This document shows positions 1 through 32,511 of a stretch of 32,511 bases of DNA, one piece after another. A program made the translations under genes and the position numbers. A model generated the notes under the pieces. That model saw nothing but the letters and a program-made list of their open reading frames with translations, made no database searches and had not been told where the DNA came from. Within the stretch, counting starts at the first letter, position 1. Every line of letters begins with the position of its first letter. The stretch comes from Bacteroidia bacterium (GTDB taxonomy: Bacteria > Bacteroidota > Bacteroidia > Flavobacteriales_E > Vicingaceae): NCBI GenBank assembly GCA_030426475.1, contig JAUHYR010000027.1, forward strand, positions 1 through 32,511. The letters are read 5' to 3'.

Positions 1-2
1 GA

Positions 3-470
3 ATTCACTCCGGTGATTCTTATGCAGTTCTTCCTGCCTTCGACTTAAGCGAAAATGTCATTAAACAAATTGAAGACCACACCAAAAAAATTGCCGTAGC
101 TCTGGAAACGGTTGGTTTAATTAACATTCAGTTTGCCGTAAAAGACGAAGTAGTGTATGTAATAGAAGCCAATCCAAGAGCTTCACGAACAGTTCCGTTT
201 ATCGCAAAAGCTTATGACGAGCCGTATGTAAACTATGCTACCAAGGTAATGTTAAGAGAAAAGAAAGTTACCGACTTTAAGTTTGAACCTAAGAAAAAAG
301 GCTATGCCATTAAAGTTCCTGTATTCTCTTATGAAAAATTCCCGGAGGTAAATAAAGAACTTGGACCTGAGATGAAATCTACGGGTGAAGCTATTCATTT
401 TATAGAAAGTCTGGAAGATAAATTCTTTAGAGAAGTATATTCAGAAAGAAATCTTTACTTAAGTAAATAG
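3..470 (+). CDS. carB: Carbamoyl-phosphate synthase large subunit, C-terminal part (5' end outside window)
   Basis: This is the last 155 codons of the large subunit that makes carbamoyl phosphate for pyrimidine and arginine synthesis. The frame is open from the window edge, so the true start lies upstream; the first internal ATG (153) is not the start. Visible motifs belong to the second ATP-grasp half: HSGDS near the start, then QFAVKD, VIEANPRASRTVPF and LGPEMKSTGEA. The protein stops about 25 residues after GPEMKSTGE, so the allosteric MGS-like domain found at the C-terminus of enterobacterial CarB is absent. From memory, short CarB proteins of about 950 residues are normal in Bacteroidota, so this is a lineage trait and not a truncation. 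The TAG stop overlaps the GTG start of the next gene by one base, which suggests translational coupling. Confidence 0.95.
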   Translation: MHSGDSYAVLPAFDLSENVIKQIEDHTKKIAVALETVGLINIQFAVKDEVVYVIEANPRASRTVPFIAKAYDEPYVNYATKVMLREKKVTDFKFEPKKKGYAIKVPVFSYEKFPEVNKELGPEMKSTGEAIHFIESLEDKFFREVYSERNLYLSK

Positions 471-742
471 TGATTTATCACGAAGCAAGCATACAAGGAC
501 TTTTCAGAGTAATTTTAATTATTGTTCTTATTTACTATGTGTTCAAGCTTTTAGGGCGATATGTATTTCCGTATTTATTAAAGAATTACATCAATAAACA
601 ACAGCAGAAATACAATCAGTACCAACAGCAAGATGAACCTCAACATAAAGAAGGAGAAGTTTATATTAAGAAAAACCCTAACAAAGAAAAACAGAAAGAT
701 ATAGATGACGGAGAGTACGTAGATTATGAAGAGGTGGAATAA
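470..742 (+). CDS. DUF4834-like small membrane protein
   Basis: A 90-residue protein with one hydrophobic segment at about residues 10-33 (LFRVILIIVLIYYVFKLLG), followed by a Gln-rich, then Lys- and Glu-rich soluble tail ending in acidic residues (DYEEVE). This matches my memory of the DUF4834 family, small one-pass membrane proteins of Bacteroidota with no known function. The start is GTG and its G is the last base of the carB stop, so it is probably translated by coupling. The N-terminal segment has no cleavage site typical of a secreted protein, so it is probably an anchored protein with its charged tail in the cytoplasm or periplasm. Function unknown. Confidence 0.75.
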   Translation: MIYHEASIQGLFRVILIIVLIYYVFKLLGRYVFPYLLKNYINKQQQKYNQYQQQDEPQHKEGEVYIKKNPNKEKQKDIDDGEYVDYEEVE

Positions 743-771
743 AAAAAGTCCCAGCCATTTGGCCGAGACTT
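741..771 (-). terminator. Intrinsic terminator of the minus-strand T9SS gene
   Basis: AAGTC at 746-750 pairs with GACTT at 767-771, with an inner GCC/GGC stem and ATTT loop. Read on the minus strand the hairpin is followed by a run of seven T (747 to 741). It sits 22 bases past the stop of the gene at 793-3180. The T tract is only on the minus-strand side, so it serves that gene best, though it may also slow transcripts from carB. Confidence 0.7.
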
Positions 772-792
772 AAATTCTTGAGTGATTTATTT

Positions 793-3180
793 TTATTGCC
801 TTATAATCTTCTCTGTCTTTAACACATTTCCTTTTGCATCGTGTAATTGTATTAAATACATTCCTTGAGAGATATTAAATCTGATTTCTTTTCTTGTTTC
901 ATTAATCAATACATATTCTGTATGAATTTGTTTTCCTGTGATATCAGATACAACAATTGATTTTACAAAGTCATTTAAGCCTTCAACAATTACTTTATCA
1001 TTAAAAGGATTAGGATAAATTTTAGCTTTTAAACTAGCTCCTTCATTAATACCTGAATAAATAGTATCCACCACAAAGAAATGATCAAAACCTGCTTCTA
1101 CTAAGTGACCTTGAGGAAAATCACTGGCAGTTACAATTACTTTCATTGTGCTGGTTGGCGTAATAAAATCATTAATTTTAAAAGATTTCCCTATCCAGGT
1201 TGATTGAGGAGAATTACTGGTAAGTACTTCAACAACTACCCTTGTACTTCCATTATCTAAATAAACAACCATACTATCATTTGGAGTTCCTATACCACCA
1301 TCATTAAAAAACCAGCTAGTATAATTTAGTGAAGGGCGCACATAATTCGTTAAATCGAAAGTAGGGGAAGTTAAAACCGTAATACCACCATCTACATCGT
1401 CATCTCCTGCTGCCGCACCAAATTGATTTCCTGTAACAAAAGCTTTGTCAGTACAATCGGTACCTGCATCATCTCCGGGATTTGCGTCATTGTTAGTATT
1501 ATAACTTGTACCATTTGGAATTCCTCTTTCCCAGATTCCTGTAGAAGCTGTTCCGCTAACTACCCAGTTATTATTAAAAGTAAAATCGTCATATATACCC
1601 GAATCAAGAAGTATGGTCACGTTTGGATTAGAGTTAAATATTTGCTGACTGTAACATTTAGTTTTAAAATTCCATTTACCGGCAACAATATCATAATTAC
1701 CTTCAAAGAAATTATTCAAAGTAAACTGCCCTGAACCATTTGTGGTAACATTATAAGTATTAAACTGATTTTTAATAATAACATCCGCATTAGCAATAGG
1801 AGTATTTGTAGTGCTTTCCAGAACTTGTCCGTTTAAAGTAAACGGAACCATTGCTACTAATTGATGATTTAAAGTAGTTACCACACCATCATCAAGCAAC
1901 ACATTTTTAACTGTATCAGGGAAATAACCGCCTTTTGAAAAAGCGATATCATACATGGCAGAATCTGCAATCCCTGTTCTGTAAAAGCCATTCACATTTG
2001 TAGTTGTGCTTATGTTATTTGACACGGGTAATATTTCAACTAATACATTACTTAAAAGCGCTGAAGTTCCAAAATCAGTAACTGTTCCTTCTAAGTAACA
2101 TGCTTGCTTAAATTGTCTTCCTAAAATAAATAGTCCTTCTTCTATATCGGTAGCTAAAATATTTCCTGAAGGTAACCAAGGATAAGCTCCCCAACAACCG
2201 TTAAAATTATTTCCCGATAATGGAGAGGTATCATACCAACCTACTAGAATAACATTATTAGGATAAGTTACATCATGAACTGTAACACCGTCTCTGTAAT
2301 ATGAGGTTACAATAAAATTTTTATCTACATGCACATTATGGACAATAACTCCTGAATTTGGATTTTGTGACTGAACCCTGTCCACCTCTGTAATATTATT
2401 CATATTAGTCACATCATAAGAAGCGATAAATGCGTTACTTTTTTCATCCGTAGTAAACACATGGCTATTATCATCCGACACCCATGCATTATGTGTAAAA
2501 ACCAAAGGTGTAGTTTGAGTGTTACCGATAGGTGTAATACTACTTTTATTGCTAACATCTAAAGCAATTAAAAATCCCTGATTAATAGCACTTCCCCATA
2601 AAGTATCACCTCTAGCCATTCCATCATGAAAGTAATACGTATCATACAACCCTACCTCAACCGGATTCATTGGATTTGTTTTTACATCTAAAATAATTGC
2701 ACCGCCTTTTAAATAATCGGCACCAAATAGGTAGCAAAAACCTTTTTCATCAATAAATAAATTGTGGGCAGTAGTAAACGGATAACTAGAGCCTCTGTAA
2801 TATTTAGTTTGGATGCCCGTAGCATTTGGGAGTGTACTCATATCTACAATTAACAAGCCGCTATCACCTTCATTGGTAATGTAAGCATATTTATCCCATA
2901 CTTTAATATCTCTCCATATTGTATTCGCACCTTGTAAATAAAAAACCTCTTGTGGTGAAGCAGGATTGGTAACATCTACAATGGAAAAACCCTTTTGAAC
3001 TCCTACTAAAGCATATTCTTTACCTGTAGTATCTTGATAGCCCCACACATCGCTTAGGTTTCCTCTTCCTGAAGGGTAAACATATTTACCAAGAAAACTC
3101 ATGTTTTTTGAAATTTGCGCCTCTATGTTTCCTGCAAAAGCAGTAGTAAGCACAATGAAAAGAAGTAGTAATTTTTTCAT
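793..3180 (-). CDS. Secreted choice-of-anchor B family protein with T9SS sorting tail
   Basis: A 795-residue secreted protein. It starts with a signal peptide (MKKLLLLFIVLTTAFAGNIEAQ). Residues of about 25-355 form LVIVD-type beta-propeller repeats (GFSIVDVTNPASPQEV, LLIVDMS, IALDVSNKS, SYDVTNMNNI, VTVHDVTYPN), as in the choice-of-anchor B family. Two carboxypeptidase-regulatory-like beta-sandwich segments follow (CYLEGTVTD and FTLNGQVLE), then a region rich in Asp, Asn and Gly (GDDAGTDCTD, GDDDVDGG). The last 75 residues are a type A type IX secretion tail (AKIYPNPFNDKVIVEGL ... GMYLIQLHDAKGNVLKTEKI). The protein is therefore expected at the cell surface or in the medium. Ligand and role are unknown; such proteins are often thought to be adhesive or matrix components. 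It appears monocistronic, with its own terminator. Confidence 0.88.
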   Translation of the reverse strand: MKKLLLLFIVLTTAFAGNIEAQISKNMSFLGKYVYPSGRGNLSDVWGYQDTTGKEYALVGVQKGFSIVDVTNPASPQEVFYLQGANTIWRDIKVWDKYAYITNEGDSGLLIVDMSTLPNATGIQTKYYRGSSYPFTTAHNLFIDEKGFCYLFGADYLKGGAIILDVKTNPMNPVEVGLYDTYYFHDGMARGDTLWGSAINQGFLIALDVSNKSSITPIGNTQTTPLVFTHNAWVSDDNSHVFTTDEKSNAFIASYDVTNMNNITEVDRVQSQNPNSGVIVHNVHVDKNFIVTSYYRDGVTVHDVTYPNNVILVGWYDTSPLSGNNFNGCWGAYPWLPSGNILATDIEEGLFILGRQFKQACYLEGTVTDFGTSALLSNVLVEILPVSNNISTTTNVNGFYRTGIADSAMYDIAFSKGGYFPDTVKNVLLDDGVVTTLNHQLVAMVPFTLNGQVLESTTNTPIANADVIIKNQFNTYNVTTNGSGQFTLNNFFEGNYDIVAGKWNFKTKCYSQQIFNSNPNVTILLDSGIYDDFTFNNNWVVSGTASTGIWERGIPNGTSYNTNNDANPGDDAGTDCTDKAFVTGNQFGAAAGDDDVDGGITVLTSPTFDLTNYVRPSLNYTSWFFNDGGIGTPNDSMVVYLDNGSTRVVVEVLTSNSPQSTWIGKSFKINDFITPTSTMKVIVTASDFPQGHLVEAGFDHFFVVDTIYSGINEGASLKAKIYPNPFNDKVIVEGLNDFVKSIVVSDITGKQIHTEYVLINETRKEIRFNISQGMYLIQLHDAKGNVLKTEKIIRQ

Positions 3181-3304
3181 CCCTAAATTTTAATAAAGCC
3201 CTAATTTACGATTAATTATTTTAGGCAACTGGAATATTTGATGTATTATTAGGTTTCTAAACTAGAATTTAACCAACGGTAGCTTTTAGAAAAGGAAAGG
3301 ATAA

Positions 3305-3320
3305 ATAATTAGCTAATTAT
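3305..3320. promoter_or_regulatory. Perfect 16-bp palindrome upstream of the T9SS gene
   Basis: ATAATTAGCTAATTAT is identical to its reverse complement. It lies in the 171-bp gap between the stop of the barrel protein gene (3352, minus) and the start of the surface protein gene (3180, minus), about 125 bp upstream of that start. It could be an operator or a weak transcript end. In DNA this AT-rich, chance palindromes occur, so the call is weak. Confidence 0.25.
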
Positions 3321-3351
3321 CAATAATCTTATGTCTTACATCTTTTATCTA

Positions 3352-4086
3352 CTAGAAGAAGTAACTCAAATGAATAACAGCAACGTTACTAACGTTTAAT
3401 GTATTTGAGGTTTGTTTATCGGTTCTGTTTATAAATACAGAATTTCCGGTTCCGGTAGAAGGGTCGTCAATAATACTTTCAGAAACATTACCACCCTGAA
3501 TAAGCATTTGGTAAGTAAAATTGTATTCTAGACCAAGTGACAGTTTTCTGGCAATAAAATAATTAAATCCTGCACCCAGTCTCACCCCAAAGCCAAAGCC
3601 ACCTTCTCTCTGAATAATTCTTTGTAAGGTAGAAACGCCTGTTGCATCGGTAGTAGTAGTGGTGCTTTGTGTTTTAGAACGACCGATAACCGTTAAAGGT
3701 AATTCAGCCGAAAAGTAAGGGTCTAGTCTATTGGTGGCTAAAAAGTGTCTTTCATAGCCCGGAGAAATAGAAAAGAAGTTTTGTGTAACGGATGAATCTA
3801 CTTCTACTAAAGCTTTGCCCACACTATCTGCCAAATTCCAAGTTTGGCTATTCACATTTGCACCAAAGCCCACTCTAATAGCATTTTGGTTACTTAAAAA
3901 ATACTTTGTACTAATTAAACTATTACCTACTACATCTTTATTAGTAGAAAGACCGACATTATTAATCAACCCTGTTACGTTTACCGTAAATCCCCAGTCG
4001 CCTGATTCAGCTTTAATACTATCATTTTGAGAAAATGAGAATAGACATATTGCAGATGCTAATAGTGTAAAAAGTATTTTTTTCAT
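3352..4086 (-). CDS. Outer-membrane beta-barrel protein
   Basis: A 244-residue protein with a signal peptide at residues 1-19 (MKKILFTLLASAICLFSFSQ). The mature part alternates short hydrophobic strands and polar turns (WGFTVNVTGLINNVGLS, NAIRVGFGANVNS, GFGFGVRLGAGFNYFIARKLSLGLEYNFTY) and ends in an aromatic strand (VAVIHLSYFF), the usual end of an outer-membrane barrel. The size suits an 8- to 10-stranded barrel of the OmpA/OmpW-like type common in Bacteroidota. There is no peptidoglycan-binding domain. It stands alone between pcm and the surface protein, all on the minus strand. Specific function unknown. Confidence 0.8.
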   Translation of the reverse strand: MKKILFTLLASAICLFSFSQNDSIKAESGDWGFTVNVTGLINNVGLSTNKDVVGNSLISTKYFLSNQNAIRVGFGANVNSQTWNLADSVGKALVEVDSSVTQNFFSISPGYERHFLATNRLDPYFSAELPLTVIGRSKTQSTTTTTDATGVSTLQRIIQREGGFGFGVRLGAGFNYFIARKLSLGLEYNFTYQMLIQGGNVSESIIDDPSTGTGNSVFINRTDKQTSNTLNVSNVAVIHLSYFF

Positions 4087-4140
4087 GTGCTTAATATTTT
4101 TTGATGATGCTTTAACAAAGAAACTAAAAATATATTGTAT

Positions 4141-4788
4141 TTACCTTGCTCTATTTTCAAGTAGAGGCACAAAACTAAAGTCTCCGTAAGAATTTTCCTC
4201 AAATTCCGTCTCTGAAATTTTAGTCAATCGCTTCATTTGTTGATTACTTGAACCTACCGGAATTACCAAATGCCCACCAACAGCCAATTGATCTTTTAAA
4301 GCTTGCGGAATAAAAGGTGCTCCTGCCGTTACAATAATTCTATCAAACGGAGCAAAATTTTCGAGCCCTTCATATCCGTCTCCGTAAAACAAGTCTGCCC
4401 GGTATTTCATACCCTGCAACAATTTTTTGGACTTTAAATGTAATGGTCTATGTCGTTCAACAGAAAATACTTTTGCGCCCATTTCGCATAAAACAGAAGT
4501 TTGATAACCCGAGCCTGTTCCTATTTCCAATACTTTCATTCTAGGTTCTATTTCTAATAACTGTGTCTGAAAAGCTACTGTATAAGGTTGAGAAATGGTT
4601 TGCTCACAATCAATAGGAAAAGCTTTGTCCTGATATGCAAATTGTAAAAAAGCATTGTCCATAAAAGCATGTCTAGGTATCTTGCCAATGGCATCTAACA
4701 CTCTCCTATCGGTAATTCCTTTTCCCTTTAACTGCTCTACTAATTGCTGTCGCAATCCTTTATGCTGATATGAGTCAACTATATTCAT
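4141..4788 (-). CDS. pcm: Protein-L-isoaspartate(D-aspartate) O-methyltransferase
   Basis: A 215-residue enzyme that methylates isoaspartyl residues in aged proteins with S-adenosylmethionine, beginning their repair. The length matches the family. The family signature QTISQPYTVAFQTQLLE is at about residues 63-79, and the SAM-binding motif VLEIGTGSGYQ is at 86-96, followed by the acidic ribose-binding stretch VFSVERHRPL. The post-I region FDRIIVTAGAPFIPQALKDQL and the G-H-L-V-I-P-V-G strand are also present. The enzyme is cytoplasmic. The start at 4788 gives the usual N-terminus. The gene is divergent from the oxidoreductase at 4929, with a 140-bp shared upstream region. Confidence 0.93.
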   Translation of the reverse strand: MNIVDSYQHKGLRQQLVEQLKGKGITDRRVLDAIGKIPRHAFMDNAFLQFAYQDKAFPIDCEQTISQPYTVAFQTQLLEIEPRMKVLEIGTGSGYQTSVLCEMGAKVFSVERHRPLHLKSKKLLQGMKYRADLFYGDGYEGLENFAPFDRIIVTAGAPFIPQALKDQLAVGGHLVIPVGSSNQQMKRLTKISETEFEENSYGDFSFVPLLENRAR

Positions 4789-4904
4789 TTGCAGGACAAA
4801 TAAACAACATATTTAGGCAATATAGATAGGCAAAAACTCATCTTATTAAAAATGAGGTGTTAAAAATAATAGACAGCAACAACAAAGCAGTTGTTTATTG
4901 CCCA

Positions 4905-4912
4905 TACCTTTG
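4905..4912 (+). promoter_or_regulatory. Promoter -7 box (TAnnTTTG) for the oxidoreductase gene
   Basis: TACCTTTG matches the Bacteroidota sigma-A -7 consensus TAnnTTTG and ends 16 bases before the ATG at 4929. A TTG lies only 11 bases upstream, so a standard -33 element at the usual spacing is not clear. The box lies inside the longer reading frame from GTG 4857, which supports the shorter start. Confidence 0.6.
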
Positions 4913-4928
4913 TTGCATAAAATTAGAT

Positions 4929-5924
4929 ATGCTGAAAATCGGTTTAGTTGGTGCAGGACATTTGGGAAAAATTCATCTCAAATTAATTAAAGAAATAGAA
5001 AGCTTTGATTTTGTTGGCTTTTATGATGTTAACCCTGAAGTAAGATCTACTGTTTCAAAAGAGTTTGATTTAAAAGCATTTGAAAGTTTTGAAGAATTAT
5101 TAGAAAGTGTTGATGCCGTAGATATTGTTACCCCCACTCTATCGCACTTTGAATATGCTGAAAAAGCCTTAAGACAATCGGTTCATGTATTTATTGAAAA
5201 ACCTGTTACTAATACCGTTGATGAAGCAAAAAAATTAGTTGAACTGGAAAAAGAGGCCAATGTGGTAGTTCAGGTAGGGCATGTAGAACGTTTTAACCCT
5301 GCTTTTATAGCTGCAAAAAAACACTTAACTTATCCTTTATTTATTGAAACGCACCGTTTAGCGCAATTCAACCCCAGAGGAACTGATGTTTCGGTTATTC
5401 TGGATTTAATGATTCATGATATTGATATTGTGTTGAGCGCTGTTCAGTCCAACGTAAAAAAGATAAATGCGTCAGGCGTTGCGGTAGTTAGTGACACACC
5501 TGATATTGCTAATGCAAGGCTTGAGTTTGACAACGGTTGTGTAGCCAACTTAACTGCCAGCAGAATGTCATTAAAGAATATGCGTAAATCAAGATTTTTT
5601 CAAAAAAATGCTTATTTAAGTGTTGACTTTTTGGAGAAAGCACTGGAAATTGTTCAGTTGAAAGATGAAGTAGATGAAAATGATATGTTTGCTATGGTTA
5701 TTGATTTAGGAGAAAACAAAGGCAAAAAGCAAATATTTTTTGAAAAGCCAACCATAGAACCCAACAATGCAATCAAGGAAGAGCTAAAAGCTTTTTATAA
5801 TTCCATTATTAATTCAGAGCCAGCAGTAGTTTCTCTTTCTGATGGATTTCATGCGGTTGAAGTTGCTCACCAAATTATCCAAAAAGTAAACGAATCCAGT
5901 ATTATTCTTAACGAACAACTATAA
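4929..5924 (+). CDS. Gfo/Idh/MocA family NAD(P)-dependent oxidoreductase
   Basis: A 331-residue dehydrogenase of the glucose-fructose oxidoreductase/inositol dehydrogenase family. The Rossmann motif GLVGAGHLGKIH lies right at the N-terminus when the ATG at 4929 is used; a GTG at 4857 would add 24 residues without homology and would swallow the promoter box. EKPVTNTVDEA carries the conserved Lys of the E-K-P motif, and HVERFNPAF follows. The C-terminal half is the alpha/beta substrate domain. Members oxidise or epimerise sugars, often nucleotide sugars. The substrate cannot be told here. A sugar-phosphate transferase lies two genes downstream, so a role in making a surface glycan is possible but not shown. 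Confidence 0.88.
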   Translation: MLKIGLVGAGHLGKIHLKLIKEIESFDFVGFYDVNPEVRSTVSKEFDLKAFESFEELLESVDAVDIVTPTLSHFEYAEKALRQSVHVFIEKPVTNTVDEAKKLVELEKEANVVVQVGHVERFNPAFIAAKKHLTYPLFIETHRLAQFNPRGTDVSVILDLMIHDIDIVLSAVQSNVKKINASGVAVVSDTPDIANARLEFDNGCVANLTASRMSLKNMRKSRFFQKNAYLSVDFLEKALEIVQLKDEVDENDMFAMVIDLGENKGKKQIFFEKPTIEPNNAIKEELKAFYNSIINSEPAVVSLSDGFHAVEVAHQIIQKVNESSIILNEQL

Positions 5925-6031
5925 CTAGCTGTTTAAGAATTAAGTACAATTATTTCTTTTCACTCTACAATAAATCTAGTACAAATTTCGTTTAGCTAGG
6001 TTATTGAATGGTTTTAATACCATAAAATGTT

Positions 6032-6039
6032 TACTTTTG
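6032..6039 (+). promoter_or_regulatory. Promoter -7 box (TAnnTTTG), very close to the lipoprotein start
   Basis: TACTTTTG matches TAnnTTTG and ends only 8 bases before the ATG at 6048. If transcription starts at the usual few bases past the box, the message has a leader of about five bases or less. Confidence 0.55.
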
Positions 6040-6047
6040 CCGCCATT

Positions 6048-6938
6048 ATGAGAAAAACGCACCTATTAGGATTGGTATTACTCAGCTTTGTATTTAATTC
6101 TTGTAAAAAAGAGAAAGTAGAAGCTAAAATACCTGCTTATATCTCAATAGAGTCTTTTACATTTACTACTGACTATGCTACCCAAGGCAGCAGTAGCCAC
6201 AACATTACTGATGTTTGGTTGTATGTTGACGACCAATTTATTGGTGCTTATGAAATTCCGGCAAAAGTGCCTGTTTTAATGGAAGGAAGTCATGACATTA
6301 CAGTCAGACCGGGAATAAAAAACAATGGAATTTCTAGTACCAGGACTTATTATAGATTTTACTCTTATTACTATACTACCATTAACTTAATTCCTGACAG
6401 TGCCATTAACATCAAACCTAGTTTTACTTACAACCCTGAAGCCGTAATTCCTTGGATGGAAGATTTTGAAAGCTCAGGAGTTAGCTTTCAGAATACAGGC
6501 AAAGGAGAAAGAAGTATTGCAAAAACAACAAATCCATCTTATAAATTTGAAGGAGGCGCTTCAGGTGAAATTATTTTAGACGACCAAATTTCTTTGTTTG
6601 AGATAAAATCTCCTGATATTACTTCTATCCCGCTTAATGCCACACCGGTATATCTGGAAATGGATTTTCGATCCATTATAAACTATAATCAAACGATTGA
6701 CGAATCTGCAAAACATTCAATTACCATTGGAGTTTTTGTAAATGATGAATCAGTACAAAAATCAGTTATTACTTTAGCAGAACACAATGAATGGAGAAAA
6801 ATATATATTGATTTGAGCAGTGCCATTAATATTGAAACTAGCGCAAGTAGTTTTAATATTACGCTAGGTATTCAAAATCAAAGCTATATTACATCTGCTA
6901 ATATTTACATCGATAACGTAAAACTTATCCATTTCTAA
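6048..6938 (+). CDS. Lipoprotein of unknown function
   Basis: A 296-residue predicted lipoprotein. The start at ATG 6048 gives a classic lipid-attachment signal: MRK, hydrophobic residues 6-16, then FNSC with Cys19 and a KKEK tail, so it should be anchored in the outer membrane. An ATG at 6027 in frame would add MFTFAAI but lies within or upstream of the promoter box at 6032-6039, so I reject it. The mature part looks like two all-beta regions. Residues of about 30-135 contain a VWLYVDDQFIGAYEIP segment. The rest is a jelly-roll-like region (WMEDFESSGVSF ... YLEMDFRS ... WRKIYIDLS ... NIYIDNVKLIHF) that recalls carbohydrate-binding or concanavalin-like folds. I do not recognise the family. 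It is followed after 9 bases by the sugar transferase. Confidence 0.75.
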   Translation: MRKTHLLGLVLLSFVFNSCKKEKVEAKIPAYISIESFTFTTDYATQGSSSHNITDVWLYVDDQFIGAYEIPAKVPVLMEGSHDITVRPGIKNNGISSTRTYYRFYSYYYTTINLIPDSAINIKPSFTYNPEAVIPWMEDFESSGVSFQNTGKGERSIAKTTNPSYKFEGGASGEIILDDQISLFEIKSPDITSIPLNATPVYLEMDFRSIINYNQTIDESAKHSITIGVFVNDESVQKSVITLAEHNEWRKIYIDLSSAINIETSASSFNITLGIQNQSYITSANIYIDNVKLIHF

Positions 6939-6947
6939 AACCTTAGA

Positions 6948-8363
6948 GTGAACAAGCCTCTCCAAACCATAAAGTACATCTTTTTTGACTGGTTAGCAGC
7001 AGCAATTGCTTGGTTTTCATTCTATGTATATCGAAAAAAGTCTATCGAACCACTTAAGTTTGGATATGACATCCCTCTAGAATTTGACACTCAATTTTAT
7101 TACGCTATTGCAATAATTCCCATTTTTTGGTTAATTATTTATGCCTCTTTCGGAATGTATAGAAACGTATATAGGGTTTCTCGTTTAAAAGAATTTGGGC
7201 AAATTCTAGGTTTATCTGTTTTTGGTACATTAATCATTTTCTTTGCGCTTTTATTAGATGATGAAGTAGCCACTTATAAAAACTATTATGTTCTGTACTT
7301 CACATTATTTGCTCTGCATTTTGGGTTTACAAGTGTTTTTAGATTTATTCTTTCTTCCATTACTGCGCATAAAATACATGGCAGAAAAATGGGTTTTAAC
7401 ACCATTATAATCGGTTCAAATGAAAAAGCGGTAGAACTGTTCAAGGAAATGGAAGCGCAACCCAAGTCTAGCGGAAATAAATTTATCGGATTTACACATG
7501 TCAACGAGAGTGAAATTCATAAAATGACTAGCTTTCTTCCTCACATGGGAAACTGTGTGGACCTTAAAAAAGTAGTAGAAGAAAATGCCGTAGAAGAAGC
7601 TATTATTGCAGTTGAATCTTCTGAGCATAATCAGATTAACAAAATCATTAATGAGCTAAGCCAGTCAAAAGTTATCATAAAAGTAATACCGGATATGTAT
7701 GATATTTTGGCAGGTTCGGTAAAACTTTCTTCGCTTTATGATGCACCATTAATTCACGTAAACCCTGAAATAATGCCGGCATGGCAACAGGCATTTAAGC
7801 GAGTAATAGATATTTTTGTATCGTTATGTGTTTTAATTATTGGTTTTCCTGTTTACCTTTTTACAGCTATAGGTGTAAAGCTAACATCAAAAGGCCCTAT
7901 CTTTTTTAGCCAAGAAAGAATAGGACAACATGGTAAACCTTTTAGAATATTCAAGTTCCGCTCTATGTACATAGACGCAGAAAAGCACGGACCGGCATTA
8001 TCTAGTAAAGACGACCCAAGAATTACACCATTTGGAAAATGGATGCGAAAAACCAGATTAGATGAAATTCCACAGTTTTGGAATGTACTGATTGGTGATA
8101 TGAGTTTGGTGGGACCAAGACCTGAACGTCAATTTTACATCGACCAAATTACCATTGAGGCACCTCACTACTATCACTTACTAAAGGTAAAACCGGGAAT
8201 TACTTCTTGGGGGCAAGTAAAATATGGTTATGCTGAAAACGTAGAACAGATGGTTCAACGCTTAAAGTATGATATACTTTACATTGAGAATATGTCGCTA
8301 CTTATCGATTTCAAGATTTTATTCTATACCGTCCTTATCGTTTTAAAAGGAAGTGGAAAATAG
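6948..8363 (+). CDS. Polyprenyl glycosylphosphotransferase (exopolysaccharide-type sugar transferase)
   Basis: A 471-residue membrane enzyme that loads the first sugar phosphate onto undecaprenyl phosphate, starting an exopolysaccharide or O-antigen-like chain. The N-terminal part has four or five membrane segments (residues 5-25, 50-70, 85-105, 112-135), then a CoA-binding/Rossmann-like soluble segment (NTIIIGSNEKAVELFKEM). The catalytic bacterial sugar transferase domain runs from about 280 to the end: RVIDIFVSLCVLIIGFPVYL, FFSQERIG, FRIFKFRSM, RKTRLDEIPQFWNVL, GDMSLVGPRPE, KPGITSWGQV. The start is GTG at 6948, 9 bases after the lipoprotein stop, so the two genes are likely cotranscribed. 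No other glycosyltransferase or flippase is in the window, so it sits away from a full polysaccharide cluster. Confidence 0.9.
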   Translation: MNKPLQTIKYIFFDWLAAAIAWFSFYVYRKKSIEPLKFGYDIPLEFDTQFYYAIAIIPIFWLIIYASFGMYRNVYRVSRLKEFGQILGLSVFGTLIIFFALLLDDEVATYKNYYVLYFTLFALHFGFTSVFRFILSSITAHKIHGRKMGFNTIIIGSNEKAVELFKEMEAQPKSSGNKFIGFTHVNESEIHKMTSFLPHMGNCVDLKKVVEENAVEEAIIAVESSEHNQINKIINELSQSKVIIKVIPDMYDILAGSVKLSSLYDAPLIHVNPEIMPAWQQAFKRVIDIFVSLCVLIIGFPVYLFTAIGVKLTSKGPIFFSQERIGQHGKPFRIFKFRSMYIDAEKHGPALSSKDDPRITPFGKWMRKTRLDEIPQFWNVLIGDMSLVGPRPERQFYIDQITIEAPHYYHLLKVKPGITSWGQVKYGYAENVEQMVQRLKYDILYIENMSLLIDFKILFYTVLIVLKGSGK

Positions 8364-8374
8364 GTCTATTTTTT

Positions 8375-8382
8375 TACCTTTG
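8375..8382 (+). promoter_or_regulatory. Promoter -7 box (TAnnTTTG) for the acyl-CoA dehydrogenase gene
   Basis: TACCTTTG lies 11 bases after the sugar transferase stop and 30 bases before the ATG at 8413. It suggests that the next gene has its own promoter. A -33 TTG at normal spacing is not evident. Confidence 0.5.
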
Positions 8383-8412
8383 ACCATCAACCAATAATTT
8401 AATTTTTAGAAA

Positions 8413-9303
8413 ATGAATAAAGTAACAGTTATAGGTGCCGGAACTATGGGTAACGGTATAGCTCACGTATTTGCACAATCAGGATTTCATGTACATTTAG
8501 TTGACGTTAAGCAAGAATCGCTTGACAAGGCTTTGGCTACTATTGGTAAAAATTTAGACCGCTTGGTTGCTAAAGAAAAAATTACGGAAGAAGTAAAACA
8601 ATCTACCCTTAAAAATATTCACACCTTTACTGACCTTAAAAACGGTGTAACTGATGCTGACTTAGTAGTTGAAGCTGCTACCGAAAATGTAGATTTAAAA
8701 CTTAACATTTTTAAGCAAATGGATGAATTTAGTGGAAAAGATGCTATTCTGGCTACTAACACTTCTTCTATTTCAATTACAAAAATTGCGGCAGTTACTC
8801 AACGTCCGGATAAAGTTATCGGAATGCACTTTATGAATCCTGTTCCGGTAATGAAATTAGTTGAAGTAATCAGAGGTTACGCTACTTCTGATGAAGTAAC
8901 GGAAAAAATTATGGAGCTATCTAAAACATTAGGTAAAGTTCCTGTAGAAGTAAATGATTATCCCGGTTTTGTAGCAAACAAGATTTTAATGCCCATGATT
9001 AATGAAGCCATTATTACTTTGTATGAAGGTGTTGCCGGTGTTGAAGAAATAGATACTGTAATGAAACTAGGTATGGCTCACCCGATGGGACCGCTTCAAT
9101 TGGCTGATTTTATTGGTTTAGATGTATGTCTTTCTATATTAAATGTATTACAAGACGGTTTCGGAAATCCGAAATATGCTCCATGTCCATTACTAGTAAA
9201 TATGGTTGCTGCTGGTAAATTAGGCGCAAAATCAGGAGAAGGGTTTTACAAATACACACCGGGTAGTAAAGATTTAGTTTTAGCAGATAGATTTAAGAAA
9301 TAA
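8413..9303 (+). CDS. 3-hydroxyacyl-CoA (3-hydroxybutyryl-CoA) dehydrogenase
   Basis: A 296-residue NAD-dependent enzyme that interconverts 3-hydroxyacyl-CoA and 3-oxoacyl-CoA in fatty acid or butyrate metabolism. The N-terminal Rossmann motif is GAGTMGNGIAHVFAQSG (residues 8-24), with Asp31 to bind the NAD ribose. Aligned by motif, the catalytic set is complete: Ser118 in NTSSISIT, His139 in IGMHFMNPVPVM, Glu151 in LVEVI and Asn189 in GFVANKI. The C-terminal helical dimer domain has the expected AHPMGPLQLADFIGLD. It is a stand-alone dehydrogenase without a fused hydratase. It precedes a biotin carboxylase, but a repeat hairpin separates them, so an operon is uncertain. Confidence 0.93.
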   Translation: MNKVTVIGAGTMGNGIAHVFAQSGFHVHLVDVKQESLDKALATIGKNLDRLVAKEKITEEVKQSTLKNIHTFTDLKNGVTDADLVVEAATENVDLKLNIFKQMDEFSGKDAILATNTSSISITKIAAVTQRPDKVIGMHFMNPVPVMKLVEVIRGYATSDEVTEKIMELSKTLGKVPVEVNDYPGFVANKILMPMINEAIITLYEGVAGVEEIDTVMKLGMAHPMGPLQLADFIGLDVCLSILNVLQDGFGNPKYAPCPLLVNMVAAGKLGAKSGEGFYKYTPGSKDLVLADRFKK

Positions 9304-9304
9304 A

Positions 9305-9360
9305 GTCACTCTGAGCGGAGTCGAAGAGTATTGTCATACTTCGACTTCGCTCAGCATGAC
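9305..9360. repeat. Dispersed inverted-repeat element (hairpin form)
   Basis: The left arm has CTGAGCGGAGTCGAAG at 9311-9326 and the right arm has its near complement CTTCGACTTCGCTCAG, with outer GTCA/TGAC ends, forming a stem of over 20 bp around a short loop. The same core appears alone at 28988-29003. I recall this GAGCGgAGTCGAAG motif as a common intergenic repeat in Bacteroidota genomes. There is no T tract, but the hairpin could end or stabilise the dehydrogenase transcript. Confidence 0.8.
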
Positions 9361-9382
9361 AATAATAAATTTAACTTAGGAA

Positions 9383-10867
9383 ATGAATAAAATTCTAGTA
9401 GCCAACAGAGGAGAAATTGCTTTACGTATTATGCGTTCGGCAAAAGAAATGGGAATTAAAACAGTTGCCGTTTATTCAGAAGCAGACCGAAATGCACTTT
9501 TTGTAAAATATGCTGATGAAGCAGTTTGTTTGGGACCTCCACCTTCAAATCAATCCTATCTTTTAGGCGATAAAATTATTGAAGTTTGCAAAGAATTAGG
9601 AGTTGATGGCATTCATCCCGGTTACGGCTTTTTGTCAGAAAATGCCGATTTTACCAGAAAAGTAGAAAAAGCAGGAATTACATTTATTGGTCCGAGCCCT
9701 GAAGCCATGGAATTAATGGGAAGCAAACTGGCCGCTAAAGCTGCCGTTAAAAAGTTTGATGTTCCTATGGTTCCCGGTACAGAAGATGCCATTGATGATA
9801 TTGCCGCTGCTAAAAAAATAGCAGAAGAAATTGGTTTTCCGATTTTGGTAAAAGCATCTGCCGGTGGAGGTGGTAAAGGAATGCGTATTGTAGAAAATGT
9901 CGCTGAGTTTGAAGAGCAAATGGACAGAGCGGTAAGTGAAGCAAAATCTGCGTTTGGTGATGGCTCTGTATTTATTGAAAAATATGTAGGCTCTCCAAGA
10001 CATATAGAAATTCAAATTTTAGCAGACACACACGGGAATATACTTTACCTCTTTGAAAGAGAATGTTCTATTCAAAGGAGACACCAAAAAGTAATTGAAG
10101 AAGCACCATCCAGCGTATTAACTCCTGAGTTAAGAAAAGCCATGGGAGAATGTGCGGTAGATGTAGCAAGATCTTGTAATTATGTAGGTGCCGGAACAGT
10201 TGAGTTTTTATTGGATGAAAACAAAAATTTCTACTTTTTAGAAATGAACACTAGGCTACAAGTAGAGCATCCTGTTACAGAAATGATTACCGGAGTTGAT
10301 TTGGTAAAAGAACAAATTAAAGTAGCTAGAGGAGAAAAGTTAAGCTTTACACAAGATGACCTAAAAATTATTGGACACTCTATAGAAGTGAGAGTGTATG
10401 CAGAAGACCCTGCCAACAACTTTTTACCGGATATCGGTAAATTAAAACGCTACGTTCCACCAAGAGGAACAGGTGTAAGAGTAGATGACGGTTACGAGCA
10501 AGGTATGGATATTCCTATTTATTATGACCCAATGATTGCCAAACTAATTACCTATGGAGAAAACCGTGAGGAAGCAAGAGAAAGAATGATTAGAGCCATA
10601 AACGAATACCAAATTTCGGGTGTATCTACTACCCTTTCGTTTTGCAGGTTTGCCTTACAGCACGATGCTTTTGTAAGTGGTAATTTTGACACTCATTTTG
10701 TGAACCATCATTTTACGCCTGACAAATTGTTTGAAGTAAAAGCAGATGAGCAAGAGATTGCAGAGATTATGGCAGCCTATATTATTAAAGAGCGAAAAGC
10801 CAAAGCCGTAAAACCTGCCGAAAACAAAACTGCTGCTAAAAGCAATTGGAAAAAAAGGGCATGGTAA
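9383..10867 (+). CDS. accC: Biotin carboxylase subunit of acetyl-/acyl-CoA carboxylase
   Basis: A 494-residue ATP-grasp enzyme that carboxylates the biotin carrier protein with bicarbonate and ATP. The motifs run in order: MNKILVANRGEIALRIMRSA, GIHPGYGFLSENADF, the glycine-rich ATP loop KASAGGGGKGMRIV, EKYVGSPRHIEIQILAD, ECSIQRRHQKVIEEAPS and the catalytic EMNTRLQVEHPVTE. The biotin carboxylase C-terminal domain follows (GHSIEVRVYAEDP ... GTGVRVDDGYEQG). About 40 residues rich in Lys and Ala extend past the usual end of about 450 and finish SNWKKRAW. There is no fused biotin carrier or carboxyltransferase, so its partners are elsewhere. Such longer forms in Bacteroidota often serve acyl/propionyl-CoA carboxylases, so the substrate could be either. 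The ATPase gene starts 18 bases after its stop. Confidence 0.93.
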   Translation: MNKILVANRGEIALRIMRSAKEMGIKTVAVYSEADRNALFVKYADEAVCLGPPPSNQSYLLGDKIIEVCKELGVDGIHPGYGFLSENADFTRKVEKAGITFIGPSPEAMELMGSKLAAKAAVKKFDVPMVPGTEDAIDDIAAAKKIAEEIGFPILVKASAGGGGKGMRIVENVAEFEEQMDRAVSEAKSAFGDGSVFIEKYVGSPRHIEIQILADTHGNILYLFERECSIQRRHQKVIEEAPSSVLTPELRKAMGECAVDVARSCNYVGAGTVEFLLDENKNFYFLEMNTRLQVEHPVTEMITGVDLVKEQIKVARGEKLSFTQDDLKIIGHSIEVRVYAEDPANNFLPDIGKLKRYVPPRGTGVRVDDGYEQGMDIPIYYDPMIAKLITYGENREEARERMIRAINEYQISGVSTTLSFCRFALQHDAFVSGNFDTHFVNHHFTPDKLFEVKADEQEIAEIMAAYIIKERKAKAVKPAENKTAAKSNWKKRAW

Positions 10868-10885
10868 AATTACACAGCTATAATT

Positions 10886-12892
10886 ATGATTATTGAGCTT
10901 AAAGAAAAGTTTAAATCTCTTAAACCCTTTATCTCTGAAAAACTTTCAGATTTTACAGTTATTACTGGGAAAAATGGAAGTGGAAAATCTCATTTTCTTG
11001 AAGTTATTGGCTATCAAAAAAGGCATGGAACAACAACTGGAATGCCAAAACGAATAATCACTCCAAACATCTCTAAAATACAATATGAAGGGATTATTTC
11101 TTATAGAATAACGAAATTAGAAAAAAGGAATTGGGATGATAAAATCAATCCAATCATAAATGAATACAAAAAATATTCAATTAACACTAAAAAGCTTTTT
11201 GGAATCCTAATAAAATCTGGAATAGATAAAAATCAAGATAGTTTTTTTGATAAAGTACCTAACACAATTATAAATAATGAAGATTTAAAAAAACTTACTA
11301 TTAATTCATTACATGAGTTAAATCCAAATATTAAAACAACATTGATGCAACCTGAGCATCTTGAATCATTCTTTATTGAAAACTCCAATTATAAATATAT
11401 CTATAACTTAATTAAAGTATGGTCTGAAATATCTATCTATCAATCAAAAAATATATATGAACTAGAGGAGTTTGACTTTTATACAACCCCAATTGACGAA
11501 AGATATTTAGATGAAAATGACTTATTTAAATCTCAAATTGAATACCTCTTCTACGGATACTTATATAGACGATATTATAATGACCATGGATATTTTAAAA
11601 AAGAAAAATATGGCTTAAATAATCAATCTTTAAGCGATGATGAATTTACTAAACAATTTCCTCCTCCATGGGAAGTAATCAATGATATTTTAATAAAACA
11701 TTCTATTCCTTTCAGATTTGTTGGCATTAACAGAGAAGAATTTAGCCCAGAGATAAAAAATATATCGTTCAATTTAATTAAACTTCCCAGTAAAGAAATT
11801 ATAGATGTTAGTGAACTTTCTTCTGGGGAAAGGATTATCATTGGGCTAATTTTGAAATTATTTACATGTGAATTTTACAAAGATAGTCTTGAATTACCTG
11901 AATTATTGTTATTGGATGAACCAGATTCCTTTTTACATCCAGAAATGACAAAAATGATGATCGATATTCTTAACAATACTTTTGTAAATGAGTTTGGAAT
12001 AAAAGTTATTATAACCACACATTCTCCTTCAACCGTAGCACTTGCTCCAGAAAACTCTATATTTCAAATCGAAAACGAGCATAGAACCAGCTTATCTAAA
12101 GTATCAAAACAAAAAGCATTAGAAATACTTACTGAAAATCTACCAACACTTTCGATAAATTATGAAAATCATAAACAAGTTTTCGTAGAAAGTCCAACAG
12201 ATGTATTTTACTATCAAACTATTTTTAATAAACTTAATGAGTATGAAAACTATCCTTTTAACTTGTATTTTATCTCCAACTCCATGGGTAAAGGAAATTG
12301 TGAACAAGTTAAAAGTATTGTAAGTAACATCAGAGAATCAGGAAATAACACAAGTTATGGAATAATAGATTGGGATAATTCAAATACCGAAGACGATTTT
12401 ATAAAAGTCCATGGTTCAAATTCAAGATATAGTATAGAAAACTTTATTTATGACCCCATTTATTTATGTGTTTTATTCATGGAATTAAAAGCTCACAATA
12501 TTCATAAGCAATTAGGAAAGGATGAATCCTATAACCATTATGATATTAAAAATGAAGGTGAGGATTTCTTACAAAAAGTAATTGATTGGTTTTTTTCTCA
12601 ATACTATAAAACAATAAAAGTTTTGGAAAAGGAAAAACTCAAAGAAGTTTTATATATTAATGGTAAAAAAGTAAAATTACCTCTATGGTATTTAGATTAT
12701 CATGGTCATAATTTAGAAAGTAACCTAAGAAAAGTATTTAATTCATTAGACAAATTCTCAGGAGAAGGAAAACTTCAAAAAGAATTGACATTGATAATCG
12801 CAAAATGTTATCCTTTAATACCCATTGAATCAAAATGTGTATTAGAAAAAATAACTAAACCCCAACTCCCAACTTCTCCAGCACAAACTTAG
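10886..12892 (+). CDS. OLD-like AAA/ABC ATPase with C-terminal Toprim-like domain (candidate defence nuclease)
   Basis: A 668-residue protein. The N-terminal half is an ABC-type ATPase: Walker A GKNGSGKS at residues 28-35, signature-like LSSGER at 311-316, Walker B LLLLDEPDSFLHPE with Asp344-Glu345, and ITTHSPS shortly after. The segment of about 430-525 looks like a Toprim or DUF4435-like nuclease: VESPTD (Glu435, Asp439), a Gly-containing SMGKGN loop, GIIDWDNSN (Asp495, Asp497) and RYSIENFIYDP. The last 140 residues are not recognised. This is the plan of OLD nucleases and of fused PARIS-type (AriA-AriB) proteins, which act against phages. It lies 18 bases after accC. Its last 12 codons are antisense to the end of uvrA. 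The gene is richer in A+T and ATA codons than its neighbours, which suggests acquisition. A DNA-repair role is the alternative. Confidence 0.75.
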   Translation: MIIELKEKFKSLKPFISEKLSDFTVITGKNGSGKSHFLEVIGYQKRHGTTTGMPKRIITPNISKIQYEGIISYRITKLEKRNWDDKINPIINEYKKYSINTKKLFGILIKSGIDKNQDSFFDKVPNTIINNEDLKKLTINSLHELNPNIKTTLMQPEHLESFFIENSNYKYIYNLIKVWSEISIYQSKNIYELEEFDFYTTPIDERYLDENDLFKSQIEYLFYGYLYRRYYNDHGYFKKEKYGLNNQSLSDDEFTKQFPPPWEVINDILIKHSIPFRFVGINREEFSPEIKNISFNLIKLPSKEIIDVSELSSGERIIIGLILKLFTCEFYKDSLELPELLLLDEPDSFLHPEMTKMMIDILNNTFVNEFGIKVIITTHSPSTVALAPENSIFQIENEHRTSLSKVSKQKALEILTENLPTLSINYENHKQVFVESPTDVFYYQTIFNKLNEYENYPFNLYFISNSMGKGNCEQVKSIVSNIRESGNNTSYGIIDWDNSNTEDDFIKVHGSNSRYSIENFIYDPIYLCVLFMELKAHNIHKQLGKDESYNHYDIKNEGEDFLQKVIDWFFSQYYKTIKVLEKEKLKEVLYINGKKVKLPLWYLDYHGHNLESNLRKVFNSLDKFSGEGKLQKELTLIIAKCYPLIPIESKCVLEKITKPQLPTSPAQT

Positions 12893-14133
12893 CAGTATGA
12901 GATTTTTTGGCAGAAGCCAAATCTTCGGGTATGCCCTCAAATACGATATTTCCACCTTTTTTACCGCCATCAGGGCCTAAGTCAATCAGCCAGTCGGCAC
13001 ATTTTATTACATCAGGGTGATGTTCTATTACAATAATACTGTGTCCCTGGTCAATCAAGGCACTAAAAGCACTCAATAACTTTTTTACATCATGGAAATG
13101 CAAGCCTGTAGTGGGCTCATCAAAAATGAACAGTCTGTTTTTTGCTTTCTCTCCCATGGCAATGTATGAAGCTAACTTTATCCGTTGCGCTTCTCCGCCA
13201 CTCAACGTAGAAGAGCTTTGCCCTAAATGCACATAGCCCATTCCTACATCTTGTAAAGGTTTTATTTTGTTTACTATTTTCTCACAAGTAGGAAACTGCC
13301 AGAAGAAATCCATTGCTTCATCTACCGTCATATCCAGAATATCAGCAATATTTTTTTCGTTAAATACTACTTCCAGCACATCTTCATTATATCGTTTGCC
13401 TTTACATTCTTCACACTGCAATTTTATATCAGACATAAACTGCATTTCTACCGTTACCATACCTTCACCCTGGCAGTTTTCGCATCTTCCGCCACTGGTA
13501 TTAAACGAAAAGTGTCCCGATTTAAAACCATTTACTTTTGAAGCAGGCAAAGAAGCATACAAATCTCTGATATCGTCAAACGCTTTAATGTAAGTAACCG
13601 GATTGGAGCGTGAACTTCTGCCAATCGGGTTTTGGTCTACCATATCCACTTCTTCCAGCTTATCAAATTTCCCTTCTAAACTTCCGGCAAATTTTCCATC
13701 ATGCTTTACAGCATCTACATGTTTTTTCACAGCAGGATACAAACAGCCTTTTACCAAACTGGATTTTCCTGAACCGCTAACACCCGTTACAACTGTTAAG
13801 GTATTTAGCGGAAACTTAACCGAGATATTTTTAAGATTATGAAGCTTGGCATTATTAATTTCAATATAATTTTTCCACTTTCTTCGCTTTGTAGGAATAT
13901 CAATCTGCTCAATGCCTTTTAAATATTTAGCGGTAATACTGTCTTTTTCTTTTTCTAACTCAGTATGATTTCCTTCAAAAACAACATGTCCGCCATTTTT
14001 TCCTGCCATTGGTCCCATATCAATAATATGGTGAGCCGCCTTCATAATTTCTTCATCATGCTCAACAATAATAACCGTATTACCTATTTTGTTAAGGTCT
14101 TTAACCAATACTTGGCTCATCCAATACATAAGT
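12855..14133 (-). pseudogene. uvrA: UvrA excinuclease ATPase subunit, 3' fragment after a disabling deletion
   Basis: The C-terminal half of UvrA, the damage-recognition ATPase of nucleotide excision repair. Recognisable sequence begins VLVKDLNKIGNTVIIVEHDEE and includes the second Walker A GVSGSGKSS, the second zinc module (CENC ... CEEC), signature TLSGGEAQRIKLA and Walker B FIFDEPTTGLHFHD, ending KLGVGV. All these are intact. It is in a different frame from the upstream half. An open frame extends to an ATG at 14192, but the residues from that ATG to the homology are an out-of-frame reading of the 5' half. By family comparison about 13 codons are missing between the halves. Its last 38 bases overlap the convergent OLD-like gene. 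No separate promoter or ribosome site is evident for this fragment. Confidence 0.88.
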
Positions 14134-15627
14134 AGAACCCACCAAGCTACTACCAATAGCGGTAGATAAATGAATACGTTGCGTTTCACCACCTGAAAGG
14201 GTATTGGAAGCTCTGTTTAAAGTTAAATAACCTAAACCAACATCATTCAAATATTTTAATCTGCTTCTGATTTCAATTAATAAACGCCTGGCAATTTTTT
14301 CTTCTTTCTCGGTAAGTTTTATGGAGCTAAATAATTCCTGTAATTCATCCACCGGAAGCAACACCATATCAATAATGGAGTGTCCGTCAACTTTAACATA
14401 AGAAGCATCTTTTCGTATTCTAGTTCCTTTGCAATCAGGGCAAGTTGTTTTTCCTCTGTAACGAGATAGCATTACCCTGTATTGAATTTTATAGCTCTTA
14501 CTTTCAACATATTGAAAAAAAGCATTGATTCCTTCAAAGTGAGGACAACCTTCCCACAACATTTTTTTAAATTTTTCAGAAAGTTCTTCATACGGCTTAT
14601 GAATAGGAAAATCAGTTTTAGAAACAGAATCAATAATTTGATATTTCCACTCCTGCATTTTTTCTCCTCTCCAGGCCACCACACAATCTTCATACAGCGA
14701 TAAAGATTCGTTTGGAATGACCAATGATGGGTCAATTCCTATAACACTTCCAAAGCCATCACAAGTTTTACAAGCTCCTAAAGGATTGTTAAAACTAAAT
14801 AGATGCACGCTTGGCTCTTCAAAGGAAGTTCCGTTTTCTTCAAACAAATTACTGTATTCTTTGGTAATGTTTTTATCAACATTAACCACTATACATTTCC
14901 CCTTTCCTTCAAAAAAAGCTGTTTCCACAGAATCAGCAATTCGGCTGATATTTTCTTCTTCGTCTTTTTTTACAACAAATCTGTCAATCAGAATAAAAAC
15001 ATCTTTTTCCGACTTTCCTTTAAAGTCTTCAATGTTTACAATTTCATTGTTATACCAAAGCCTAGAATAACCTATTTGTAAAAGTAGTTTTAGCGTTTCT
15101 TTAACAGTATATCCGGGTTTTAAAATAAAAGGAGCCAACAAAACTACTTTGCTTCCTTCTTCAAAAGTTAGAATGTCTTGCACAATTTGCTCCGGGTGGT
15201 CACGTTTTACCTCTTTTCCTGTTTCAGGAGAAATAGTTCTACCTATTCTTGCAAAAAACAATTTTAAATAGTCATAAATCTCTGTGGTTGTACCAACTGT
15301 TGAGCGTGAATTAGAAGAAGTTACTTTTTGATTAATGGCTATGGTTGGAGAAATCCCCTTGATGTAATCAACTTGTGGTTTGTCTATTTTTCCTAAAAAC
15401 TGGCGAGCGTAAGACGATAAACTTTCGATATATCTTCTTTGCCCTTCCGCAAAAAGGGTGTCGTAAGCCAGTGAAGTTTTTCCTGAACCTGAGAGACCCG
15501 TGATAACCGTAATTTTATTTCTGGGAATAGCTACATTAATGTGCTGTAAATTGTGTACATGAGCATTTTTTATGAGGATAAATTCTTTAGAAGAAAGCTT
15601 TTCTATATCTGAGTACACAACTGACAT
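14101..15627 (-). pseudogene. uvrA: UvrA excinuclease ATPase subunit, 5' fragment ending at the deletion
   Basis: The N-terminal 508 residues of UvrA. It shows Walker A GLSGSGKT at residues 44-51, the following AEGQRRYIESLSSYARQFL block, KVTSSNSRSTVGTTTEI, the first zinc module (CKTC ... CPDC) and the signature TLSGGETQRIHLS with Walker B YVLDEPSIG. Translation then meets TAA at 14103-14101, directly after EPSIG, where UvrA normally continues with L-H-x-R-D. The full protein should be about 940 residues. The rest lies in another frame downstream (12855-14133). The fragment lacks the D-loop region of the first ATPase, the whole second ATPase and half of the zinc sites, so it should not work in repair. 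The start at 15627 gives a normal N-terminus with a promoter box upstream. Confidence 0.9.
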
Positions 15628-15653
15628 TAACTAATTTTAACAAAAAAACGCAA

Positions 15654-15661
15654 CAAAGCTA
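15654..15661 (-). promoter_or_regulatory. Promoter -7 box (TAnnTTTG) for uvrA
   Basis: Read on the minus strand the bases are TAGCTTTG, 26 bases upstream of the uvrA ATG at 15627. A TTTG lies 25 bases further upstream, a little beyond the usual spacing. The box shares the 197-bp divergent region with the sigma factor gene. Confidence 0.5.
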
Positions 15662-15673
15662 ACTTCTTTTACG

Positions 15674-15681
15674 TAAATTTG
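15674..15681 (+). promoter_or_regulatory. Possible promoter -7 box for the sigma factor gene
   Basis: TAAATTTG matches TAnnTTTG on the plus strand. If used, the sigma factor message would carry a leader of about 140 bases, long for this window. No -33 TTG is seen at normal spacing, so other start points are possible. Confidence 0.35.
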
Positions 15682-15811
15682 GGGTACAAAAAATAATTTT
15701 ATTGCTCATACAATAATATTTTAATCTTTACGTTAAACGTCCTAAATCCTTTTTATTATAGCATAGACATCTACCTTTTTTAGTATTTATTTTTTTTATT
15801 AACCCTTAAAA

Positions 15812-15820
15812 AAGGAGGTG
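15812..15820 (+). promoter_or_regulatory. Perfect Shine-Dalgarno sequence of the sigma factor gene
   Basis: AAGGAGGTG lies four bases before the ATG at 15825 and is fully complementary to the usual end of 16S rRNA. No other gene in this window has a comparable site. Upstream, TCCTTTTT at 15747-15754 is exactly complementary to AAAAAGGA at 15809-15816, so the leader could fold and hide the site. Confidence 0.75.
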
Positions 15821-15824
15821 CAGT

Positions 15825-16412
15825 ATGGACGCTTTTGAAACTACCGACAAAACTTTAGTAACGGCCTATATTAATGGCAACGAATCAGCGTTAGAGCAAC
15901 TATTAGAAAGACACAAGCGAAGACTTCACGCATATATCTATAAATATGTTAGAGATTCAGACCTCACTGAAGATTTATTTCAAGACACTTTTATAAAAGT
16001 CATAAAATCATTAAAAAGTGGCAATTACAATGAAGAAGGTAAATTTTTACCATGGGTTTATCGTATTGCACATAACATTGTAATAGATTATTTTAGAAAG
16101 AGTAACCGTATGCAAACGACCAATGGTGGTGATGATTTTGATATTTTCAGCGTTATTCCCAACAAAGAGAAGAATATTGAGCAGCAACTTTTTACGCAAA
16201 ATGTAAGGAAAGATGTGAGAGTTTATATCCAGCAACTTCCTACCGACCAGAAAGAAGTATTAATGATGCGTGTATATTATGACATGAGTTTTAAAGAAAT
16301 AGCCGACAAAACCAATGTCAGTATTAATACAGCATTAGGAAGAATGCGCTACGCACTCATAAATATGCGCAAATTGATGGAAGAGTCATCAGTTGCTTTG
16401 AGTAATAGATAA
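15825..16412 (+). CDS. ECF-type RNA polymerase sigma factor
   Basis: A 195-residue sigma-70 family factor with only regions 2 and 4, which directs RNA polymerase to a special promoter set. Region 2 is at about residues 20-95 (LLERHKRRLHAYIYKYVRD, DLFQDTFIKVIKSL, FLPWVYRIAHNIVIDYFRK). Region 4 is at about 130-185 (LPTDQKEVLMMRVYYDMSFKEIADKTNVSINTALGRMRYAL). The length is normal. There is no anti-sigma gene beside it; the next gene is a 65-residue protein beyond a strong terminator. The gene is divergent from uvrA. Its start is fixed by a perfect Shine-Dalgarno sequence, rare in this phylum, which suggests translation is controlled separately from most genes. Target genes cannot be told. Confidence 0.93.
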   Translation: MDAFETTDKTLVTAYINGNESALEQLLERHKRRLHAYIYKYVRDSDLTEDLFQDTFIKVIKSLKSGNYNEEGKFLPWVYRIAHNIVIDYFRKSNRMQTTNGGDDFDIFSVIPNKEKNIEQQLFTQNVRKDVRVYIQQLPTDQKEVLMMRVYYDMSFKEIADKTNVSINTALGRMRYALINMRKLMEESSVALSNR

Positions 16413-16416
16413 TATG

Positions 16417-16443
16417 AAAATCCGCTTTTGGCGGATTTTTTTT
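16417..16443 (+). terminator. Strong intrinsic terminator of the sigma factor gene
   Basis: AAAATCCGC and GCGGATTTT form a perfect 9-bp stem with a TTTTG loop, followed by further T to 16443. It starts 5 bases after the sigma factor stop. Confidence 0.88.
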
Positions 16444-16501
16444 ATTTCCATACAATAAACCGAAATAAGTGCCGTTTTTCTCTTAAACAAATAAAAAATA
16501 A

Positions 16502-16699
16502 ATGCCTATGCAACCAACCTCTACTCTTTTTTCCGAATTACAACATCAAGAAAACGAAATTAAGGAGCTCATTAACGAGCCTTCGGATGAATCAACGGGA
16601 CCTAAAAAGGAAACGATTCAAACTATTTTAAGTTTTTCGAAATCGCTTAGCGTTAAAAAAAGTAAAACTATTGGTGATGTAGAATTGATGTTAAATTAA
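16502..16699 (+). CDS. Small protein found downstream of the sigma factor, unknown function
   Basis: A 65-residue soluble protein starting MPMQP; the second ATG at 16508 is an equally possible start. The first half is acidic (HQENEIKELINEPSDES). The second half, KETIQTILSFSKSL ... GDVELMLN, resembles short proteins I recall next to this type of sigma factor in Bacteroidota, so I take it as real despite its size. The C-terminus is Leu-Asn with a conserved-looking VELxLN end. It has no membrane segment, and no function is known to me. Its last 32 bases overlap the convergent methyltransferase gene. A competing frame from 16428 begins inside the terminator and has no such similarity. Confidence 0.6.
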   Translation: MPMQPTSTLFSELQHQENEIKELINEPSDESTGPKKETIQTILSFSKSLSVKKSKTIGDVELMLN

Positions 16700-17861
16700 T
16701 TCTCTTACAAATCACACAAACTTGTTTGTTGTTTAAGATGGTGGTAAAGAATGCTTGATATTCGCCACCATCTTTTATTTTAAGCCTCTTTTTAATTTGC
16801 TGTGGCGTTTCTTTAAAATTTCTGACTGCAACATTTAGTTTTCCACCTTCTATATATTTCTCAATCTTATCTTTTTGATAAGGAATGGTTTCTATTACCT
16901 CAAACAACTTACCCGGAAATTCTTTAACAATGTGATTAGAAGTGTATAAGTGAGAGTTTTTAGCTAATTTACTTACCCCAAACTCTTTTGCAACTTCGTT
17001 AAACCCTCCTGACTTCATAATAGCGGCATTAGGTTCAAATAAATAAGTCAAAGGCTGGGAATATTCAATTTCAATAGTTGATTCTTGGTAATCAAAAGAA
17101 AAAAATTCCTGGCGTCCATCTTCAATGTTTATAGTATTAACAGTAACTCCAAATTCATTTTTCCGAATTAAATAAAGAACTTCTTTACATTCATTTTTCA
17201 CTGCTACAATATGTATTTCACTTACATCCGGCAACTTATTCAACACCTCTTTTATATCAAGCAATGGGGAAACTTTAATTAAAACCTCATCAGCTATTTT
17301 TAGTAATTGAGAGCAGAGCTGCAAAACATTCGGACTATATTCCTCCAGTTTTATTTTTCGATTCCCTTCTACCCTTCTATCCGGGTCAAGAAAAATAATA
17401 TCGAAAGAAGAGTTGTTTTCCTTTAAAAAATCTTCTGCTGTTTGATTATAGTAACTAATATTTTCTTTCTCTAAAATTTTGAAATTATGAACAGTTATGT
17501 CAAATAATTCCTTTTTAGGCTCAATATAGGTTACTCTTTTAGCTTTTTGGGCAAAAAACAAAGTATCTACTCCCCAGCCACCTGTGAGATCAAGTACTGT
17601 CTTATCCTTCGCAAACTTCGATTTATACTTTGCAGTAATTTCTGAACTACTCTGTTGAAGGTTTACATCAGGCGGATAGGTAATATCATTAATATTAAAA
17701 AGGCTAGGAAACTTTTTAATGGCTTTTTGTTTGCCATTAATTTGATTGAGGATAAATTCTTTAGGAAGATGTTTTATTTTGCTAAGTTTTAAAGCTACTT
17801 CTCTGATATCATCATCAAGATGTTTTGAAATAAACTCACTGACTTCTTTAGTAAACTGCAT
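16668..17861 (-). CDS. Class I SAM-dependent methyltransferase with THUMP-like C-terminal domain
   Basis: A 397-residue probable RNA methyltransferase. After a helical N-terminus (residues 1-70), the Rossmann methyltransferase core shows motif I VLDLTGGWGVDTLFFAQ, acidic YIEPKKEL and the catalytic-type motif FLDPDRR (D-P-D in place of the common D/N-P-P-Y/F). The C-terminal third (KLNVAVRNFKETPQQIKKRLKIKDGG ... FFTTILNNKQVCVICKRI) matches the THUMP-like domain of this Bacteroidota family. The substrate is unknown; rRNA or tRNA is likely. Its start at 17861 overlaps the DUF4159 gene stop by one base, so it is the last gene of a five-gene minus-strand set. Confidence 0.83.
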   Translation of the reverse strand: MQFTKEVSEFISKHLDDDIREVALKLSKIKHLPKEFILNQINGKQKAIKKFPSLFNINDITYPPDVNLQQSSSEITAKYKSKFAKDKTVLDLTGGWGVDTLFFAQKAKRVTYIEPKKELFDITVHNFKILEKENISYYNQTAEDFLKENNSSFDIIFLDPDRRVEGNRKIKLEEYSPNVLQLCSQLLKIADEVLIKVSPLLDIKEVLNKLPDVSEIHIVAVKNECKEVLYLIRKNEFGVTVNTINIEDGRQEFFSFDYQESTIEIEYSQPLTYLFEPNAAIMKSGGFNEVAKEFGVSKLAKNSHLYTSNHIVKEFPGKLFEVIETIPYQKDKIEKYIEGGKLNVAVRNFKETPQQIKKRLKIKDGGEYQAFFTTILNNKQVCVICKRINLTSILHHQ

Positions 17862-18523
17862 TACTTTTTAGATTCGCCCATTAAAGCAAATTGCAAAATA
17901 TTTGCGCCCATTTGTAATGCTTTTTTTCTGGTCTCATCTGAATCACCATGCACAGAAGGGTCTTCCCAGCCATCTCCTAAATCACATTCATAAGTGTAAA
18001 AACAAACCAGTTTTCCTTCATAAATTAATCCAAAGCCTTGTGCGGGTTTATTATCATGCTCATGAATTTTTGGTAAACTGCTGAACTTATATTTCTGGTG
18101 ATAGATAGGATGAGAATAGGGGATTTCAATAAAATCTAACTCAGGAAAAACTTTTTTCATTTCTCTTCTTATAAACTTATCCATTCCGTAATTATCATCA
18201 ATATGAAGAAAGCCACCGGAAGTAAGGTAAAGTCTTAAATTTTCTACTTCCTGACTATTAAAAATAACATTACCATGACCTGTTAAATGCAAAAAAGGAT
18301 AATTAAAAATATCAGGGCTGCCTACTTCTATTTCGGCTTGTTCAGGGTTAATGTTTGTTCCTAAATTTTGATTGCAAAACTTAATTAAATTGGGCAAAGA
18401 AGTTTCTCTATTGGAATACCAGTCACCGCCTCCATTATATTTTAACAATGCAATCTGATAGGAATAGTTATTACTAAACGAAAAGAAAAAGAGGCTAGAT
18501 ATGATAATTAAGAAAACTCTCAT
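17861..18523 (-). CDS. DUF4159 domain protein (secreted)
   Basis: A 220-residue protein with an N-terminal hydrophobic signal (MRVFLIIISSLFFFSFSNN). The rest matches the DUF4159 pattern: ALLKYNGGGDWYSN, LPNLIKFCNQ, FLHLTGHGNVIF, LRLYLTSGGFLHIDDNYGMDKFIRREM, IPYSHPIYHQKYKF, LVCFYTYECDLGDGWEDPSVHGDS. In the known family this region has a glutamine-amidotransferase-like fold; the activity is not known. The many His and Asp residues (HIDDN, SHPIY) could bind metal, which is inference. It overlaps both neighbours by one base (stop/start), so it is translated with the VOC protein and the methyltransferase. Confidence 0.85.
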   Translation of the reverse strand: MRVFLIIISSLFFFSFSNNYSYQIALLKYNGGGDWYSNRETSLPNLIKFCNQNLGTNINPEQAEIEVGSPDIFNYPFLHLTGHGNVIFNSQEVENLRLYLTSGGFLHIDDNYGMDKFIRREMKKVFPELDFIEIPYSHPIYHQKYKFSSLPKIHEHDNKPAQGFGLIYEGKLVCFYTYECDLGDGWEDPSVHGDSDETRKKALQMGANILQFALMGESKK

Positions 18524-18939
18524 TAATGTGTTGTATTTCCATCTGCAAAGTCACCAATTGATTGGTCAATCGGCTCCCATAATTCTATTTTATTTCCTTC
18601 CGGATCCATGATATGAGCAAATTTTCCATAGTCATAGGTTTGTATTTCACCCACTACCTTAACGTCATTTTTCTTTAATTCTTCTAACAACCACTCTAAA
18701 TTTTCTACCCTGTAATTAATCATGAACTCCTTTTGAGACGGAGCAAAATACTTTGTATCGGCAGTAAACGGACTCCACTGCGTATAACATACTTCTTCCG
18801 GTTTGTCTGCATTTCTCCACTCAAATGTACTTCCGTAATCATCCGTTTTTAATCCTAGATTTTCGGAATACCAATCTTTCATTTTTTTAGGGTCTTGGCA
18901 TTTAAAAAAAATACCGCCTATTCCTGTTACTTTTTTCAT
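18523..18939 (-). CDS. VOC family (glyoxalase/bleomycin-resistance-like) protein
   Basis: A 138-residue protein of the vicinal oxygen chelate fold, made of two beta-alpha-beta-beta-beta units. The first unit starts GIGGIFFKCQDPKKMKDWYSENLGLKTDDYGSTFEW and the second ends AHIMDPEGNKIELWEPID, the usual VOC ending with a metal-ligand Glu in IELWE. Members include glyoxalase I, dioxygenases and resistance proteins; nothing here fixes the substrate. It lies 11 bases downstream of rsmE and overlaps the next gene by one base. Confidence 0.9.
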   Translation of the reverse strand: MKKVTGIGGIFFKCQDPKKMKDWYSENLGLKTDDYGSTFEWRNADKPEEVCYTQWSPFTADTKYFAPSQKEFMINYRVENLEWLLEELKKNDVKVVGEIQTYDYGKFAHIMDPEGNKIELWEPIDQSIGDFADGNTTH

Positions 18940-18950
18940 CTCATTATATA

Positions 18951-19646
18951 TTAAAGGTATTTCGCTAAATTACAAATTTCGCAAGCAACTACACCTGCTG
19001 TTTCAGTTCGTAATCTGGAATTTCCTAAACTACATTCTTTAAACCCTGATTTAACGGCCAATTGAATTTCATCATGGCTAAAATCTCCTTCGGGTCCAAT
19101 CATCACCAAAATATCCTGACTAGTATTCAATTGCTTTATTAAATGCTGATTTTCTTCAGTTTCGCAATGGGCAATATACTTTTGTGTTTCCTGAACAGAG
19201 TTAATAAAATCAGGAAAGCTTGTCAATTCATTTAGTTTCGGTAAAAAGTAATTCTTAGACTGCTTCATTCCGGAAATAAGTATGTTTTGTAAACGGTCTA
19301 ATTTTAATTTCTTACGCTCACTATTTTCCGTAAGAATCGGAGTTATTTCAGAAACACCTATCTCTACAGACTTTTCAGCAAACCATTCATACCTATCCAT
19401 ATTTTTTGTGGGAGCTATTGCAATGTGAATTTTAGGTTTTGATTCTTCAAACTGAGCAGATTGAATGATTTTGTACTCACAGTTTTTCTTATCAGCAATT
19501 TTAATCTCTGCATCAACTAAAACTCCTTTGCCGTTAACTAACTGAATTTTATCACCGACCTTTTTTCGTAAAACCTTAACAGCATGATGAGCTTCCGCTT
19601 CACTTAACTTTAAATCATCTATATTTTCCTGATAAAAAATAGCCAT
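18951..19646 (-). CDS. rsmE: 16S rRNA (uracil-1498-N3)-methyltransferase
   Basis: A 231-residue SPOUT-class methyltransferase that modifies U1498 of 16S rRNA near the decoding site. The N-terminal PUA-like part has the expected LSEAEAHHAVKVLRKKVGDKIQLVNGKG. The knotted SAM-binding part has IAIAPTKNMDRYEWFAEKSVEIGVSEITPILTENSERK, MIGPEGDFSHDEIQLA and SLGNSRLRTETAGVVA. Length and motif order are complete. The start codon follows the porin stop directly, with no gap, so it is translated in the porin transcript. Confidence 0.95.
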   Translation of the reverse strand: MAIFYQENIDDLKLSEAEAHHAVKVLRKKVGDKIQLVNGKGVLVDAEIKIADKKNCEYKIIQSAQFEESKPKIHIAIAPTKNMDRYEWFAEKSVEIGVSEITPILTENSERKKLKLDRLQNILISGMKQSKNYFLPKLNELTSFPDFINSVQETQKYIAHCETEENQHLIKQLNTSQDILVMIGPEGDFSHDEIQLAVKSGFKECSLGNSRLRTETAGVVACEICNLAKYL

Positions 19647-21371
19647 CTAGTCTAAAAATTTCCACTCTATCCCAAACTTAAATGTTCTGTCCGGCATGGG
19701 ATAGTTTTGAATGGTGTAATAATTATATCCAAAGAAACCGGAATTAAAATGATCTACTCTAAAGAATAGTTTAGCCCGCTTAATATAAAGATTTAAAAAT
19801 CCATTGAGGTAAGGGTATTGACCAATCTTCTCAGAACTGGAGCTTAAATAAAACTGGGCTGTAGCAGGATTATAATCATACCCTACATAATCTGAAAAAT
19901 ACCAGACATCACCACCTAGTCTGAATTTTAAGGCCTTTTTGAATAAATAGTTTTCAAAATAAAGCGTTGCTGAAGAAACTAGGTCAGGTAAAGGGAGTAG
20001 GTTTTCATTACTAAACCACTGGTAAGCCACATTATACTTTAAGTGAATATTTTTTAATGCTACATGCCCGAATACATTGAATTTATAGGTTTGAATCAAT
20101 TCTGTGCTTTGTAAAGGAGTAGCCGTTTTTCCAAAATAAATATAATCAACAATATTAACCGAAGCAACACTTGCATTAAGCAATCTGTTATGGTTATAGG
20201 TAATTTCAAAGCCGTAAGACTGTTGGTTTTTGAGATTGTTATTCCAGATAAAATTATTAGCAGAATAATGATTTAAGAAAACTTCCGGCACACTATTATT
20301 AAGGTTAGCACGGAGTGAAATTCGACTGGTGTCATCAATATTGTAAGTTAAATCAGCATCAAAAGAATAAGACCCTTTTTGATAGCCATCCACTCCATAC
20401 TTAGAAGCAAATCCAACCACAATACTTTTTGATAAATAAGAAAAATCAAGCCCGGCATAAAGGTTAATAAATGAACTGTCGACCAATTGATTTTGGTTAT
20501 ACTTCACATCTTCATAACTACCATAGGGAGAAAACATTAACAGATTACTATCTTTTTTGATTTTATAATTAAACCTAAGCTCATTTATTATGCTTTCTTG
20601 CAAAATAGAGTCATTGGTAAGTGTACTGTCTAAATAAATATTATCATAAAACAGAGGTAAGGTGGTTAAATCTTCCAGATACCTTTTTTGCTTTTTGTTC
20701 ATGAAAATCAAATGCTCTAACTCAAATGATGAAAGAACTAGAGAATCTTTTCCTTTAAATAGCCTGACATTTTGCTGAACTCCATAAAAATTATTTTTCA
20801 TGGTATTGGTGGCAGAAATATTAACCGGCATAATTGCCCGGTTATCAATAAGGTTCTCTTCAAAATCTAAAGGGTCAGAAATCCCCCCATTTTCCTGAAA
20901 GCCTAACTTATTAAAAACTGCAAACGGATGTATTTGATAGGCTTCACTCTTTGTTTTATAGTTTGCCTCAAACCGCACATTTTGATGGTTATTTTCCTGA
21001 TTTTGGTAAAACCCGCCTGATTTCAACTTCTTAAAATCAAATACCAAATCTATTTGGCTACCTAACTTTTGCTTATGCCTGAATTCAAAATCTTGCTCGG
21101 TAGGAGTTCCCAGAAGGTATCTAACCGTACTAAAAGAAGAATCTGTTATTCTATCTCTGGTTAATGATTCTTTTAAAGAATATTGTAAATACTGATTGTC
21201 CCCAGTAAAAGTAAGTGGCTTAGCCTCATACATCAGCGAAAAAGCGTTACTTCCTTTATTCCCAAGTATCGCTTTAGAAAAATTATAATCCAGAGAATCT
21301 ATCCGTTGTGCAAGTACAATTTGAGAAAGCACAACAAAAAGGGCAAACAGACTTATTTTAAATACTGACAT
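19647..21371 (-). CDS. Putative porin of Bacteroidota type
   Basis: A 574-residue outer-membrane protein. The start at 21371 gives a clean signal peptide (MSVFKISLFALFVVLSQIVLAQ); an upstream ATG at 21398 would add nine residues with no support. The mature protein is a series of amphipathic beta strands with aromatic girdle residues (LNASVASVNIVDYIYFGKT, LKFRLGGDVWYFSDYVGYDYN, AKLFFRVDHFNSGFFGYNYYT) and ends PDRTFKFGIEWKFLD. I recognise the overall pattern of the 'putative porin' family of this phylum. Substrate unknown. It heads a five-gene set with rsmE, VOC, DUF4159 and methyltransferase genes, joined by overlaps or gaps of 11 bases or less. Confidence 0.82.
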   Translation of the reverse strand: MSVFKISLFALFVVLSQIVLAQRIDSLDYNFSKAILGNKGSNAFSLMYEAKPLTFTGDNQYLQYSLKESLTRDRITDSSFSTVRYLLGTPTEQDFEFRHKQKLGSQIDLVFDFKKLKSGGFYQNQENNHQNVRFEANYKTKSEAYQIHPFAVFNKLGFQENGGISDPLDFEENLIDNRAIMPVNISATNTMKNNFYGVQQNVRLFKGKDSLVLSSFELEHLIFMNKKQKRYLEDLTTLPLFYDNIYLDSTLTNDSILQESIINELRFNYKIKKDSNLLMFSPYGSYEDVKYNQNQLVDSSFINLYAGLDFSYLSKSIVVGFASKYGVDGYQKGSYSFDADLTYNIDDTSRISLRANLNNSVPEVFLNHYSANNFIWNNNLKNQQSYGFEITYNHNRLLNASVASVNIVDYIYFGKTATPLQSTELIQTYKFNVFGHVALKNIHLKYNVAYQWFSNENLLPLPDLVSSATLYFENYLFKKALKFRLGGDVWYFSDYVGYDYNPATAQFYLSSSSEKIGQYPYLNGFLNLYIKRAKLFFRVDHFNSGFFGYNYYTIQNYPMPDRTFKFGIEWKFLD

Positions 21372-21440
21372 TATGCTTAGTGGCAAGATAAGCCACAAAT
21401 GTAATGAAAGATGATAATCTTAAAGGAAATGGCATGAAAT

Positions 21441-21468
21441 AAAAAATCCCGCCTTTTTGAGGCGGGAT
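21441..21468 (-). terminator. Intrinsic terminator of rpmH
   Basis: TCCCGCC at 21447-21453 pairs with GGCGGGA at 21461-21467, with a 7-base loop. On the minus strand it is followed by six T (21446 to 21441). It lies 17 bases past the rpmH stop and keeps rpmH transcripts out of the porin operon. Confidence 0.88.
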
Positions 21469-21484
21469 AAAATTGGGATTTATA

Positions 21485-21655
<171 letters not shown>

Positions 21656-21685
21656 TTAAATCTTCTTTTCCTTAAAAACGGGTGG

Positions 21686-21714
21686 CAAATATAATTGTAT
21701 TTTTATAACTACAA
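21686..21714 (-). promoter_or_regulatory. Bacteroidota sigma-A promoter of rpmH
   Basis: On the minus strand TTG (21714-21712) is followed after 18 bases by TATATTTG (21693-21686). This is the best full match to the TTTG / TAnnTTTG promoter in the window. The box ends 42 bases before the ATG at 21643. Confidence 0.75.
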
Positions 21715-21747
21715 AAACAAAAAAGCCAAAAACTTGTTCTGAATTAT

Positions 21748-21755
21748 TACTTTTG
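21748..21755 (+). promoter_or_regulatory. Promoter -7 box (TAnnTTTG) of the ABC exporter gene
   Basis: TACTTTTG ends 13 bases before the ATG at 21769. A TTG lies 11 bases upstream of the box, closer than a normal -33 element. The predicted leader is about 10 bases. Confidence 0.55.
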
Positions 21756-21768
21756 CGCAAATTTAGGA

Positions 21769-23556
21769 ATGTCTAAGGAAGAAAAAAAGCAAAAAATCAC
21801 TAAAGAGGGCTTTCAGCAATCATTAAGGATATTTAAGTACGTTGGACCTTACAAGTGGTATTTAGTAGGAGGGATGATATTTCTGGGGCTCTCTACGGCT
21901 ACCTCATTAACTTTTCCAAAATTAATGGGCGATATGCTTGACGCCTCTAATTCAGAAGGTTTCAATTTATTAAACTCAAATAGCTTAAGCACCATTACCT
22001 TTTGGCTCTTTGCCGTCTTCTTATTACAAGCCATAGCTTCTTTTTTAAGAATGTATTTCTTTACCTACGCTACTGAAGGTTTTTTAGCATCTCTAAGAAG
22101 TGAAGCGTTTGGGCATATTATCAGCCTGCCCATGAAGTTTTTTAATGAAAAAAGAGTTGGGGAGCTAAGTAGTAGAATTCAGGCAGACATAAGTTTGTTA
22201 CAAGAAACCTTTATGACCACCCTGGCGGAGTTCTTCAGAGGTGTTTTAACTATTGTGGTAGGTATCACCTTAGTGTCGGTTTATTCATTTGAATTAACCA
22301 TTCTTATTTTATGTACCATTCCCCCTATCGTTATTATTGCGGTGGTATTTGGGAAATACATCAAAAAGCTATCAAAACAAACACAGGAAAAGATTGCAGA
22401 GTCCAATGTTATCTTAGAGGAAAGCTTTCAGGGAATTATTAATGTGAAGTCTTTCACCAATGAAAAATTTGAAAAAAGCAGATATAACAGCTCCGTAGCT
22501 GACGCCAAAAAACTAGCTGTCAAAAATGGTATCTGGAGGGGAGCGTTTATTGGCTTAATGATTTTAATGGGCTCATCAGCCATTGCTTTATTTATATGGA
22601 GAGCCGTTTTACTTAAAGATGCAGGCGAGCTTGAAATTGGCGAATTAACCTCTTTTGTGCTTTACTCGATTATGGTTGGAGCTTCTTTTGCGGGTATTCC
22701 GCAAACATTTGCGGGTATTCAAAAAGCCATAGGTAGCACCGAAAACCTCTTTAATATTATTGATGAAAAAGAAGAGTTCTTAAATGAATTGAAATCTGAA
22801 ACTAAAGCCGTACAAGGAAAAGTGGAGTTCAAAAATGTTTCATTCTCTTACCCCAGCCGAAAAGAAATTGCAGTGCTAAATGACATTAGTTTTGAGGTAG
22901 AAGCAGGCAAAAAAATGGCACTCGTTGGGCCCTCCGGTTCAGGAAAAACCACTATTGCCAATTTACTAATGCGCTTCTACCCTATTTCAAATGGAGAAAT
23001 ACTAATCGACTCTGAAAACATTAATAAGTTTGACTTAACCTATATTAGAGAACAAATAGGTATTGTTCCTCAAGATGTATTTTTATTTGGTGGAACCATC
23101 AAAGAAAATATAGCTTACGGAAATACAGCAGCATCAGAAGAAGAAATAGTAGAAGCCGCTAAAAAAGCATTTGCCTGGGAATTTATCGAGCGTTTACCTG
23201 AAAAACTAGAGACTTTAGTTGGTGAAAGAGGTATTCAGCTTTCAGGTGGTCAACGTCAAAGAATAGCCATTGCAAGAGCTATACTTAAAAATCCGGCTAT
23301 TTTAATTCTTGATGAAGCTACCTCTTCTCTTGACTCTGAATCGGAAAAGCTAGTACAACAAGCTTTAGACATTGTTATGGAAGATAGAACTTCCATTATC
23401 ATTGCTCACAGGTTATCCACCATTCGAAAAGCAGATAAAATACTTGTATTAGACAAAGGAAAAATGATAGAATTCGGCAATCACAATGACTTAATTGCCA
23501 AAGAGGGCGGGCTTTACAAAAAAATGAGTGAGCTTCAATTTATCAACGAAATATAA
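21769..23556 (+). CDS. ABC exporter, fused membrane and ATPase domains (MsbA/lipid-exporter-like)
   Basis: A 595-residue half-transporter that works as a dimer in the inner membrane. Residues of about 30-330 form a six-helix ABC exporter membrane domain (YLVGGMIFLGLSTATSL, ITFWLFAVFLLQAIASF, VVGITLVSVYSFEL, ILILCTIPPIVIIAVVFG). The ATPase domain follows: Walker A GPSGSGKTT at 387-395, Q-loop GIVPQDVFLF, signature LSGGQ at 491-495, Walker B ILILDEA with Asp515-Glu516 and the switch His in IIAHRLS. The family includes MsbA-type lipid A flippases and multidrug exporters. The substrate cannot be told. It is transcribed alone, divergent from rpmH. Confidence 0.92.
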   Translation: MSKEEKKQKITKEGFQQSLRIFKYVGPYKWYLVGGMIFLGLSTATSLTFPKLMGDMLDASNSEGFNLLNSNSLSTITFWLFAVFLLQAIASFLRMYFFTYATEGFLASLRSEAFGHIISLPMKFFNEKRVGELSSRIQADISLLQETFMTTLAEFFRGVLTIVVGITLVSVYSFELTILILCTIPPIVIIAVVFGKYIKKLSKQTQEKIAESNVILEESFQGIINVKSFTNEKFEKSRYNSSVADAKKLAVKNGIWRGAFIGLMILMGSSAIALFIWRAVLLKDAGELEIGELTSFVLYSIMVGASFAGIPQTFAGIQKAIGSTENLFNIIDEKEEFLNELKSETKAVQGKVEFKNVSFSYPSRKEIAVLNDISFEVEAGKKMALVGPSGSGKTTIANLLMRFYPISNGEILIDSENINKFDLTYIREQIGIVPQDVFLFGGTIKENIAYGNTAASEEEIVEAAKKAFAWEFIERLPEKLETLVGERGIQLSGGQRQRIAIARAILKNPAILILDEATSSLDSESEKLVQQALDIVMEDRTSIIIAHRLSTIRKADKILVLDKGKMIEFGNHNDLIAKEGGLYKKMSELQFINEI

Positions 23557-23815
23557 TTTAATATTCAATCAACCTATTTTACCAAAATTATCATTAAAAT
23601 TGCAGCCCTTAATGAGTTAAAAAAGAAATGAAAATTAAGTTATCGATAATTTTTACTTCAGATATAAATCAGCTTAGCTACATTAAACAAAAGCTCAGCT
23701 CCATCTTCCTATTTACTCACAATTTCTCTACTGTTTATTTGCCTATTAGAATTTGATTGGTATATTGAAACTCAATACAATCAATTAAAAAATTCTATAT
23801 TACTTTTAAAGGCAA

Positions 23816-25207
23816 ATGAAAAATAAATATTACGACTTAATAGACCAGACTTTTGATTTTCCGCAAGATGACTTTAGCGTTGAAGATAATGAGTTACTAT
23901 TTCATGATATGAATATGATGGACATTGTGAGAGAACATGGAAGTCCACTAAAGTTTACTTATTTACCCAAAATCGGAGATAACATTAATAAGGTAAAAGG
24001 ATGGTTTGAAAATGCTTTTGACAAAAACCATTATAAGGCCAACTACCATTATTGTTATTGTACCAAAAGCTCTCATTTTTCTTATGTAATTGAAGAAGCT
24101 TTAAAGCATGATATTAAACTGGAAACCTCTTCTGCATTTGATATTAATATTATTGAAAATCTTTATGACAAAGGATTGATTGATAATACAAAAATGATTA
24201 TCCACAACGGTTACAAAAAAGCTAATTATGTAGAAAGTATTTCAAGGTTGCAGAAAAAAGGCTTTACCAATGTTTTACCTGTTTTGGATAATACCGATGA
24301 ACTTGAAATATTAGAAAACAATCTTGAAAAGCCTTTTCAGGTTGGAATTAGAATTGCTTCTGAAGAAGAGCCAAAGTTTGAATTTTACACCTCTCGTCTA
24401 GGAATCGGTTACAAGCAAATCATCAAATTTTACAAAGAACGTATTCACAACAACCCCAATGTAGAGTTGCGGATGCTACACTTCTTTGTAAATACAGGAA
24501 TCAATGACAATGCCTATTACTGGAATGAGTTAAATAAATGTTTAAGGGTTTACTGCGAATTAAAAAAGATTTGCCCTACACTTAATGCACTTAACTTAGG
24601 CGGAGGCTTTCCAATTAAAAATTCCTTGGCGTTTAATTTCGATTACGAATACATTATTAATGAAATAGCCTACCAAATCAAATCTATTTGTGACGAAAAC
24701 TTTTTACCGGTTCCTGATTTATATACAGAGTTTGGCTCTTATACCGTAGGAGAAAGTGGTGGCGTAGTATTTTCAGTACTACACCAAAAGAAGCAAAACG
24801 ACAAAGAAAAATGGGATATGATAGACGGCTCATTTATGACCACACTTCCTGACACATGGGCTATTAACAAACGATTCATTATGTTACCATTAAATAGGTG
24901 GGACAGTGAATACGAAAGAGTTTTCTTAGGTGGCTTAACTTGTGACAGTGATGATTATTACAATTCAGAGCAGCATGTAAATGCCATTTATCTTCCAAGA
25001 TATAATCCGGAAGAAAAACTTTACATCGGTTTTTTCCATACAGGTGCTTATCAAGACACCATTGGAGGTTTTGGAGGAATTCAACATTGTTTAATACCTA
25101 AACCAAAACACATCTTAATTGACCGAGACGAAGATGACAACATCACCACAAAAGTGTTTTCAGAAGAACAATCTCCTGACCAAATGCTTAAATTATTAGG
25201 ATATTAA
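23816..25207 (+). CDS. speA: Arginine decarboxylase (PLP fold III, Bacteroidota type)
   Basis: A 463-residue PLP enzyme that converts arginine to agmatine for polyamine synthesis. It has the alanine-racemase-like barrel with the PLP lysine at Lys84 (CYCTKSSHFSYV), the phosphate-binding glycines in LNLGGGFPI, and the C-terminal GLTCDSDD motif whose Cys and Asp complete the active site across the dimer. It is shorter than the 630-residue SpeA of E. coli, as is usual for the Bacteroidota form. Diaminopimelate and carboxynorspermidine decarboxylases share the fold, but the overall match and the downstream deoxyhypusine-synthase homologue favour arginine decarboxylase. The next gene starts 21 bases later, so they are cotranscribed. 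Confidence 0.85.
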   Translation: MKNKYYDLIDQTFDFPQDDFSVEDNELLFHDMNMMDIVREHGSPLKFTYLPKIGDNINKVKGWFENAFDKNHYKANYHYCYCTKSSHFSYVIEEALKHDIKLETSSAFDINIIENLYDKGLIDNTKMIIHNGYKKANYVESISRLQKKGFTNVLPVLDNTDELEILENNLEKPFQVGIRIASEEEPKFEFYTSRLGIGYKQIIKFYKERIHNNPNVELRMLHFFVNTGINDNAYYWNELNKCLRVYCELKKICPTLNALNLGGGFPIKNSLAFNFDYEYIINEIAYQIKSICDENFLPVPDLYTEFGSYTVGESGGVVFSVLHQKKQNDKEKWDMIDGSFMTTLPDTWAINKRFIMLPLNRWDSEYERVFLGGLTCDSDDYYNSEQHVNAIYLPRYNPEEKLYIGFFHTGAYQDTIGGFGGIQHCLIPKPKHILIDRDEDDNITTKVFSEEQSPDQMLKLLGY

Positions 25208-25228
25208 TTAAAAAATAAAACAAACATT

Positions 25229-26203
25229 ATGAGTAAAGGACCCATTTCTCAATTCATTGAAAAAAACTATTTACACTTTAATGCAGCCGCATTGGTAGAT
25301 GCTGCAAAAGGTTACGAACAACACCTAACCGAAGGCGGAAAAATGATGATTACTCTTGCCGGTGCAATGAGTACTGCTGAGCTAGGAAAATCGTTGGCAG
25401 AAATGATTAGAAACGGAAAGGTGGATATCATTTCTTGCACAGGCGCAAACCTTGAAGAAGACATTATGAACCTGGTAGCTCACTCACATTACAAAAGAGT
25501 GCCTAACTACAGAGATTTAAGTCCGCAAGATGAGTGGGATTTATTAGAAAATCATTACAACAGAGTTACCGATACTTGTATCCCGGAAGAAGAAGCTTTT
25601 AGAAGATTACAAAAACACATTCACAAAATTTGGAAAGATGCAGATGATAAAGGCGAACGTTTCTTTCCGCATGAGTATATGTACAAGATTTTACTTTCGG
25701 GTGAATTAGAACAGTACTATGAAATTGACCCAAAAGACAGTTGGATGCTTGCAGCTGCCGAAAAGAATTTACCCATTGTAGTTCCGGGTTGGGAAGACAG
25801 TACTATGGGAAACATTTTTGCTTCTTATGTAATAAAAGGAGAAATGAAAGCTACTACCATGAAGTCAGGAATTGAATACATGGCATGGTTAGCAGATTGG
25901 TATGTAAAAAATTCATCAGGCAAAGGCGTTGGCTTTTTCCAGATTGGTGGCGGTATTGCCGGAGACTTCCCTATTTGTGTAGTTCCAATGCTTTACCAAG
26001 ATATGGAAATGGAGAACATTCCTTTCTGGAGTTATTTCTGTCAGACATCAGATTCTACAACTAGTTACGGTTCTTATTCAGGTGCTGTGCCAAACGAAAA
26101 AATCACTTGGGGGAAATTGGACATCAATACACCTAAGTTTATCGTTGAATCAGACGCCACTATTGTTGCTCCGTTAATTTTTGCCTGGGTATTGGATATG
26201 TAA
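25229..26203 (+). CDS. Deoxyhypusine synthase family protein (probable polyamine enzyme)
   Basis: A 324-residue homologue of eukaryotic and archaeal deoxyhypusine synthase. Family motifs are clear: MMITLAGAMSTAELGKSLAEMIRNGKVDIISCTGANLEED, the NAD-binding GVGFFQIGGGIAGDFPICVVPM, TTSYGSYSGAVPNEKITWGKL and the final ESDATIVAPLIFAW. Lys296 in ITWGKL is the counterpart of the catalytic lysine that holds the aminobutyl group. Bacteria lack the eIF5A substrate, so the enzyme probably moves the aminobutyl group of spermidine to a small amine; homospermidine synthase activity has been proposed for bacterial homologues. Its place next to arginine decarboxylase supports this. An agmatinase gene, which I expect between the two in related genomes, is absent. 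Confidence 0.85.
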   Translation: MSKGPISQFIEKNYLHFNAAALVDAAKGYEQHLTEGGKMMITLAGAMSTAELGKSLAEMIRNGKVDIISCTGANLEEDIMNLVAHSHYKRVPNYRDLSPQDEWDLLENHYNRVTDTCIPEEEAFRRLQKHIHKIWKDADDKGERFFPHEYMYKILLSGELEQYYEIDPKDSWMLAAAEKNLPIVVPGWEDSTMGNIFASYVIKGEMKATTMKSGIEYMAWLADWYVKNSSGKGVGFFQIGGGIAGDFPICVVPMLYQDMEMENIPFWSYFCQTSDSTTSYGSYSGAVPNEKITWGKLDINTPKFIVESDATIVAPLIFAWVLDM

Positions 26204-26220
26204 AAAATATTTCCGTAAAT

Positions 26221-26228
26221 TAGTTTTG
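26221..26228 (+). promoter_or_regulatory. Promoter -7 box (TAnnTTTG) of the 48-residue gene
   Basis: TAGTTTTG lies 18 bases after the previous stop and 33 bases before the ATG at 26262. It supports the small gene as a separate transcript. Confidence 0.45.
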
Positions 26229-26261
26229 TTAATTCTATTGATTTATAATTCTTTCTAACTA

Positions 26262-26408
26262 ATGAAAAAGTTTAAAAAAGAGAGAGATTACAAGTTTTCA
26301 GAAGAGGAGCCAAAGCAAAAAGTAGTCGTAAAGAAGAAAAAAAAGCTTACTCCTAACAAAAAGGAAAAGTACGATTTCCGAAGATACTCAGAAGACGAAG
26401 AAGAGTAA
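26262..26408 (+). CDS. Small, highly charged protein of 48 residues
   Basis: The frame runs from ATG 26262 to TAA 26408. It encodes MKKFKKERDYKFSEEEPKQK, a Lys run (VVVKKKKKL) and an acidic end (RRYSEDEEE). Nearly two thirds of the residues are charged and there is no hydrophobic core, so it is probably disordered. Support comes from the TAnnTTTG box upstream, the isolated position in a 350-base space and the lack of any competing frame. I recall similar KFKK-type short proteins in Bacteroidota genomes but no function. Nucleic-acid or ribosome binding is a guess from charge alone. Confidence 0.5.
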   Translation: MKKFKKERDYKFSEEEPKQKVVVKKKKKLTPNKKEKYDFRRYSEDEEE

Positions 26409-26524
26409 TTTCATTCCAAAATATCGCTTTTCCATTTACACTAACCGTCATCAAAAGATTTCAAGTTGTTGACATTGTTAATTATTGTGTAAAACTAAAT
26501 GTTTTAAAAATTGAAAAAATAATG

Positions 26525-26532
26525 TAGGTTTG
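26525..26532 (+). promoter_or_regulatory. Promoter -7 box (TAnnTTTG) of the DUF5606 gene
   Basis: TAGGTTTG ends 22 bases before the ATG at 26555. A TTG lies 11 bases upstream of the box. Confidence 0.5.
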
Positions 26533-26554
26533 TCGCATTAATAAAGGATTTTAT

Positions 26555-27160
26555 ATGGATTTAACAGGTATCATTTCAGTTTCAGGTAAGTCAGGTTTGT
26601 TTAAAACACTTTCGCAAACCAAATCACACATCATTGTAGAATCATTGGTGGACGGCAAAAGAATGCCCGTTCATGCTACTCAAAAAGTAAGTTCTTTAGA
26701 AGACATTAGCATTTATACAATAGATGAAGACAAACCGCTAACTGAAGTTTTTGAACTGTTGCTAAAAAAAGAAAACGGCAAAAAATCTATTGACCATAAA
26801 GAAAGTGACGACACACTAAAAAAACATTTTATTACCGTATTAGAAAACTACGACCAGGATAGAGTTTATACTTCCGATATAAAAAAATTCTATCAGTGGT
26901 ATAACATTTTAGTAGATGCAAAAGTGTTAAAGCTGGAAGAGAAAAAAGAAAAGAAGGAAGATAAAGCTGAAGGCGAAGAAGCCGCAACTACTGAAAAGGA
27001 AGCTGCACCAAAAAAGAAAGCAGCTCCTAAAAAAGCAGCAGCCAAAGCTGACGACAAGTCGAATAAGCCAAAGAAAACAGCTTCTAAGACCACTAAAAAG
27101 CCAAGTACTAAAGCTGCAGCTAGTCCAAAATCTTCTTCTAAGTCAAAGAAAAATGGCTAA
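26555..27160 (+). CDS. DUF5606 protein with Lys/Ala-rich histone-H1-like tail
   Basis: A 201-residue protein in two parts. Residues 1-128 match DUF5606, a small conserved Bacteroidota family of unknown role: DLTGIISVSGKSGLFK, SHIIVESLVDGKRMPVHA, ISIYTIDEDKPLTEVFELL, ENYDQDRVYTSDIKKFYQWYNIL. Residues 129-201 are a low-complexity tail: first alternating Lys and Glu (EEKKEKKEDKAEGEE), then strongly basic repeats such as APKKKAAPKKAAAKA and TKKPSTKAAASPKSS. Such tails resemble eukaryotic histone H1 and bacterial Hc1/AlgP tails and can bind DNA or RNA. The tail length may vary between strains because of its repetitive code. Next gene 24 bases downstream: an M3 peptidase. Confidence 0.85.
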   Translation: MDLTGIISVSGKSGLFKTLSQTKSHIIVESLVDGKRMPVHATQKVSSLEDISIYTIDEDKPLTEVFELLLKKENGKKSIDHKESDDTLKKHFITVLENYDQDRVYTSDIKKFYQWYNILVDAKVLKLEEKKEKKEDKAEGEEAATTEKEAAPKKKAAPKKAAAKADDKSNKPKKTASKTTKKPSTKAAASPKSSSKSKKNG

Positions 27161-27184
27161 CCGCCATTTCTAAAAATTTACATT

Positions 27185-28903
27185 ATGAATACAACTGATA
27201 TTTCTACGGAAAAAAGAAACTCCTTTTTACCCGATAACATTACTATTAATAAATGGGAAGACATTGAAGTATTTTTTTCTCAATTAATAGAAAGACCTAT
27301 AAACTCTACAGAAGATTTAGAACAACTTTTAAAAGATCGTTCTGATTTACTTTCTACCATAAGCGAAGATTTTGCCTGGCGATATATTAAAATGAATATT
27401 GATACCAGAGATGAAGCATTGCAGAAAGACTTTGAAAATTACGTTACCAATATTCAGCCGAAAACGGTAGTGTTCGAAAACAAACTCAACACTAAAATTT
27501 ACGAATCGCCTTACTTTGCACAATTGGGTGATGACTACAAAACCTTTAAAAGAGGCTTAAAAAGAAAGATTGAATTATTCAGAGAAGAAAACATTCCTAT
27601 TCAAACCGAGCTTTCTAAAGAAGAACAAAAATTCGGAGCCATTTCTTCCTTAATGACGGTAGAACATAACGGTAAAGAATTAACCATTCAGCAGGCTTCA
27701 AAGCTGTTAAAGGAAAACGACAGAGAACTTAGAAAAACCATTTTTGAAAAAATAGGAAAAGTAAAGCTGGAGAACGCCAAAAAGCTAGATGATTTATTAG
27801 ACAGTTTAATTAAAAAACGTCATCAACTGGCATTAAACGCAGGCTACAAAAACTACAGAGATTACAAATTTGATGAGCTGGAGCGGTTTGACTACAAGGT
27901 AGAAGACTGCCTGGCGTTTCACGATGCCGTTGCCACACAAGTTGTTCCTTTACTAAACGAATGGGCAAAGCAACGTAAAGAAAAATTAAAGCTAGACGTT
28001 TTAAAACCATACGATTTAGATGTAGATGAAAACAACGGCACACCTTTAAATCCGTTTGAAACTACACAAGAATTTATTGATAAAACCAAAACTGCTTTAA
28101 GCAATACCAATCCGTATTTTGGCGAATGCTTATTGACCATGGAAAAAATGGGAAGATTAGATTTAGATTCAAAACCGGGAAAAGCTCCAGGCGGGTTTAA
28201 CTATCCTCTTTACAAATCGGGTTATCCGTTTATTTATATGAATGCGGTAGGTACCCACCGAGATATTGTTACGCTTTTTCATGAAGCAGGACATGCCGTG
28301 CATTCTTGCCTTACTCATCCGTTAAGCTTAGTTGATTTTAAATCGTTTCCATCAGAAGTGGCCGAATTGGCAAGTATGAGTATGGAATTAATGAGCATGG
28401 ACAACTGGCATTTATTCTATAACGAAGAAGAATTAAAGCGTGCTAAAATTGTGCAGATAAAAGGCGTGTTAGAAACGCTTCCTATGGTTGCCAGAATTGA
28501 TAAATTTCAGCATTGGCTATACACTCACCCTGAACACACAGCCGAAGACAGAACCAATTATTGGTTAGAAATTTCTGAAGAATTTGGGTTAGACTGTGTG
28601 GATTGGAGCGGTTACGAAGACATTAAAAAATACGCCTGGCAAAAAGTGTTACACATTTACGAAGTTCCTTTTTATTACATTGAGTACGGTTTTGCACAGT
28701 TGGGCGCCATTGCCGTTTGGAGAAACTATTGCAACGACAAACAAAAGGCAATAGAAAGCTATCAAAATGCGTTAAAACTTGGCTACACCAAAACAATTGG
28801 TGAAATTTACAACGCTGCCGACATTCAATTTAATTTTTCTTCCGATTACGTAAAAGAATTGGTTGACTTTGTAAATGTAGAATTGAAAAAAGTAGAGGAG
28901 TAA
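27185..28903 (+). CDS. M3 family metallopeptidase (oligoendopeptidase-like)
   Basis: A 572-residue zinc peptidase that cleaves short peptides in the cytoplasm. The zinc site is complete: His366-Glu367-x-x-His370 in LFHEAGHAVHSCL and the third ligand Glu394 in SEVAELASMSMEL, 28 residues after His366 as in thimet-type enzymes. The C-terminal motif region has YIEYGFAQLGAIAVWRNY, with the Tyr residues typical of the family for transition-state binding. The N-terminal 200 residues are helical, as in M3B oligoendopeptidases. There is no signal peptide. It follows the DUF5606 gene by 24 bases, so they may be cotranscribed, though no functional link is known. Confidence 0.92.
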   Translation: MNTTDISTEKRNSFLPDNITINKWEDIEVFFSQLIERPINSTEDLEQLLKDRSDLLSTISEDFAWRYIKMNIDTRDEALQKDFENYVTNIQPKTVVFENKLNTKIYESPYFAQLGDDYKTFKRGLKRKIELFREENIPIQTELSKEEQKFGAISSLMTVEHNGKELTIQQASKLLKENDRELRKTIFEKIGKVKLENAKKLDDLLDSLIKKRHQLALNAGYKNYRDYKFDELERFDYKVEDCLAFHDAVATQVVPLLNEWAKQRKEKLKLDVLKPYDLDVDENNGTPLNPFETTQEFIDKTKTALSNTNPYFGECLLTMEKMGRLDLDSKPGKAPGGFNYPLYKSGYPFIYMNAVGTHRDIVTLFHEAGHAVHSCLTHPLSLVDFKSFPSEVAELASMSMELMSMDNWHLFYNEEELKRAKIVQIKGVLETLPMVARIDKFQHWLYTHPEHTAEDRTNYWLEISEEFGLDCVDWSGYEDIKKYAWQKVLHIYEVPFYYIEYGFAQLGAIAVWRNYCNDKQKAIESYQNALKLGYTKTIGEIYNAADIQFNFSSDYVKELVDFVNVELKKVEE

Positions 28904-28981
28904 TTAAAAATGCAGAATTCAAAATGAAGAATTATTTCGTTTTGAATAAATATCAATACCTCCTAAACAGTCATCCTAATT

Positions 28982-29003
28982 GTCATCCTGAGCGGAGTCG
29001 AAG
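28982..29003. repeat. Single-arm copy of the dispersed GAGCGGAGTCGAAG repeat
   Basis: GTCATCCTGAGCGGAGTCGA and the following AG repeat the left arm of the hairpin element at 9305-9360 with 16 identical core bases, but the second arm is missing. The 179-bp gap 28904-29082 also holds TCATCCTAAT just upstream, a partial duplicate of its start, and the imperfect pair GAGGAGAAAACAAAGT / GAGGGGAAAAACAAAGT. Confidence 0.75.
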
Positions 29004-29082
29004 GGTGATATTAAGAGGAGAAAACAAAGTTTTCGTGAAGTTGAGGGGAAAAACAAAGTCTTCTGCAATAAATAAGTAAAGC

Positions 29083-29940
29083 TTGGGCATACTATCTAAA
29101 TACTACACAATACTTGGGGTAGACGAAGATGCCGACAAAAAGGAAATTAAAAAAGCTTACCGAAAACTAGCCTTACAATACCATCCGGATAGAAATCCAT
29201 CTAAGAAAGCAGCCGAAAAGTTTTTAGAAATTCAGCAGGCGTATGACATTCTTTACAAAAGAGATTTCTCTTCTTTTATTGTTCAGAAGCCGGTAACTCC
29301 AACGCCTAAGGGAAAAGAAAAGCTTACCGAAGAAGAATGGAAAAAGCGCTACGAACTGGGCAAGCAGCGTTACCGTGAAAAACAAAAACGTTTTGCCTTT
29401 AATGTAGTACGTGCCTACCACAAGTTTGTAAAAGGCTGGACGTATAAATTTATGATATTCAACGGCACGCTTTGTTTGTTGGTAGCCCTTTTACTTACCT
29501 ATGATAAGTTTGCACCCGAAGTAACTACCGAAACCCGTATTGTAGATAAAAAGACAAATGCCATTTACAAAAACCCAAGGTATTATGTCTATACTCAGGA
29601 AAACTATTTGTTTGAAGTATCCCCTTCCGTTTACTTTTTAAGTGAACTCAACCAAACCGCCCACATTCAAAAATATCCGTTTTTTAAAGACTTTAAAGGC
29701 ATTTACATTACCATTGATGATACCAATTACGGTGTAGAATACCCTTCCGCTTTCCATACTATTTTTCCGTTTATGCAATTGCTGCTTATTCTTCCGCTAT
29801 TGCTTAACTATTGGTTCAAAGGCCCTACCATTAATTACATGGTGTGTGTGTTTTACAGTCTTTACTTTGCACCCGTTATTCTTATTGTTTGTTTGGTAGA
29901 GAATTACCGAATCTTTTCCCTTTTTGGTATCTATTACTAA
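29083..29940 (+). CDS. Membrane-bound J-domain protein (type III DnaJ-like)
   Basis: A 285-residue protein. Residues 6-65 are a J-domain ([33 protein letters not shown]) with the HPD motif at 34-36 that stimulates Hsp70 ATPase. Residues 75-115 are very basic ([18 protein letters not shown]). There is no Gly/Phe region and no zinc module, so it is not DnaJ itself. The rest has membrane segments at about 122-140 and two or three more near the C-terminus ([35 protein letters not shown]), with an extracytoplasmic loop of about 85 residues between. It probably recruits DnaK to the membrane. The start is TTG at 29083: a stop lies two codons upstream and no ATG precedes the J-domain. The partner is unknown. 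Confidence 0.85.
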
Positions 29941-29962
29941 TACTTAGTGAGATATAGTTAAT

Positions 29963-30319
29963 AGGTTCATTAAACTAAGTTAGAGGTTCTCTCAATCGAC
30001 TTTTAGGTTCCCCAAACTAAGTTAGAGGTTCTTCCAAACAACTTTTAGGTTCTTCAAACTAAGTTAGAGGTTCCTCCAATTAGGTTTTGGGTTCGTGAAT
30101 CTTAGATTTAGGTTCTTGAATTAAAGATTTGCTTCCTTGAATCTTAGATTTGAGTTCATGAATCTTAGATTTGGGTTCGTGAATTCGAGATTTGGGTTCA
30201 TGAATCTTAGATTTAGGTTCGTGAATCTTAGATTAGGGTTCCTGAATTAAAGATTTGCTTCCTTGAATCTTAGATTTAGGTTCTTGAATTCAAGATTTAG
30301 GTTCATGAATCTTAGATTA
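29963..30319. repeat. Array of seventeen 21-bp tandem units
   Basis: Seventeen head-to-tail units of exactly 21 bp with no gaps. Each opens with a GGTTC-type box (AGGTTC, GGGTTC, GAGTTC or GCTTCC). Units 1-6 alternate between an AAACTAAGTTAG core and a CAAn...CTTTT-like core, a 42-bp higher period. Units 7-17 carry GAATCTTAGATTT or variants (GAATTAAAGATTT, GAATTCGAGATTT). Units 8-9 recur almost unchanged as 14-15, six units later. All six frames are broken by stops, so it is not coding despite the period of seven codons. No unique spacers are present. The array fills most of the 576-bp gap between the J-protein and STAND genes. Confidence 0.93.
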
Positions 30320-30330
30320 GCTTCCATAAA

Positions 30331-30344
30331 ACCTTAATTAAGGT
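30331..30344. promoter_or_regulatory. Perfect 14-bp palindrome between the array and the STAND gene
   Basis: ACCTTAATTAAGGT is identical to its reverse complement. It lies 11 bases after the last 21-bp unit and about 170 bases before the ATG at 30517. CCCTA (30366-30370) and TAGGG (30374-30378) form another small inverted pair. These are candidate operators; no binding protein is known. Confidence 0.35.
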
Positions 30345-30435
30345 AAGCAAAACCGACAAATAAGCCCCTATTTTAGGGTAAAACCTTTAAAAACACTGCC
30401 AAAATGACAAAGTGTAATGATAAAGATACTTTTTA

Positions 30436-30443
30436 TATTTTTG
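30436..30443 (+). promoter_or_regulatory. Possible promoter -7 box for the STAND gene
   Basis: TATTTTTG matches TAnnTTTG, 73 bases before the ATG. No clear -33 TTG is at normal distance. A short inverted pair TTGTT/AACAA (30469-30483) lies between it and the gene. Confidence 0.35.
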
Positions 30444-30516
30444 AGAACATGTAAGTAGCTAAATAAAATTGTTATACCAACAATTTGCATACTATCAATA
30501 AAACATCCTTTTTTTA

Positions 30517-32511
30517 ATGAGCAGATTTCAATCAATAGAAAATGAACTTAAATCAATTAATGGCGCTGTTTTTCAAGAGCTTTGTGATAGTTATCTAAAA
30601 CGGAGGAATGAAAATTATCGTGCATTTGCTCGTACCGGAAGTCAAGTTGGCAAACAAAAAACGACTCCAGGAACTCCTGATTCATTTTTTCTACTTCCCA
30701 ATGGGAATTATTTATTTGTGGAGACGACAACAGACGTCAGTACCAAAGACAAACTATCCAATGATATTCTTGCTTGTTTTAACTTCAAAAAGACTAAAAT
30801 ACCTATAAATAAGATAGAAGAAATCATCTTATGTATCAATTGGAATCTTAGTCAAGAAGAGATACTTAAGCTAAATGAATTAGTAAAGAGGTATAATAAC
30901 CACTCTAGAGTTCGATACCTCATGTTACAAGAATTAGCAATTGACTTACACTTCAATCATCGTGATTTAGTACATGAGTATTTGGGTCTACCTCTTGATA
31001 CAGGTCAGATAGTATCAATGGAAAAATTCATTGATGAATATAATCGAGCTTCAAAAGGAATTTCCACTCCTATCGATAATACTTTTTTACACAGAGAGGA
31101 AGAACTAAAAGAATTGAAAGCAGCCATTCATTCTGATGACTTTATAATTCTGACCGGAGCACCAGGAGTAGGAAAAACTAAATTGGCGTTGGAAGGTATT
31201 AAATCATTTCTTGCTGAAAATTTAGAGTTTCAGGCTTATTGCGTATCCTATAAGCATCATACATTATTGGATGACTTATTTCAATATCTAAACTCAGATA
31301 AAGACTATATACTTTTTGTAGATGATGCTAATAGAATAGATACTTTTAATCAAATCACAAGTTTTTATAGGGCATCAAGGAAGGGCAAACTAAAAGTAGT
31401 TATCACCGTTCGAGATTATGCTTTTCAGGAGATTGGAATTTTATGTCAAGAGTTTGCTCCCCAAAGAATTGATTTAGCAAAATTTTCAGATGAGCAGATT
31501 ATCGAGATTATTAAATTAAAGCCTTTTGAAATTCTTAATCCTGATTATCATAAGGAAATAGTGAGGATAGCAGACGGTAATCCAAGACTAGCCATCATGA
31601 CTTCTTTACTTGCCAAGGCAGAACAAAATATTTATGCTTTAAGGGATGTTTCCGATTTATTCGAAAATTATTTTTCAACCTTTATTAAAGATGATGGGGA
31701 ATTTGCTAGCGATTTAAACATTAAATGTCTTGGATTAATTGCATTTTTCTATACCATCCCATATAAAGACAAGGAAGTAGTTAGTTCACTATTAGCTCAT
31801 TTTGAAATCGACTATTCATCTTTTATTGATGCTATAGACAAGTTGGATAAATTGGAGTTAGTAGAGATTCAATTTGAGCACGTTAAAATCCCAGAGCAGA
31901 ACCTCTCAACCTACTTTTTCTATAAAGCATTTATTAAGGATAGTTTACTCTCTTTTGAAACATTACTCAGTAACTATTACGAAAGCAATAAAAATCGCTT
32001 TAGAGATTGTGTTATCCCTGCAAACAACACTTTTGGAGTTCAAAATGTAATGGATAAACTCCAACCTTTTTTGAAAGATTATTGGAAAACCGTACAGAAA
32101 GATGAAGAAAAAGGATTCAATTTTTTATCCACTTTTTGGTTCTACTTGACAGATGAAACCTTTACTTTCATTTATGGTCAAATAGAAAAACTATCCGAAA
32201 GCAATTCCGAAAATTATGAAGTAACCTATGAAACCAATGCCTTTTCGTACGACAGAAATAACTTATTAGAGCTCATTGAGAACTTTTTCATGTTTCATGA
32301 AAAAGAACTAAAAAATGCCATTCAATTAGCTTTTGAATATGTTAGAAAAGAGCCAGAACACTCACCCGAACTGATATACTCTATTCGTACAAAACTCATC
32401 TTTGATAGAGATGATGAACGATACGGCTTCAAAAGACAATCGAACCTATTTGATATTTTGTTAGAGGGACTAACCAAAAAGGATAATCTTTATGCAAAGG
32501 CATTTTACGAG
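30517..32511 (+). CDS. STAND-type NTPase with N-terminal PD-(D/E)xK-like domain, candidate anti-phage protein (3' end outside window)
   Basis: The frame is open for 665 codons from ATG 30517 to the window edge. The N-terminal 150 residues look like a restriction-type nuclease fold: an early helix with Glu21 (FQELCDSYL), then GTPDSFF with Asp55 and, after a turn, YLFVETT with Glu69; the usual Lys of E-x-K is replaced by Thr71. Residues 185-365 are a P-loop module: Walker A TGAPGVGKT (213-221), Walker B YILFVDDA (Asp269-Asp270), sensor-like VVITVRD with Arg299, and GNPRLAI (354-360), the GxP-type motif of STAND proteins. A helical region follows, probably the start of a repeat-type sensor. This plan fits Avs-like and other STAND defence NTPases. 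I do not recognise the exact family. No partner gene precedes it. Confidence 0.8.
   Translation, partial: MSRFQSIENELKSINGAVFQELCDSYLKRRNENYRAFARTGSQVGKQKTTPGTPDSFFLLPNGNYLFVETTTDVSTKDKLSNDILACFNFKKTKIPINKIEEIILCINWNLSQEEILKLNELVKRYNNHSRVRYLMLQELAIDLHFNHRDLVHEYLGLPLDTGQIVSMEKFIDEYNRASKGISTPIDNTFLHREEELKELKAAIHSDDFIILTGAPGVGKTKLALEGIKSFLAENLEFQAYCVSYKHHTLLDDLFQYLNSDKDYILFVDDANRIDTFNQITSFYRASRKGKLKVVITVRDYAFQEIGILCQEFAPQRIDLAKFSDEQIIEIIKLKPFEILNPDYHKEIVRIADGNPRLAIMTSLLAKAEQNIYALRDVSDLFENYFSTFIKDDGEFASDLNIKCLGLIAFFYTIPYKDKEVVSSLLAHFEIDYSSFIDAIDKLDKLELVEIQFEHVKIPEQNLSTYFFYKAFIKDSLLSFETLLSNYYESNKNRFRDCVIPANNTFGVQNVMDKLQPFLKDYWKTVQKDEEKGFNFLSTFWFYLTDETFTFIYGQIEKLSESNSENYEVTYETNAFSYDRNNLLELIENFFMFHEKELKNAIQLAFEYVRKEPEHSPELIYSIRTKLIFDRDDERYGFKRQSNLFDILLEGLTKKDNLYAKAFYE

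Follow-up and report, generated by a model that had tools for sequence, protein, structure and literature searches.

Arrays with a 21-bp period accompany small-protein genes in Bacteroidota: candidate helically phased DNA sites

A 32,511-nucleotide stretch of a Bacteroidia genome (hereafter the window) contains a tandem array whose units vary in sequence and keep a single length. The array lies upstream of a STAND gene, and a preliminary description made from its letters read it as a phased protein-binding array, silencer, or recombination site under selection for spacing. What kind of element keeps its spacing in this way, and is it tied to the gene it precedes?

Structure and neighborhood of the window array

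The features of the window that enter the argument are:

29963–30319, + strand: tandem array of 17 units of exactly 21 bp, established by unit inspection and lag self-match; units 1–6 alternate between types AGGTTCTTCAAACTAAGTTAG and AGGTTCTTCCAAACAACTTTT, and units 7–17 are of type GGGTTCATGAATCTTAGATTT
30320–30340, + strand: degenerate 18th unit GCTTCCATAAAACCTTAATTA; right end common to the sister arrays on contigs C117 and C100
30366–30378, no strand assigned: right-flank inverted repeat CCCTATTTTAGGG, common to C117
30397–30409, no strand assigned: palindromic box TGCCAAAATGACA, just past the right end of the array
29083–29940, + strand: DnaJ-domain ORF of 285 aa, upstream neighbor (context, outside the element)
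30517–32511, + strand: nSTAND3 NTPase ORF, downstream neighbor, open at the window end (context only)

Shifted by 21, 42, and 63 bp, the array matches itself at 0.70, 0.77, and 0.71, far above chance, as the highest value among 2000 Markov shuffles is 0.40. Stop codons occur in all six frames, and the array is thus non-coding. The constant 21-bp length proposed initially was confirmed over the 17 units, as was the alternation of two unit types in the first six: units 1, 3, and 5 differ from one another at 2–3 positions and units 2, 4, and 6 at 4–7 positions, against 6–9 between odd and even units. Two further proposals are overstated. The six-unit block said to recur later in the array comes down to three close units (units 7–9 and 13–15 differ by 2, 2, and 0 bases), while units 10–11 and 16–17 differ by 6 and 6. 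The GGTTC box is intact in 14 of 17 units, and the inverted-repeat cores are perfect in 10 of 17 (AACTAAGTT in three, AATCTTAGATT in seven), with symmetry partly retained in AATTAAAGATT, AATTCGAGATT, and AATTCAAGATT. Overall dyad symmetry in the window array is significant and weak (p = 0.033) by column permutation, which replaced an earlier comparison of reverse-complement matches with a mirror control that did not separate the array from the control.

The stop codon of the DnaJ-domain ORF is located 22 bp before the array. On the other side, none of five STAND homologues found elsewhere has an array upstream (0/5). The position of the window array upstream of a STAND gene is therefore incidental, and the proposed link between the two was rejected.

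Arrays elsewhere in the host genome

A blastn search with the window array in 60 relatives gave matches confined to its own genome, and the exact array pattern has no match in GTDB r220. As the array sequence is thus not conserved, we used autocorrelation, with lag statistics based on block shuffles: lags 5–149 were scanned over 643 kb of the host genome, and selected lags (10–30 and multiples of 21–22) over 1.55 Mb, or about 54% of the genome. These 1.55 Mb contain 15 clear non-coding arrays, all made of 21-bp units (two of them about 21.3), and the clear repeats with other periods sat inside open reading frames. The 15 arrays split into small groups of unrelated sequence, the largest with four members:

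F1: window, C117, C100, C26
F2: C60, C63
F3: C101, C107
C15a and C15b: similar mainly in the linked gene
remaining arrays: singletons

The three sisters of the window array (on contigs C117, C100, and C26) have a common left end; C117, C100, and the window array have a common right end, and further to the right, 32 bp are common to the window and C26. Only one of the four dispersed F1 copies, on C100, adjoins a small-protein gene, and the gene-linked array on C60 has an orphan relative on C63. The window copy is thus best read as a dispersed orphan with a gene-linked sister on C100.

Other observations concern the surroundings of the arrays. The TGNCAAAATGNCA box occurs five times in the 1.55 Mb, and four of these occurrences lie just past the right end of a 21-bp array, including the window array and the array on C16, which does not resemble F1 in its units. 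Written as TGCCAAAATG(A/G)CA, the palindromic box is found at window positions 30397–30409, L005:2938, L007:4648, and L044:339, the fifth copy being within coding sequence. The C16 array itself (L044:64–336) consists of alternating 16-bp near-palindromes of the GCATGAACGTTCATGC type split by AAAAA, which places A-tracts every 21 bp. Genes beside several arrays look defense-like. Four examples are the STAND NTPase of the window (30517–32511), a DNA methyltransferase together with a PDC-S36-like nuclease (L034:8755–10742), a RelA/SpoT-domain PDC-S33-like protein (L004:1936–3015), and, judged from reading alone, a methyltransferase paired with a GHKL-type ATPase (L163:6066–8990).

Two small-protein gene families

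On contig C15, two arrays are each located 3' of a paralogous 168-aa ORF, a member of a family of about 160–175 aa (hereafter the ~165-aa family). In the seven matching genomes among 100 searched, all 14 loci carry an array with a 21-bp period just 3' of the gene. By HMM search, members of the family are present in 31 of 395 Bacteroidota genomes (~8%). Under a fixed criterion (unit of 20.8–22 bp within 900 bp downstream), an array is present downstream in 47 of the 57 ~165-aa loci across Bacteroidota and upstream in two, the 57 loci including close relatives, so that the effective sample is smaller. In 19 of 45 loci, versus 0.8 in shuffles, the gene is followed first by a terminator-like hairpin and then by the array. 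Within the host genome, the arrays of this family sit between convergent genes. Paralogues about 80% identical carry arrays that differ in sequence, which makes sequence-specific recognition by the linked protein unlikely.

The ~165-aa gene is absent from the 45 same-family relatives searched, and 351 kb sampled from 20 such relatives contained no convincing array, where about 3–4 would be expected at host density, a difference that is suggestive only. Viral contigs, phages, and plasmids provided no usable ~165-aa homologue; a distant one on a Thiodictyon plasmid is without array. At four loci (L083, L086, L090, and L091), a second small ORF of ~75 aa ('GRxTxxRxxLLQLxVGExLFxxKExWK') starts directly after the array, and Pfam gave no match for the single example scanned.

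The second family came from the C100 array, which is directly upstream of a 123-aa ORF. This ~123-aa family is unrelated to the ~165-aa family and is present in 9 of 395 Bacteroidota genomes (~2%). Its eight testable loci have a 21-bp array upstream in five cases and downstream in none. A homologue in Kovacikia minuta (Cyanobacteriota; L204, plasmid pA, 41751–47059) has an array with a 42-bp period upstream and another with a 41-bp period downstream.

Both gene families are patchy and multi-copy, with up to six copies per genome. Neither was matched above cut-off in Pfam, NCBIfam, PHROGs, or PADLOC, and neither protein has a known DNA-binding domain. The preliminary account of the array missed these two families, and neither the window array nor any other orphan array has a remnant of either gene next to it.

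Period, symmetry, and evolution of the arrays

Thirty-five arrays have units of 21.0 bp, and the others have units of 20.8, 21.25, 21.33, 21.5, or 22.0 bp, for a mean of 21.13. The proposal that spacing is kept while letters change thus holds well beyond the window, over about 50 loci of unrelated sequence (mean unit ~21.1 bp), and the random unit lengths in relatives that would have indicated an ordinary minisatellite were not observed, as units range from 20.8 to 22 bp. Comparing unit changes between sister species, we found that arrays differ by substitutions or by whole units. At L084 and L095 (two species of one genus, with genes 87% identical), there are about 32 substitutions and no indel over a 315-bp array, and the far flank does not align; between the L115 and L116 arrays, the alignment has gaps of whole units (21 and 22 bp).

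Symmetry also recurs from array to array, as had been suggested: 33 of 46 arrays show dyad symmetry above column permutation at p<0.05. There is none in about one quarter of arrays (C5, C101, C107, and L105), and the 21-bp arrays without significant dyads at L024:7624–7872, L163:9336–9660, L169:9954–10278, and L131:1–192 may represent a different subclass. Compensatory change is detected at p<0.05 in 9 of 45 arrays, slightly above chance. This was too weak, and covariation was dropped as proof of pairing.

There is no open frame in 46 of 57 arrays. Closed frames, together with periods that are not multiples of three, rule out coding as the general cause, and a coding heptad repeat was rejected for the same arrays and for the window array, given its stops in six frames. 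Dyad mismatches in the arrays of the ~165-aa family comprise 688 G·T and 715 A·C; this lack of strand bias fits DNA better than RNA. In the F1 arrays C36, C117, and C100, G·T exceeds A·C and strong RNA folds are predicted. Folding energy is well below that of shuffles for most arrays, and in the window the effect is stronger for the + strand (z of −5.7) than for the other strand (−2.3). Rfam returned only sub-threshold, hairpin-like matches, none above gathering score, and a known RNA family was rejected on this basis.

Interpretation

We propose, with a probability of roughly 45%, that the array is a helically phased cis-acting DNA site with dyads, tied to small-protein genes. Its strict period, the same period across loci, the absence of coding, the dyads, the gene linkage, and the dispersed copies were observed directly; protein binding, cooperative assembly, and participation of the linked small protein are what we infer from them. 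A unit of ~21.1 bp corresponds to two turns of B-DNA, from which it would follow that every unit presents the same helix face. Dyads in most arrays would suit a dimer or polymer, probably assembling cooperatively along the array, and selection would then act on spacing and symmetry more than on letters. Most economically, the array would be a phased site at which a DNA-binding assembly nucleates, with the linked small protein as a putative member or regulator. Array loci would belong with at least two unrelated small-protein families, being 3' of the ~165-aa gene and 5' of the ~123-aa gene. More tentatively, these loci might form a hitherto undescribed two-part system, present in Bacteroidota and also in at least one cyanobacterium, in which a small protein is paired with a non-coding array read by its geometry and not by its sequence, orphans are dispersed, and the array's sole conserved properties are the two-helical-turn unit and dyad symmetry.

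Several alternatives have to be weighed against a phased DNA site. The dispersal of F1 as four copies with shared ends, only the C100 copy being gene-linked, the orphan relative that the gene-linked C60 array has on C63, and the patchiness of the families (31/395 and 9/395 genomes, up to six copies per genome) would all be expected of a mobile repeat of the REP/RAYT type, with small gene and array as the source locus from which copies of a selfish array spread, through either the small protein or a host factor. However, the linked proteins have no transposase, nuclease, or integrase match, neither a target-site duplication nor a clean common boundary was seen, and, in contrast to REPs, most arrays have no sequence relation to those at other loci, so that we regard this explanation as rather unlikely. 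A neutral origin through slippage or unequal recombination, with the 21-bp unit as a by-product of formation, accounts for block duplication (units 7–9 and 13–15) and for whole-unit gain or loss between species, and hairpin-templated mutation can maintain quasi-palindromes without selection. It does not readily account for a single unit length over unrelated sequences, loci, and families, for linkage on a fixed side to two gene families, or for the indel-free alignment between sister species, and such a minisatellite appears improbable.

About as improbable is that the array functions once transcribed, its self-complementarity folding it into successive hairpins or an extended duplex, for example as an RNA antitoxin or sponge. 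The folding energies and the excess of G·T in C36, C117, and C100 agree with a structured RNA, and the pairing of a small gene with an array is reminiscent of type III toxin-antitoxin loci; the balanced mismatches of the ~165-aa family arrays, the hairpin that splits gene from array in 19 of 45 loci, the lack of an Rfam family above gathering score, and a mean period of 21.1 bp, closer to B-DNA (2 × 10.5) than to A-form RNA (2 × 11), argue against it. Finally, 198 bp separate the end of the window array from the STAND ORF, which has the same orientation, and all four F1 arrays are 5' of a same-strand gene, as expected if an array regulated that gene as an operator or silencer. Yet the five STAND homologues lack arrays, the genes downstream of the four F1 arrays are unrelated to one another, and the convergent genes around the ~165-aa family arrays do not fit either, which leaves this role very improbable.

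As far as we found, the array type, with some twelve or more units per array, is widespread and apparently undescribed: neither arrays of period 21 nor these pairings of gene and array are described in the open-licence papers searched, and the novelty is provisional. If our preferred reading is correct, the arrays form a recurrent class of chromosomal DNA sites recognized by spacing and symmetry instead of sequence, and tied to two uncharacterized protein families in ~8% and ~2% of sampled Bacteroidota genomes. Repeat and motif searches that rely on sequence would miss the class, since its array families do not resemble one another. The two protein families would also gain a testable partner, and scattered would-be VNTR annotations would become one class.

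Comparison with known systems

Plasmid centromeres, too, place phased tandem repeats that contain dyads next to a small gene, sopC of the F plasmid being made of 43-bp tandem repeats with inverted repeats, and higher-order units of 42–43 bp exist here too. Our arrays differ in being chromosomal, numerous per genome, and variable in sequence from locus to locus, and no ParA, ParM, or TubZ was seen beside the own-genome arrays inspected. In type III toxin-antitoxin loci of the ToxIN kind, one small gene is accompanied by an intrinsic terminator and by non-coding repeats in tandem, an arrangement that resembles the single small gene, terminator, and array described here. In ~165-aa loci, however, the array is 3' of the terminator, its units are strongly diverged, and its period is fixed at two helical turns; family searches gave the linked proteins no match to any toxin family, ToxN, CptN, and TenpN included. 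In integron attC sites, symmetry is conserved more than letters, as in our arrays, whose units are by contrast contiguous, with no cassettes or genes between them; no integrase was found among the neighboring ORFs read beside inspected arrays.

REP/BIME elements and their RAYTs (PMC2817692, PMC3116915) likewise are dispersed intergenic palindromic repeats, some gene-linked and others orphan, whereas the present arrays have a strict two-turn tandem period and a locus-specific sequence. The 15 host arrays, with a largest group of four, do not form the single genome-wide repeat family typical of REPs, and the linked small proteins have no Pfam, NCBIfam, or PHROGs match above cut-off to a Y1/HUH tyrosine transposase. 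TAACTGA heptamer repeats, found in Beggiatoaceae, Cyanobacteria, and some Bacteroidetes and often near start codons (PMC4679880), are also non-coding intergenic direct repeats and occur in overlapping phyla. There, one 7-bp word recurs genome-wide, whereas here the period is conserved and the sequence is not.

Follow-up and report, generated by a model that had tools for sequence, protein, structure and literature searches.

The window analyzed here, a stretch of 32,511 nucleotides, is the complete contig C36 of a 2.87-Mb assembly of 139 contigs, and it ends within a gene for a protein with an REase-like domain, an nSTAND3 NTPase, and a helical solenoid, of which it holds the 5' half (30517..32511; this gene and its domains and motifs given below lie on the + strand). 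ORF analysis placed the ATG at 30517 and found no stop codon up to base 32511, where the frame of 665 codons runs off the contig; if stops occur with a frequency of 0.079 per codon, the probability of 664 open codons arising by chance is ∼2e-24. A preliminary description of this DNA had reported an unbroken 665-codon frame with Walker A, Walker B, arginine, and GNPR motifs preceded by a PD...E-T-T segment. All of these, the last in the form PD(x13)ExTT, were confirmed to be present and conserved in homologues. Considering that intact homologues span 1217 to 1286 amino acids (∼1,245 residues), the window carries about 53% of the protein. The missing C-terminal half was absent from the 139 contigs of its own assembly, so that it could not be recovered for this gene as had been envisaged, and our statements on the C terminus therefore rest on homologues; the copy in the window may itself be a truncated one.

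The genes upstream encode an arginine decarboxylase, a deoxyhypusine-synthase family protein, DUF5606/DUF6852, an M3 peptidase, and a DnaJ-domain protein, and this flank is ordinary and housekeeping in character, with only the upstream side visible because the contig ends inside the STAND gene. The DnaJ-domain gene directly upstream (29083-29940) encodes a 285-amino-acid J-domain protein, for which hardly any matches outside the J domain were detected in the family genomes. DnaJ mediates sensing by bNACHT25 (PMC12169576), and the upstream gene was considered as a co-sensor and rejected, since it is conserved beside no homologue. Between the DnaJ-domain gene and the STAND gene lies an intergenic array (29962-30325) of degenerate tandem units of ∼21 bp (periods of 21/42/63), arranged in two sub-arrays. 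Elsewhere in the window, a 668-amino-acid ORF (10886-12892) has a G+C content of 26.9%, compared with 31 to 39% in the other genes.

Predicted domain architecture

Residues 195 to 316 (31099..31464) matched the Pfam family nSTAND3 (PF20720) with an E value of 5.1e-11 and a score of 42.9 bits, above the cut-off of 27.2, and the homologues scored 30 to 46 bits against this family, whereas the NACHT profile reached only an E value of 0.08 with the window protein. The Walker A motif GAPGVGKT (residues 214 to 221; 31156..31179), the Walker B motif LFVDD (residues 266 to 270; 31312..31326), the arginine motif TVRD (residues 297 to 300; 31405..31416), and the GNPR motif at the end of the NTPase lid (residues 354 to 357; 31576..31587) were all conserved, with G214, G217, G219, K220, D269, D270, T297, V298, R299, G354, N355, and R357 invariant across 22 homologues; the conserved Walker A, Walker B, and sensor arginine residues (K220, D269, D270, and R299) fit nSTAND3 membership. 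Thus, the gene does encode a STAND NTPase, as had been claimed, although the label "unrecognised" has to be dropped, nSTAND3 being a known Pfam domain and the NTPase type of Avs5, an anti-phage protein whose SIR2 head responds to a jumbo-phage protein as its trigger (PMC12931631).

Downstream of the NTPase, a lid or winged-helix-like region (residues 366 to 480; 31612..31956, with an approximate boundary) is predicted from the secondary structure of a model of the homologue L002, and it is followed by the start of a C-terminal helical solenoid (31957..32511), the remaining ∼580 residues of which lie beyond the contig. The L002 model, covering residues 171 to 1276, had a pLDDT of 83.5 and a pTM of 0.60, and its best Foldseek match in the PDB was Avs4 bound to a phage portal (E value of 5.8e-8, probability of 1.00), followed by exportin HEAT solenoids, EfAvs5 (4.7e-5), and an AVAST5 filament (1.1e-4). 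The global TM-scores of these matches were low (0.15 to 0.3), as is expected for flexible solenoids, and the Avs4 and Avs5 matches therefore speak for a shared architecture rather than close kinship. In addition, mean pairwise identity was 43 to 48% in the head, NTPase, and lid, compared with 30 to 35% in the solenoid, which would be expected if the solenoid acts as a sensor, although solenoids generally diverge faster as well. The C-terminal sensor proposed earlier is thus backed by a large helical C terminus, known from the homologues, that resembles Avs4 first and Avs5 second.

The N- and C-terminal parts outside nSTAND3 matched no Pfam family, and residues 1 to 180 searched alone gave no Pfam match either. 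An AlphaFold model of the N terminus built from a 21-sequence alignment (plasmid-database sequences were left out of the structure predictions) displayed a mixed alpha/beta core with a mean pLDDT of 81 and with strands at residues 36 to 39, 56 to 59, 65 to 71, 100 to 107, and 131 to 135, the elements following the order helix-helix-E-E-E-helix-E-helix-E-helix; confidence was low (41 to 48) in the loop preceding the catalytic Asp. Foldseek matched this model to EcoT38I (probability of 0.99), EcoO109I, EndoMS/NucS, MUS81, VRR_NUC, MunI, Can2, and Avs4, with weak E values (0.006 to 0.4) spread over many independent PD-(D/E)xK proteins rather than one strong match, and a viral library added Mrr, MmcB, and VRR-NUC. 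RPB5 proteins also scored against the model; the N-terminal domain of RPB5 is itself related to the PD-(D/E)xK fold. Moreover, in a single hhalign comparison, the head aligned with the GxD...QxK heads of three sister STAND proteins (L063, L050, and L051) with a probability of 91% and an E value of 1e-6. Based on these predictions, residues 1 to 160 (30517..30996) are likely to adopt a PD-(D/E)xK fold and form the predicted effector, in line with the nuclease-like N terminus suggested at the outset.

The putative active site and its missing lysine

Asp55, Glu69, Lys79, Asp83, and Cys87 were invariant in 22 of 22 sequences. Asp55, which closes the GTPD motif (residues 52 to 55; 30670..30681), is the predicted metal-binding Asp, and together with Glu69 it supplies, by sequence, the catalytic Asp and Glu of the PD-(D/E)xK superfamily. 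The canonical lysine, expected two residues after the Glu, is absent: in the segment E69-T-T71-T72 (30721..30732), position 71 is Thr or Ser in every member, while position 72 is Thr in all but L060 (T72K). By motif spacing, we match E69-x-T71 to the Q-A-K of L063, the automatic alignment of this loop being unreliable; read in this way, L063 appears to have a Gln at the distance from the helix Asp at which the window family has Lys79.

Lys77 and Lys79 had been put forward as alternative active-site residues, of which only Lys79 remains a candidate, because Lys77 is not conserved. The invariant pair K79-xxx-D83 (30751..30765) falls on a helix (residues 77 to 87) that follows strand 3 in the AlphaFold model, and Lys79 may plausibly take over the role of the missing ExK lysine. 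Two further lysines, Lys46 and Lys48, are each kept in all sequences but one. We tentatively suggest, at somewhat less than even odds, that these proteins constitute a family of their own among the STAND immune sensors with nuclease heads and have a rebuilt active site, the lysine having left the third strand (where ExK became ExT) for a place beside Asp83 on the Lys79 helix, whereas the sister STAND proteins stayed canonical. Such a relocation, if true, may alter the substrate or allow the effector to be controlled more tightly, and the fixed pattern of ExT plus Lys79 offers a direct mutational test of lysine movement in a PD-(D/E)xK effector.

The Thr or Ser in place of the ExK lysine in every member, the single T72K exception, and the poorly modeled loop before the Asp would also suit a head that is a catalytically dead nuclease fold, through which the same sensor would bind nucleic acid or recruit another effector without cleaving anything. 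However, D55, E69, K79, and D83 do not vary even among sequences that are about 35% identical, a constancy rarely seen in dead domains, and the neighborhoods offered no conserved partner gene as a possible recruited effector, so that we consider a dead head unlikely.

Distribution, mobility, and genomic context

About 20 full-length homologues, with identities ranging from 75% down to about 20 to 30%, were distributed patchily over Bacteroidota, Ignavibacteria, Leptospira plasmids, and one viral contig. Searches of the collection and of genomes identified the closest relative in Lewinella (75%), followed by Algoriphagus, Flavobacteriaceae, and Myroides (67 to 69%), Ignavibacteria-type MAGs (57 to 58%), the viral contig (54%), and 13 Leptospira plasmids (48 to 50%), with further Bacteroidota relatives at about 30% identity or less. 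Two matches (L020 and L021) were rejected as thioredoxin-like chance matches, and a search of annotated phage genomes (INPHARED) returned no homologue. The gene was rare: within the window's own family it occurred in 1 of 46 genomes, in one further family in about 9 of 349, and in a phylum sample, as long matches, in 6 of 392 (about 1.5%). Copies from Algoriphagus (Cytophagales) and a Flavobacteriaceae MAG, whose hosts belong to different orders, shared 95.9% DNA identity, and those from Algoriphagus and Myroides (Flavobacteriales) shared 91.8% of bases, indicating recent transfer across orders. For the pairs that could be measured, dN/dS was 0.02 to 0.36 in every domain; thus, head and sensor alike are under purifying selection.

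Loss has occurred as well as gain, as evidenced by a decayed homologue with in-frame stops (L030:9370-11560; G199) and a 125-amino-acid N-terminal remnant (L029:9033-9410; G418). Another homologue (L028:7277-11069) is broken into frames of 629 and 643 amino acids, with the frame change near a duplicated TGCTGAAAGTGC, which may reflect decay, phase variation, or an assembly error. A candidate Septu system at the same locus was dismissed, since matches to IS5376 identified the pair at 16270-18678 as a transposase of the IS21 type with its ATPase. A separate STAND NTPase (L019:826-3480) has a head that by eye looks like a trypsin-like protease and provides an example of head swapping.

The neighbors of the homologues were diverse. 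For instance, one homologue followed a type III R-M operon at a distance of 31 bases (L004), one lay near homologues of a type III methylase and an integrase (L008), and one came two bases after AbiEi/AbiEii (L060), while others adjoined Fic (L027), HipA (L026), an integrase (L062), or PRTase-CE and NADAR (L007); plain housekeeping neighbors were found at L005, L056, and L058. On the Leptospira plasmid pLiSL2, a second REase-STAND protein of 1264 amino acids (L009:13881-17672) directly follows the homologue, with a GGVDV...FQVKK head, the Walker A motif GLSGVGKT, and an NTPase that is 28% identical. An all-against-all comparison of neighbors found no conserved partner gene, the groups shared by two or three loci being MGE, defense, or chance genes, and the protein therefore appears to act as a single-gene module.

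In a paired control, 115 neighbors of 12 homologues were set against 117 proteins drawn from randomly chosen stretches of those 12 genomes, and 64 PADLOC families were reached at an E value of 1e-15 near homologues versus 52 in the control. The neighbor set included SoFic and the two Septu genes, PtuA and PtuB, while the control matches shown were mainly housekeeping relatives (UvrD, DndA/IscS-like, and SspA). Because the raw counts do not separate the two sets, we regard the defense-island context as suggestive but not proven: the neighborhood comparison outlined in the preliminary description revealed a patchy, mobile, and often defense-adjacent gene but no clear enrichment. The constant housekeeping surroundings that would have spoken against a defense role were not observed among the homologues, whose neighbors varied, although the window flank is housekeeping.

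Mobility of this kind could also point to a factor that regulates or maintains the mobile elements themselves, serving plasmid stability or competition between elements rather than anti-phage defense of the host. The Leptospira plasmids belong to one replicon cluster, two of their copies (L010 and L011) adjoin ParA/ParB genes, and one copy (L025) shares its contig with phage genes, including a capsid gene; nevertheless, most copies are on non-plasmid contigs with varied neighbors, and the architecture matches Avs4 and Avs5, which makes such a role improbable. A STAND transcriptional regulator or housekeeping ATPase is very improbable, despite the housekeeping flank of the window and the existence of MalT-like transcription activators among STAND ATPases, given the nuclease-fold head in place of a DNA-binding output domain, the rarity of the gene in its own family and phylum, and the near-identical copies across orders.

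Proposed function and comparison with known systems

Taken together, we favor, with a probability of roughly two in three, an NLR-like immune sensor of the STAND class whose head has a nuclease fold and which would work as an Avs-like single protein. The nSTAND3 ATPase would keep the protein off in a resting cell until the C-terminal solenoid of ∼800 residues binds a phage product; ATP binding would then drive oligomerization and gather the N-terminal PD-(D/E)xK-fold domains, so that nucleic acid would be cut and the infection stopped, probably at the cell's own cost. Since the gene has spread across phyla with all its domains and without partner genes, it should be testable alone. If the proposal is true, the known sensor families of the Avs type would be joined by one that is as yet unlabelled; PADLOC-DB 2.0.0 has no entry matching it, and its copies on Leptospira plasmids carry the annotation "hypothetical protein".

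Among known systems, the three-part AVAST build (N-terminal effector, STAND NTPase, and large C-terminal sensor) is found here, with the C terminus taken from homologues. PADLOC models of Avs1 to Avs5 gave no convincing match to 20 members (Avs2 reached 2e-4 in one of them), mad8 matched 14 of the 20, presumably via the P-loop, and no Avs chain was among the PDB sequence matches up to an E value of 1. Avs4 (AVAST type 4; PDB 8dgf) combines a nuclease-fold N terminus, a STAND NTPase, and a long helical C terminus and was both the top structural match of the NTPase and C terminus and among the matches of the N-terminal model, but it shows no detectable sequence match, its chain of 1,534 residues is about 300 residues longer, and the window family is without the canonical lysine. 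Avs5 (SIR2-nSTAND3; PDB 9jap and 9nc9; PMC12931631) shares the nSTAND3 NTPase, the helical C terminus, and a Foldseek match, whereas its head is SIR2 instead of a nuclease fold. The Bacteroidota REase-STAND proteins L063, L050, and L051 likewise join an REase head, homologous by profile, to a STAND NTPase, but they retain the canonical GxD...QxK where the window family has GTPD...ExT followed by a helix with an invariant Lys and an invariant Asp. The bNACHT and bacterial NLR-related proteins (PMC12169576) are also one-polypeptide immune sensors of the STAND superfamily, with a NACHT rather than an nSTAND3 NTPase. By sequence, the family appears to belong to none of Avs1 to Avs5, and we file it among the nuclease-headed STAND immune sensors rather than as an Avs type; in build and predicted shape, it resembles Avs1 to Avs4 (nuclease effector, STAND, and solenoid) combined with the NTPase class of Avs5.
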